A stretch of 48,108 nt of DNA from Acetobacteraceae bacterium (lineage in GTDB: Bacteria > Pseudomonadota > Alphaproteobacteria > Acetobacterales > Acetobacteraceae). The stretch is taken from positions 1-48,108 of the forward strand of contig JANXRN010000384.1 in assembly GCA_025352995.1 (NCBI GenBank), given 5' to 3'. The notes under the pieces are model-generated. The model was not told the origin of the DNA and did not search any database. It saw only the letters and a program-made list of their open reading frames with translations. Of this stretch, positions 1 through 48,108 are shown in pieces (the first letter of the stretch is position 1; each line of letters opens with the position of its first letter). A program made the translations under genes and the position numbers.

Positions 1-2334
1 CATCGCCGCCAGCTTGCCGCCAAGTTCCGATCGCGCGGCGCCATCTTGCGTCGCGCCGAGCAGCCGGGTCAGCAACGGAATCGCCCGCTGTGGCAGGTCA
101 AGCGCGATCAAACGGTCGGCGAGCCGCATCGACAGGGCACGCCCCGCCTCGCCGGCGGGAATAAGATCGGCATTTTCCTCCGCGAGCGCCAGCAATTCCA
201 GCGGCGGCAGCGGTTTGGCTTGCTCGGTCGCCAGCGCTCGCATGAAAATAGCGACCAGGCGCGGTTGTAAGATCGCGGATGCGTCTGGCCAAAGTTCCAG
301 CGTTTCCCGCAGCAGCCGCAGCGCGGGTCGCCAGGCGTTGGTGTCGGCCTGGAGTTCCGCCACCCGCAGCCTGGTGGCCATTTCACGATCGTCGCCGCGC
401 CAGGCGTAGATCAGTCGATCGAGTGCATCGGCCGCCTGGCCTGGGGTGATCGCGCCGCTGCTCAGTCGCAGCTCAATCGCTTTGGTTGCAGCGCGAAGGT
501 GAAGGAGGCGATTTTTGCCCGCCGCCAGTTGGTCGAGACTGGCGAGCCCGGTTGCCACCCGCGCCGGGTCGCGCGCCGCTAGCAAAGCACGGGTGAAATC
601 GAGACCCGGTTCGTTCAAGTTGGTTTTCGCCAGCACATTGGCCGCGTCGGCCTCTCCGCCCAGGGTCATGGTTTCGGCTACCAGCGGGAGCAGCGCAGTC
701 CGAAGCGGTGCGGGATAGGCCAACATCAGACCGGACACGGACGCAAAGCTCGCCGCCGCCCCAGGCGCGCCCTCATCGCGCATCGCCAGGCGGATTGCGC
801 GCCACAGCGTGACATCATCGCTGCCATCAAGGCGCGGATCGGTGATGCCATCGGCTTCGGCAATCCGACCAGCGAGCAAGGCGGCAATGGCCGACAGCCC
901 TATCCGATCCGCGTCGTCCGACAAGGTGGCGTCTTCGGTCGCGGCGAGCGTCAGCAAGGCGTGCGCTTCCACCCCCAGCCCCAAGGCGATCATCGCCTGG
1001 GCCGCGGCAATGCGCATGCGCCCGCGCGACTGCGGCGGGGATGCGGCGGCGTCTGCCACAGCTGATTGCAGGCGACGCAGCAATGTTTCGGGCGCGAGCC
1101 CCGGAAAGTCGAACCGGCGACTGAAGCCCTGGGTTGCGATCTCGGCCGCCGTCTGTGGCATTGCCGGGGAAATCGCCAGCGGCCGTGGCGGATCGAGCGC
1201 CAGGACAAATCCGGCCTGCACCGGATTCAAGCGTAGCGCGTCCGCAACTGGCACGACCGCGATACCCTGCCAGGTTTCCAGCAGCCCGAATTCAGGCGCC
1301 GTGCGGGCCACTGGCATTCCCTGGCCCGTCGCAAGCTGCGTGCCTACCAGTATCACCCCACCGGTCAGTGGATCGGGGACAGAAACCACTCGTCCCGGTT
1401 GATCGGCGTTCACCACCAGCCGCCCTTGATCCACCACAACCGAAAATGGCTTGGACGCCGGACCACGCCGATCCTCCTGTCCGATGGCGACCGACCATCC
1501 CGCTTTGGTTCGCGTCAACACCAGAAATTTGCGCGGCAGCAAGGGAATGCGCAGTTGGGTCGCTTCGGGCAATAGTGTAATCGCCGCCTCCCCGAAGTCC
1601 GTGCTATCCCGTAACTCGGCCATATCAACTGGCTTGCGCTCATCAAAAATCACAAACCCCGCGCCGCCACGGCGGAAGGCCGCCGCCCCGGTGGTCGATG
1701 CAAATGGCAGGGCGATCGCCCGATTATCTGCGGTCGAACCAGCGCCGGACGGATCATCTGCCACCGGACGCGCGACGAGCGCGAGTGACCCGACAGTTTG
1801 GGTCGGCACCGCCGTCACGACCGGCTCCGGCACCACAACAGAGGGCGGTGGTTCCGCTTGGGCCGGTGGCGCAGGCTCACTGACAATAAGCGCTTCCCGC
1901 GCCCGGCTCAGCCCGTCCGGCGGCGGCCCATGCAGCATATGCCCTCGCACCGGGACCACGGTCCGCGCTTTGGCCAGCTCGGTTGTCGCCCCACGCGGCG
2001 GATCAACCGCGTCGATCACCAGCCGGTTGCCCAGCCGGCTCAGCCGCATCCGCGCGCCTGGCGCCAAGGTAATTTCAGCACCGTCCGTCGCCCGGCCCAT
2101 TGCCTGAACATTGCGCGGGAGCGGCCCAAAAGCCAGATCCCCCACCCCGTCCAGACGCACCAACACCCGGGCCCCATCCTGCACCGCGCTCGCCGATGCA
2201 CCCGCCGGCAGATCGAACACCACCCGGCCAAAATCGGCGTGATTTCCGGTCCGTACCAGTTCGGCCGAGGCCGAATAGCCGCCGAAGTTTAGCGCCAGTA
2301 CCAGCATGCAACCGAGGCGGAGCCGGCAGGTCAA
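1..2334 (-). CDS. Large secreted protein of unknown function downstream of cheZ (3' end outside window)
   Basis: An open frame runs without a stop from 2334 to the left edge, giving 778 codons with the C-terminus missing. I chose the TTG at 2334 because it overlaps the cheZ stop (TTGA) and gives a good Sec signal peptide: Arg-rich start, hydrophobic LGCMLVLALNFGG, then SASA before Glu at about residue 25. A later in-frame ATG at 2307 would leave the hydrophobic core without its positive charges. Residues ~25-110 look like a small beta-rich domain of AMIN-like character, followed by a Pro/Ala-rich linker (~130-190). From ~430 the protein is Ala/Leu-rich and helical, suggestive of TPR-like repeats. 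I do not recognise a named family. Its place as last gene of the fliL-to-cheZ operon suggests an envelope role linked to motility. That is inference. Confidence 0.75.
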   Translation of the reverse strand, partial: MTCRLRLGCMLVLALNFGGYSASAELVRTGNHADFGRVVFDLPAGASASAVQDGARVLVRLDGVGDLAFGPLPRNVQAMGRATDGAEITLAPGARMRLSRLGNRLVIDAVDPPRGATTELAKARTVVPVRGHMLHGPPPDGLSRAREALIVSEPAPPAQAEPPPSVVVPEPVVTAVPTQTVGSLALVARPVADDPSGAGSTADNRAIALPFASTTGAAAFRRGGAGFVIFDERKPVDMAELRDSTDFGEAAITLLPEATQLRIPLLPRKFLVLTRTKAGWSVAIGQEDRRGPASKPFSVVVDQGRLVVNADQPGRVVSVPDPLTGGVILVGTQLATGQGMPVARTAPEFGLLETWQGIAVVPVADALRLNPVQAGFVLALDPPRPLAISPAMPQTAAEIATQGFSRRFDFPGLAPETLLRRLQSAVADAAASPPQSRGRMRIAAAQAMIALGLGVEAHALLTLAATEDATLSDDADRIGLSAIAALLAGRIAEADGITDPRLDGSDDVTLWRAIRLAMRDEGAPGAAASFASVSGLMLAYPAPLRTALLPLVAETMTLGGEADAANVLAKTNLNEPGLDFTRALLAARDPARVATGLASLDQLAAGKNRLLHLRAATKAIELRLSSGAITPGQAADALDRLIYAWRGDDREMATRLRVAELQADTNAWRPALRLLRETLELWPDASAILQPRLVAIFMRALATEQAKPLPPLELLALAEENADLIPAGEAGRALSMRLADRLIALDLPQRAIPLLTRLLGATQDGAARSELGGKLAAM

Positions 2335-2966
2335 TCAAAACTCGCCAATAACTTGTCGATGTCGCTTTGATCCATCGCCTGGCCCGGCAGCTGCGGGCCA
2401 TTTTCCAACACCACGGGAACCGGCATTGCGGGTGCGTCATCAGCACGGCGGCCGCTGAAGGCGCCAACGATTTGTGCAACCTTGACGTCGATGGTTTTCA
2501 GCGTCGCCACCACCTTGGTGATGCGTTGCCCAGTGATGTCCTGAAAGCTGCACGCCTCGTAAATACGGGTGGTCGCATCCTGCAAAACCTGCCCGATCTC
2601 TGCGCTGGCCTCGCCCGCAACGCGATCGAGCGTCTCACAGGTTTCCAGGATCGCCTCGGTCGCGGCCGCGGTATGGGCGACGATTGCGTCCAGCTCATCG
2701 GTTGCGGATGGGATGTGGCTCGCGTTGATGTCTCCGACCTGGAGTGCCGCAATTTCAGCCTTGGCCGTGGCAATGGTGCGGCCGAGTTCTTCCACCTCCC
2801 CCAGCAATGTCGTTTCGGTAACCGTCAAATCACCACGCATCGTTGACAGCACCGCGCGCACCACATCCGCCACCATATCGGGACGGGCCGCAGGATAAAG
2901 CGCGCGCAATTCGTCCAGTCGTTGCTGCAACGACCCTCCGGCGCCACTCATCATTCCATCAGCCAT
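2331..2966 (-). CDS. cheZ: CheZ, CheY-phosphate phosphatase
   Basis: A 211-residue helical protein that should dephosphorylate CheY-P and end the motor-switching signal. The family signature is plain: FQDITGQ at 141-147 carries the Asp143/Gln147 pair used for catalysis, and these fall on the same numbers as in E. coli CheZ. The C-terminus (DQSDIDKLLASFD) matches the CheY-binding amphipathic tail. Residues ~10-130 form the long antiparallel hairpin typical of the dimer. I prefer the ATG at 2966, inside the end of cheY with GAGAAGG upstream, over the TTG at 2984. CheZ is patchily distributed in alphaproteobacteria, so its coupling to cheY in a motor operon is informative. Confidence 0.92.
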   Translation of the reverse strand: MADGMMSGAGGSLQQRLDELRALYPAARPDMVADVVRAVLSTMRGDLTVTETTLLGEVEELGRTIATAKAEIAALQVGDINASHIPSATDELDAIVAHTAAATEAILETCETLDRVAGEASAEIGQVLQDATTRIYEACSFQDITGQRITKVVATLKTIDVKVAQIVGAFSGRRADDAPAMPVPVVLENGPQLPGQAMDQSDIDKLLASFD

Positions 2967-3348
2967 GTCCGAGCACCTTCTCAATTTTCTCCTTCAAAGT
3001 TTCGGCATTGAAGGGCTTGACGATGTAGTTCGAAACGCCGGCCTGTTTGGCGGCCACCACATTTTCGGTCTTGCTTTCCGCCGTGATCATGATGAAGGGG
3101 GTTTGCTTCAGCCGCGCATCAGCCCGCACTTCCTGCAGCAATTGCAGCCCCGTCATCGGCGCCATGTTCCAGTCACTAATTACTAACCCAAAATTATTGC
3201 AGCGCATTTTCGCCAGCGCATCCACCCCATCCGTCGCTTCCTCGACATTGTTGAAGTCGATTTGCTTGAGCAGATTGCGGATGATCCGCAGCATGGTTTT
3301 GTAGTCGTCTACAATCAGGACGTTCATTGCCTTATCGATCGCCATCAT
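2959..3348 (-). CDS. cheY: CheY-type chemotaxis response regulator
   Basis: Single receiver domain of 129 residues with no output domain. The acidic pocket is Asp14-Asp15, the phosphoacceptor is Asp59 in ISDWNM, and the switch residues are Thr89, Tyr108 and Lys111 (VKPF). Sequence across the whole length closely follows enterobacterial CheY, including NVEEATDGVDAL. Phosphorylated CheY should bind the N-terminal peptide of FliM, encoded three genes upstream, and be switched off by CheZ, encoded next. AAAAAGG lies just upstream of the paired ATGs at 3348/3345. No cheA, cheW or receptor gene is in the window, so the kinase must be elsewhere. Confidence 0.95.
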   Translation of the reverse strand: MMAIDKAMNVLIVDDYKTMLRIIRNLLKQIDFNNVEEATDGVDALAKMRCNNFGLVISDWNMAPMTGLQLLQEVRADARLKQTPFIMITAESKTENVVAAKQAGVSNYIVKPFNAETLKEKIEKVLGHG

Positions 3349-3371
3349 CGGACCTTTTTATCTGGATCGCG

Positions 3372-4064
3372 CTACCCGGCACCTTGAACCGGTCGCACAG
3401 CAGGCTGCGTTGCCGCGGCCGGGATTGCCGCATTTTGCAGCGAGTTGTTCTGGGTGCGCTGGCGGGCCAGATCGGCAGTTGCCTGGCGCGCACGATCGGG
3501 CGCCATCGCCGCCAGCACCGCCGCCGCCTTGCCATCCTTCATCCTGTCCAGCACCGCCAGCAGGACGGGCTTATCGAGGTCGTTGAAAATCGCCGCCGCA
3601 TCGCGCGGCTTCATCGCCTCGTAGAGCTTCACAAGCCCTTGCCAGTTCTGCGCGTCGCGCGCCTGGCGCGCTTGTTCAAGCGCTTCAAGCTTGGCCTGCA
3701 AACGCGCCAATTCATCGACCCGCGCAGTCAAGCGCTTTTCCGTTGCGGCGAGGACTGCGTCGCGGGACGCGAGCGCTGCCTCGCGCGCCTCAAGCTCGCC
3801 ACGCCGGCGCCGTAAGTCGAGCAGCAGGCCGCGCTCGGACTCACTGATCTCGACCGGCTTTGGCACCACCGGCGTGGGCGCGGGGGCCGCAGCGACCGAC
3901 GTCGGGGTGGGGGATGGTTTGGGGCTGGCCACAGCCGGCGGTGCTTCCGGGGTTGCCGCCCGCACCAACCCGATGGCCTTGATCCCCAACAGCATCAGCA
4001 TCGCGCCAATGGTAATCGGCAACAAACGCGGCACGCGCAAGCCGAATTTACCTGCCCGCGTCAT
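3372..4064 (-). CDS. MotE-like flagellar protein (MgtE-N-type domain, one membrane anchor)
   Basis: A 230-residue protein with a transmembrane segment at ~14-35, then a Pro/Ala-rich periplasmic linker (~37-70). A charged coiled coil follows (~75-135), then a domain of the MgtE N-terminal/MotE type (LVKLYEAMKPRDAAAIFNDL, with DKPVLLAVLDRM after it) at ~143-190. In Sinorhizobium, MotE is a periplasmic chaperone for MotC; here no motC is visible. Alphaproteobacterial flagellar clusters commonly carry a gene of this type next to fliM. Its ATG overlaps the upstream DUF6468 stop by 4 bp (ATGA), so the two are translationally coupled. The family call is good; the exact function is inferred. Confidence 0.8.
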   Translation of the reverse strand: MTRAGKFGLRVPRLLPITIGAMLMLLGIKAIGLVRAATPEAPPAVASPKPSPTPTSVAAAPAPTPVVPKPVEISESERGLLLDLRRRRGELEAREAALASRDAVLAATEKRLTARVDELARLQAKLEALEQARQARDAQNWQGLVKLYEAMKPRDAAAIFNDLDKPVLLAVLDRMKDGKAAAVLAAMAPDRARQATADLARQRTQNNSLQNAAIPAAATQPAVRPVQGAG

Positions 4065-4489
4065 GCCCGCGCCACCCGCAACGCCTTGAGCAAATCACGT
4101 TCCGCCTGACTCTGCGGACGCGCCAGTGGACCATCCGGCACCACAAGATCAGCCACATGCTCAGGCGGGCGATCCCGTGTGCCGCGCAAGGCGGCTTCAA
4201 GCCGATCGGCGCCCTGTTCGCCACGATCGATCAGAAACTGCAAATCATCACGTAGTCGCGCCGCCCCCTGAATTTGTCGTTCGATTTGCCGACCGGCGCC
4301 ATCAGCGGCCGCATGCAGCCGTTCAACCCCCTGCTCCGCCGCGCGGGTCGATGCGTTGAAATCAGTCACCAACGCCTCCAAAGCCGCCCGATCGCGCTTC
4401 AATACGCCGAGTGCCCGTTCGAGCCGGAAGGCATGAAAAATGGTCGCTGCCAACAGCACCATCAAAGCCATTTCCAGCAGCCATTCCAT
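4061..4489 (-). CDS. DUF6468-type membrane-anchored coiled-coil flagellar protein
   Basis: A 142-residue protein with an N-terminal transmembrane helix (~4-20), then a long charged heptad-like region (~25-115) and a short hydrophilic tail. Size, topology and position between fliM and the motE-like gene match the DUF6468 family of alphaproteobacterial flagellar operons; I recall this by architecture and cannot verify it by search. GAGGGG lies just before the ATG. Function is unknown. It may be a structural or stator-associated factor. Confidence 0.7.
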   Translation of the reverse strand: MEWLLEMALMVLLAATIFHAFRLERALGVLKRDRAALEALVTDFNASTRAAEQGVERLHAAADGAGRQIERQIQGAARLRDDLQFLIDRGEQGADRLEAALRGTRDRPPEHVADLVVPDGPLARPQSQAERDLLKALRVARA

Positions 4490-4567
4490 GCACCCCTCAC
4501 ATCCAGCCAGGTTGGCGGGCCAGGACTAGGTTCTGACGCAAAAGAGTGAAGATATGGTTCATCGCCG

Positions 4568-5623
4568 CTATCGCTCGGTCGGCGTCGCGCGCGGGACCAC
4601 CCGCTCAATTTGCACCGCGATCCGGTTCTTCCGCCGTCCTACCCGCCCTTCGAACAAGATCGTCGTGCCACAGCGCAGCAGCACCGACGACCCGACCCCG
4701 CCGTTCAGCAGAATCTGGCTGCCCGGCTTCAGATCGATCATTTCGGACAGCCGCATGGTCTGTTCGTCCAGCACCACCTCAAGATCGATGTCGGTGTTCC
4801 ACAATTCCTCAGCGAGATGGGTTTCCCAGATTGAATCGCGACCGAATTTCTCCCCCATGAACTGCTGGAGCAATAGTTCCCGCACCGGTTCAAGCGTCGC
4901 ATATGGCAGCAACAGTTCCAGCCGCCCACCACGGTCTTCCATATCGATCCGCAATCGCGCCAGCACTGCCGCGTTGGAAAGGCGGCTGATGGTGGCAAAG
5001 CGCGGGTTCACTTCCAGCCGCTCGAACCGGAACGTCACCGGGCATAGCGGATCGAAGCTCAGCGACAGATCATGCAGCACAACCACAATCAACCGCTCAA
5101 CCAAATTGCGTTCGATCGTTGTATAGGGCCGCCCTTCGATCCGCATCGCCGCCGTGCCGCGGCGGCCGCCGAGCAACACATCGACGATCGAGTAGATCAT
5201 CGCGCTATCAACCACCATCAGCCCGTAATTGTCCCATTCCTCGGCCTTGAACACCGCCAGCATCGCCGGCAGAGGAATCGAATTGAGGTAATCGCCGAAC
5301 CGCAAGGACAGGATATTATCGATCCCAACTTCAACATTGTCGCTGGTGAAGTTGCGCAGACTGGTCGACATGATCCGCACCAGCCTGTCGAAGACAATTT
5401 CCAGCATCGGCAGACGTTCGTACGATACCAGCCCGGAGCTGATAATCCGCTGCATGCCGCTATCGTGATCGTTGCCGGCCGGTCCATCATCAAAGCCCAG
5501 CAGGCTGTCGATTTCCGCCTGGCTCAGCACCCGCTCCGGCTGCGCGGGCGCGGCATCACCCCCCTCGGTTTCAGCCCCCCAGGCGGCCGCGAGATCGTCT
5601 TCTTCCGACCCCGTTCCGCTCAT
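4568..5623 (-). CDS. fliM: FliM, flagellar motor switch protein
   Basis: Core of the C-ring switch complex, between FliG and FliN. The 351-residue protein begins with an acidic, disordered N-terminus holding the CheY-binding peptide LSQAEIDSLLGFDD (residues 33-46). A middle domain (~55-250) follows, with ISSGLVSYERLPMLEIVFDR and the GGRRG loop. The C-terminal SpoA/FliN-like domain (~265-345) contains VVLDEQTMRLSEMIDLKPGS. The ATG overlaps the fliL stop (ATGA). fliG and fliN are not in the window. A gap of 78 bp separates fliM from DUF6468, the largest in this operon; I see no clear terminator in it. Confidence 0.97.
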   Translation of the reverse strand: MSGTGSEEDDLAAAWGAETEGGDAAPAQPERVLSQAEIDSLLGFDDGPAGNDHDSGMQRIISSGLVSYERLPMLEIVFDRLVRIMSTSLRNFTSDNVEVGIDNILSLRFGDYLNSIPLPAMLAVFKAEEWDNYGLMVVDSAMIYSIVDVLLGGRRGTAAMRIEGRPYTTIERNLVERLIVVVLHDLSLSFDPLCPVTFRFERLEVNPRFATISRLSNAAVLARLRIDMEDRGGRLELLLPYATLEPVRELLLQQFMGEKFGRDSIWETHLAEELWNTDIDLEVVLDEQTMRLSEMIDLKPGSQILLNGGVGSSVLLRCGTTILFEGRVGRRKNRIAVQIERVVPRATPTER

Positions 5624-6249
5624 TGGATCAGCATTTCCACGAACAGCACATCGATGATTTTTGCCGGTGTCACTGCAACATTGGCACGGGCCAGCAATTC
5701 TTCCCGCAAGCGATACATCCCGGCGCTGCCGCGCAATTCTTCCGGGCGCATTTCGCGCAAATAGGTCTGGAACATATCCATCAACCGCGGCAATGCCGCC
5801 CGCACAATCGGTTCGTCGTCCGCGCGCGCGAGTTCCAGCCGCGGCTTGACCTTGACATAAACAGTGCGTCGCGCGCCGGAATTCAGATTAGCAATGATAT
5901 CCGGCAATTCAAAAAACATCGGCATCTTACCACCAGCCGGATTGGCAGCAGCCGACTTGGCGGCATGCGGGTCTTCTTTGGGCGCACCATGGGCAGGGGC
6001 CGCCGCGGGTTTCGGCGCACCATGGGCCGCCGGTTTGGGTGCCTCATGCGGGCTTGCCGCCGGTTCGTGCGCGGCGGAGGCCGGCCCCATTCCAAGTAGC
6101 GGCGGCAACACCCCCGAAAACCATAGCCCGGCCACAACGCCGATCAGCAGCACCGGCACTGCCAGCAGCAGCAATTTCTTCTTGCCCCCACCTGCGGCTT
6201 TGTCGCCCGCTTGGATCTCCGCCGGATTTTCCGTCGCCGCCTTACTCAT
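5620..6249 (-). CDS. fliL: FliL, flagellar basal-body/stator-associated membrane protein
   Basis: FliL is an inner-membrane protein that rings the stator and supports torque. The 209-residue product has a Lys-rich cytoplasmic start, one transmembrane helix (~26-45), an unusual Pro/Ala/His-rich linker (~55-100, repeats of HGAPK-like units), then the periplasmic SPFH-like FliL domain (MFFELPDIIANLN through to the C-terminus). I start at the ATG at 6249, with GGGGG six bases upstream, rather than at the upstream codon at 6279, which adds unlikely residues. It is the first gene of the leftward motility operon and overlaps fliM by 4 bp. Confidence 0.93.
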   Translation of the reverse strand: MSKAATENPAEIQAGDKAAGGGKKKLLLLAVPVLLIGVVAGLWFSGVLPPLLGMGPASAAHEPAASPHEAPKPAAHGAPKPAAAPAHGAPKEDPHAAKSAAANPAGGKMPMFFELPDIIANLNSGARRTVYVKVKPRLELARADDEPIVRAALPRLMDMFQTYLREMRPEELRGSAGMYRLREELLARANVAVTPAKIIDVLFVEMLIQ

Positions 6250-6347
6250 GCTGCCCCCAATTGTTGTCACCCGCCGCACCGCTATGCGCGCACGCCCTTA
6301 ACATTGTCTGAAGCGACCAAAATTGCCGGGTCGTATCGCGCCAGTCG

Positions 6348-6360
6348 GGCAAATTTTGCC
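6348..6360. promoter_or_regulatory. Perfect inverted repeat in the fliL/flgF divergent region
   Basis: GGCAAATTTTGCC is a perfect 6-bp inverted repeat around a central T. It sits between the divergent fliL and flgF start codons, about 57 bp upstream of the sigma-54 -24 element for flgF and 98 bp from the fliL start. AT-rich symmetry of this kind in a GC-rich genome suggests a protein-binding site, perhaps for a flagellar activator or repressor. No regulator is known from this window. Confidence 0.4.
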
Positions 6361-6404
6361 TGGGCGCATCCGTGATTTTCCGCGCGCTATCAATCTATTA
6401 CCGC

Positions 6405-6421
6405 TTGGCACGGTGATTGCA
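6405..6421 (+). promoter_or_regulatory. Sigma-54 (RpoN) promoter for flgFGAH
   Basis: TTGGCACGGTGATTGCA matches the RpoN consensus (YTGGCACG-N4-TTGCA). The invariant GG (6407-6408) and GC (6419-6420) are separated by exactly 10 bases. The predicted start is about 6432, some 22 bases before the flgF ATG at 6454. Sigma-54 control of mid/late flagellar genes is well established in alphaproteobacteria such as Caulobacter. An NtrC-family activator would be required; none is encoded here. Confidence 0.88.
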
Positions 6422-6453
6422 CTGCTATCTACGCCCTTTGATGGAGCGCCCGA

Positions 6454-7191
6454 ATGGATAACGTCACCAGCATTGCCCTGTCCCGCCTGGTTGCCCAGCA
6501 ACGCGCCAGCGATGTCACCGCGACCAACCTCGCCAATTCAGCCACCCCTGGGTTTCACGCCGAACGGGTGGTGTTCAGTGACTGGTTGGTCAAAGCGCGT
6601 GGCGCCACCGTGCCCGGCAACGGCACCATTGCCTTCACTCAGGATCGCGCCACCTATCGCGACGCCCAGACCGGCCCGCTGCAGCACACCGCCAACCCAT
6701 TAGACCTTGCGATCGGGGGCGACGGCTATTTCAGCGTGCAAACCCCCAACGGCGTGCGGCTGACCCGGTCCGGCCATTTCAGCACCTCTTCCAATGGTGA
6801 CATCGTCGATGGGCAGGGCAACGCGCTGTTAACTTCCACTGGCGGGCATTTGCGCCTCGGCGCCACCGACCACGAAATTACCATCGCCAGCGACGGCACC
6901 CTGACCACCAACAACGGACAAATCGGCCGCATCGGCATCGTCAAACCCAACAACGACCACAGTCTGCGCGCCGAGGGCGGACAATTATCAGCCGCAACCA
7001 CCCCAACCCAAACTGTCGCCCAGCCCAAATTGATCCAAGGCGCCGTTGAGGGCAGCAACATCCAACCTACCCTGGAACTCACCCGGATGATGTCCGATCT
7101 GCGTGAATTCCAGTTCACCAGCGAACTGGTTCAGGCCGAAGCCGACCGCCAACGCTCCGCCATCGACAAACTCACCCAGACAAGGTCCTGA
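6454..7191 (+). CDS. flgF: FlgF, flagellar proximal rod protein
   Basis: A 245-residue rod protein of the FlgE/F/G family. The N-terminal rod motif (SRLVAQQRASDVTATNLANS with the ATPGF box) and the C-terminal helix (ELTRMMSDLREFQFTSELVQ) that packs in the coiled rod core are both present. The central DLAIGGDGYFSV segment is a family hallmark. It has no cleavable signal, as expected for a type III flagellar export substrate. First gene of the sigma-54-driven flgFGAH operon; flgG follows after 3 bp. FlgF rather than FlgG is chosen by shorter length, order and the divergent N-terminus. Confidence 0.93.
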   Translation: MDNVTSIALSRLVAQQRASDVTATNLANSATPGFHAERVVFSDWLVKARGATVPGNGTIAFTQDRATYRDAQTGPLQHTANPLDLAIGGDGYFSVQTPNGVRLTRSGHFSTSSNGDIVDGQGNALLTSTGGHLRLGATDHEITIASDGTLTTNNGQIGRIGIVKPNNDHSLRAEGGQLSAATTPTQTVAQPKLIQGAVEGSNIQPTLELTRMMSDLREFQFTSELVQAEADRQRSAIDKLTQTRS

Positions 7192-7194
7192 TCC

Positions 7195-7980
7195 ATGCGC
7201 GCCCTTGACATCGCCGGCACCGGAATGCAGGCCCAATCGACCAACGTCGAAGTCATTTCCAACAACATCGCCAACATGACCACGACCGGCTTCAAGCGCC
7301 GCCGCGCTGAGTTTCAGGACCTGATCTATCAAAACCTTCGCCGGGTCGGGTCGAATTCATCCGATGCCGGATCGGTGGTCCCAGCCGGCGCGCAGGTCGG
7401 TCTCGGGGTGAAAACCGCGGCAATCTACCGGATCAGCGAGCAGGGAAATTTGCAACAAACCTCCAATTCCTTCGACCTCGCCATCCGCGGCAACGGCTAT
7501 TTCCAAGTAACGCTCCCCAGCGGCGACACCGCCTATACCCGCGACGGCACGTTTTCACTGTCTCCCCAAGGGGAAATGGTTACCTCCGATGGGCTTGTCG
7601 TGCAGCCTGGTATTACTATTCCGACCAACGCCACCGCCGTCACCATCAATTCCGCAGGCCAGGTTCAGGCGACCATCGGCGGACAAACCGCGCCTAGCAC
7701 AGTCGGCCAATTGCAGCTTGCAACCTTTCCCAACGAAGCGGGCCTCGACGCGCAGGGCGACAATCTGATGCTGCAAACGTCGGCCAGCGGCAACCCGGTC
7801 ACCGGCGCACCCTCCTCCCCCGGCTTCGGATCAGTGCTGCAAGGCTTCGTCGAAACGTCAAACGTCAACGTGGTCAGCGAAATCACCAACCTGATCACCG
7901 CACAACGTGCTTACGAAATGAACAGCAAGGTCATCACCACATCCGATCAAATGCTGTCGACCCTGACCAACCTCCGCTGA
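7195..7980 (+). CDS. flgG: FlgG, flagellar distal rod protein
   Basis: A 261-residue protein at the usual FlgG length. It shows MRALDIAGTGMQAQSTNVEV, then SNNIANMTTTGFKRRRAEFQDLIYQ, the FDLAIRGNGYFQV strand, and the C-terminal NVVSEITNLITAQRAYEMNSK helix. FlgG builds the distal rod that crosses the peptidoglycan and outer membrane. It lies 3 bp after flgF and 11 bp before flgA, a common alphaproteobacterial order. Confidence 0.97.
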   Translation: MRALDIAGTGMQAQSTNVEVISNNIANMTTTGFKRRRAEFQDLIYQNLRRVGSNSSDAGSVVPAGAQVGLGVKTAAIYRISEQGNLQQTSNSFDLAIRGNGYFQVTLPSGDTAYTRDGTFSLSPQGEMVTSDGLVVQPGITIPTNATAVTINSAGQVQATIGGQTAPSTVGQLQLATFPNEAGLDAQGDNLMLQTSASGNPVTGAPSSPGFGSVLQGFVETSNVNVVSEITNLITAQRAYEMNSKVITTSDQMLSTLTNLR

Positions 7981-7991
7981 GGGAATCTGCA

Positions 7992-8984
7992 ATGAACAAG
8001 CAAACCTGGCTGGCTGGATTGTCCCTGCTGGCAATGACGCACGCCGCCCACCCAGCATTGCTGCGTCCGGCCGGCAGCCTCACCGCATCGACCGTGAAAT
8101 TGTCCGACCTGTTCGATGATCTCGGGGCCGACGTCGATCGGGTGATCGGTCCCGGTCCGGCCCCTGGCGGGCGGATCATCGTCGAAGCCCCCCAACTGGC
8201 CGCCATCGCCCGACAGTTCGGCGTCGATTGGCGCCCCGCCTCACAAGCCGACCGGGTGGTGCTCGAACGGCCCGGCAGGCCGCTCGGCCGCGATGAAATC
8301 CTGCAACCCTTGCGCGCCGCCCTCGATGGCGTCGGCGCCCCCGCCGACACCGAACTTGAATTGCCCGGCTTCGCCCCACCATTGATCGCAGCCGACGGGC
8401 GCGCCGAAATCGGCATTGAGCAATTGGAATACGACGGCGCCAGCGGCCGCTTTACCGCCACCGTCGCACTCAGTGGCGCCGGCATCACCAGTCAGAAAAT
8501 TCGCGTCGCCGGCATCGCGATCGAAATGATCGAAATCCCCGTCCCCGCCCATCGCCTGCTGGCCGGCAGCGTGGTCCGCGCCGAAGACATCCAACTCGTC
8601 CGTATGCGGGCCGGGCCAATGCTGAGCGAGTCCGCGCGCACAACCGACCAAATCCTCGGCCTGGCCGCCCGTCGCACCATCAGCCGTGGCCAGCCCATCG
8701 CACGCGCCGATCTTGGCCAGCCCGTTCTGGTGGCCAAAGGCACGCGCGTGGCGCTGCAATTGCAATCCGGCGCGCTGATCGTGTCCGCCACTGGGCAAGC
8801 CATGGACTCCGGCGCACTCGGCGACCGCATCACCGTGCTCAATCCAACCTCCCGCGCAATCATCGAGGCTGAAATCACCGGCCCCGGTCGCGTTCGGGTC
8901 CTGCCCGATAGCGCCCCAATCATTCCGCCCGGCGGTACCCGGGTCAGCAGCGCCAATAGTGGCGCCGGCACGGTGCTGCGATGA
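7992..8984 (+). CDS. flgA: FlgA, P-ring assembly chaperone
   Basis: FlgA is a periplasmic chaperone for the P-ring protein FlgI. The 330-residue product has a signal peptide (MNKQTWLAGLSLLAMTHAAH), a variable N-terminal region starting with STVKLSDLFDDLGADVD, and a C-terminal SAF/FlgA domain (~180-320). The SAF domain includes PVPAHRLLAGSVVRAEDIQL, the RTISRGQPI turn and VTVLNPTSRAIIEAEITGPG-like sequence near the end. Its stop overlaps the flgH start by 4 bp. flgI, the usual client gene, is not in the window. Confidence 0.93.
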   Translation: MNKQTWLAGLSLLAMTHAAHPALLRPAGSLTASTVKLSDLFDDLGADVDRVIGPGPAPGGRIIVEAPQLAAIARQFGVDWRPASQADRVVLERPGRPLGRDEILQPLRAALDGVGAPADTELELPGFAPPLIAADGRAEIGIEQLEYDGASGRFTATVALSGAGITSQKIRVAGIAIEMIEIPVPAHRLLAGSVVRAEDIQLVRMRAGPMLSESARTTDQILGLAARRTISRGQPIARADLGQPVLVAKGTRVALQLQSGALIVSATGQAMDSGALGDRITVLNPTSRAIIEAEITGPGRVRVLPDSAPIIPPGGTRVSSANSGAGTVLR

Positions 8985-9709
8985 AATCGCTAGCCGTCAC
9001 CCTGCTCGCCATCAGCCTCACCGGCTGCGGCAATCTCACCCGCCTGTCCGAAGTCGGCCGCCCGCCATCCATGACGCCGATCAGCGACCCCACCCGAGAC
9101 GCCAACTACCGCCCGCTCACCATGCCCATGCCCGCCCTGCAAGTCGCCGCCCCCGACGCCGGCACCCTCTGGCGTAACGGCAGCCGCGCCTTCTTCAAAG
9201 ATCAACGCGCATCCGGCGTCGGCGATATCCTGACCGTCTTCGTCAACATCACCGATACCGCCAACCTGAAAAACGGCACCACCGCCACCCGAACCAGCGC
9301 GGAAGGCATGGGCCTACCGCATATGCTCGGCCTCGAAAACGCCGCCCAACATCTGTTCGGAACCCCATCTTCCAGCCTCGTCAGCGGCAGCAGCAACAAC
9401 TCAAACGTCGGATCGTCCGAGCTCAAGCGAAACGAAACCGTCACCCTGAAACTTGCCGGCGTCATCACCCAAGTCCTGCCCAACGGCAACCTCGTCGTCT
9501 CCGCCAAACAAGAAGTGCGGGTCAATTCCGAACTGCGCGAACTCGCCGTCAGCGGCGTCATCCGCCCGCAAGACATCGCCAGCGACAATACAGTCCAACA
9601 TGACCGCATGGCCGAAGCCCGTATCGCCTATGGCGGGCGCGGCCAGATGACGGACGTGCAAACCCCGCGTTGGGGGCAGCAGGTGCTGGATTTGGTGTTG
9701 CCGTTTTGA
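8981..9709 (+). CDS. flgH: FlgH, flagellar L-ring lipoprotein
   Basis: Outer-membrane L-ring lipoprotein, 242 residues. The signal peptide ends in the lipobox SLTGC at about residue 16. The typical FlgH features follow: SLW/TLWRNGSRAFFKDQRA near 60, the VGDILTVFVNITDTANLKN strand, and the C-terminal VSGVIRPQDIASDNTVQHD and MAEARIAYGGRG blocks. Last gene of the flgFGAH operon. Its stop is followed directly by the 227-bp palindromic element, which probably ends the transcript. Confidence 0.96.
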   Translation: MKSLAVTLLAISLTGCGNLTRLSEVGRPPSMTPISDPTRDANYRPLTMPMPALQVAAPDAGTLWRNGSRAFFKDQRASGVGDILTVFVNITDTANLKNGTTATRTSAEGMGLPHMLGLENAAQHLFGTPSSSLVSGSSNNSNVGSSELKRNETVTLKLAGVITQVLPNGNLVVSAKQEVRVNSELRELAVSGVIRPQDIASDNTVQHDRMAEARIAYGGRGQMTDVQTPRWGQQVLDLVLPF

Positions 9710-9936
9710 GGGAGGCAAGGAAGCGCTGGGGCGCTGCCCCAGACCCCGCCAGGGAAGGTCCCTGGACGCCAAACCCTTAAGAGGGCTGGAATGAAGCAGG
9801 GGGGGCTAGGTACTGGTTGCAACCGATACCTAGCCCCCCCCTGCTTCATTCCAGCCTTGCTTTCTTAGGATAGGGGTTCGGGGCCCGGCCGCGGCGGGGG
9901 GCGAGGGGGCAGAGCCCCTCGCCTTCCTTGCCTCCC
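9710..9936. repeat. Nested palindromic element, two inverted GC-rich repeats around a long hairpin
   Basis: The outermost arms, 9710-9723 and 9923-9936, are a perfect 14-bp inverted repeat (GGGAGGCAAGGAAG). Each continues inward into a diverged copy of the same GC-rich repeat, with GGGGCGCTGCCCC on the left and GGGGGCAGAGCCCC on the right. These copies flank the central hairpin at 9784-9856. The element begins right after the flgH stop and ends about 50 bp before the thiolase ATG. It resembles dispersed intergenic repeats I recall from Acetobacteraceae. It has no ORF of its own and no convincing target-site duplication. It could be a MITE- or REP/BIME-like element, a strong terminator, or both. 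Confidence 0.75.
9784..9856. terminator. Central 29-bp hairpin of the palindrome, probable flgFGAH terminator
   Basis: Arms 9784-9812 and 9827-9856 pair along 29 bp. The only flaw is one extra base in the C run (7 G against 8 C). The 14-base loop contains a further perfect palindrome, GGTTGCAACC (9815-9824), so the structure can close almost to its tip. There is no T run after it, so simple intrinsic termination is not certain. A role in mRNA 3'-end protection is equally possible. Confidence 0.55.
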
Positions 9937-9988
9937 TAAACCGCACCCCCTAACCTGCCCTGAAAGCCCACAACAGGAGATGTCCCCC

Positions 9989-11191
9989 ATGGCCGACGCT
10001 TTCATCTGCGACTTCGCCCGCACGCCGATCGGCCGTTATGCCGGGGTTTTGAAGGATGTACGCGCTGATGATTTGGCGGCGCATCCGTTGCGGGTGTTGC
10101 GGGAGCGGAATGCCCAGGTTGATTGGGCGGCATTGGATGATTGCTATCTTGGATGCGCCAATCAGGCGGGGGAGGATAACCGCAATGTTGCGCGCATGGC
10201 GACTTTGCTGGCCGGGTATCCGACGGAAGTGCCGGGCGGCACGGTAAACCGGCTCTGTGGTTCGGGCTTGGACGCGGTTGGCACGGCGGCGCGCGCGATC
10301 CGTTCGGGGGAGGCTGATTTGATGCTGGCGGGCGGCGTTGAAAGCATGACCCGCGCGCCGTTCGTCATGGGCAAGGCGACCGAGGCGTTTGCCCGTGCGG
10401 CGGAGGTTTACGACACCACGATCGGCTGGCGCTTTGTGAACGGGCTGATGAAAGCCAAGTATGGCACGGACGCGATGCCAGAAACCGGCGAGAACGTCGC
10501 CGAGGAATTCCAGATATCCCGCGAAGATCAGGACAAGTTTGCTTATCGCAGCCAGATGAATTGTGCGGCGGCGCAGAAATCGGGGTTTTTCGCGCGGGAG
10601 ATTGCACCGATCACCTTGAAGACCCGCAAGGGCGATGTGGTCATCGACACTGACGAACATCCGCGCGCCGATACCACGCTCGAAGGCTTGGCCAAGCTGA
10701 AAACTCCGTTCCGGACACCGGGAACTGTCACGGCGGGCAATGCCTCGGGCGTGAATGACGGTGCGGCGGCTTTGATCCTGGCGAGTGAGGATGGCGCGCG
10801 TCGCCATGGCCTAACACCCCGCGCCCGGGTCGTTGCGATGGCAACCGCCGGAGTGGCACCCCGCATCATGGGTATCGGCCCGGCACCGGCGGTGCAAAAA
10901 CTTCTGGCGCGGCTTGGCATGACGATCGGCGATATCGACCTGATCGAACTCAACGAAGCTTTTGCCAGCCAGGGCCTCGCGGTAATGCGGCAGCTTGGCT
11001 TGGCCGATGACGCCGAGCATGTGAACCCGCATGGCGGCGCGATTGCGCTCGGCCACCCGCTCGGCATGTCGGGCGCGCGTCTGGCGATGACGGCGGTCAG
11101 CGCGTTGGAACTGCGTGGCCAGAAGCGCGCCATCGTGACGATGTGCATCGGCGTCGGGCAAGGGATCGCTGCCCTGATCGAGCGCGTGTAG
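9989..11191 (+). CDS. pcaF: Beta-ketoadipyl-CoA thiolase-like acyltransferase
   Basis: A 400-residue thiolase. It is closest in my recollection to PcaF/PaaJ, which cleave 3-oxoadipyl-CoA to succinyl-CoA and acetyl-CoA at the end of aromatic degradation. Supporting blocks are [16 protein letters not shown] at the start, [19 protein letters not shown]-like text, and the nucleophile Cys in [38 protein letters not shown], the [16 protein letters not shown] His box and the second Cys in TMCIGVGQG complete the set. AGGAGA at 9975-9980 fits the ATG at 9989 better than the ATG at 9980. It could feed products of the adjacent ring-cleavage operon into central metabolism. PcaF and general acetyl-CoA acetyltransferase activity cannot be separated by sequence reading alone. 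Confidence 0.82.
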
Positions 11192-11200
11192 CGGCAAAAC

Positions 11201-13204
11201 ATGGAAGCGCTGTCGGTCGCTGCATTTCTGGCGGCCGACCCGCAGGCGTTGGTTGAACGTTTGGCATTTGCCGACCAGCAACGATTTTCTCGCAATCAGG
11301 GCCAGCAACTTCTCGCCTGGGACGCGTCCATCCGCATCTTGCGCGTTGCCTTCAGCGATTGGCCGGAAGCAAGCGATTGGCGACTGGTGCTGGAATATGA
11401 CATGCGGCGCCTCGGCCGGCGGATTGATGCGGTTCTGGTGACCCCGCGCGGCATTATTGTGCTGGAATTCAAAACCGGCGCATCAGGCGTCGATGCGCAA
11501 GCGCGACGGCAAGCGGAAGACTACGCGCTTGATCTGGAGATATTTCATTCGGCGAGCGACGATCATCCTATCCTGCCCATCGTGGTTGCCAGCAATGCCG
11601 CCACCGGCCCGACCGCATGGCCGTTCATGTATCGCGGATTTGTCGATGCAGGTCTGACCGCGTCACCCAGGGGATTGGGAATTTTGGTGCGAGAGGTCTG
11701 GGCGCGCCTTCCGGTACCGCCCAATTTGCTCGATGTGCAGAATTGGGACCAGGCACCCTACCGGCCGGTGCCAGGCATTATCGATGCTGCTTGCACGCTC
11801 TATTCCCATCACGGCGTCGCAGATATCGCCAGCGCCCGGGCCGAAGCGCATAATCTGACAACGACCAAGGACGCCATCCTTGATGCTATCGCCGCCGCGC
11901 GCCGCGACCAGCATCATGTCATCCTGTTCGTAACCGGCATTCCCGGCGCCGGTAAGACCTTGTGTGGATTGAATGCGGTGTTCGGTGCCGGACGTGACGC
12001 CGGCGCCACCTTCCTGACCGGCAACCCAACCTTAGTACATGTCCTGCGGGAGGCTTTGGCGCGCGACGCCGCCCAGGGCAATCGCGACAAATTGCGCGCC
12101 GCGCGCCTCAAAACCAAAGCCTCCGTGCAAAAGCTCCCGGCGTTTCGCGATGAGTACGTCCGGACTGGCCACATCCCGCCGGAGCATGTCATCGTCATCG
12201 ACGAAGCCCAACGCGCTTGGGACGAACGTCAGGCGATCCGTGCCACCGCCACCAGGCCGGTGCAACTCAGCGCATCGGAACCCGCCCATTTACTCGACAT
12301 CATGGCGCGACACGCCGATTGGGCTGCGATCATTTGCCTGGTAGGTGGCGGCCAGGAAATCCACGACGGGGAAGGCGGGCTGGCGGAATGGGGCGGCGCC
12401 TTGGCGCAACGCCCATCCTGGCGCGTACTCGCAGCGCCTGAAACGCAACGTTCAGGCACGCCCCGCCAAACCTTGCCAGCTTTGGACGGCATGGCGCTCC
12501 AGGACAGCTTGCATCTCTCGGTCCCCATGCGGTCATTGCGCAATTCGGCTGCGGCGTCCTGGGTTGAAGCAGTGCTCGGCGGCGACCCCTCCGCAGCCCG
12601 CGCCATCGCCAGCGCCGGTCCCGCCCTGCCTTTCGTCCTCACGCGCGATCTTCACGCCATGCGCCAGCATTTGCGCGCCAGCAGCCGCGGCGAACGTCGG
12701 GCTGGCCTGGTCGGAAGTTCCGGCGGCAAACGCCGACGGGCCGATGGGCTGGGGGTCGAAGTCCCCCATATGGACGAGGCCGCCGTCGCACACTGGTTTC
12801 TCAACCGGTGGCCGGATGTCCGGGCATCAGACGCCCTCGAAACCGTCGCGACCGAGTTTGCCTGCCAGGGACTGGAGCTTGACTATGTCGGGCTGTGCTG
12901 GGGCGGCGACATGCTGTGGCTACCGCTGCAAAAAATCTGGCAGTGTCGCGCCTTCGTGGGTGACCAATGGAACCAGACCCGCAATCCCGAAACCATCGCC
13001 AACCGCACCAATACCTATCGCGTGCTGTTAACCCGGGCGCGCTACCAGACGGTGATCTGGGTGCCGCGTGGGGATCGGAGTGACCAAACCCGCAACCCAG
13101 ATGAACTGGATCGCGTCGCGCAATTTCTGCAAGCATGCGGCGTGGAAACCCTGCCGGAAGTCGTCGCCTCCCCGCGCGCGGATACGGTCGCAACGTTACT
13201 TTAG
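11201..13204 (+). CDS. PD-(D/E)XK nuclease - SF1 helicase (DUF2075-like) fusion
   Basis: A 667-residue two-domain protein. The N-terminal part (~1-170) has a PD-(D/E)XK core: Glu65, Asp76 in RRIDAVL, then Glu89-x-Lys91 in VLEFKTG and a Gln at 104 in RRQAEDYAL. The rest is a superfamily 1 ATPase/helicase of the DUF2075 type. It has Walker A GIPGAGKT (246-253), Walker B VIVIDEAQ (330-337), motif III GGGQEI (383-387 region), motif V EFACQGLELDYVG and motif VI YRVLLTRARY near the C-terminus. All key residues look intact. It should act on DNA or RNA in the cytoplasm. Similar nuclease-helicase fusions occur in defence loci, but no partner gene is adjacent. It starts 9 bp after pcaF with a weak ribosome site and ends 4 bp before the convergent binding-protein gene. 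Confidence 0.82.
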   Translation: MEALSVAAFLAADPQALVERLAFADQQRFSRNQGQQLLAWDASIRILRVAFSDWPEASDWRLVLEYDMRRLGRRIDAVLVTPRGIIVLEFKTGASGVDAQARRQAEDYALDLEIFHSASDDHPILPIVVASNAATGPTAWPFMYRGFVDAGLTASPRGLGILVREVWARLPVPPNLLDVQNWDQAPYRPVPGIIDAACTLYSHHGVADIASARAEAHNLTTTKDAILDAIAAARRDQHHVILFVTGIPGAGKTLCGLNAVFGAGRDAGATFLTGNPTLVHVLREALARDAAQGNRDKLRAARLKTKASVQKLPAFRDEYVRTGHIPPEHVIVIDEAQRAWDERQAIRATATRPVQLSASEPAHLLDIMARHADWAAIICLVGGGQEIHDGEGGLAEWGGALAQRPSWRVLAAPETQRSGTPRQTLPALDGMALQDSLHLSVPMRSLRNSAAASWVEAVLGGDPSAARAIASAGPALPFVLTRDLHAMRQHLRASSRGERRAGLVGSSGGKRRRADGLGVEVPHMDEAAVAHWFLNRWPDVRASDALETVATEFACQGLELDYVGLCWGGDMLWLPLQKIWQCRAFVGDQWNQTRNPETIANRTNTYRVLLTRARYQTVIWVPRGDRSDQTRNPDELDRVAQFLQACGVETLPEVVASPRADTVATLL

Positions 13205-13208
13205 GCCG

Positions 13209-14354
13209 TTATTTCAAGCTGCATGCCGCCGAATACGCTGCCGGAATTTGGGTGCGGAATTTACGCTCAGTCTTCAATCCCAACACCCCATCGGCGCCCT
13301 TTGCGACCGCCAATTCGAACCAATCCAAAACTGGCCCCTGATTGTTGCCGAAGCTGAACCGCCCGCGCACACTGGCTATATCGGTTGCTTTCAAGGCTGC
13401 CTGGAAAGCGGCATCAAGCTTGCCGCCCGATTTTCGCAGTGCGGCGCCAATCATGTTCGCGGTTTCAAACCCGTGTGCCGCGTAGTAGGTCGGCGGCCGG
13501 TGATACGCCGCGCGATAGGCCGCAACAAATTCCTTGTTGGCGGCGTTATCGAAATCCTCATTCCATTCGGCCGCAATATGCATGTTGCTCGCCGCATCCC
13601 CTACTGCCGCCAGCAGTCGCGGATCGAGTGAGGGTGCCGCCACCACCAACGGAATCTTGTCCTTCAACCCCGATGCCGCCCATTGCTTGAGGAACACAAT
13701 CCCCAACCCACCCGGTTCAAATTCGTAAATTGCGTCCGGATTGGCGGCGCGAATTTGCGCGATTTCGGCACTGAAATCATTCTGATCGAGGCCGGTATAA
13801 ATCTCACCCACGATGGCGCCCTTGAATTCGCGCTTCACCGCGGCGACCACCTGCTTGCCGGCCTGATAGTTCGGCGCCATCACGAACAGTCGCTTCATTC
13901 CCAGTTCATTGGCGAGCACGCCGGCCGAGGCATGCAAATTTTCGTCCCAGCCAGTGACAAAGTAGTTCACCTGGCAGTTCTTGCCGGCATATTCGTTGGG
14001 CGATGTGTTAGGTCCAAGCCATAGCGCGTCGGCGTCCAGAATATCCCCCAGCACCGCCAACGCGACATTGGTGAAAATCATCCCGGTAAACAGCTTCACC
14101 CCGTCGGATTTCAACTGCCGCTGCACGATCTGCTTGGCCTGCGCCGGTTTCAGCCCGTCATCTTCAACCAGGACCGACACCGCAACCCCACCAAGCTTGC
14201 CGTCACGCACCGCCAGCATGAAGCCATCGCGCATATCTTCCCCGAGATAGCCGCCGGGACCCGACAGGGTGGTAACAAAGCCGATCTTGACCTGCGCCAT
14301 CGCCGGCGCCGCGACCAGCAGCAGGCCAGTCAGGAACCAACCAAGCCGCTTCAT
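13209..14354 (-). CDS. Liv-type ABC transporter substrate-binding protein 2
   Basis: A 381-residue periplasmic binding protein of the leucine-binding (Peripla_BP_6) family. The signal peptide is MKRLGWFLTGLLLVAAPAMA, then VKIGFVTTLSGPGGYLG begins the mature fold. I start at ATG 14354, which overlaps the esterase stop by 4 bp and has GAAGG upstream, rather than at 14423. It is a clear paralogue of the binding protein at 20607-21770, about half identical by eye, sharing VLVEDDGLKPAQAKQ, MAPNYQAGK/LAPNYPAGK and WN(E/S)DFDNAANK. It is the last gene of the 13-gene leftward operon, 6.4 kb from its permease genes. Two binding proteins for one permease suggest two related ligands. Confidence 0.93.
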   Translation of the reverse strand: MKRLGWFLTGLLLVAAPAMAQVKIGFVTTLSGPGGYLGEDMRDGFMLAVRDGKLGGVAVSVLVEDDGLKPAQAKQIVQRQLKSDGVKLFTGMIFTNVALAVLGDILDADALWLGPNTSPNEYAGKNCQVNYFVTGWDENLHASAGVLANELGMKRLFVMAPNYQAGKQVVAAVKREFKGAIVGEIYTGLDQNDFSAEIAQIRAANPDAIYEFEPGGLGIVFLKQWAASGLKDKIPLVVAAPSLDPRLLAAVGDAASNMHIAAEWNEDFDNAANKEFVAAYRAAYHRPPTYYAAHGFETANMIGAALRKSGGKLDAAFQAALKATDIASVRGRFSFGNNQGPVLDWFELAVAKGADGVLGLKTERKFRTQIPAAYSAACSLK

Positions 14355-15805
14355 CCTTCGACCCCTCCACGCCACACCGCGCCCGACGGGTCGCCGGCAA
14401 TGCCCAGCACCCGATCGAAGCACATTGTTTGCCGGCTCGCGCGCAAATAAGGCGGCCAGAGCAGGCCAGGGCTGTGCGGGTCGCCAGATTCGGCAAATTC
14501 ACTCCAGGCGCCACGCATCGCGGCCGACAAAGCCACCATTTCCGCGCGATCGCCACCGGTCAACATCGCCGCGTCCGCCCAGGCTGGGAAGCTGCCGAAC
14601 ACAAACGGCAATTCGATGCAGTGACAGGCTTTGAATTTGCTACCGGCCGGCGCCCAGCGGAACTCATACACCCAGACTTCCGCCCCTGCGTCAGTTGCCG
14701 CATCCGCCAGCGCGAGGGACGGAAACAAAAACACATGATCGGTCATCAAATCGCCGAGCACATCCATGTCGGTCGCGCCAAGCCTGCGGCGGCGATAAAG
14801 CGCGGCGGCATCGGCGGACCCACTCAACTCCGCGAAACGCGCCGCCATCGCCCCTGGATCGGGCGGGTTCATCGCCGGATCGGCCGCGAAGAAAGCGTGC
14901 ATTTCTTCCCGCGTGGTGCCGATGATCAGGCTGATATTGCGCGATGCAGCCTCGCCCGCCGCCGCCTGCACGAAGGCGCTGGCATCGGACATGCTATCAA
15001 ACACCGGCAGGAAGGGCGGCGTGACATCGGCAAAGCGCCCGACCTCCCGCGCGACCTGCATTTGGGCCGCAACAATCCGCGCCGCGGGGATTGTCGCCAG
15101 ATCTTCCGGCCTGGCATCAAGCGCCGCGCACAACGCATCCGCATTGGCCCGCGCCTGCGCCCGACTATGCGGTGCCAAAGCCGCCGGCGTGCTTTGCAAA
15201 ATCGCGCGCTCAAACAGGCCCCTGGTTTCCCACATGGTCAGCAAGCACATGATCGCATGCGCACCCGCCGATTGGCCCATCAAGGTCACGCGTGCCGGAT
15301 CGCCGCCGAAGGCTGCAATATTGTCACGCACCCAGCGCAACGCAGCGACCATATCCTGCAAGCCCATATTGCCCTCGGCGATCCCCGGCAAATGCAGAAA
15401 CCCCAATGCGCCGAGCCGGTAATTGACCCCGACCACAACAACATCGCCGTCGCCGGCCAGGACCGAGCCGTCATACCAATCTAGCGAGCCGGCCCCGGAC
15501 AAGTAGGCACCCCCATGGAGGAACACCATCACCGCCCGCTTGGCGTCATCCACCGCGGGCGTCGCGATGGTCAGGGTCAGACATTCCTCATCCTGCGGGC
15601 GGGTGAAATCGCCCATCGCCGCACGCAAACGCGACGGCGGCTGCGGCGCGATCGGACCATGCCGGGTGGCATCGCGTGGCCCAATCCAGCGCTCGGCCGG
15701 CTTCGGCGGGGCAAACCGGCTCGCAGTCGCGTAGGGCACGCCGCGAAACACCGTCACGCCCGACGCGCCCACCAGATCACCAAGACTAACGCGGGCGATT
15801 GTCAT
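14351..15805 (-). CDS. Type-B carboxylesterase (second of tandem pair)
   Basis: A 484-residue alpha/beta-hydrolase of the carboxylesterase type-B/pNB-esterase family. The N-terminal signature VFRGVPYA, the oxyanion-hole HGGAY and the nucleophile elbow GQSAGA are present. So are the acidic residue in GTTREEMHAFF and the catalytic His in FKACHCIELPFVFG. No signal peptide is seen, so it acts in the cytoplasm on imported esters or amides. The start is ATG 15805, overlapping the upstream esterase stop by 4 bp; the ORF can extend to 15820 but without support. It is a tandem paralogue of the next gene upstream. The natural substrate is not known. Confidence 0.9.
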   Translation of the reverse strand: MTIARVSLGDLVGASGVTVFRGVPYATASRFAPPKPAERWIGPRDATRHGPIAPQPPSRLRAAMGDFTRPQDEECLTLTIATPAVDDAKRAVMVFLHGGAYLSGAGSLDWYDGSVLAGDGDVVVVGVNYRLGALGFLHLPGIAEGNMGLQDMVAALRWVRDNIAAFGGDPARVTLMGQSAGAHAIMCLLTMWETRGLFERAILQSTPAALAPHSRAQARANADALCAALDARPEDLATIPAARIVAAQMQVAREVGRFADVTPPFLPVFDSMSDASAFVQAAAGEAASRNISLIIGTTREEMHAFFAADPAMNPPDPGAMAARFAELSGSADAAALYRRRRLGATDMDVLGDLMTDHVFLFPSLALADAATDAGAEVWVYEFRWAPAGSKFKACHCIELPFVFGSFPAWADAAMLTGGDRAEMVALSAAMRGAWSEFAESGDPHSPGLLWPPYLRASRQTMCFDRVLGIAGDPSGAVWRGGVEG

Positions 15806-17265
15806 CCGCGCGCCCTCCACCCGAGCCCAGCAGGGTCGCCATCCACGCCGCAGATCGCCCCAAACCGCATGGTCGCACGGGTCGCATCATTGTAGCTGGG
15901 CCAATCCGCACCCGGCATCCCATTAGCAGCGAACCCCGTCCAGCAAGCTCTGATCAAGTCCGACAACGCCTCCATTTCCGCCCGGTCACCGCCAAGAAGC
16001 ATAGCCGCATCCGGCCATTGATCGAAATTCCCGAAGACGAATGGCAGCTCAATGCAATGGCAGGCCTTGAATCTGCTCGTAGGCGGCGCCCAGTCGAACT
16101 GATAGGCATAGGCCTGCCCACCGGCCGCAGAAATCGCCTCGGCCAGCCGCATCGTCGGCCACAGAAACGTGTGATCGCTGGTCAGATCGGCCAGCAAATC
16201 CGTCGCACTGCCACCCGGCCGACGGCGGCGATAAGCGTCTTGATCGCCGCCCAATGCCGCAAACCGATCCGCCACCGCAGCAGGATCGGGACTAGCCATT
16301 GCGGGGTTGGATGCGAAAAACGCATGCACTTCCTCTCGCGTGGCGCCGATCAGCACCGGCTTGTCAACCGAAGCAGCGGCAATCGAGCGAAGCAGATCAG
16401 CCTCGGTCATCGCCTCAGGCAAGGTCGGCATGAAGGGCGGAGTGGTTTCACCAAAGCGCGCGCGCGCCTGGGCCAGCGCACCTTGCGCTGCCAATAGCCG
16501 CTCAACCGGCTCGGCGCGCAATCGCGTAACCGCATCCGCCGCATCTGCGTCGATATCCAACATCTGACAATATTGCGCTGTGATCGCTTGCGCATCGCTT
16601 ACAGTCAGCGGCGCCCGGCCAAAACCGCCGCTTTGCAAAATGGCCTGGTGAAACAACCCCCGTGCCGCGGGATCGAGCAAAAGCCGCCCAATGCTGGCCG
16701 CCCCGGCTGACTGGCCACCAACTGTTACCCGCCCCGGATCGCCGCCAAACTCCGCAATGTTGGCCACAACCCAGGCCAACGCCGCGATCTGGTCCTGCGT
16801 GCCAGGATCGGCCACCGCCAGGTCCCTGTGCTTCAAATACCCCAGCGCGCCCAACCGATAATTGACGCCGACGACCACCATATTGCCGTCGCGTGCCAAC
16901 GTCGCGCCATCGTACCAATCCAGCGATCCTGCGCCCGAAATCCAGGCGCCGCCATGCAACCAGACCAGCACCGGACGACGCCCGGCATCGACCGACGGCG
17001 TCCAGATTGTCAGCGTCAGGCAATCTTCATCCATCGGCCGGGTAAAGCCCCCCATCGCCGCCGCTAACCGCGATGGGGATTGCGGGGCAATCGGGCCATG
17101 AACAGTTGCGTCGCGCACCCCGGCCCAAGCCACCGCGGGCTGCGGCGCAGCAAAGCGCCGCTCACCAATCGGCGGCAGCGCGTAAGGGACGCCGCGAAAC
17201 AGGGTCACGCCATGCTGACGCAGCCCTTGCAACTCACCCAAAGCCGTTCGCGTTATCGTTGGCAT
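15802..17265 (-). CDS. Type-B carboxylesterase (first of tandem pair)
   Basis: A 487-residue member of the same family as its neighbour, with which it aligns along the full length. It shows TLFRGVPYALPPIGERRF, the oxyanion-hole HGGAW, the GQSAGA nucleophile elbow, acid residue in GATREEVHAFF and His in FKACHCIELPFVFG. It has no signal peptide. It follows livF after 12 bp and overlaps the second esterase by 4 bp. Linkage to an importer suggests that both esterases process the transported compound; the differences around the acyl pocket may reflect two substrates. Confidence 0.9.
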   Translation of the reverse strand: MPTITRTALGELQGLRQHGVTLFRGVPYALPPIGERRFAAPQPAVAWAGVRDATVHGPIAPQSPSRLAAAMGGFTRPMDEDCLTLTIWTPSVDAGRRPVLVWLHGGAWISGAGSLDWYDGATLARDGNMVVVGVNYRLGALGYLKHRDLAVADPGTQDQIAALAWVVANIAEFGGDPGRVTVGGQSAGAASIGRLLLDPAARGLFHQAILQSGGFGRAPLTVSDAQAITAQYCQMLDIDADAADAVTRLRAEPVERLLAAQGALAQARARFGETTPPFMPTLPEAMTEADLLRSIAAASVDKPVLIGATREEVHAFFASNPAMASPDPAAVADRFAALGGDQDAYRRRRPGGSATDLLADLTSDHTFLWPTMRLAEAISAAGGQAYAYQFDWAPPTSRFKACHCIELPFVFGNFDQWPDAAMLLGGDRAEMEALSDLIRACWTGFAANGMPGADWPSYNDATRATMRFGAICGVDGDPAGLGWRARG

Positions 17266-17277
17266 GGCAGTCCGTCC

Positions 17278-17979
17278 CTATAGCCCCAGGCTGCGATGCA
17301 CCATATCTGGGGCGTCATCCATCTCGACACTAGTGCCTGTCCAGACTGTTTGTCCTTTTTCCACAATATGATGCTGATCTGCAAGTGTTTTTAATGCGAC
17401 GATGTTCTTGTCGATGATCAAGATGGATTGCCCCGATGCTTTTAGTTCCGCAACACATCGCCATATTTCGTTACGAATGAGCGGCGCCAGACCTTCCGTC
17501 GCCTCATCAAGGATCAGCAATTTCGGGTTGGTCATCAGCGCCCGCCCGATCGCCAGCATCTGCTGCTCGCCCCCCGACAAGGTGCCGCCGCGCTGACCGG
17601 CACGCTCAGCCAGACGTGGGAATAATCTATAGATGCGGGGCAGAGTCCAAGGCTGTTCCGCGCCCAACCGATTGGCGGCCGTGGCGATCAGGTTCTCCCG
17701 GACGGTCAAGGTTGGAAACACCAGCCGCCCTTCCGGCACCAGGCCAATGCCGCGCCGTGCGATCGCATCGGACGCCAGACCATCGATGCGCGCGCCATCA
17801 AACCGGATTTCCCCACCACGCGGCGCCAACAGCCCCATGATGGCCCGTACAATGGTGGTCTTGCCCATCCCGTTGCGCCCAAGCAATGTCACCACCTGCC
17901 CCGCGCCAATACTCAGGGAAATATCGGTCAACACTGAACTTGCGCCGTAGCCGGCCCGCAACCCTTGCACCGCCAGCAT
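17278..17979 (-). CDS. livF: LivF-type ABC transporter ATPase
   Basis: A 233-residue ATPase of the branched-chain amino-acid (HAAT) importer family. It has Walker A GRNGMGKT (34-41), signature TLSGGEQQML, Walker B KLLILDEATEG and the short C-terminus typical of LivF. The ATG overlaps the livG stop by one base (TGATG). It should pair with LivG on the LivHM permease. HAAT systems carry many substrates besides amino acids, including aromatic acids and urea. The symbol marks the family, not the ligand. Confidence 0.92.
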   Translation of the reverse strand: MLAVQGLRAGYGASSVLTDISLSIGAGQVVTLLGRNGMGKTTIVRAIMGLLAPRGGEIRFDGARIDGLASDAIARRGIGLVPEGRLVFPTLTVRENLIATAANRLGAEQPWTLPRIYRLFPRLAERAGQRGGTLSGGEQQMLAIGRALMTNPKLLILDEATEGLAPLIRNEIWRCVAELKASGQSILIIDKNIVALKTLADQHHIVEKGQTVWTGTSVEMDDAPDMVHRSLGL

Positions 17980-18725
17980 CAGGCAGCCTCCCCAAGGTAC
18001 GCCGCACGCACCGCTGGGTCGGCCCGCATCTCGGCAAAGCTGCCTTCGGCGATCACGTGGCCGGCGACCATCACGCTGACCCGATCCGCCAAAGCTTCCA
18101 CCGCATCCATGTCGTGCTCGACCAGCAGGATGGTGACGCTGCCCTTCAGCGCGGCAAGCAGGGCGGTCATATCCTGCGATTCGGTCTGCCCCAGCCCGGC
18201 CATCGGCTCATCCAGCAGCAACATCCGCGCGCCGGTCATCAATGCCATCGCCAGTTCCAATTGGCGCTGCTCGCCATGCGCGAGGTCTTCGGCGCGGGTC
18301 ATTGCGCGCGCACCAAGGCCCACCCGATCCAGCATTGCCCGGGCGGGATCGGTCAGATCACGGTCACGCCGCGCGTCACCCCAACACCGAAATGAATGTC
18401 CGGCGCGGATCTGCGCGACGATGGCCACGTTTTCCAACGCAGTGAAGTGCGGCAACACCGAGGTAATCTGGAACGATCGGGTCAATCCCTGCTTCACCCG
18501 CGCGGGCATGGCGATCTTGGTGATGTCGGCGCCGTCGAGGCGAATGTGACCAAGGTCGGGGACAATTTCGCCTGACAGCAGCCCGATCGCGGTCGATTTG
18601 CCCGCGCCGTTCGGGCCAATCAACGCGTGCAAGCTGCCTGGCATGACCGAAAGCGCGAAATCATTGCAGGCCAGCAACCCGCCATAGCGCTTGGTCAGGG
18701 CGGAAACTTCGAGCAGCGGTATCAT
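17979..18725 (-). CDS. livG: LivG-type ABC transporter ATPase
   Basis: A 248-residue ATPase beginning MIPLLEVSALTKRYGG. Walker A is GPNGAGKST (37-45), the signature is LAHGEQRQLELAMAL and Walker B is RMLLLDEPMAGL. The LivG-specific insertion with TRSFQITSVLPHFTALENV is present. The ATG at 18725 overlaps the livM stop (ATGA); an upstream extension to 18935 lies inside livM in another frame and is rejected. The signature Ser is replaced (LAHGEQ instead of LSYGQQ), a variation known in this family. Confidence 0.92.
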   Translation of the reverse strand: MIPLLEVSALTKRYGGLLACNDFALSVMPGSLHALIGPNGAGKSTAIGLLSGEIVPDLGHIRLDGADITKIAMPARVKQGLTRSFQITSVLPHFTALENVAIVAQIRAGHSFRCWGDARRDRDLTDPARAMLDRVGLGARAMTRAEDLAHGEQRQLELAMALMTGARMLLLDEPMAGLGQTESQDMTALLAALKGSVTILLVEHDMDAVEALADRVSVMVAGHVIAEGSFAEMRADPAVRAAYLGEAA

Positions 18726-19693
18726 CCCCGCCCCCCCAACGCACCCCAGATGCCGCGCCTGGTAAGCAGAATCACCGCAACCAGCACCGGCCCCATGACG
18801 ATCATCCAATGTTCGGTCCACTGCGCGAGCCAGGATTGCAGCAGCACCATCGCGGCCGCCCCGAACACCGGCCCCACCAGACTGCCGACGCCCCCCAATA
18901 CCACCATCACCATGAAATCGCCCGATGTGGTCCAATGCAACATGTCCGGGCTGACAAAGCGTAGCAAATTGGCCTGCAGCGCCCCGGCGAGACCCGCAAT
19001 TGCACCCGCCAAAGTGAACGCCGCAAGCTTATAGCGCGTCGCATCCAGCCCGATCGCCGCCATCCGCCGTTCATTCTGCTTGATGCCAAGCAGCACCAGC
19101 CCGAAACGCGACCGTACCAGCCGGTGGCACAGCGCCAAGACAATCATCAGCACCAAAAGGCAGACATAGTAAAAAGCAACATCGTCGCGCGGGTTGATCC
19201 ACGGCAACCCGTTACGCCGGCGAAAGCCCAACCCGTCATCGCCACCATAGGTCTTCAACGAAACAAACAAATAAAACAGCATCTGCGCGAAGGCCAAGGT
19301 GATCATGATGAATGACACGCCGCTGGTGCGCAGCGACAAGGCACCGATGGCGAGCGCCGCCAATGCCGACACCAGAATTGCCGCGGGCCATGCCACCCAC
19401 GCCTCGGTCGCGCCCGGAACCAAACCCACGAACGCGGTCCCCTCAGCGGCATGAAACGCCAGAATACCAACTACGTAGCCACCAAGACCAAAAAATCCGG
19501 CATGGCCGAACGACGATAGCCCCGTGTAGCCGATCAGCAGATCAAGCCCGATCGCCGCGATCGCGTAGATCGCAATCTGGGTGCCGAGCGACACCAGATC
19601 GGGCATCGCCAGGCGGTCGGCCAGATATGGCAGCCCAGTCAACAGCATGGCCAGCAACGCCAACATGATGCGCTTGCGACCCAGATTAGCCAT
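18722..19693 (-). CDS. livM: LivM-type ABC transporter permease
   Basis: A 323-residue polytopic membrane protein. It has about eight to nine hydrophobic segments and the LivM hallmarks GLDLLIGYTGLSSFGHAGFFGLGGY and GVSFIMITLAFAQM. IKQNERRMAAIGLDATRYKL, the ATPase-coupling (EAA-like) loop, follows. The start is ATG 19693, which overlaps the livH stop by 8 bp. It forms the translocation channel with LivH. Confidence 0.93.
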   Translation of the reverse strand: MANLGRKRIMLALLAMLLTGLPYLADRLAMPDLVSLGTQIAIYAIAAIGLDLLIGYTGLSSFGHAGFFGLGGYVVGILAFHAAEGTAFVGLVPGATEAWVAWPAAILVSALAALAIGALSLRTSGVSFIMITLAFAQMLFYLFVSLKTYGGDDGLGFRRRNGLPWINPRDDVAFYYVCLLVLMIVLALCHRLVRSRFGLVLLGIKQNERRMAAIGLDATRYKLAAFTLAGAIAGLAGALQANLLRFVSPDMLHWTTSGDFMVMVVLGGVGSLVGPVFGAAAMVLLQSWLAQWTEHWMIVMGPVLVAVILLTRRGIWGALGGRG

Positions 19694-20600
19694 GGGCGGG
19701 GAACAATCCGCGCGGACGCACAATCAGCACCACCGCCATCAAAATCATCGACGCCATCGATGACAGCCCGGCGCCCAAGCCATCGGCTTCCGTCGACGCC
19801 ATCACCATTTTCAACATTGTCGGCAAATAGGCGCGGGTCAGCGTATCGACCATGCCGACCAGCATCGCGCCGGCCAGTGCGCCGCGGATTGACCCGATGC
19901 CGCCGATAACAATGACCACAAAAGTGCTGATCAAGATGCGGTCGCCCATCCCGACCTGCACCGACAGCAGCGGCCCGACCATCGCGCCCGCCAACCCCGC
20001 CAGCAACGCCCCAAGGCCAAACACCAAAGTGTAGAGCAGCCCGATGCGGACCCCGAGCGCGCGCACCATCTCGCGATGGGTAGCCCCCGCCCGCACCAGC
20101 ATCCCGATCCTGGTATGGACAATCAGCCCATACAAGATCGCCGCTACCACAGCGCCAACCGCGATGATGGCGAGGCGATAGATTGGGTATGGCACCCCAG
20201 GAATGAAGGTGACCGCACCCGACAGGAAGTCCGGAATCGCCGCCATCATCGGCTGGCGGCCGAAAATCATCGCCATCGCCTCATTGAAAAACAAAATCAG
20301 GCCGAAGGTTGCTAGCACCTGATCGAGATGGTCGCGTGCATAAAGCCGCCGTAAGATCGTGGCTTCCATCGCCATGCCAACCACCGCCGCAACCGACATT
20401 CCAGCGGCAACGGCGAGCAAAAAGCTCCCAGTTGCCGCCTGAGTCCGTGCAGCGACAAACGCCCCGATCATATAGAGCGAGCCATGCGCGAGGTTGATCA
20501 GCCCCATGATGCCGAACACCAGGGTCAACCCGGCCGCCAGCAGAAACAGCGTAACGCCGTATTGCAGGCCGTTGAGCAGTTGCTCAAAAAGAAGCGTCAT
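19686..20600 (-). CDS. livH: LivH-type ABC transporter permease
   Basis: A 304-residue inner-membrane permease with about eight transmembrane segments. Family motifs are LLNGLQYGVTLFLLAAGLTLVFG, cut here for length, then MGLINLAHGSLYMIGAF near the N-terminus. VRAGATHREMVRALGV is the ATPase-contact loop, and VVIVGGIGSIRGALAGAMLVG-like text follows it. It begins 6 bp after the binding-protein gene. Confidence 0.93.
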   Translation of the reverse strand: MTLLFEQLLNGLQYGVTLFLLAAGLTLVFGIMGLINLAHGSLYMIGAFVAARTQAATGSFLLAVAAGMSVAAVVGMAMEATILRRLYARDHLDQVLATFGLILFFNEAMAMIFGRQPMMAAIPDFLSGAVTFIPGVPYPIYRLAIIAVGAVVAAILYGLIVHTRIGMLVRAGATHREMVRALGVRIGLLYTLVFGLGALLAGLAGAMVGPLLSVQVGMGDRILISTFVVIVIGGIGSIRGALAGAMLVGMVDTLTRAYLPTMLKMVMASTEADGLGAGLSSMASMILMAVVLIVRPRGLFPAHG

Positions 20601-20606
20601 GCCCTG

Positions 20607-21770
20607 TCAGATTTTGCACAAATCCGAATAGGCATCGCCGCGATCGGTCAGCACACGGGTTTTCGTCACCAGCGCCAGCTTGCCATCACTGCCCTTTTCG
20701 ACCCGCAAGCCGAACCAATCCTGCACAGGGTGCTGATTGGCGCCAAACTTGAACTTGCCACGGGTTGACTGGAAATTCGCCGGCAGCATCGCTTTGCGGA
20801 AGGCAGCGGCATCTTTGACGTTGCCGCCAGAGCCTTGCAGTGCCGCACCGATCGCCAGCGCCGTATCATAGCTCTGGCTGGCATAAACCGTCGGCAGACG
20901 CTGATATTTCGCCACAAAAGACGCGACAAACGCCTTATTGGCAGCGTTGTCGAAATCGCTGTTCCAGTGTGACGTCACATCCATGCCAAGTGCTGCATCG
21001 CCCACTGCGCCCAAGATGGTGCTGTCGAGGGAGGGCGCTGCCAGCACCATCGGGATTTTCCCGACCAGCCCAGCCTGCTGATACTGGCGGATGAAGGCGA
21101 TGCCCAAGCCACCAGGATGGAACTGGAACACCGCATCCGGATTGGCCGCACGGATATTGGCCATTTCCGGCGCGTAATCAGTCTGGTCGAGCTTGGTGTA
21201 GCTTTCACCAGCCACCTCGCCCTTAAAGAAACGCTTGAAGCCAGTGATGGCGTCCTTGCCGGCGGGATAGTTCGGCGCCAGCAGAAACATTTTTTTGTAG
21301 CCGAGCCGATTGGCGTTCTCACCCGCGCTTTCGTGTAACGTATCGTTCTGCCACGACACGACATAGTAGTTGGCGTTGCAATTCTTGCCAGCCAGGCTCG
21401 ACGGCCCGGCGTTCGGGCTGATATAAATCGCGCCATCATCAAGCACGTCGGGGGCCACCGCTTCGAGCACGTTGGAAAACACCACGCCGGTAAACAGGCG
21501 CACGCCTTCTGATTTCAAGAAGCGATTGACGGTCTGCTTGGCTTGCGCCGGCTTCAACCCGTCATCCTCGACCAGCACTTGCACGGGGACACCCCCAAGC
21601 TTGCCGCCATCGGCCGCCAGCATGAACGCGTCGCGAATATCGGCGCCGAGATAGCCCCCCGGCCCCGACAATGTCGTTACCAGCCCGATTTTCACCGGCG
21701 CCGCCTGGGCGCGAGCGGTCAGCGGCATGGCGAGGGCGGATGCAATCGCAGCGCGGCGGGTCAAGGCCAT
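20607..21770 (-). CDS. Liv-type ABC transporter substrate-binding protein 1
   Basis: A 387-residue Peripla_BP_6 protein. The signal peptide MALTRRAAIASALAMPLTARA has a twin-Arg pair, so Tat export is possible, but Sec cannot be excluded. The mature part starts APVKIGLVTTLSGPGGYLG. AAAGGA lies 8 bases before the ATG. It is placed directly before livHMGF, as expected for the cognate binding protein. Its paralogue lies at the end of the same operon (13209-14354). Differences between the two in the region after SPN (AGPSSLAGKNCNANYY against TSPNEYAGKNCQVNYF) may bear on ligand choice. Confidence 0.93.
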   Translation of the reverse strand: MALTRRAAIASALAMPLTARAQAAPVKIGLVTTLSGPGGYLGADIRDAFMLAADGGKLGGVPVQVLVEDDGLKPAQAKQTVNRFLKSEGVRLFTGVVFSNVLEAVAPDVLDDGAIYISPNAGPSSLAGKNCNANYYVVSWQNDTLHESAGENANRLGYKKMFLLAPNYPAGKDAITGFKRFFKGEVAGESYTKLDQTDYAPEMANIRAANPDAVFQFHPGGLGIAFIRQYQQAGLVGKIPMVLAAPSLDSTILGAVGDAALGMDVTSHWNSDFDNAANKAFVASFVAKYQRLPTVYASQSYDTALAIGAALQGSGGNVKDAAAFRKAMLPANFQSTRGKFKFGANQHPVQDWFGLRVEKGSDGKLALVTKTRVLTDRGDAYSDLCKI

Positions 21771-21785
21771 ATCAAAATCCTTTGG

Positions 21786-22337
21786 TTAAAGTTTTACCCA
21801 GCCCGGCGGTGGCAGCTTGCCCGGATGGACCGCGTCGCATTGGCGGCAGGTACGCAGCGCCACGCTACTATAGAAGGCTTCGTAGAACGGCGGCAGATCT
21901 TTTACGATGTCGGTCACCACAACTTCAATCCGATGCACCAGCGACCCGCAGCCAAAACAGAACCATTCAAACCCATCTTTTGCCCCTGGCGCGCGGGCGC
22001 TTTCCACCACCAGCCCGACCGATCCCGCCATTGGCCGCTGGGGCGAATGGCGCATATGCGACGGGATCAAAAACACTTCCCCCTGGCGGATCGGCACGTC
22101 GTAAATCTGGCCGTCTTCATGCAGCTTCAGGATCATGTCGCCCTTCAACTGATAGAAGAATTCTTCGACCGGATCATCATGAAAATCAACCCGCTGGTTG
22201 GGTCCGCCAACCACCTGCACCACCATGCCGCCATCTTCAAACACCAGCTTGTTGCCGACCGGCGGCTTCAGCAAATGCGCGTTGGCATCGATCCAGGCTT
22301 GAAAATTAAACGGACGCCGGCTGTCGACAAAACGCAT
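21786..22337 (-). CDS. nbaC: 3-hydroxyanthranilate 3,4-dioxygenase family protein
   Basis: A 183-residue cupin dioxygenase. The family opens the ring of 3-hydroxyanthranilate with O2 to give 2-amino-3-carboxymuconate semialdehyde. The Fe(II) ligands are His53, Glu59 and His97. The substrate-binding arginines are Arg49 and Arg101. The C-terminal rubredoxin-like site is CFGC (127/130) and CRQC (164/167). All are offset by two from the well-studied Cupriavidus enzyme as I recall it. No other gene of 3-hydroxyanthranilate breakdown (ACMS decarboxylase, semialdehyde dehydrogenase, deaminase) is nearby, so the true substrate may be a related amino- or hydroxy-aromatic. It sits 12 bp after the DapA-family gene and 15 bp before the transporter. 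Confidence 0.85.
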   Translation of the reverse strand: MRFVDSRRPFNFQAWIDANAHLLKPPVGNKLVFEDGGMVVQVVGGPNQRVDFHDDPVEEFFYQLKGDMILKLHEDGQIYDVPIRQGEVFLIPSHMRHSPQRPMAGSVGLVVESARAPGAKDGFEWFCFGCGSLVHRIEVVVTDIVKDLPPFYEAFYSSVALRTCRQCDAVHPGKLPPPGWVKL

Positions 22338-22349
22338 GCGCAGGGTTTC

Positions 22350-23324
22350 CTATTCGGCGGCCTGAGACATTGCCACGAGGCCGGATTGCGCAAAGGCGGC
22401 GCGGATAGTCGATTTTTCGGCATCCGTCAGTTGCAGCATCGGTGCCCGCACCGGTCCACCAACCTGGCCGAGCAATTCCATCCAGTATTTCGCATGCGCT
22501 TGCGGTTTGCCACCCGGTCGGCTCGCTTTGAACGCGTCCCGCACCGGACCGAGACTGTCACGAATTGCCCGCGCTCCGGCAACATCGCCAGCGAAGCCCG
22601 CGTCGGTATAGTCGCGCATCCGTCGATCCACGGCGGTCTGATACAAAAATGGCGGATTGGAGCAGAGATAAACCTGCCAGTTCAGTTCAACGATATTATC
22701 GAACCATTCATCCTCGCTGGCCGTCGAGACGATCAGCCTGTCCCCCGCCAGATGGGTCAGACGCGTGTACATTTCGCGCGGGACGCTGTATTTGATCGCG
22801 ACGATATTCGGCAGCGCGGCGATACGGTCGCACAGCTCAGGCGACATCAGATAGCCGCTATCCGGGTGCGACCACATGGCGATGCCAATATTCACCTGCT
22901 CGGAAATATGGCGATAATATTCGAACAACGTGTCGTCGCGGTCATGCAGGAAATGCAACAACGGTGCGTGGACAACGATAAAATCTGCACCCACGGCTTC
23001 GGCATGGCGGGCAAGATCAATGACCACATCCATGTTCTGATCCGAACATGACATGATCGTACGGCCATGGCCCTTGGTCGCCGCAACAGCGATATCAAAG
23101 CATTGCTTGCGCTCAGCGACCGACATGGCGAAGAACTCGCCCTGCTTGCCGCAGACGAAAACGCCATCAATGCCGAGGTCGTGTGTCCAATGCTGCAAGT
23201 TCCGCGCGAAACCATCGGCATCGAGCGCGAAATCGCCGGGCCGAAACGGGGTTAACGCCGCCGCCCAGATGCCACGCAAATTCGCCCGGGCGAACGCTTT
23301 GGCATCCGTGCGGCGGAATTGCAT
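22350..23324 (-). CDS. DapA/NAL-superfamily aldolase or lyase
   Basis: A 324-residue TIM barrel of the dihydrodipicolinate synthase/N-acetylneuraminate lyase superfamily. The Schiff-base Lys is Lys178 in IVAIKYS. The phosphate/carboxylate-type loop reads GKQGEF (59-64) where DapA has GTTGE. The catalytic Tyr region (TPYYN in DapA) reads HAPLLHF here, so it is not a true dihydrodipicolinate synthase. A pyruvate-dependent aldolase, decarboxylase or hydratase is more likely, perhaps acting on the ring-cleavage product. Its ATG overlaps the korB-like stop by one base (TAATG). Confidence 0.8.
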   Translation of the reverse strand: MQFRRTDAKAFARANLRGIWAAALTPFRPGDFALDADGFARNLQHWTHDLGIDGVFVCGKQGEFFAMSVAERKQCFDIAVAATKGHGRTIMSCSDQNMDVVIDLARHAEAVGADFIVVHAPLLHFLHDRDDTLFEYYRHISEQVNIGIAMWSHPDSGYLMSPELCDRIAALPNIVAIKYSVPREMYTRLTHLAGDRLIVSTASEDEWFDNIVELNWQVYLCSNPPFLYQTAVDRRMRDYTDAGFAGDVAGARAIRDSLGPVRDAFKASRPGGKPQAHAKYWMELLGQVGGPVRAPMLQLTDAEKSTIRAAFAQSGLVAMSQAAE

Positions 23325-24379
23325 TAGCGCAACGACGCGTTGAGCTTGGCCAGCGCGCCAGCCCCCGGCACCAGATCTGCATCCGACAGACTGTTGAACG
23401 GGGCATCGACCGAATCGAGATACCCGTGCAGATCATCGGCATCGCTATCAACATACAACAACCCGGTCACGATTTCGCCACGCGCCTTGTGTTCCTGCAA
23501 GTAGTTCATCACCGCCACCCGATCAGTCGGATCATAGTCGGTGGCGATCTTCTTGAGCTTCAGATAGGTGCCGTCATGCTGGCGAACCATCTCCATCTGC
23601 CCCGGTGCATACTCGGCGGTAATCGGTTCGCGCCCCAGGATCACATCCATCCGGTTCACCGCCTCGTTATGTTCACGCACATAATCGAAGCTTTTGGTCG
23701 ACCCATCATGGTTGTTGAAGGCAACGCAGGGGCTGATGCAGTCGATGAAAGCCGCCCCCTTATGCATCAAGGCGCCCTCGATCAGCGGCACCAACTGGTC
23801 CTTGTCGCCGGAAAAGCTGCGGCCGACATAGGTCGCGCCGAGCTGCAGCGCCATCGAAATCATGTCGATCGGCTCGTCCATGTTTGGCACACCGCGGCGG
23901 TTCTTGGCGCCCTTGTCGGCGGTGGCAGAAAACTGGCCCTTGGTCAGGCCATAGACGCCGTTATTCTCGACGATATAGGTCATATTGACGCCACGCCGAA
24001 TGGCGTGGGCAAACTGGCCCAGCCCGATCGAGGCGCTGTCGCCATCGCCAGAAACGCCTAGATAAATCAGGTCTTTATTGGCGATGTTCGCCCCGGTCAG
24101 CACGCTCGGCATCCGGCCATGCACGGAATTGAAACCGTGGCTGGCGCCTAGAAAATAGGACGGGGTTTTCGACGAACAGCCAATGCCCGACAATTTGGCA
24201 ATCCGGTGCGGCTGCAAGTTGAGCTGGTAGCAGGCGCGGATGATCGCCGCCGAAATCGAATCATGGCCGCAGCCGGCGCACAAGGTCGAAACCGGGCCTT
24301 CATAGTCCCGCCGGGTGAAGCCCAGCGCATTGGTCTTCAGATCGGGATGATGCATTTTGGGCTTAGTCATATAGGTCAT
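23324..24379 (-). CDS. korB: 2-oxoacid:ferredoxin oxidoreductase, beta subunit
   Basis: A 351-residue thiamine-diphosphate subunit. Cys34 and Cys37 (LCAGCGHD), Cys68 (GIGCSS) and Cys218 (SPCVAF) fit the four [4Fe-4S] ligands of the family. The ThDP/Mg site is GDGDSASIG (111-119) with NNGVYGLTKGQ after it. With the alpha subunit it oxidises a 2-oxoacid to its acyl-CoA, reducing ferredoxin. It follows the alpha gene after 12 bp. Substrate specificity (2-oxoglutarate, pyruvate or an aryl-pyruvate) cannot be read from sequence; the symbol follows the KorABC-like gene order. Confidence 0.85.
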   Translation of the reverse strand: MTYMTKPKMHHPDLKTNALGFTRRDYEGPVSTLCAGCGHDSISAAIIRACYQLNLQPHRIAKLSGIGCSSKTPSYFLGASHGFNSVHGRMPSVLTGANIANKDLIYLGVSGDGDSASIGLGQFAHAIRRGVNMTYIVENNGVYGLTKGQFSATADKGAKNRRGVPNMDEPIDMISMALQLGATYVGRSFSGDKDQLVPLIEGALMHKGAAFIDCISPCVAFNNHDGSTKSFDYVREHNEAVNRMDVILGREPITAEYAPGQMEMVRQHDGTYLKLKKIATDYDPTDRVAVMNYLQEHKARGEIVTGLLYVDSDADDLHGYLDSVDAPFNSLSDADLVPGAGALAKLNASLR

Positions 24380-24391
24380 GGCGCTGGTCCC

Positions 24392-26230
24392 CTAGCCAAT
24401 CTGGCCGGCAATGGTTTCGGCGATGTGGCGGGCAGTGATCGGGCTGCCATCGTAGTGCAGCACTTTGCCCAGCCGTTTCGGATTGATCTCTTCTTCGTTG
24501 ATCAACAAGGTACGCATTTGCGCATCACGATTTTGTTCGACCACGAAGACCTTGTCATGGGCTTCAACGAATGCGCCGACTTCGGCCGCAAACGGGAAGC
24601 CGCGCACTCGCATCAGGTCGAGATGGATACCGCGTCCGGCAAGGATTTCAGCCGCTTCCAGCATCGCCGGCGCCGTCGAGCCATAATAGATCGCGGCAAA
24701 TTTGGTTGGCGCGGCCGCTTTCGTGCTAATCGGCGCTGGCACCAGCGTCTTGGCGGTCTCGAATTTCTTCAGCAGCCGATCCATGTTGCGCTGATAGGCA
24801 GCCCCGTCTTCGGTGTAGCGGGCATATTCATCGCGGCTGGTGCCACGGGTGAAATATGCACCTTTTGACGGGTGCGTGCCCGGATAGGTGCGATACGGAA
24901 TACCATCGCCGTCAACATCCAGGTAACGGCCAAAAACCTTGCCCGCGACAAGGTCCTCGGCAGTCATCACCTTGCCGCGATCGAGCTTGCGGCTGTCATC
25001 CCAGGTCAATGGCCGGCACAGCCGCTCATTCATGCCGATATCGAGATCAAGCAGCACAAAAATCGGGGTTTGCAGCCGATCGGCGAGGTCCATCGCGTCG
25101 GCGCCGAAATCGAAACATTCCGCCGGGTCCTCGGGGAACAGCAGCACATGCTTGGTGTCGCCATGGGACGCATAGGCGCAGGACAGCAAATCGCATTGTT
25201 GATTGCGCGTCGGCATGCCGGTTGACGGTCCCGCGCGCTGGACATCGAAAATCACCGCTGGGATTTCTGCGAAATAGGCAAGGCCGATGAATTCCTGCAT
25301 CAGCGAAATGCCGGGCCCGGATGTTGCGGTAAAGGCGCGCGCGCCGTTCCAGCCCGCGCCGATTACCATGCCGATCGACGATAATTCGTCTTCCGCCTGG
25401 ACAATACCAAACCGCTTCTTCTTGGTTTCCGGATCAACGCGATAGCGGTTGCAGTAGCGAATGAACGCCTCCGCCAACGATGATGACGGCGTGATCGGAT
25501 ACCAGGCGCACACCGTGGCCCCGCCGTAGAGCGCTCCGAGCGCAGATGCCGCATTGCCTTCCAGGAAAATCCGATCACCGACCTGATCGGACGGGCGGAA
25601 ACGCAACCCGATCGGGCATTGCAAATTCGCCAGCGCATAGTCGTAACCCAGCCGCAGCGCCTGATGGTTCGCGGCAATCAGCTTGTCACGTCCCTTGAAC
25701 TGGTCAGCCAGCAGCCCCTCAATCGCCTTGACGTCCATTTCGAGCAGTGCCGCGAGAACCCCGACATAGATGATATTCTTGAACAATTGCCGTTCGCGCG
25801 ACAGCGTATAGGCAGCGTTGGTGATCGCGGTCAGCGGCACACCGATGACGTTGATATCATCACGAAACTTCGACGGCGGCATCGGCTTGGTGCTGTCGTA
25901 AAACAAATACCCGCCGGGGACGATGGACGCGATGTCCTCGTCCCAAGTTTGCGGGTTCATCGCCACAATCAGGTCCGTGCCGTCGCGCGCACCCATGTGG
26001 CCGGCTTCGGACACGCGCATTTCATACCAGGTCGGCAGCCCTTGGATGTTGGACGGGAAGATGTTGCGCGGCGTCACCGGCACGCCCATCCGCAAGATCG
26101 CCTTGGCGAAAAGCTGGTTCGCCGAGGCCGAACCGGAACCATTGACGTTGGCGAACTTCACCACGAATTCGTTCACCGCCTGCAAGGCCGGAACGCTTGA
26201 TTGTGGCTGAATTTTATCGATCGCGTTCAT
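24392..26230 (-). CDS. korA: 2-oxoacid:ferredoxin oxidoreductase, fused gamma-alpha subunit
   Basis: A 612-residue protein with a gamma domain first (~20-195, including NVNGSGSASANQLFAKAI) and an alpha pyrimidine domain after (~205-610). The alpha part has EGNAASALGALYGG, the YPITPSSSLAEAF motif and ATSGPGISLMQEFIGLA. C-terminal FVVEQNRDAQMRTLL is typical of the subunit. The start is ATG 26230, overlapping the stop of the flavoprotein gene (ATGA). An upstream extension to 26356 is another-frame text of that gene. Gamma-alpha fusion is the usual form in the 2-oxoglutarate oxidoreductases of Thauera, Azoarcus and Magnetospirillum. Confidence 0.87.
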   Translation of the reverse strand: MNAIDKIQPQSSVPALQAVNEFVVKFANVNGSGSASANQLFAKAILRMGVPVTPRNIFPSNIQGLPTWYEMRVSEAGHMGARDGTDLIVAMNPQTWDEDIASIVPGGYLFYDSTKPMPPSKFRDDINVIGVPLTAITNAAYTLSRERQLFKNIIYVGVLAALLEMDVKAIEGLLADQFKGRDKLIAANHQALRLGYDYALANLQCPIGLRFRPSDQVGDRIFLEGNAASALGALYGGATVCAWYPITPSSSLAEAFIRYCNRYRVDPETKKKRFGIVQAEDELSSIGMVIGAGWNGARAFTATSGPGISLMQEFIGLAYFAEIPAVIFDVQRAGPSTGMPTRNQQCDLLSCAYASHGDTKHVLLFPEDPAECFDFGADAMDLADRLQTPIFVLLDLDIGMNERLCRPLTWDDSRKLDRGKVMTAEDLVAGKVFGRYLDVDGDGIPYRTYPGTHPSKGAYFTRGTSRDEYARYTEDGAAYQRNMDRLLKKFETAKTLVPAPISTKAAAPTKFAAIYYGSTAPAMLEAAEILAGRGIHLDLMRVRGFPFAAEVGAFVEAHDKVFVVEQNRDAQMRTLLINEEEINPKRLGKVLHYDGSPITARHIAETIAGQIG

Positions 26231-28035
26231 GCTTGCACTCCCTGCCGGGTGGTCCTTGTCTTGATCGGGCTGACTTGCGCCAGATCGATCAGATATTGCT
26301 GCATGTCCCAGGCACCGGTTGGACACCGCTCGGCGCACAGTCCGCAATGCAGGCACATATCCTCGTCCTTGGCCATCACTCGGCCGGTCTTGAGGCCGTC
26401 GGACACATAAATATCCTGGGTCAAGTTCAGCGCTGGCGCCGAAAGCCGGGTGCGCAATTCAGCCTCCGGCCCATCCTCGGCGAAGGTGATGCAGTCCACC
26501 GGGCAGATATCAACGCAGGCGTCGCATTCGATGCACAGCTTTGGAGCAAACACGGTTTGCACGTCGCAGTTCAGGCAGCGTTGGGCTTCCTTGAAGGCGA
26601 GTTGCTCATCATAGCCCAGTTCGACCTCTTCCTTGATGTCCTTCAGGGCAATACCGAGGTCGAGATGCGGCACCTTGAAGCGCATGTCATTCTGAATGTC
26701 GTTGTCGTAGCTCCATTCATGAATGCCCATTTTCTGGGAGATGACGGTCACATCCGGCGCCGGCCGGTCACGCAAATCGCCGCCATGGCAGAACTTGTCG
26801 ATCGAGATAGCGGCCTGATGCGCGTGCGCCACCGCCCAGATGATATTCTTCGGACCAAATGCCGCGTCACCGCCGAAAAACACCCGCTCATTGGTTGATT
26901 GCAAAGTCAGCGCATCGACCTTGGGCATGTCCCAACGGTCGAAATCGATCCCAATATCGCGCTCGATCCACGGAAACGAATTTTCCTGCCCAACGGCCAC
27001 CAGCACGTCGTCGCAGTCAATCCGGACCGGGGCTTCACCAGTTGAAACCAAATTGCGCCTTCCATCGCCGTCATATTCGGCGCGCACCTTATCGAAGCTC
27101 ATGCCAACCAGCTTGCCCGCTTCGTGGAGGAATTCGATCGGCACCAGGAAGTTCAGGATCGGAATGCCTTCGTGCTGGGCGTCCTCTTTCTCCCAGGGTG
27201 AGGCTTTCATTTCCTCAAACCCGCTGCGCACCACCACCTTGACGTCATCACCGCCGAGCCGTCGGGCCGACCGGCAGCAATCCATCGCGGTATTGCCACC
27301 GCCGAGCACGATGACCCTGCGGCCGATTTTCTCGACATGGCCAAAGGATACCGATGACAGCCAGTCGATGCCGAGATGGATATTCGCCGCCGCTTCCTGT
27401 CGGCCGGGTATGATCAAGTCACGCCCACGCGGCGCGCCTGAACCAACGAACACCGCGTCATAGCCATCATCGAGCAGCGACTTCAGGCTATCGACCGTCG
27501 AATTATAGCGCGTCTCAACGCCGAGCGCTTCGATGTAGCCGACTTCCTCGTCGATCACGCTTTCCGGCAGGCGGAATTTCGGGATCTGGCTGCGGATCAT
27601 CCCACCACCGCGGGCGAAGCTGTCGAACACGGTGACCTCATAGCCGACCGGTGCTAGATCGCGGGCAACCGCGAGGCTCGCCGGCCCTGCACCCACGCAC
27701 GCGACGCGCTTGCCATTTTTTGCGCTGGCAGGCGTCGGCATCCGGCCAGTGAGATCGCCCTTGTAGTCGGCGGCCACCCGCTTGAGCCGGCAGATCGCCA
27801 CCGGTTCTTCCTCAACCCGGCCACGCCGGCAGGCCGGTTCGCACGGGCGGTCGCAGGTGCGGCCCAAAATCCCGGGGAAAACATTGGATTTCCAGTTGAT
27901 CATATAGGCATCGGCATAACGCCGATCCGCGATCAGTCGGATATATTCGGGGACGGGGGTGTGGGCGGGACAGGCCCACTGGCAATCGACGACTTTATGG
28001 AAATAGTCCGGATTGCTGATATCGGTGCTCTGCAA
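26227..28035 (-). CDS. korC: FAD- and FeS-dependent NAD(P)H:ferredoxin oxidoreductase (GltD-like, C-terminal ferredoxin), KorC type
   Basis: A ~602-residue flavoprotein. The N-terminal GltD-like FeS region has Cys18/Cys22 (DCQWACPAH) and Cys61/65/69 (GRTCDRPCEPACRRG). An FAD-binding GAGPAS motif follows at 115-120, and an NAD(P) motif GGGNTAMD lies near 255. A C-terminal ferredoxin domain carries two 4Fe-4S sets: CIECDACVDICPVDC and CLHCGLCAERCPTG. It would pass electrons between the 2-oxoacid oxidoreductase and NAD(P), as reported for KorC of Azoarcus evansii. I chose the TTG at 28035, with GGGGAG 10 bases upstream, because homologues begin shortly before NPDYFHKVVDCQ. The ATG at 28119 would add about 28 unlikely residues. 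First gene of the 13-gene operon. Confidence 0.82.
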   Translation of the reverse strand: MQSTDISNPDYFHKVVDCQWACPAHTPVPEYIRLIADRRYADAYMINWKSNVFPGILGRTCDRPCEPACRRGRVEEEPVAICRLKRVAADYKGDLTGRMPTPASAKNGKRVACVGAGPASLAVARDLAPVGYEVTVFDSFARGGGMIRSQIPKFRLPESVIDEEVGYIEALGVETRYNSTVDSLKSLLDDGYDAVFVGSGAPRGRDLIIPGRQEAAANIHLGIDWLSSVSFGHVEKIGRRVIVLGGGNTAMDCCRSARRLGGDDVKVVVRSGFEEMKASPWEKEDAQHEGIPILNFLVPIEFLHEAGKLVGMSFDKVRAEYDGDGRRNLVSTGEAPVRIDCDDVLVAVGQENSFPWIERDIGIDFDRWDMPKVDALTLQSTNERVFFGGDAAFGPKNIIWAVAHAHQAAISIDKFCHGGDLRDRPAPDVTVISQKMGIHEWSYDNDIQNDMRFKVPHLDLGIALKDIKEEVELGYDEQLAFKEAQRCLNCDVQTVFAPKLCIECDACVDICPVDCITFAEDGPEAELRTRLSAPALNLTQDIYVSDGLKTGRVMAKDEDMCLHCGLCAERCPTGAWDMQQYLIDLAQVSPIKTRTTRQGVQA

Positions 28036-28182
28036 GACGTGTTCGCTCCCCGCTTTCTCGCGCCGTCGGGCGCCGAAATTGCCCGGTAGGCGATACCCCC
28101 GGGCTGGCCAGTATGACATTGACCGCCGCGCGCTGGTAGGCCCCCCTTCCCGTGCCGCCCGTGTCGGGCGAGACTAGGGGTT
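28036..28182. promoter_or_regulatory. Divergent intergenic region (korC operon / EEP nuclease gene)
   Basis: These 147 bp lie between the TTG of korC and the ATG of the rightward nuclease gene. The promoter of the long leftward operon must lie here or further right, inside the nuclease gene. I see no clear sigma-70 or sigma-54 boxes and no long palindrome. A C-run (about 28140-28148) and GC-rich text dominate. Confidence 0.4.
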
Positions 28183-29049
28183 ATGCGCTGTTTGCACCCC
28201 ATTCTTGTCGCTGTCTGGCTGATCATTTTCGGTGGCAATGCGTCGGCGACCGATCTGAAACTTGCCACCTGGAATCTTGAATGGCTGACCGAACGGCCAG
28301 CCGGCGATCCAGCGCTGCCCAAGGATGTACGACCGAAGGCCGCCGCCGATATCATGGTATTGCGCGACTACGCCGCTAAGCTTGCGGCTGATATTGTGGC
28401 ATTTCAGGAAGTTGACGGCGCTAGGATCGCGGCCCAGATATTTCCCGCCGCCGACTACAACTTGCATTTGACCGGCGATAAGGTCACCCAGCGCGTCGGC
28501 TTTGCGGTCCGCCGCAATTTACGCTTCACAATCAACCCCGACCTGGTTGGATTGGATGTCTATCCCGACGCCAAATTCCACCTGCGCAGCGGCGCGGACA
28601 TTACCTTGGAACTGCCGGGCGGCAAGCTGCGGGTGCTCAATGTGCATCTCAAAACCGGATGTCGCGAAGACCGCCTCAGTTCCGGGCGACCCCAATGCGA
28701 GACGCTGGGCCGGCAATTGGCACCGTTGCAGGGCTGGATTGCGCAACGCCGGGCGGACGGTGTGCCGTTCGTGCTGATCGGCGATTTCAACCGCTGGATG
28801 GATGGACACGACCCGTTCTATGCCGGACTCGCGGCGTCTGGGCCTTTGGCGCGAGCCACCGAAGGGCAAACCAGCCCGTGCTGGGGTGGCGGCGGCTTCA
28901 TCGACCATATCATCGCCGGCGGGAGTGCCCGGCCCTGGATGCAGGCCGGCAGCTTGCGCGTGCTGGTTTACAAAGAGAAAGGGATTACCTGGAAGGAACG
29001 CCTGTCGGACCATTGCCCGGTTTCCGTACGCTTTCGTGTGCCCGACTGA
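28183..29049 (+). CDS. Secreted endonuclease/exonuclease/phosphatase (EEP) family protein
   Basis: A 288-residue protein with a signal peptide (hydrophobic PILVAVWLIIFGGNASA, cleavage near residue 22) and a DNase I-like fold. Catalytic motifs in order: ATWNLEW (Asn31, Glu33), FQEVD, the NVHLK His, IGDFNRW, FIDHI and a terminal SDHCPV. All metal and catalytic residues appear intact. It is predicted to be a periplasmic or secreted metal-dependent phosphodiesterase; nucleic acid, phospholipid or phosphoinositide substrates are all possible. It is transcribed divergently from the korC operon. Confidence 0.85.
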   Translation: MRCLHPILVAVWLIIFGGNASATDLKLATWNLEWLTERPAGDPALPKDVRPKAAADIMVLRDYAAKLAADIVAFQEVDGARIAAQIFPAADYNLHLTGDKVTQRVGFAVRRNLRFTINPDLVGLDVYPDAKFHLRSGADITLELPGGKLRVLNVHLKTGCREDRLSSGRPQCETLGRQLAPLQGWIAQRRADGVPFVLIGDFNRWMDGHDPFYAGLAASGPLARATEGQTSPCWGGGGFIDHIIAGGSARPWMQAGSLRVLVYKEKGITWKERLSDHCPVSVRFRVPD

Positions 29050-29059
29050 GGTAGCAATT

Positions 29060-29090
29060 CAAAAAAGTCATCGCTTTTTGTTCGCAAAAA
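29060..29090. terminator. AT-rich alternative hairpins after the EEP nuclease gene
   Basis: Two mutually exclusive stems share the T run. AAAAAG (29062-29067) can pair with CTTTTT (29074-29079). Alternatively TTTTTG (29075-29080) pairs perfectly with CAAAAA (29085-29090) around a TTCG loop. The stretch stands out against the GC-rich surroundings and lies between the nuclease stop and the MFS start. It may be a terminator or a small dispersed repeat. Confidence 0.4.
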
Positions 29091-29118
29091 ATACTGCTCC
29101 CTACCCTGGAAATGACGC

Positions 29119-30351
29119 ATGTTAAGGACCTATCTGCGCATCACGCTTCCCTTAGCCGGGATGAACTTCGTCAATCAGGCTGCCCGTGGCATGATGGCGG
29201 TGGTTGGTCCGGTGCTGGCCGCGCAATATGCGTTGTCGGCTTCCGAGCTTGGCCTGTTGTCCTCAGCGGCGTTCGCCAGTTACTGCCTGTGGCAATTGCC
29301 GCTCGGTATATTGCTGGACCGGTGGGGGCCGCGGATGGTGCAAACCCTGATGGGCCTGACTGCGGCAGCGGGCTTTGCGCTGTTCGCGGTTTCGGACGGC
29401 CTAACTGGCTTCATCGTCGCCCGCTTGTTGATCGGCGTCGGAATCGCGGCCGGATTGATGGCGCTGTTGAAAGCCCATTCGGTGTGGTTCGATCGCGCTC
29501 AGGTCGCCGCGGCCACGGGCATTGGGATGTTGATCGCGTCGTCCGCCGGCCTGTTGGTGACGGCACCGATGGAAGCAGCGCTCCCGGCACTGGGCTGGCG
29601 CGGTGTGTTCTGGTGCCTGACCGGTCTGGCCTTAGCCATGTCGGTATGGGTCTTCAGTTGCGTGCGCGAACGCGGACCGCAAACAAAGCGCCCGTTGAGC
29701 GTCGAACTCGCGGTGGTGCGAGCGATCGTTTCCGACCGGCGCTTTTGGCGCTTTACCCCGATGGTATCGCTGATGGCGATTTTCAGCTTTGCCTATCAGG
29801 GACTATGGGCGGGGCCGTGGCTCCGCGATGTCGCCGGATTGGATAGCGCGGGGAGTGCACGGACGTTATTCCTTTATACGCTCGGCACGATGGCGGGCAG
29901 CATGCTGTCGGGGCAGTTGGCCAGCCGGCTACAGGCACGTGGCCGGTCGGCGATGCTGGTGCCGCAGGTTTCGATTTTTCTGATGATGGCGGTCCAGGTT
30001 GGGTTTCTGATGCAGCCGGAACCAGACTGGGTGGTGACCTTTCTATGGGCAGTCCTGCCGTTGGTGGCCTCGGCCTCCGCACCCGGTTACGCCGCGATCG
30101 CCCAGCTTTTCCCGGTCGAACAGACCGGCCGCGTCAGCACTGCCATCAACACCCTGGTGCTGGGTGGCGCTTTTGCGTTGCAGTCACTGATTGGCTGGAT
30201 TCTCGACCTTTGGCCTCGGGTTGCCGGTGGTGGCTGGGATCGGCGTGGCTATGCCTGGGCGATGGGATTGTCGCTGGCGCTCGAAACCATCGCGGTGGTC
30301 TGGGCATGGCGCGAGGGGCGCCAACCCAGTTTGACAGAAAGCCAACGATAG
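29119..30351 (+). CDS. Major facilitator superfamily transporter
   Basis: A 410-residue inner-membrane protein with about twelve hydrophobic segments. The loop between helices 2 and 3 carries the MFS motif GILLDRWGPRMV. A charged central cytoplasmic loop (RERGPQTKRPLSV) divides the halves. It resembles the nitrate/sialate-like or general drug:H+ MFS groups, but the substrate cannot be read from sequence. It precedes the sulfite-oxidase gene by 45 bp, so the two could be cotranscribed. Confidence 0.88.
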   Translation: MLRTYLRITLPLAGMNFVNQAARGMMAVVGPVLAAQYALSASELGLLSSAAFASYCLWQLPLGILLDRWGPRMVQTLMGLTAAAGFALFAVSDGLTGFIVARLLIGVGIAAGLMALLKAHSVWFDRAQVAAATGIGMLIASSAGLLVTAPMEAALPALGWRGVFWCLTGLALAMSVWVFSCVRERGPQTKRPLSVELAVVRAIVSDRRFWRFTPMVSLMAIFSFAYQGLWAGPWLRDVAGLDSAGSARTLFLYTLGTMAGSMLSGQLASRLQARGRSAMLVPQVSIFLMMAVQVGFLMQPEPDWVVTFLWAVLPLVASASAPGYAAIAQLFPVEQTGRVSTAINTLVLGGAFALQSLIGWILDLWPRVAGGGWDRRGYAWAMGLSLALETIAVVWAWREGRQPSLTESQR

Positions 30352-30354
30352 CAA

Positions 30355-30370
30355 TGATCCGCGCGGATCA
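30355..30370. repeat. Perfect 16-bp palindrome between the MFS and molybdoenzyme genes
   Basis: TGATCCGCGCGGATCA is a perfect 8-bp inverted repeat without a spacer. It starts 3 bp after the MFS stop and lies 27 bp before the next ATG. No T run follows, so it is a weak terminator candidate. An operator site for the molybdoenzyme-ppk2 pair is possible. Confidence 0.45.
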
Positions 30371-30396
30371 GAGATTTTCATGGTATCAAGGGCCGC

Positions 30397-31602
30397 ATGG
30401 CAGCATCACTTGAACCGATGACCGCCAGGCGCGTCTCCCGGCGCGGTGTCCTGGCAGGCACGACCGCGTTATGGGCTTGCCGGGCCGACGCGGCGCCGCC
30501 TGGCGCAGATGGGACCGATCCGACCTCGGGCAAGGCGGGTTTGGTGCTGCGCAGTGCCACGCCGCTGGCGCTCGAAACCCCAGCCGCCAATTTTACCGAT
30601 CCGATCACCCCGAACGAGCGCTTCTTTGTGCGCTACAATTTGGCAACGCCGCCGACCCTGGCAGATTTAAACGATTGGTCACTGCGCATTGGCGGTGATG
30701 CAGCCGAACGACCATTTCAGTTCAGCATGGATGATTTGCGGAGATTTCCAACGCGGGAGGTGATCGCGGTCTGCCACTGCGCCGGCAACGCGCGATCGCT
30801 GTTCAATCCTCCGATTGAAGGGGTGCAATGGGGAGAAGGCGCGATGGGCTGTGCGCGCTGGCGTGGCGTTCGGCTGCGCGATGTCCTGAGCAAGGTAGGA
30901 ATTAAGCCCGAGGCCTTGGAAGTTGTGCTGACCGGCGCCGACAGCGCCCTCAACTTGCAGCAACCGCCCTATTCAAAAAGCCTGCCGCTCGACGTGGCGA
31001 TGGATGCCGGTACCCTGCTGGCCTATGAAATGAACAGCAAACCTTTGCCATTACTCAACGGCTATCCGCTCCGTCTGGTGGTCCCCGGCTGGTCTGCAAC
31101 CTACTGGATGAAACATGTCACCGGGCTGGAAATACGCAGCAGTCGGTTCGATGGATTTTGGATGACAACAGAATATCGCGTGCCGCGCGGGCTTTTCCCG
31201 GTCGAACGTGGCTTCGTCAGCCAGGAAACCGCGACCACCAATCCGATTACGGAAAATGTGCTCAACTGCGTCGTCACCAATGTGCGCGATGGCGATACGG
31301 TCAAGCTGGCCGGACTGGAAATACGCGGCCTCGCCTGGGGCGGGGCTAACGGGGTGCAGTCTGTCTCGGTCTCCCTGGATGACGGCACGCGCTGGCGCGC
31401 TGCAATTTTGGGCCCTGATATCGGCCGCTATGCATTCCGCGCCTGGCGTTTCGGAATCACCGGCGTACGACCTGGCCCCCTGAGCCTGCTTTTCCGCGCA
31501 ACATCCAATGACGGACAAACCCAAGGTGAGCGCGTTCGGTCCAACCCTGGCGGGTACCTGCATAACACCCAGCGCAAAATTACTTTGGACACCAGGTTAT
31601 GA
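30397..31602 (+). CDS. Tat-exported sulfite-oxidase-family molybdoenzyme (SorA-like)
   Basis: A 401-residue molybdenum-cofactor enzyme. The Tat signal has RRVSRRGVLAG followed by a hydrophobic stretch ending near ADA (~33). The Moco domain spans ~65-270, with the family's Cys in CHCAGNARS (ligand probably Cys128), NERFFVRYN and the GYPLRLVVPGWSATYWMKH block. A C-terminal Mo-co dimerisation domain (~280-400) ends SNPGGYLHNT. There is no fused haem domain and no cytochrome c gene nearby, unlike SorAB, so the electron acceptor must be encoded elsewhere. It probably oxidises sulfite in the periplasm, though other substrates are possible. Its stop overlaps ppk2 by 4 bp. Confidence 0.85.
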   Translation: MAASLEPMTARRVSRRGVLAGTTALWACRADAAPPGADGTDPTSGKAGLVLRSATPLALETPAANFTDPITPNERFFVRYNLATPPTLADLNDWSLRIGGDAAERPFQFSMDDLRRFPTREVIAVCHCAGNARSLFNPPIEGVQWGEGAMGCARWRGVRLRDVLSKVGIKPEALEVVLTGADSALNLQQPPYSKSLPLDVAMDAGTLLAYEMNSKPLPLLNGYPLRLVVPGWSATYWMKHVTGLEIRSSRFDGFWMTTEYRVPRGLFPVERGFVSQETATTNPITENVLNCVVTNVRDGDTVKLAGLEIRGLAWGGANGVQSVSVSLDDGTRWRAAILGPDIGRYAFRAWRFGITGVRPGPLSLLFRATSNDGQTQGERVRSNPGGYLHNTQRKITLDTRL

Positions 31603-32492
31603 AACAATCCCGCAAGAATCCCGCAGGATTGCTGAAACACCTCACCGTGACAAACGGCAAGGAATTCCGTCTTCGCGATCACAACCCCGATGCGACCCCG
31701 CGCGGGATAAATGAAGCCGCAGCGCTTGCCCTGCTCGCGGACGGTATCGCGCGACTGTCCGCGTTACAGGAGCGGCTGTACGCCCAAGGCACCTGGTCGC
31801 TGCTCTGCGTATTCCAGGCGATGGATGCTGCCGGCAAAGACGGCACCATCAAGCACGTCATGTCCGGGGTGAACCCGCAAGGGGTGCGCGTGCATGCGTT
31901 CAAGTCGCCAGGACCCGAGGAGCTTGCGCATGATTTTCTCTGGCGGGTAAGCCGCGAATTACCGCCACGCGGCCAGATCGGGATTTTCAATCGCAGCCAC
32001 TACGAAGAAGTGCTGGTGGCCCGGCTGCACCCGGAAATTGTTGCCCATCAACATTTGCCGGGTGAACGTCAGGGCAAGCATTTCTGGCGGCACCGTTTGG
32101 CCGATATCGCCGCCTTCGAGCGATATCTGGATCGTCAGGGCTGCATCGTCATCAAATTCTTCCTCAACATATCCCGCAATGAGCAGCGCAAGCGGTTGCT
32201 TGCACGGCTGGATACACCGTCAAAGCAATGGAAAATCGTCCCCAGCGATATTGCCGAACGGGCACGTTGGGACGAGTATATGAAAGCCTATGAAGCGGCG
32301 ATTGCCGCCACGGCGACCAAGGCTGCACCGTGGTACGTGGTGCCGGCCAACAACAAATGGGCAGCGCGACTGGTCGTGGTTGAGGCCATCGTGGTAGCCC
32401 TGAGCGCGCTGAATTTGCGCACGCCGCAACTGGCCGCCGAAGATCATCTGTGGCTTGCCGAGGCACGCCATTTGCTCGAACACGAGGGTTAA
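31599..32492 (+). CDS. ppk2: Polyphosphate kinase 2, class III-like
   Basis: A 297-residue PPK2-family kinase. Walker A is FQAMDAAGKDGTIKH (Asp76, Lys80, Asp81). The Walker B-like motif reads IFNRSHYEEVLVARLHP (129-145). Asn in place of Asp before RSHY, with the EEVL continuation, is characteristic of class III PPK2, which phosphorylate both AMP and ADP from polyphosphate. The lid region KQWKIVPSDIAERARWDEY is present. It is cytoplasmic. Translational coupling (ATGA) to a periplasmic molybdoenzyme is odd and has no obvious explanation. Confidence 0.92.
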   Translation: MKQSRKNPAGLLKHLTVTNGKEFRLRDHNPDATPRGINEAAALALLADGIARLSALQERLYAQGTWSLLCVFQAMDAAGKDGTIKHVMSGVNPQGVRVHAFKSPGPEELAHDFLWRVSRELPPRGQIGIFNRSHYEEVLVARLHPEIVAHQHLPGERQGKHFWRHRLADIAAFERYLDRQGCIVIKFFLNISRNEQRKRLLARLDTPSKQWKIVPSDIAERARWDEYMKAYEAAIAATATKAAPWYVVPANNKWAARLVVVEAIVVALSALNLRTPQLAAEDHLWLAEARHLLEHEG

Positions 32493-32496
32493 TCAT

Positions 32497-33444
32497 ATGC
32501 GGATTTTGAGCGGACGCGATATCGCGACCCTAACCGATGTCGCCGGACTCATCGCGCCGATGGCGGCCTGCATGCGCGCAGTATCCCGCCGGGACGTGGA
32601 ATTGCCTTTGCGCAGCATGGTACGGCTACCTGGCCGAGACATGATGGGAATGATGGGTGGCTGGCTTGGCGATCCGCCGGGACACGGGATCAAAGTGTTG
32701 AGCTTGTTTCCGGACAACCCAACTCACGGCAGGTCATCGCATGCCGGGCTGATGATATTGTTTGACGCCGAAACCGGCCTCGCCCGCGCCTGCCTCGATG
32801 CCGCGGTGCTGACCGCAATCCGTACCGCAGCGGCAACCGCGATGGCGACTGACATTTTGGCCCGTAAGGGCGCCACCCGATTGGCCATCCTCGGCTGTGG
32901 TGAGCAGGCGGCGGTGCATATCGAGGCGATGCGCGCCATCCGACCGATATCGGCCATCACCGTCTGGGGCCGCGACCCAACCAAGGCGGCGGCATTTGCC
33001 ACCCAACACGGGGCATCGCAAGCGCAGAACGTCGCCGATGCCGTTAGGGATGCCGATATTATCGTCACCGCCACCCCCGCAACCGAGCCGTTTCTGCATG
33101 CTAAGATGTTGCGGCCGGGCCAGCACATCGCGGCCGTTGGCGCATCCATCCCCACGATGCAGGAAATCCATGCTGATTGCCTGCGCCAATTGCGTTTATT
33201 TACCGACTACCTGCCCTCGCTGGAAGCCCAGGCAGCCGAAGTCATTGCCGCTCGCCATGCCGGGTTCGATCCCGCTCCAGTGGAAATCGGTGCCGTACTC
33301 AATGGCGCCGCCGGGCGGCAAAGCGATACCGAGATCACCATGTATCGGTCACTCGGCGTCGCGGCCCAGGACCTGGCCGCGGCCCATGCCATTCTGGCGC
33401 GGGCCGAGGCCCAAGGCTGCGGCGCAGTGGTTGACATGACTTGA
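32497..33444 (+). CDS. Ornithine cyclodeaminase / mu-crystallin family protein
   Basis: A 315-residue NAD(P)-binding protein. It has the N-terminal substrate domain (LPLRSMVRLPGRDM, ending in SSHAGLMILFDAETG), the LTAIRTAAATAMATDIL helix and the dinucleotide motif LGCGEQA. ADIIVTATPATEPF and AVGASIPTMQEI follow. Family members are ornithine cyclodeaminases, ketimine reductases, alanine dehydrogenases and tauropine-type enzymes; the activity cannot be chosen here. The start is ATG 32497, with GAGGG upstream. It follows ppk2 after 4 bp and may share its transcript. Confidence 0.85.
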   Translation: MRILSGRDIATLTDVAGLIAPMAACMRAVSRRDVELPLRSMVRLPGRDMMGMMGGWLGDPPGHGIKVLSLFPDNPTHGRSSHAGLMILFDAETGLARACLDAAVLTAIRTAAATAMATDILARKGATRLAILGCGEQAAVHIEAMRAIRPISAITVWGRDPTKAAAFATQHGASQAQNVADAVRDADIIVTATPATEPFLHAKMLRPGQHIAAVGASIPTMQEIHADCLRQLRLFTDYLPSLEAQAAEVIAARHAGFDPAPVEIGAVLNGAAGRQSDTEITMYRSLGVAAQDLAAAHAILARAEAQGCGAVVDMT

Positions 33445-33551
33445 GCGTCGCCTAGCCATATCTTCGGCCAGAGCTGGGCATAAATCACTGGCTTGTCGCC
33501 GCAGGGCATGCGGGGTATGGGCTTTGTGTACTAGTGTTGCGGTAGGAAATA

Positions 33552-34310
33552 ATGGACGGTCCCACCACGGGCGCTGTGGTATTCGGTTGTCTGTTTGCGG
33601 CTGGGCTGGGCGGGATGTTCCTTCGGGCGCATTTGTCCGACGCTAGTCTGACGCACGGTACTGTGGTGCTGCTGCGCAGGATGGTGACTGCGCTGACCTT
33701 GATGGCAGCCGTCATGCTCGGTTTTACCACAGTCTCAATGAAATCATCGTTCGATGCCGCGGATCGCGACGTAAAGCATCTGTCCGTCCAGATCACCGAA
33801 CTCGACCGTGCATTGCGCCGCATTGGCCCAGATGCGGCACCAATTCGCGATTTGCTGTTTCGCTACACCAGCAGGATCGTCAAGGACACTTGGCCGGATC
33901 GTCATAGCCGGTTGCCGGTCGGGCCGATCGGGCCTGGGGAATTACGGGAACAATTGCGCGGCGCGCTCGAAGCCCTGCCGGCGATCATTCCAGCAAAGGC
34001 CCAATCAATTTCGGAGGCACGTGTCATCCTACTTGATATTGTGGCGACGCGGCTGATGATTTTTGAATCAAGCGGGACCTCGCTGTCGCCCTGGCTCGCA
34101 GCAGCTCTGGTTATCTGGCTGATGGTGACGTTTGGCAGCCTGGGTCTCACAGCACCACCCAGCCCGATTGTTGTGGCATCCTTGTTCCTGCTGGCGATCG
34201 CGTTGGGATCAGCGGCATTCCTGACCAAAGAATTTGACGATCCCTTCAGCGGGGTCATTGTGGTGTCGAGCGGACCGATGGAAAATGCCCTCTTCATGCT
34301 GGCGGAATAG
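33552..34310 (+). CDS. DUF4239-like membrane protein
   Basis: A 252-residue protein with two N-terminal transmembrane segments (~7-25, ~45-62) and two or three near the C-terminus (~180-225). A soluble helical region rich in Arg lies between them. The C-terminal EFDDPFSGVIVVSSGPMENAL is the DUF4239 (bestrophin-like) hallmark. TAGGA stands 5 bases before the ATG. Function is unknown; channel-like roles have been suggested for the fold. It stands alone, with 107 bp and 68 bp of apparently empty DNA on either side. Confidence 0.75.
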   Translation: MDGPTTGAVVFGCLFAAGLGGMFLRAHLSDASLTHGTVVLLRRMVTALTLMAAVMLGFTTVSMKSSFDAADRDVKHLSVQITELDRALRRIGPDAAPIRDLLFRYTSRIVKDTWPDRHSRLPVGPIGPGELREQLRGALEALPAIIPAKAQSISEARVILLDIVATRLMIFESSGTSLSPWLAAALVIWLMVTFGSLGLTAPPSPIVVASLFLLAIALGSAAFLTKEFDDPFSGVIVVSSGPMENALFMLAE

Positions 34311-34381
34311 ACTGCCGAATTGCCGAACCCGCACTTCTGCGCGACAGTCACAGTCATGCTTCACAAACGGGGGATTGCATG

Positions 34382-35137
34382 ATGGGTCTCGATTTTTCCG
34401 GCCGCAAGGTCGTGGTTTGCGGTGGCAGTCGCGGTATCGGACGAGCGACCGCAATGGGGTTTGCTGCTGCCGGCGCGGCAGTATCGATCTGCGCCCGTGG
34501 CGCGGATCAGCTTGAAGTGACGCGCCAGGAACTCGCCGCACACGGCCATCGGGCACATGCCGGCGTGTGTGATCTTGCCGATGCGGACACAATCCGCGCC
34601 TACATCGCCGCCGCCGGCGCGGCGTTGGGCGGCATCGACATTCTGGTCAACAATGCCTCGGGCTTCGGCATGACCGACGACGCTGCCGGCTGGGCGGCGG
34701 GATTTCATGTCGATGTCATGGCGGTGGTGCATGCAAGCCAGTCAGCCTTGCCGTTTCTGGAAAAAGCAACGACACCGGCAATTGTTTCGGTATCCTCGAT
34801 TTCCGCCTACCGCCCGTCGGGCCGGTCGGCGCCCTACGCTGCGGTAAAGGCCGCCGTAGTCCAATACACCAGCAGCCAGGCGATGATGTGGGCCAAGCAG
34901 GGCATCCGGGTCAACGCCGTCGCCCCTGGATCGATCGAATTTGCCGGCGGCACCTGGGAAACGCGCAAGGAAGAGGGCTCCCCGGTGTATGACGCCGTTC
35001 TGAAGTCGATCCCGTTCGGCCGGTTGGGCTATCCCGAAGAAGTTGCCGATGTAATCCTGTTCCTGGCGTCACCGATGTCCCGTTGGGTCACTGGGCAGAC
35101 AATTATCGTCGATGGCGGGCAGCTGCTGTTCAGCTAA
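34382..35137 (+). CDS. Short-chain dehydrogenase/reductase
   Basis: A 251-residue classical SDR. It has the cofactor motif GGSRGIGR (the first Gly shifted, CGGSRGIG), NNAS, the catalytic Ser in VSVSSISAY and YAAVK with the Tyr/Lys pair. The C-terminal WVTGQTIIVDGGQ completes it. A start at 34382 or 34379 (ATGATG) is equally possible; GGGGGA is upstream. It is convergent with the thioesterase gene, whose stop lies 4 bp away. Substrate not readable. Confidence 0.9.
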   Translation: MGLDFSGRKVVVCGGSRGIGRATAMGFAAAGAAVSICARGADQLEVTRQELAAHGHRAHAGVCDLADADTIRAYIAAAGAALGGIDILVNNASGFGMTDDAAGWAAGFHVDVMAVVHASQSALPFLEKATTPAIVSVSSISAYRPSGRSAPYAAVKAAVVQYTSSQAMMWAKQGIRVNAVAPGSIEFAGGTWETRKEEGSPVYDAVLKSIPFGRLGYPEEVADVILFLASPMSRWVTGQTIIVDGGQLLFS

Positions 35138-35141
35138 TCGG

Positions 35142-35573
35142 TTAGCCAACGCCCTGAAACGCGGCGACTACCTCGGCCGGAATGGCGGCTCCAAATATTC
35201 GGCCGGGGTCAGTTTTGTCACGCGCAATCCAAACCCTGGTTTCCCAACACTCAGCGCCCAGCACGTCCCCTTCCCGCAGCAGACGGTGGTGAACATCGAA
35301 GCTTGATCGGCCAAACCGTTCAATCCGGGTTTCGATAACAATGTCGTCACCGTAGCTCGACGGGATATAAAACTTCGCCCGCGTGTCAACCATGGGCACG
35401 CCGGCCATATCGAAATAGGTTTGCATCAGTTTGTGCTTCATGCCCAGGGCGCGTTCGAACAACGCGTGGGTCGCAGCATCGAACATCGCAAAAAATCGTG
35501 GGTAGAACACGATTCCGGCCGCATCGCAGTCGCCCCATTCAATCCGGATGGGGTGACGCAACAGCAGGCTCAT
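35142..35573 (-). CDS. 4-hydroxybenzoyl-CoA thioesterase-family acyl-CoA thioesterase
   Basis: A 143-residue hot-dog-fold protein. The catalytic Asp lies in IEWGDCDAAGIVFYPRFF (Asp15-Asp17 region), the defining block of the 4-HBT/YbgC group, with YGDDIVIETRIERFGRSSF after it. It should hydrolyse an acyl- or aroyl-CoA in the cytoplasm. It is the last gene of a three-gene leftward set (thiolase, SDR, thioesterase), each overlapping the next by 4 bp, which suggests a joint beta-oxidation-like pathway. Confidence 0.88.
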   Translation of the reverse strand: MSLLLRHPIRIEWGDCDAAGIVFYPRFFAMFDAATHALFERALGMKHKLMQTYFDMAGVPMVDTRAKFYIPSSYGDDIVIETRIERFGRSSFDVHHRLLREGDVLGAECWETRVWIARDKTDPGRIFGAAIPAEVVAAFQGVG

Positions 35574-36331
35574 CGCGGTGCCATCCGCAACGCACCATCG
35601 AGCCGGATGGTCTCGCCATTCAACATCCGATTGGTAACAATATGCAGCGCCAGCGCCGCATATTCCTCAGGCGTTCCGAGCCGCGGCGGGAACGGCACCG
35701 ATGCGCCGAGGGATTGCTGGATCTCCGCCGGCAAGCTGCGCAGCATTGGCGTCATGAACAGCCCTGGCGCGATGGTCATCACCCGAATGCCATAGCGCGC
35801 CAACTCGCGAGCCGCCGGCAGGGTCATCCCCACCACCCCGGCTTTCGATGCGGCATAGGCAGCCTGGCCGATCTGACCGTCGAAGGCAGCGATCGAGGCA
35901 GTGTTGATGATCACCCCACGTTCACCGTCCTCAAGCGGCTCAAGCACGCTCATCGCATTGGCCGCGAGGCGGAGCATGTTAAAACTGCCAATCAGATTGA
36001 CCCGTACCACCTTCTCAAAGGCGGGCAGCCCAAGCGGCCCGTCGCGCCCGACAATGCGCCCGGCGTTGCCGATGCCGGCGCAGTTGACCAGCACCCGGGC
36101 AGGACCGTGCGCGGCAGTCGCGGCGACAAAGGCTTGTTCAGCAGCTTCGGCATCCGCCACATCACAAGTGATCGCTACCCCACCAATGCGCAATGCCACC
36201 TCTTGCGCGGCCGCAATGTTGAGGTCGACTACCGCGACCTTGGCCCCCGCCGCTGCTAGCGCCTGGGCCGTTGCACCGCCAAGGCCGGATGCGCCGCCAG
36301 TAACAATTGCTGCAACATCGATTAGATTCAT
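35570..36331 (-). CDS. SDR, 3-hydroxyacyl-CoA dehydrogenase type II-like
   Basis: A 253-residue SDR. It has TGGASGLGGATAQAL, the VVDLN acidic turn for NAD, NCAGIGNAG, Ser in NTASIAAFDGQIGQAAYAAS, cut, and the Tyr-x3-Lys in YAASK. AFDGQIGQAAYAASKAGV and PGLFMTPML are marks of the HSD17B10-like 3-hydroxyacyl-CoA dehydrogenases. Overlaps with the thiolase and thioesterase genes fit a beta-oxidation role: oxidation of a 3-hydroxyacyl-CoA before thiolysis. Confidence 0.88.
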   Translation of the reverse strand: MNLIDVAAIVTGGASGLGGATAQALAAAGAKVAVVDLNIAAAQEVALRIGGVAITCDVADAEAAEQAFVAATAAHGPARVLVNCAGIGNAGRIVGRDGPLGLPAFEKVVRVNLIGSFNMLRLAANAMSVLEPLEDGERGVIINTASIAAFDGQIGQAAYAASKAGVVGMTLPAARELARYGIRVMTIAPGLFMTPMLRSLPAEIQQSLGASVPFPPRLGTPEEYAALALHIVTNRMLNGETIRLDGALRMAPR

Positions 36332-37584
36332 TGCGCTCCACCCTTCCAGTCCAGATTTTTAATCAGCAAGGCGATGCCTTGGCCACCGCCAATGCAGGCC
36401 GCCGCAATTCCGCGACGCAAGCCGGCGCGGCGGAGTTCTCGTGCCAAGGTCACCACAAGCCTGACACCCGTCGCCCCTAGCGGATGGCCAATCGCAATCG
36501 CGCCATCGTTGACGTTCAGTTGATCTTCACCCAGGCCAAGCTCCCGCGCGCAGGCCATGACTTGGGCACCGAAGGCTTCGTTGATTTCGAAGCGGTCGAT
36601 ATCCGCCAACACAAGGCCCGTTCGCGCCACCACAGCGCGGATTGCCGGAACGGGGCCAATCCCCATGATGTCCGGCGGACATCCGACCGCCACCCCGGTC
36701 ACCAGCCGCGCCAGCGGTTCACGGCCCTTGGCGCGCAGCCAGGCGCCATTGAAGACCAGGCCCGCCGCGGCTCCATCGACCACCGGGGAGGAGTTACCCC
36801 CGGTTTGCACCCCACCGAACGCAGGGCGGATTTTTGCCAAAGCGGCGACCGGTGACACGCGGACATGGCTGTCCTCGATTACCGCGTCGATCTTCCGATC
36901 TAGCCTGATGCCACGCGACTTCAGTCCGCTGACTGCAAACTCCTCGCTGACGACGGGCACGATTTCATCGTCAAAGAATCCGGTGGTTGGGGCGGCAACC
37001 GCGCGGGCAAAACTTTGCGACGCGTAGCAATCAACCTCTTCACGGGTTATCTGGTATTGCCGGGCGAGATTTTCGGCGGTTCCGCCCATCGTGAGATCAC
37101 AAGCCGGATCGAGCAGAGCCTCCCAAAGGAAGTCATTGAACTCGACTTGGCCCATGCGAAACCCACTGCGGCTAGTATAGGCTGCGACCGGATTGCGAGA
37201 CATCGACTCGGCGCCAACGCACAACGCCATATCGGCATCGCCCATCACCGCGTTCGCGCCCTGCATCAACACTTCAATGCCGGTGCCGCAGACGCGTTGA
37301 ACCATGTGGGCAGGTCTATCGGTCTGTGCGCCCGCATAGAGCGCAATATGACGGGGCATCATATAAGCGTCGAAGCTGGCGTGGGCCATGTTGCCAGTGA
37401 TGACGGTACCGATCTCGTCCGGATCAACGCGGGCACGATCAAGCACCGCACGGGCGGCCTTAATACCAAGATCGATTGGGGAGACCTGTGCCAGCGCGCC
37501 GGTATAGTCGATGAACGGGGTACGGATCCCACCCAGCAGCCAGGCATCGTCCCAGGCTTGGCCTATTCCTCGGTGTGCGGTCAA
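36328..37584 (-). CDS. Thiolase (acetyl-CoA acyltransferase family)
   Basis: A ~418-residue thiolase with the nucleophile Cys in VQRVCGTGIEVL, GAESMSRNPV, INEAFGAQVM, the His box AIAIGHPLGATGVRL and the second Cys in AACIGGGQG. No ATG precedes the conserved start (DAWLLGGIRTPF). I pick the TTG at 37584 with AAAGGG 9 bases upstream; the frame remains open to another TTG at 37641. The usual Asn-x-Gly-Gly before AIA reads NVNDGAIA, a small deviation. It heads the thiolase-SDR-thioesterase operon, divergent from the DUF3237 gene. Confidence 0.87.
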   Translation of the reverse strand: MTAHRGIGQAWDDAWLLGGIRTPFIDYTGALAQVSPIDLGIKAARAVLDRARVDPDEIGTVITGNMAHASFDAYMMPRHIALYAGAQTDRPAHMVQRVCGTGIEVLMQGANAVMGDADMALCVGAESMSRNPVAAYTSRSGFRMGQVEFNDFLWEALLDPACDLTMGGTAENLARQYQITREEVDCYASQSFARAVAAPTTGFFDDEIVPVVSEEFAVSGLKSRGIRLDRKIDAVIEDSHVRVSPVAALAKIRPAFGGVQTGGNSSPVVDGAAAGLVFNGAWLRAKGREPLARLVTGVAVGCPPDIMGIGPVPAIRAVVARTGLVLADIDRFEINEAFGAQVMACARELGLGEDQLNVNDGAIAIGHPLGATGVRLVVTLARELRRAGLRRGIAAACIGGGQGIALLIKNLDWKGGAQ

Positions 37585-37662
37585 CTCGCATTGCCCTTTA
37601 TCGATGCCACATGGCGTGCCTATCGTGGATCGAGATGTCAATTCCCAGCTTCCGAGGTTGCC

Positions 37663-38127
37663 ATGAATGTCGTACCACCAATATCGAAATATGCCTTTGA
37701 GGCCGAAGTTTCTGTTTCACCACGCATCATCGTCGGCCCGGTACCCGGCGGCGAACGGCGTATTATCCCGATTACCGGCGGAGTGGTGCGCGGTCCCATG
37801 CTATCTGGCATTGTCGTGCCTGGCGGCGCCGACTGGCAGATTGCCTACCCCGGCGATGTCCTCGATCTGACGGCGCGCTACACATTGCAGGCGGATGATG
37901 GGACTTATATCGGGGTGGTCAATCGCGCCCTTCGCCACGGCCCCGCCGAGGTGATCGCGCGGCTCAATAATAGCGAAAGTATCGATCAGTCGCTGAACTA
38001 TTTTCGCGGCAGCCCGGTGCTGGAAGCGCCTGCGGGACCCCAAGAATGGTTAAATCGCTTCATTTTTGTCGCTACCGGAGAGCGCCATCCGACAGGCGTG
38101 CTCATCCGCTTTTTCCTGGTTCGCTAG
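37663..38127 (+). CDS. DUF3237 family protein
   Basis: A 154-residue beta-rich protein. It shows the family pattern: GGERRIIPITGGVVRGPML, then GIVVPGGADWQIAYPGDVLD, YTLQADDGTYIGVVN and EWLNRFIFVATGERHPTGV. GAGG stands before the ATG at 37663. The frame is open upstream to 37015, but that part is antisense to the thiolase and is rejected. Function is unknown. It lies divergent from an acyl-CoA operon. Confidence 0.85.
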   Translation: MNVVPPISKYAFEAEVSVSPRIIVGPVPGGERRIIPITGGVVRGPMLSGIVVPGGADWQIAYPGDVLDLTARYTLQADDGTYIGVVNRALRHGPAEVIARLNNSESIDQSLNYFRGSPVLEAPAGPQEWLNRFIFVATGERHPTGVLIRFFLVR

Positions 38128-38144
38128 TACGCCCAAAATACGTC

Positions 38145-38590
38145 TGAACGCTGCGACCAGCGATGGCGCGACCCACATCGACATTACGGCACCGCCCGGC
38201 GACCCAAACTTCGGCGCTGTCACGCCCATTTCGATGACCTGCGCGGTGATCGACCCGACGACCGACACAACCGGCTAGCCGGCGCTAGCGGTCGCTTCGG
38301 TAACGTCCTGGCTAGACGGCTCAATGGTCTATGGCTCTGACGCCGCGACAGCCCCGAGCTTGTGCGGCGCCGGCGGCACGACGGCGGTTTCGGCCAACAT
38401 TAATCTACCGATCAACAATGGTATGTTTGCCGCCAGTGATGGCCGCGCACAGGACAATTCATCGCTCACCGCACTGAAAACCCTGTTCGTGCGGGAAAGT
38501 CACTATCAGGTTGGCGTGCGGACCATCACCTTGACCTGCGTCGTGACGGGCAAGCTGCCAGCAAGCAACTTTATACTGAAAAACTGATCG
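38145..38590 (+). pseudogene. Remnant of an animal-type haem peroxidase gene
   Basis: One frame reads NAATSDGATHIDITAPPGDP, then MTCAVIDPTTDTTG, a TAG stop at 38276-38278, and resumes with SVTSWLDGSMVYGSDAATA, LPINNGMFAASDGRAQD and SLTALKTLFVRESHYQV. These blocks match the order in bacterial animal-type haem peroxidases (DGS-x-VYGS, AGDxRAxEN, LTALHTLFVREHN). After HYQV the similarity is lost and the frame stops at 38585-38587, which suggests a frameshift. The 5' half with the distal His is missing, being cut off at the DUF3237 gene, and the haem-binding C-terminal part is absent. Only ~150 of an expected 500 or more residues remain. The 87-codon ORF at 38324-38587 is part of this ruin, not a gene. 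Confidence 0.68.
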
Positions 38591-38668
38591 ACTGGCCCGG
38601 CATGAACCCTTCCCTCTGCCGGTCCAACTCAGCTACGCTATCTGGGAAATCAGGGAGTTTGATCCGCC

Positions 38669-40189
38669 ATGAGCAACCGCATCATCCAGCTTGCCGCCGC
38701 GGCAGCGATTTCCCTGACACCCTTGGCGGCCAGTGCCCAGGACTTGCCAAACTTACGCATCGGCTGGGCCGAGGATGCCGATGCACTCGACCCGACTTTG
38801 GGCCGGACCTATGTCGGTCGTATCGCGATTGTCGATATGTGCGACAGCCTGTTCACCTACAACGACAAGCTTGCAATCGTGCCGCAGCTGGCGACCGGGT
38901 ATGAGTGGACTGACAGCAAAACCCTGGTGGTCAAACTGCGCCCAGGGGTGACGTTCCATGATGGCACGCCGTTCGACGCGGCGTCGGTCAAATACAGTCT
39001 GGAACGACATGCGACAATGGCGGGCAGCGCGCGTAAGGGCGATGTCGGCACCATGGATCGGGTGGAGGTTGTTGATCCGCTGACCGTCCGCTTTGTCCTG
39101 AAAACACCGGATGTGGTTTTCCTGTCGCAGTTGGCCGTGCGCGCCGGGGTCATCGTTTCGCCCAAGGCAGCCGAGGCCGCCGGCAAGGATTTCGCGCTTC
39201 ACCCGGTATGTGCCGGCCCATACAAATTTGTTGAAAGGGTCGCCCAGGACCGCATTGTGCTGGAAAAATTCGCCCAGCATTGGGACGCGGCGAATTACCA
39301 TTTTGCGCGAGTGACTTTCCGCCCAATCGTGGATAGCACCGCGCGGCTGGCAAACTTGCAGGCCGGCGCCATTGATATCAACGGGGTCGTAGTGCCCACT
39401 GACGCCGAAGCGGTGCGCAAAGATCCGAAGCTCAAATTGTTCGCCTTTGATGGGCTTGGTTACACTGGGGTGACCTTTAATCTCGGCCGCTCTGCCCTCG
39501 GTCAAACACCAATTGGCACTGACGCCCGGGTGCGTCGGGCCTTTGAACTCGCCATCGATCGGGACGCGTTGGTGCAGGTCGTGTTCAACGGCATGCATGC
39601 CGTCACCGCCCAGCCGGTGCCACCGTCGAGCCCGTTCTATCAATCGGTCGTCGCGCCAACCAAACGCGATCCGGCCAAGGCAAAGGCGATGCTGGAAGAA
39701 GCCGGGATAAAAACACCCGTGGTGATTAATTTGATCACCACCAACTCCCCCGAGTCCAAGCAAACCGGCGAAGTTCTGCAATCCATGGCGGCCGAAGGCG
39801 GGTTTGACATCAAGCTCGTGACAATGGAATTCGCGTCGAGCCTGGATGTTGTCGAGAAAGGTGAGTTCGGCGCCTTCCTGATCGGTTGGTCCGGTCGGCC
39901 GGATGCGGATGGCAATATCCGCGACCTGCTTCATGTTGGCGCCCCGATCAATTGGGCCGGCTATAAAAGCGCCGAATTCGATGGGCTGATCGACCAGGCA
40001 CGTAGCCTACCCGACCTCGCGCAGCGCGGGCCGCTTTATGCAAAAGCGTTCACCACGTTGCATAACGATCTGCCGATCCTGTATCTCTATTCCCAGCGAG
40101 TGCTGTTTGGCATGTCTGCCAAAGTGCAGGGCTTTGCCCCGGTCGCCGATGGGATGATGCGCCTAGGGGGGGTGATGTTGGCAAAATAG
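38669..40189 (+). CDS. Dipeptide/oligopeptide-type ABC transporter substrate-binding protein
   Basis: A 506-residue SBP_bac_5 family protein. The signal peptide MSNRIIQLAAAAAISLTPLAASA is cut before QDLPNLRIG. Family motifs include the SLERH segment after FHDGTPFDAASVKYSL, the FNLGR segment and VRRAFELAIDRDALVQVVF. GGGAG is upstream. No permease or ATPase genes of this family are adjacent, so it is an orphan that must use a transporter encoded elsewhere. Family ligands range from peptides to glutathione, nickel and opines. Confidence 0.9.
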   Translation: MSNRIIQLAAAAAISLTPLAASAQDLPNLRIGWAEDADALDPTLGRTYVGRIAIVDMCDSLFTYNDKLAIVPQLATGYEWTDSKTLVVKLRPGVTFHDGTPFDAASVKYSLERHATMAGSARKGDVGTMDRVEVVDPLTVRFVLKTPDVVFLSQLAVRAGVIVSPKAAEAAGKDFALHPVCAGPYKFVERVAQDRIVLEKFAQHWDAANYHFARVTFRPIVDSTARLANLQAGAIDINGVVVPTDAEAVRKDPKLKLFAFDGLGYTGVTFNLGRSALGQTPIGTDARVRRAFELAIDRDALVQVVFNGMHAVTAQPVPPSSPFYQSVVAPTKRDPAKAKAMLEEAGIKTPVVINLITTNSPESKQTGEVLQSMAAEGGFDIKLVTMEFASSLDVVEKGEFGAFLIGWSGRPDADGNIRDLLHVGAPINWAGYKSAEFDGLIDQARSLPDLAQRGPLYAKAFTTLHNDLPILYLYSQRVLFGMSAKVQGFAPVADGMMRLGGVMLAK

Positions 40190-40288
40190 CCTTCCCTAAC
40201 CAGCCACGATCTGGGTAGTTTCCACGGCTTCCCCGGCAGCAGCACGCGTCTATCCTGGCTTTTTGCCAACTGAGGAGCGTCGTGGAAT

Positions 40289-41413
40289 TTGACCGTTGAT
40301 CTTCCGGCCGCAACACTCGAAGCGGCTGATAGTGCTGGCGCGACAGTGTTGCGCTTCTCCGGGTTGCTTAACCTCTCCGCTGTCGCGCGGCTGTGGAACA
40401 TCGCGCTGGCGGCCGCGCGCACGACCCCCGATCGGCCTTTGCAGATCGATCTCACCGCGTTGGATCGCTGCGACACCGCAGGTGCGACATTGCTTTTGGC
40501 GGTCGAACAAGCGCGTGGCGGCAGCATCGCACTGATTGGCGCAAACGACGCTGTCACCGCCGTACTCAATATGCTCCGTCCCGCGGCGGCACTCATGCCG
40601 CCGATATCTCCCAAGGCGCCGCCGGCCTGGCCGATCGTAGTGCGCACAGTGTTAGTTGCGGGGTTGGAAGTGGGCGTAACTGGGCTCGCCTATCTCGGCG
40701 AAGTGATGGTCGCGCTGGTACGCCTGCCAGCGCGGCGGCGCATGTTCAGGATTGGTGATATGTTGCGTGCGGCCGACCAAACCGGCGTGCGGGCAATTCC
40801 GTTGGTATTACTGCTGGGTGTGCTGATCGGGCTGATCCTCGCCTTTCAGTCCCTGGTACCAATGCGGCGGTTCGGGGCCGACATCTATGTCGCCAACCTG
40901 GTCGCACTCGGGCTGGTGCGCGAACTCGGCCCGCTGATGGCAGCCGTGGTGCTCGCCGGCCGCAGCGGGTCCGCTTTCGCGGCTGAAATCGGCACCATGA
41001 AAGTAAACCAGGAGCTTGATGCGCTGGCAACCATGGGGCTCGACACCATCACCATGCTGGTCCTTCCACGCTTGATCGCGGCCACGATCATGATGCCGGT
41101 CCTGACCGTGATAATGGAGATCGCCGGGCTCGTCGGGATGACCCTGGTGCTGACCTCCAGCGGCATCCCGGGGATAGTGGTCATCCACCAGGCCGCTGGT
41201 GCGCTGGTACCACTCGATTTCATCGGCGGCCTGGTGAAAGCCTGCCTGTTCGGCGGGGCAATCGCAGCAATTGGCTGCAAGGCAGGGCTGAATACCGGCG
41301 TGGGGCCACGCGCAGTGGGCTTTGCCGCAACCGCCGCGGTTGTTGGTGGAATTGTGACCACCATTCTGCTGGACGGTGTCCTGGCGATCATCTTCCACCG
41401 ACTGAATATCTGA
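40289..41413 (+). CDS. mlaE: STAS-MlaE fusion, lipid ABC transporter permease
   Basis: A 374-residue permease. Residues ~1-110 form a STAS domain (MlaB-like; IDLTALDRCDTAGATLLLA), and ~120-374 the MlaE permease. The permease shows LLLGVLIGLILAFQSLVPM, ANLVALGLVRELGPLMAAVV, AGRSGSAFAAEIGTMKVNQE and about five membrane helices. No ATG fits the N-terminus. The TTG at 40289 is used, with GAGGAG 12 bases upstream. MlaE works with MlaF and the MCE protein MlaD to move phospholipids between the inner and outer membranes. Fusion of the STAS domain to MlaE replaces a separate mlaB gene. Confidence 0.9.
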   Translation: MTVDLPAATLEAADSAGATVLRFSGLLNLSAVARLWNIALAAARTTPDRPLQIDLTALDRCDTAGATLLLAVEQARGGSIALIGANDAVTAVLNMLRPAAALMPPISPKAPPAWPIVVRTVLVAGLEVGVTGLAYLGEVMVALVRLPARRRMFRIGDMLRAADQTGVRAIPLVLLLGVLIGLILAFQSLVPMRRFGADIYVANLVALGLVRELGPLMAAVVLAGRSGSAFAAEIGTMKVNQELDALATMGLDTITMLVLPRLIAATIMMPVLTVIMEIAGLVGMTLVLTSSGIPGIVVIHQAAGALVPLDFIGGLVKACLFGGAIAAIGCKAGLNTGVGPRAVGFAATAAVVGGIVTTILLDGVLAIIFHRLNI

Positions 41414-41416
41414 CCC

Positions 41417-42175
41417 ATGGACGCCATCGTCACCGTCAAAGACGTTACCCAAAGCTTTGGCACCCATCTGGTTTACCGAAATGTGTCGTTCGAGGTCGTG
41501 CGAGGTGAAGTCTTCGTTATCTTGGGCGGCTCCGGCTCTGGAAAATCCGTGCTCATGCGCCAGATCATCGGCTTGCTCCCACCAACCGAAGGCCAGATCA
41601 CCGTGCTGGGGCATGACATGTATGCGGGCGGGCACGACATCCTGCCGCGCATCGGGGTGATGTACCAGTCTGGGGCGCTGTTCGGGGCGATGACGTTGCT
41701 GGAGAACGTGATGCTTCCCCTGGAAATGCTGACAGACCTTCCAGAGCCAGCCCGGCGGGAGATCGCCCGGGTAAAACTCGGGTTGGTTGGGTTAGGGTCA
41801 TCACTCGATTTGATGCCGGCAGAGGTTTCCGGCGGAATGGTCAAACGCGCGGCGATTGCCCGTGCCATGGCGCTCGACCCGCCATTGCTACTGCTGGACG
41901 AACCTTCAGCGGGCCTCGATCCGGTCACCTCGGCGGGGCTCGACCGGCTGATCCTGGATTTGCGCCAAGAACTCGGCATTACCTGCATTGTGGTGACCCA
42001 TGAGTTGCCATCCATCCTGGCCATCGCTGATCGCTGCGTGATGCTGGATCGTAGGACCTGCGGAGTCATTGCCTCGGGGGTGCCGCGCGAAATGGCCGAG
42101 GCGAGCACCGAACCGGCCGTACATGCGTTCTTCCGTCGGGAAACAATGCCGCACTCCGACGCGGGCGCGGGTTGA
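41417..42175 (+). CDS. mlaF: MlaF-type ABC transporter ATPase
   Basis: A 252-residue ATPase. Walker A is GGSGSGKSV, the signature is VSGGMVKRAAIARAMALDP, Walker B is LLLLDEPSAGLDP and VVTHEL carries the switch His. The GVMYQSGALFGAMTLLENVMLPL segment is characteristic of MlaF. It begins 4 bp after mlaE, and its TGA overlaps the mlaD ATG by one base. Confidence 0.94.
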   Translation: MDAIVTVKDVTQSFGTHLVYRNVSFEVVRGEVFVILGGSGSGKSVLMRQIIGLLPPTEGQITVLGHDMYAGGHDILPRIGVMYQSGALFGAMTLLENVMLPLEMLTDLPEPARREIARVKLGLVGLGSSLDLMPAEVSGGMVKRAAIARAMALDPPLLLLDEPSAGLDPVTSAGLDRLILDLRQELGITCIVVTHELPSILAIADRCVMLDRRTCGVIASGVPREMAEASTEPAVHAFFRRETMPHSDAGAG

Positions 42176-43167
42176 TGGAAGGCCGTGCGATCTACGTCCG
42201 GGTTGGGTTGATGCTGGTACTCGGCGTCGGCATCGCTGTCGGGCTGCTGTTGTTTCTGAGCCGGGGAGAGGTACGGGAGGGCTGGAAATTCGAAAGTTAT
42301 TTCAGGGAGTCGGTTCAAGGGCTTGAGGTCGGAGCCCCGGTCAAGCTGCGCGGCGTGACAGTTGGCCAAGTCAGCGACATCACCCTTGTGACTGCCGCCT
42401 ACCCCGCGCAATTACCGACAGATACGACCGACCCGAGCTACCGGATGGTAGTGGTGCGTTTGACGGTCGATCCCAAGAAAGTCGGCCCCATTCGCAAACT
42501 GGATCAACTGGTCGCCGACGGTCTGCGGACGCGCATAGCGAGCCAAGGCATCACTGGGCTGTCCTATATCGAACTTGATTTTGTCGATCCGGCGCTGTTT
42601 CCCTTCGACGTCGTTCCGTGGTCGCCGCGTGACGCCTATCTGCCGTCGATGCCGAGCACCATCGCGCGCGTTCAGGACGCTGCGGAGGCGTTGGCTGCCA
42701 AGCTGCAAACCGTGGATTTCGGCAAACTGAGCGCCTCCGCGCAAATCGTCCTCGACGACCTACATGGGCAATTAACCTCCGGTGACGCCCATGCCACGAT
42801 GGCCGAAGCCCAGGGATTGCTGCGCGATCTGCGGGCGACGCTCGCCACGAGCAACATACCGGCCCTGACTGCGGAATTTCAGGCCGGTGCGACGGCCATG
42901 CGCAACTTGGCACAAGGGGCGGAAACCAGGGAACTGATCCGGGCGGTGACCATCACAGCCCAACGGCTACAACCGATGATTGTTGCACTCGGGGTGGCAG
43001 TGAAGCACGCCGATGATGGGATTGGCGACCTGCAGCATGACCTCGCCGCGATACTACGCGATGCCCGCTTGGCGATCGCAAATTTGCGTGAAACCAGCGA
43101 AACGCTGCGTCGCAACCCGTCTGCGGTCCTGTTCGGCGCACCACCGCCCTTGGAAGGCAAACGATGA
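42175..43167 (+). CDS. mlaD: MlaD-type MCE domain protein
   Basis: A 330-residue protein with one N-terminal membrane helix (~7-27) and an MCE domain (~38-125: FRESVQGLEVGAPVKLRGVTVGQVSDI, cut; then IASQGITGLSYIELDF). A long helical C-terminus (~160-320) carries amphipathic repeats ending NLRETSETLRRNPSAVLFG. It should form a periplasmic hexameric ring that takes lipid from MlaE. The ATG at 42175 overlaps the mlaF stop (TGATG). It is longer than E. coli MlaD and closer to YrbD/PqiB-like single-MCE proteins of alphaproteobacteria. Confidence 0.9.
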   Translation: MEGRAIYVRVGLMLVLGVGIAVGLLLFLSRGEVREGWKFESYFRESVQGLEVGAPVKLRGVTVGQVSDITLVTAAYPAQLPTDTTDPSYRMVVVRLTVDPKKVGPIRKLDQLVADGLRTRIASQGITGLSYIELDFVDPALFPFDVVPWSPRDAYLPSMPSTIARVQDAAEALAAKLQTVDFGKLSASAQIVLDDLHGQLTSGDAHATMAEAQGLLRDLRATLATSNIPALTAEFQAGATAMRNLAQGAETRELIRAVTITAQRLQPMIVALGVAVKHADDGIGDLQHDLAAILRDARLAIANLRETSETLRRNPSAVLFGAPPPLEGKR

Positions 43168-43757
43168 CACCTCGCCGGCATATTTTAACATTCGGCCTGC
43201 CCCTGGTGCTCGCCGCCTGCGGCTTATCGGAGCGTCCCTACGCCGAACGGCGGCAATGGCCATTGTTGGTGCCCCGCCCCACGGTGTTACCACCACGCAC
43301 GGGAGCGGGGGTGCTGGAGATTCGCGAATTTCATGCGGGTCCGGGCCTGGATGCGCGGGGGCTGCAAACCGTCCAGCCCGATGGCAGCGTTCGCACCGCT
43401 TTTTATGAAGAATGGGCCGTCCTGCCCGCACGAGGGGCCGAAGACGCACTACGCGGCTGGCTCGGCGCATCGGGACGATTTTCTGGTGTGGTCGCACCGG
43501 GTAGCCGGGCGCCCGCAACCCTCGCGATCGAGGGCGAGCTAACCGAGTTGTGGGTCAACCTGCTCACCAAAACTGCCCACGCCGCGATCGCGGTAGTCGT
43601 GATTGATCTGCGCGCTGGCGGGAACAAGATTATCTTGCAAGCGACAATACGGGCCATTGCGCCGGTGGCGGATGCGACAGAAGCCATTCTGGTGAAGGCG
43701 CAACTGGCGGCGCTTGCGGATGTGTTTGGACAAATCGAACGCGCGTTGGTCGCCTAA
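43164..43757 (+). CDS. ABC-type transport auxiliary lipoprotein (PqiC/YmbA-like)
   Basis: A 197-residue lipoprotein with the lipobox LAAC at about residue 19 after MTPRRHILTFGLPLV. The mature part has the family's VLEIREFHAGPGLDARGLQ, cut, and YEEWAVLPARGAEDALRGWL. These match the ABC_trans_aux/PqiC family, which links MCE systems to the outer membrane. It overlaps mlaD by 4 bp and ends the mla operon. No mlaC or mlaA gene is in the window. Confidence 0.85.
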   Translation: MTPRRHILTFGLPLVLAACGLSERPYAERRQWPLLVPRPTVLPPRTGAGVLEIREFHAGPGLDARGLQTVQPDGSVRTAFYEEWAVLPARGAEDALRGWLGASGRFSGVVAPGSRAPATLAIEGELTELWVNLLTKTAHAAIAVVVIDLRAGGNKIILQATIRAIAPVADATEAILVKAQLAALADVFGQIERALVA

Positions 43758-43759
43758 CG

Positions 43760-44440
43760 TCAGACCGAGGCGCGGCGGCGGATCAATACGAAGCCCGAAA
43801 TCGCCAGCCCCAACATCGCCATGCTTCCCGGTTCCGGAACCGCAGTTTGGGAGTGGCTGGTCAAGAATGCGGGAGCCAAGTTGAGGGTGTCGCTGGCCGA
43901 GAACACCGTCCAGTTACCGCCCGGCGCCCTAAATTGTGCCTGCATCCCGCCGTCGCAGCAGCCCTCCAGGCCATAAACCTTCAACTCATGATTTCCCGCG
44001 GCAAGGGGTGCGGTTACCGCGAAGCTCTGCGTCGCTGAATAGGTACCACCCCACCACATATCGGTCGCCCGATAGGTTAGCGCGGCTCCATCAAGAAACA
44101 CCGCGCCGCCCAGGCCGAAATCAACACCGATCCGAAAATCCCAGCTTCCCGCGGTGGTAGAACCGAAATCGAATACCGATCGCGAGGCGATGTTACTCTG
44201 CGTTCCACCGAAAATGCGATTATTGCTGATATTGTCATACAGGTTGAGCGTGGTGCTGCCATAGCCACTGGTGAACGCGGTCGCCACCAGAGCTTCGACG
44301 GTCGCCGCGTAGCTGGCGGCCGAGCTTTGCGCGCCACCGGTATAGGCCCGCGTATCATAGCTGATCGTTGTCGCCGACACCGTTGTAGCGCTGAAGAAGG
44401 TAGCCAGAACGATCAGAGTTGAGCGGAGACGGGCGAACAT
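43760..44440 (-). CDS. PEP-CTERM anchored exported protein
   Basis: A 226-residue protein with a Sec signal (MFARLRSTLIVLATFFSATTVSA) and a classic sorting tail: VPEPGSMAMLGLAISGFVLIRRR. The middle is Ser/Thr/Gly-rich and beta-like, with a CCDG motif (GLEGCCDGGMQAQF) that recalls the CCxG group of PEP-CTERM proteins. The start is ATG 44440; the frame runs to a TTG at 44449. It would be exported and processed by an exosortase, which is not in the window. It is convergent with the mla operon, whose stop is 2 bp away. Confidence 0.88.
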   Translation of the reverse strand: MFARLRSTLIVLATFFSATTVSATTISYDTRAYTGGAQSSAASYAATVEALVATAFTSGYGSTTLNLYDNISNNRIFGGTQSNIASRSVFDFGSTTAGSWDFRIGVDFGLGGAVFLDGAALTYRATDMWWGGTYSATQSFAVTAPLAAGNHELKVYGLEGCCDGGMQAQFRAPGGNWTVFSASDTLNLAPAFLTSHSQTAVPEPGSMAMLGLAISGFVLIRRRASV

Positions 44441-44578
44441 ACTAAACAATCCCTGGAAGTGAGCTGCGGGGTGACAGACCTACCAGAGCAAGAGCAAACC
44501 GCGTGCCAGCGTAAATCCCGAATCTCGCGTCATGCTGCACTGCAATATATGAGAATTGGGGCTAATTTCCTGCCGAAG

Positions 44579-44614
44579 TTGCATTTTGCAAAAAATTTTA
44601 TCGCATTTTGCGAT
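44579..44614. promoter_or_regulatory. Two operator-like palindromes, 22 bp centre to centre
   Basis: TTGCATTTTGCAA (44579-44591) and ATCGCATTTTGCGAT (44600-44614) are each perfect inverted repeats around TTT and share the core GCATTTTGC. Their centres, at 44585 and 44607, are 22 bp apart, about two helical turns, which suits cooperative binding of two dimers to one face. They lie between the divergent PEP-CTERM and ydhR-like genes. A further palindromic stretch, with arms GCCGA/TCGGC, is at 44628-44642, and TTGCGCAA is at 44687-44694. The regulator is unknown. Confidence 0.6.
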
Positions 44615-44718
44615 TTATCCATAGCCTGCCGAGATCTTCGGCGACCTATCCGACTTTGTTGTATCAAACTGCTAGCCGCCATAGAGTTGCGCAAACCATG
44701 CAACTGGAGGGAACGTAA

Positions 44719-45063
44719 ATGGTCATCCTGCAAGTCAACTATCGCTTCCAGAACGTCAACCCCGCCCAATGGGAAGCACGCTATACCGATGCTACTGGCG
44801 AGAAATTCCTTTCCGTCGACGGTCTGGTTTGGAAAGTCTGGCTCGATGGCCTCGAACCCAATTGCGTCGGCGGCGTCTATTTGTTCGAGAGTCTCGCCCA
44901 GGCAGAAGCCTACCTTGGCGGGCCGATTGTAGCCTCAATGCGTGCCAATCCAAACGTTGTGGAGCTTACAACCACCTTGTCCAATGTGCGCGAACGGATG
45001 AGCGCGATTACCCACGCGCCGGTGCCGGGCCTGGCGCCAATCACCCGTCTCGCCGCCGAATAG
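44719..45063 (+). CDS. YdhR-like small monooxygenase (ABM fold)
   Basis: A 114-residue protein matching the YdhR family of small dimeric alpha+beta-barrel monooxygenase-like proteins. It has VILQVNYRF at the start, FLSVDGLVWKVWL, the GGVYLFESLAQAEAYLGGPI stretch and a helical end. GGAGGG stands 8 bases before the ATG. It is followed after 3 bp by the dehydratase gene, so the two form an operon. YdhR-type proteins have been proposed to act on aromatic or quinone-like compounds, but activity is unproven. Confidence 0.8.
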   Translation: MVILQVNYRFQNVNPAQWEARYTDATGEKFLSVDGLVWKVWLDGLEPNCVGGVYLFESLAQAEAYLGGPIVASMRANPNVVELTTTLSNVRERMSAITHAPVPGLAPITRLAAE

Positions 45064-45066
45064 GCG

Positions 45067-46782
45067 ATGACTGACAAGAAGCCGACCGGCCTGCGTGCCG
45101 GCCTCGCGACCTATGGTGATGCTGAGTTCTCGCTGTTCCTACGCCGCGCCTTCATCAAGGCGATGGGCTACACTGACGACGCGCTTGATCGGCCGATTAT
45201 CGGCATCACCAACACTTTCAGCGATTTCAACCCATGCCATGGCAATGTGCCGGACCTGATTGTCGCGGCCAAACGTGGCGTGCTTCTGGCCGGCGGGATG
45301 CCGATGGAATTCCCGACGATTTCAATCGCTGAAAGCTTTTCGCATCCCACATCCATGTTTCTGCGGAACCTGATGGCGTTGGATACCGAGGAGATGATTC
45401 GCGCCCAGCCAATGGACGCCGTGCTGCTGATCGCGGGCTGCGACAAGACCTTGCCAGCGCAGCTAATGGGCGCGGCAAGTGCTGATATTCCGACGGTCGT
45501 ATTACCAACTGGCCCCATGTTGGTTGGTCACCATCAAGGTGAGGTTTTGGGCGCCTGCACGGACTGCCGCCGGCTTTGGGGCAAGTTCCGCGCCGGAGAA
45601 ATTGACGAGGCTGAAATCGACGTGCTGTCCGGCCGCCTGGCGCCGACCAAAGGCACCTGCATGGTGATGGGCACCGCGAGCACCGTCGCCTGCATGGTCG
45701 AAGCGCTCGGCATGTGCCTACCCGGCGCGGCCAGCATTCCCGCGACCCATGCAGACCGCATCCGTGCTGCCGAGGCATCAGGCGCGGCGGCGGTGCGGCT
45801 CGCCGCCTCCGGACGCAAACCTAGCGATATCATGACGAAAGCCGCCTTCCGGAATGCATTGACGGTACTACAGGCAATTGGCGGTTCAACCAACGCTCTG
45901 ATCCATTTCACCGCTGTTGCTGGGCGTTTGGGAATCAAGATCGATCTCGAAGAATTCGACCAGTTGGGGTTAGAGGTGCCGGTGCTGGTCGATCTCAAGC
46001 CCAGCGGCGACCATTATATGGAGCATTTCCACTGGGCCGGTGGCATGCCGGTGTTGCTGCGCGAGATCGCACCCCATCTCGATGTCTCCGCGTTATCGGT
46101 CACCGGCGGCACGATCGCTGACGCCATTGCCGGCGCTGAAACGGTGCGAGGCCAGACCGTGATCCGCACCGCTGCCAATCCCATTGCCGTCGGCGGCGGC
46201 CTGGCCGTTTTGCGCGGCAATCTGGCGCCGTCAGGCGCGCTGATCAAACGCTCGGCCGCATCGGAAACACTGATGCACCATGAAGGCCGAGCAGTCGTTT
46301 TCGACGGGCTGGAGGATATGGCCAATCGGCTGGATAGCGACGACCTCGATGTCACAGCCGATGATGTGCTGGTGCTGCGCAATGCCGGCCCGATCGGCGC
46401 ACCTGGAATGCCCGAAGCCGGCTATATCCCAATCCCGCGCAAACTTGCACGCGCGGGTGTTAAGGACATGGTACGGATATCGGATGCCCGGATGTCAGGC
46501 ACAGCATTTGGCACCATCGTGCTCCATATTGCCCCGGAATCTGCGGCGGGAGGGCCTCTCGGCCTGGTACGCAATGGCGATCGCATCCGGTTGGATGCAA
46601 CCAAGCGACGGATTGATCTGCTGGTGGAAGATGCGGAGCTGGCAGACCGCCGCCGGACTTGGGTGAAGCCTCCGCCGCACAAGGGTTCGGACCGTGGCTA
46701 TTTGCGGTTGTATGTCGAGCAAGTCACCCAAGCTGATGGTGGTTGCGACTTCGCGTTCTGCGTGCCGACGGCGATCGCCTAG
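45067..46782 (+). CDS. IlvD/Edd-family dehydratase (sugar-acid dehydratase-like)
   Basis: A 571-residue FeS dehydratase. The cluster ligands are Cys57 (NPCHGN), Cys125 (GCDKTLPAQ) and Cys198 (GTCMVMGTA). Lys127 fits the carbamylated Mg-binding Lys. The catalytic Ser lies in SDARMSGTAFG. Three ligands of this layout indicate a [2Fe-2S] enzyme. The family contains dihydroxy-acid dehydratase and the arabinonate/xylonate/gluconate dehydratases. GTKGTCM-like and HWAGGMPVLLRE features lean to the pentonate group, but isoleucine/valine synthesis cannot be excluded. Substrates are 2,3-dihydroxy acids, giving 2-keto-3-deoxy acids. Confidence 0.88.
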   Translation: MTDKKPTGLRAGLATYGDAEFSLFLRRAFIKAMGYTDDALDRPIIGITNTFSDFNPCHGNVPDLIVAAKRGVLLAGGMPMEFPTISIAESFSHPTSMFLRNLMALDTEEMIRAQPMDAVLLIAGCDKTLPAQLMGAASADIPTVVLPTGPMLVGHHQGEVLGACTDCRRLWGKFRAGEIDEAEIDVLSGRLAPTKGTCMVMGTASTVACMVEALGMCLPGAASIPATHADRIRAAEASGAAAVRLAASGRKPSDIMTKAAFRNALTVLQAIGGSTNALIHFTAVAGRLGIKIDLEEFDQLGLEVPVLVDLKPSGDHYMEHFHWAGGMPVLLREIAPHLDVSALSVTGGTIADAIAGAETVRGQTVIRTAANPIAVGGGLAVLRGNLAPSGALIKRSAASETLMHHEGRAVVFDGLEDMANRLDSDDLDVTADDVLVLRNAGPIGAPGMPEAGYIPIPRKLARAGVKDMVRISDARMSGTAFGTIVLHIAPESAAGGPLGLVRNGDRIRLDATKRRIDLLVEDAELADRRRTWVKPPPHKGSDRGYLRLYVEQVTQADGGCDFAFCVPTAIA

Positions 46783-46805
46783 AGCGGCTAAAAAACGGTC
46801 TGCAT

Positions 46806-46842
46806 ACGGATCGACGGCCGTGCCCTTGGGCCGCTGATCCGT
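46806..46842. terminator. Hairpin between convergent dehydratase and FMN-reductase genes
   Basis: ACGGATC (46806-46812) pairs perfectly with GATCCGT (46836-46842). Inside, CGGC pairs with GCCG. The stem can extend to GCA/TGC with one bulge. It is centred in the 84-bp gap between two converging genes, where a bidirectional terminator is expected. There is no T run on either side, so termination efficiency is uncertain. Confidence 0.5.
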
Positions 46843-46866
46843 TGCTATCCTACAAGGGCTAAGCGA

Positions 46867-47427
46867 CTACCCCTTCATCTTGCGGGTATATACCAGCAAC
46901 GCTGCCATCAGCCCGCGGACGAACTCCCGCGTGGCCTCATCGGTCAATGCACCAGTCGCGTCGAAACGCTGGCCCGCGCCACCGATCATCACGTTGGGCT
47001 GCACCAACACCAAGCCATTAAGGTTGGCAAGAATCTGCCGCAAATGCGCCTGGGCACGCACCGTGCCCAACGCACCAGGGCTGGTGCCCAATATGGCAAT
47101 CGGCTTGCCGTCGAAGGGTTGCTGCGGCGGACGACTTGCCCAGTCGATGGCGTTTTTCAACACGCCAGAGATCGAGGCATTATATTCTGGCGTGGTGATT
47201 ACCAGCGCATCGGCGGCATGAATTTTGGCCCGGAATTCCTTGACGCTGTCCGGCAGTCCTTCGGCCGCTTCTACATCACCGTCATACATCGGAATTTCAC
47301 GAATTTCGCAGGTTTCGAAAATCATGCCCTCGGGCGCAAGTTCACCCGCCGCGCGCAGCGCCATGCGGTTGAATGATCCGGCGCGGAGGCTGCCGGGAAT
47401 GCCAAGGACCTTGATGGGTGTGGTCAT
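46867..47427 (-). CDS. NADPH-dependent FMN reductase family protein
   Basis: A 186-residue flavodoxin-like protein. The FMN phosphate loop is GSLRAGSFNR near residue 12, and TPEYNASISGVLKNAIDWASRP is the family's dimer/FMN block. Members (ChrR, YieF, ArsH-like azoreductases) reduce FMN, quinones, chromate or azo dyes with NADPH. It overlaps the stop of the upstream M20 peptidase gene by 4 bp (ATGA), so the two are coupled. Confidence 0.9.
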   Translation of the reverse strand: MTTPIKVLGIPGSLRAGSFNRMALRAAGELAPEGMIFETCEIREIPMYDGDVEAAEGLPDSVKEFRAKIHAADALVITTPEYNASISGVLKNAIDWASRPPQQPFDGKPIAILGTSPGALGTVRAQAHLRQILANLNGLVLVQPNVMIGGAGQRFDATGALTDEATREFVRGLMAALLVYTRKMKG

Positions 47428-48108
47428 GCAGATGGACTTTCGTCGGTGCGGCCAAGATATTCGGCCAAGCTGAGGGCCACCACTTCGGTTGCCTTGAACA
47501 AATCGTCAAGCTTTACACGCTCATCAGCGCGGTGTGCGTTCGCTTCTTCGATACTGCGCGGCCCAGCGCCATACAAAACGACTGGGATGCCAGCGGCAGC
47601 ATAATGCCGTGCGTCAGTGTAAAGTGGCACGCCGGCCGCGACGACCGGGACGCCCATGACAGCGCTGGCGTGACGACAGAAAATCTCGGTCAGCACCGCG
47701 CCAGCAGGCGTAGGAGTCAGGGGCCGGGCAAGCAGAATGCGGCGAATCGTGATTTGCGCCGGGGCGATATCGACGGATGTGATGACGGCAAGTAACTCGG
47801 CTTCGGCAGCCTCAGGCGTTTCATCCGGGACGATGCGGCGATCCATGCGCAACACCACCCGGTCTGGCACTACGTTGGTGTTAGTGCCGCCGGAAATTAG
47901 CCCCACCGTCAGCTGTGGTGCACCAATGCCGGGAATCGCCGAGATGCGGGTCGCAAGCGATTTACGCCACCCATAAAGCGCTGACAGAATCGAATTCGCC
48001 GCTTCCAACGCATCAACGCCTGTCGATGGTCGCGCCGCATGGGCAGATCGGCCGGCAATTTCGACTTCCAGGTGAAGGCAGCCATTGTGAGCTTGGACAA
48101 GTTCATAG
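47424..48108 (-). CDS. M20-family metallopeptidase/deacylase (5' end outside window)
   Basis: The frame is open to the right edge (first full codon at 48107), giving 227 C-terminal residues plus a partial codon. The visible part starts within the dimerisation (lid) domain: HNGCLHLEVEIAGRSAHAAR, cut, then PSTGVDALEAANSIL and GGTNTNVVPDRVVLRMDRRI. It ends with the final catalytic-domain strand and helix, including a His in TDARHYAAAGIPVVLYGAG. This pattern fits the ArgE/DapE/ACY1 group of zinc amidohydrolases. Most catalytic-site residues are outside the window, so specificity cannot be judged. Confidence 0.88.
   Translation of the reverse strand, partial: YELVQAHNGCLHLEVEIAGRSAHAARPSTGVDALEAANSILSALYGWRKSLATRISAIPGIGAPQLTVGLISGGTNTNVVPDRVVLRMDRRIVPDETPEAAEAELLAVITSVDIAPAQITIRRILLARPLTPTPAGAVLTEIFCRHASAVMGVPVVAAGVPLYTDARHYAAAGIPVVLYGAGPRSIEEANAHRADERVKLDDLFKATEVVALSLAEYLGRTDESPSA

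What the first reader, a model, noticed from the sequence alone, without database searches (positions are those of the whole stretch)
11201..13204. Solitary PD-(D/E)XK-SF1 helicase fusion, candidate single-gene defence system
The protein has an intact nuclease core (Asp76, Glu89-x-Lys91) and intact helicase motifs (Walker A 246-253, Walker B 330-337, motifs III, V, VI) of the DUF2075 type. It stands between a metabolic gene and a metabolic operon with no repair partner. Nuclease-helicase fusions are common in antiphage systems. A role here is inference, and RNA or DNA repair is also possible.
Basis: partly seen in the sequence, partly recalled or inferred. Interest (0 to 1): 0.6.

Follow-up and report, generated by a model that had tools for sequence, protein, structure and literature searches.

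The report
Long-resident nuclease-helicase gene, PDC-S41 family
The gene makes a DNA-cutting, strand-unwinding type of enzyme from a family already listed as a possible anti-virus defence, but in this bacterial family it sits as a long-settled chromosomal gene among ordinary genes, so its defence role is unproven.

Summary
The gene is in 24 of 36 genomes of its bacterial family, 5 of 5 in its genus. The family copies form one clade. Of 32 family loci, 20 share one non-defence neighbourhood and 6, with the window, a flagellar site. The window also keeps the order helicase...EEP-MFS-PPK2. Selection is purifying (omega 0.085-0.130). Copies outside are rare; some lie near a retron, restriction genes or recombinases. 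I read it as a resident, catalytically intact DNA-surveillance nuclease-helicase; whether it serves immunity, repair or both is open. A possible kinship of its nuclease domain with the Schlafen 'linker' has weak structural support and failed a sequence-profile test.

The parts
11201..13204 (+). PDC-S41-type nuclease-helicase gene, 667 aa
   Evidence: ORF; PADLOC PDLC05014 E 5.4e-222; PF09848 E 8.7e-71
11201..11830 (+). N-terminal PD-(D/E)XK nuclease domain (aa 1-210)
   Evidence: model pLDDT 84.9, pTM 0.82; nuclease matches (Can2 Z 9.2, McrC 7.4, EndoMS 7.1); Foldseek best only E 5.9e-3
11393..11395 (+). Glu65, first acidic residue of the nuclease site
   Evidence: invariant in 34 of 34 sequences
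11426..11428 (+). Asp76
   Evidence: invariant in 34 of 34
11465..11473 (+). Glu89-Phe-Lys91 (E-x-K)
   Evidence: Glu and Lys invariant in 34 of 34
11510..11524 (+). Gln104-x-x-x-Tyr108 (QxxxY, name recalled, as in RecB/Cas4 nucleases)
   Evidence: each at least 90% of 34 sequences
11918..13066 (+). SLFN-g3 (SF1) helicase domain, aa 240-622
   Evidence: UvrD Z 17.8
11936..11959 (+). Walker A GIPGAGKT, aa 246-253
12188..12211 (+). Walker B VIVIDEAQ, aa 330-337
12344..12361 (+). motif III GGGQEI, aa 382-387
12851..12898 (+). motif V region TEFACQGLELDYVGLC, aa 551-566
13016..13042 (+). motif VI YRVLLTRAR, aa 606-614
9989..11191 (+). thiolase, directly upstream, same strand (9 bp gap)
   Evidence: PF00108/PF02803
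6454..9709 (+). flagellar genes ending in flgH; the conserved site of the genus
   Evidence: FlgH; synteny in G001-G004 and G008 (G001 and G003 contigs start inside it); other flg names recalled
13209..20600 (-). convergent periplasmic-binding gene, two carboxylesterases and a branched-chain amino acid ABC operon
   Evidence: 5 of the genes scanned
28183..29049 (+). endonuclease/exonuclease/phosphatase (EEP) gene, first or second gene after the helicase in 11 related loci
   Evidence: 50.6% identity
29161..30351 (+). MFS gene, follows EEP in some relatives
   Evidence: 45% identity
31599..32492 (+). PPK2 gene, follows EEP or MFS in some relatives
   Evidence: 54% identity; one search names PF03976

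Best explanation
It is a catalytically intact member of the PDC-S41 family: one polypeptide with an N-terminal PD-(D/E)XK nuclease (E65, D76, E89-x-K91, QxxxY) and a UvrD/Schlafen-type SF1 helicase. Shown: the architecture, the intact active-site residues, one clade in the bacterial family, a largely conserved locus, and purifying selection. Inferred mechanism: the SF1 motor loads on exposed single strands or ends, moves using ATP, and feeds the strand to the nuclease, destroying aberrant DNA (linear, gapped or fork-stalled DNA, including incoming phage or plasmid DNA). In this lineage it acts as a resident genome-surveillance enzyme rather than a mobile defence cassette. I favour a joint immunity and genome-quality role over either alone.
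For: PADLOC PDC-S41 over the full length. Nuclease residues E65, D76, E89, K91 invariant in 34 of 34 sequences including distant SLFN-g3 helicases. The nuclease model matches DNA nucleases and the helicase matches UvrD. In the bacterial family 24 of 36 genomes carry it, 5 of 5 in the genus. The 30 family rows form one clade, 100/100. 20 of 32 family loci hold a FemAB-like or EamA gene upstream and/or EEP downstream, and 6 of 32 hold flgH upstream. Omega 0.085-0.130 in 7 of 7 family pairs; no 80-codon window has pN/pS above 0.44 in 5 pairs, one of them outside the family. rpoB and helicase trees share 5 of 17 splits against a shuffle mean of 0.146, maximum 2. The start overlaps the upstream gene by 4 bases in 12 of 32 family loci, suggesting co-expression with ordinary genes.
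Against: No activity or phenotype is known, and DNA rather than RNA as substrate is inferred. 12 of 17 splits do not agree with rpoB; G035 and the pair G002/G008 stand out (rpoB of G002 and G008 is partial), so some transfer or replacement is likely. 12 of 36 family genomes lack the gene (two of these are only 86% complete), so it is not strictly core; absences go with smaller genomes (medians 2.9 and 4.5 Mb). 6 of 32 loci lie elsewhere. Copies outside the family are sometimes in defence or mobile settings, which favours a dedicated immune role, and many PDCs are said not to be associated with known defence islands (PMC12988326, passages), so the quiet neighbourhood is weak evidence.
Confidence: 0.45

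Rival explanations
1. Housekeeping DNA repair or replication enzyme with no immune role, a bacterial analogue of Dna2 or AddAB: the motor exposes a strand and the nuclease trims flaps, forks or mismatched ends.
For: Conserved non-defence neighbourhood, one clade and purifying selection. Dna2 (5ean) is rank 6 among the Foldseek matches of the full model, and NucS/EndoMS are the best, sub-threshold sequence-profile matches of the nuclease (E 0.3 and 0.67). Few PADLOC matches among neighbours of 20 family loci.
Against: Absent from 12 of 36 family genomes and rare outside (8 hits in 285 class genomes outside the family, 6 of them spanning the model), which is unusual for a core repair enzyme. Other copies of the family are sometimes found near a retron, restriction genes and recombinases.
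Confidence: 0.33
2. Dedicated, mobile single-gene antiphage system.
For: Family listed as candidate PDC-S41. Copies outside the clade lie near a type I-A retron (G677) and next to an Orf5/HEC-06-type gene (G320), near NgoFVII, a C5 methylase and Vsr (MT836127), and near recombinases or an integrase (L209-L211). A single-gene nuclease-helicase, Nhi, is described as an anti-phage system (PMC12904381, passages). Many PDCs are said to lie outside known islands (PMC12988326, passages).
Against: In this lineage: a largely fixed locus and one clade, few PADLOC matches around 20 family loci, and no mobility gene among the 10 window neighbours scanned with Pfam. No gene-wide or windowed sign of positive selection.
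Confidence: 0.15
3. RNA-directed enzyme: a tRNA, rRNA or mRNA cutter akin in effect to animal Schlafens or to RNA helicases.
For: The helicase is of the Schlafen group 3 Pfam family. Foldseek's first full-model match is SLFN11 (E 5e-8, TM only 0.30). Many RNA helicases appear among the fold matches.
Against: The Schlafen RNase core (AlbA_2, name recalled) is not among the Pfam matches. The nuclease model matches DNA nucleases (Can2, McrC, EndoMS, NucC, Hjc). UvrD, a DNA helicase, ranks first by VIA.
Confidence: 0.07

Closest known systems
PADLOC PDC-S41 (PDLC05014), candidate single-gene defence
   Same: Full-length match, residues 5-652 to positions 9-654 of 657, 736.7 bits.
   Different: Scores below the 12 higher-scoring copies from other bacterial families (853-971 bits), though above four lower ones (681-713 bits: G388, G488, G328, Geomonas). 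It belongs to a separate clade and lies in a largely fixed non-defence locus.
Classical SLFN-g3 (DUF2075, old name recalled) helicase proteins of other bacteria
   Same: Same order, PD-(D/E)XK then SF1 helicase, with W40, E65, R74, D76, E89 and K91 in common.
   Different: Only 17-20% identity (five sequences); three tested match PDC-S41 weakly (E 1.9e-13 to 4e-16).
Nhi (single-gene nuclease-helicase immunity)
   Same: One polypeptide with nuclease and helicase activities; the review says Nhi is thought to be activated on detecting phage SSB (PMC12904381, passages).
   Different: PADLOC Nhi model E 0.062, 9.9 bits: not a member.
Hachiman HamAB
   Different: Two genes; no Hachiman model is listed for this protein up to E 1. 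Similarity is one of principle only.
Human group III Schlafens (SLFN5, SLFN11, SLFN14)
   Same: Same helicase Pfam family by name; full-model alignment to SLFN11 398-899 over 385 residues, Z 14.1, rmsd 8.5.
   Different: They have an N-terminal Schlafen core, not found here. Their linker domain is not shown to be a nuclease; the profile test was not significant.

Membership tests
PDC-S41 | Full-length match to the PADLOC model | tested here: met
   E 5.4e-222, 9-654 of 657 positions
PDC-S41 | Intact nuclease and helicase active-site residues | tested here: met
   34 of 34 share E65, D76, E89, K91; 52 of 52 share the six helicase residues checked
PDC-S41 | Copies embedded among defence genes (how PDC families were found, PMC12988326 passages; not a property of each member) | tested here: inconclusive
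   Seen in some outside copies (G677, G320, MT836127). In 20 loci of this clade 147 neighbours gave 8 PADLOC models, single hits apart from mad3 (2): SoFic, PDC-M37B (2 models), DolB, PycC, MzaA, C3a214
PDC-S41 | Antiphage activity | not testable with these tools
   No experiment; validation pending for most PDCs (PMC12988326 passages)
Nhi | Match to the PADLOC Nhi model | tested here: not met
   E 0.062, 9.9 bits
Hachiman | HamA plus HamB gene pair | tested here: not met
   Single gene with metabolic neighbours; no Hachiman model listed for this protein up to E 1
Group III Schlafen | SLFN-g3 SF1 helicase domain | tested here: met
   PF09848 E 8.7e-71
Group III Schlafen | N-terminal Schlafen core RNase domain | tested here: not met
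   No such Pfam match listed up to E 1; the N-terminal model matches PD-(D/E)XK nucleases
Group III Schlafen | Linker (SWADL) domain homologous to the nuclease domain | tested here: inconclusive
   VIA Z 6.2 (SLFN5) and 5.8 (SLFN14), a range the tool says may mean only a common arrangement; hhalign E 0.24, 46 of 200 shuffles and the reversed alignment score as high

The most novel reading that the evidence does not exclude
The PDC-S41/SLFN-g3 nuclease-helicase is the bacterial counterpart of the linker-plus-helicase half of animal antiviral Schlafens. The Schlafen linker, described as of unknown function, would then be a dead PD-(D/E)XK nuclease, and in this bacterial family an active version has become a fixed, resident immune and genome-surveillance gene.
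Probability: 0.17. Interest if true: 0.75.

Novelty: new member of a known kind. Interest (0 to 1): 0.36.

Why it matters
Defence catalogues call PDC-S41 from sequence alone. Here one branch, common in a bacterial family, behaves like a settled chromosomal gene, so such calls may count resident genome-maintenance enzymes as defence systems, or else point to a vertically inherited immune gene. The conserved locus makes knock-out tests clear-cut. If the Schlafen link held, it would give the Schlafen linker domain an origin and a testable ancestry.

Tried and rejected
No convincing PDB sequence match with the single protein or with the narrow profiles. No NCBIfam match, no Rfam match, no tRNA in the window. 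In 9600-13500 the promoter scan found 1 (shuffles 1.0) and the terminator scan 1 (shuffles 4.1).

EEP as a dedicated partner was rejected: it is present in 32 of 37 family genomes, also where the helicase is absent or elsewhere.

One ancestral flg-helicase site for the whole bacterial family was considered and not claimed. flgH lies directly before the helicase, or with one gene between, only in G000-G004 and G008. In three genomes without the helicase (G013, G026, G029) flgH lies near the FemAB-like gene.

PADLOC enrichment is weaker than it looks. The 119 models for outside copies (148 proteins, 18 loci) come largely from a few proteins. Of 10 candidate neighbours tested singly, four matched strongly (three in G677, one in G320), two weakly (G362 Mrr-like, G342 PglW part) and four not at all; RmrA, MzaA and others were not assigned to loci. 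The control of 140 proteins gave 33 models, among them PD-T4-6, DinG and mad types (25 shown). Dropped: 16 control proteins (both G328 stretches; 18 of 20 stretches kept) for the residue limit, and 8 of 156 short proteins from the outside set. Set B used 20 of the family loci and 4 genes a side, the outside set 5 a side; PADLOC was not run on the window's own neighbours. L209-L211 come from a viral collection, so mobility genes there are expected. Tree and conservation sets left out broken or partial rows (49 rows, 52). The class search gave 9 of 289 genomes, two of them partial or weak, and the G320 copy has stops inside; the phylum search gave 21 of 398, 11 of them spanning the model, the own genome and G640 among these.

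Sequence support for the Schlafen linker idea failed: hhalign probability 0.25%, E 0.24; 46 of 200 column shuffles and the reversed alignment score as high. The wide profile that reaches SLFN11 (E 1.4e-4) ranks KaiC higher (1.4e-5), so much of that signal is the common P-loop.

The full-length model is mediocre (pLDDT 70.7, pTM 0.49), so its matches show the fold class only. For the nuclease model Foldseek found nothing at E 0.001 or better (best McrBC, E 5.9e-3). In VIA a family that is not listed is not excluded.

Papers: PDC-S41 is named in no held paper, no held paper has DUF2075, helicase and defense together, and none has Schlafen, linker domain, restriction endonuclease and fold together. 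The searched library holds no bioRxiv preprints beyond those in PubMed Central and lacks most subscription papers.

Full report
WHAT IS THERE. The window ORF 11201-13204 (+) encodes 667 aa. Pfam finds the SLFN-g3 helicase domain (PF09848, 240-622, E 8.7e-71) and only a weak NERD nuclease match (E 0.014). PADLOC matches the whole protein to PDC-S41 (E 5.4e-222), so the idea of a single-gene defence candidate is already catalogued. A survey describes PDCs as putative candidates found by guilt-by-embedding, validation pending for most, and says many are not associated with known defence islands (PMC12988326, passages read). PDC-S41 itself is named in no held paper.

FOLD AND ACTIVE SITE. A model of residues 1-210 is good (pLDDT 84.9, pTM 0.82). 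Foldseek gives no PDB match at E 0.001 or better (best McrBC, E 5.9e-3), but VIA's best rows are PD-(D/E)XK nucleases: Can2 Z 9.2 (133 aligned, rmsd 3.6), McrC 7.4, NucS/EndoMS 7.1-7.2, NucC 6.3, Hjc 6.1 (fold class recalled). In a 34-sequence alignment that includes distant SLFN-g3 proteins, W40, E65, R74, D76, E89 and K91 are invariant and Q104 and Y108 nearly so. The full model is mediocre (pLDDT 70.7, pTM 0.49). Its helicase part matches UvrD (Z 17.8, 312 aligned, rmsd 4.5) and SLFN11 (Z 14.1, 385 aligned, rmsd 8.5); Foldseek ranks SLFN11 first (E 5e-8, TM 0.30).

DISTRIBUTION. The window genome belongs to the Acetobacteraceae: two of its three nearest named loci are titled so and the third is titled Asaia, and they equal genus members G003, G001 and G004 in contig length. 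24 of 36 genomes of the bacterial family (own genome included) carry the gene, all 5 of the genus, and 0 of 24 other class members in that call. In a wider draw 9 of 289 class genomes matched, own genome included, two only partial or weak. In the phylum draw 21 of 398 matched, 11 of them spanning the model, own genome and G640 among these. Family genomes with the gene are larger (median 4.5 Mb, 25 genomes) than those without (2.9 Mb, 16 genomes; Mann-Whitney p 1e-4, sizes copied). Four plasmid records and one phage record hold a distant relative.

ONE CLADE AND ONE NEIGHBOURHOOD. The 30 family rows of the tree form one clade (100/100), apart from the higher-scoring PDC-S41 copies. With codon-model gene calls, 32 helicase-bearing family loci were compared. 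In 16 a FemAB-like gene lies upstream on the same strand, in 9 an EamA gene is directly upstream, and in 11 an EEP gene is the first or second gene downstream (names). Counting any of these, 20 of 32 share the neighbourhood. In 6 of 32 (G000-G004, G008) the gene follows flgH, with a thiolase between in three. In 6 of 32 (G005, G023, G024, G035, G640, L029) neither was seen; some contigs are short. The window joins the two types: its helicase is followed 15 kb on by EEP, MFS and PPK2, in the order seen beside the helicase elsewhere, and L026, L027 and L030 have the FemAB-like gene upstream but the window's esterase and ABC genes downstream. Eight genomes that lack the helicase carry other genes after the FemAB-like gene (G011, G012, G013, G014, G016, G029, G031, G034); for the other lacking genomes the place was not read there. 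EEP is not a dedicated partner: it occurs in 32 of 37 family genomes.

EVOLUTION. Pairwise omega of the helicase is 0.085-0.130 in 7 of 7 family pairs, within the range of its neighbours, and no 80-codon window has pN/pS above 0.44 in 5 pairs, one outside the family. Its dS is above the neighbour median in 7 of 7 pairs (read off), which may reflect weak codon bias or some recombination. Against rpoB (20 genomes, FastTree) 5 of 17 splits are shared (shuffle mean 0.146, maximum 2; Spearman 0.66); 12 are not, and G035 and the pair G002/G008 stand out. Inheritance is therefore mostly vertical at coarse scale, with some exchange.

CONTRAST WITH COPIES ELSEWHERE. Some copies outside the clade are embedded in defence or mobile DNA: a type I-A retron near the G677 copy and an Orf5/HEC-06-type gene by the G320 copy, a weak Mrr-like match by the G362 copy, a resolvase near the G272 copy, NgoFVII, a C5 methylase, Vsr and Z1 on MT836127, recombinases on L209 and L211, and an integrase with a DNA methylase on L210. 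That is at least 8 of the 21 outside copies read, three of them from a viral collection; the other loci were scanned only in bulk. A more distant plasmid copy lies beside McrC, with a type I system some kilobases off. Neighbours of 20 loci of this clade gave 8 PADLOC models in 147 proteins; random stretches of the outside genomes gave 33 models in 140 proteins, the outside neighbours 119 in 148. Models are not proteins, and the contrast is statistically thin.

MECHANISM. I commit to an SF1 motor that exposes a strand and feeds it to a DNA-type PD-(D/E)XK nuclease, clearing aberrant or foreign DNA. The parts are shown; DNA as substrate and the trigger are inferred. Hachiman is a precedent for damage sensing by a nuclease-helicase pair (PMC12278908, abstract), and Nhi for a single-gene version thought to detect phage SSB (PMC12904381, passages). 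Neither is a family match.

SCHLAFEN LEAD. The nuclease model aligns with the SLFN5 and SLFN14 linker at Z 6.2 and 5.8, a range that may mean only a common arrangement, and the full model aligns in domain order with SLFN11 398-899. The linker was described as of unknown function (PMC8789055, passages). A wide profile reaches SLFN11 in the helicase (E 1.4e-4) but ranks KaiC higher and does not reach the linker. Profile comparison of nuclease and linker was not significant: E 0.24, 46 of 200 shuffles and the reversed alignment as high. I keep this as the boldest reading that is not excluded, at low probability.

VERDICT. Observation confirmed; interpretation partly supported and already catalogued as a candidate. 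The new element is that this branch of PDC-S41 is a resident, mostly vertically inherited gene of the Acetobacteraceae.

Noticed in passing
window 9706-9945: Nested palindromic element between flgH and the thiolase (22-nt arms 100% complementary). A 240-base query gave 49 matching rows in this genome, several at contig ends: a MITE- or REP-like dispersed repeat.
   Followed up: partly
L190 2363-4360 (genome G031): In a genome without the helicase, the place after the FemAB-like gene holds a 666-aa protein with TPR repeats and a weak NB-ARC match, possibly a STAND-type sensor.
   Followed up: partly
L063 9074-10921 (G010): The helicase reads in two frames with the nuclease motifs lost: a broken copy or an assembly error.
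   Followed up: no
L066 8988-9479 (G004): A second, C-terminal fragment of a related helicase (about 41% identity) in a genome that also has the full gene.
   Followed up: no
L099 7966-8757 and L101 7952-8572: NERD-domain proteins lie next to PDC-S41 copies: directly upstream in G342 and two genes downstream on the other strand in G592; possible partners of outside-clade copies.
   Followed up: partly
window 11201-13204 and relatives: Synonymous divergence of the helicase is above the neighbour median in 7 of 7 family pairs (read off); cause unknown.
   Followed up: no
window 14351-17241: Two adjacent carboxylesterase paralogues; in the related locus L044 only part of the second one remains.
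   Followed up: no
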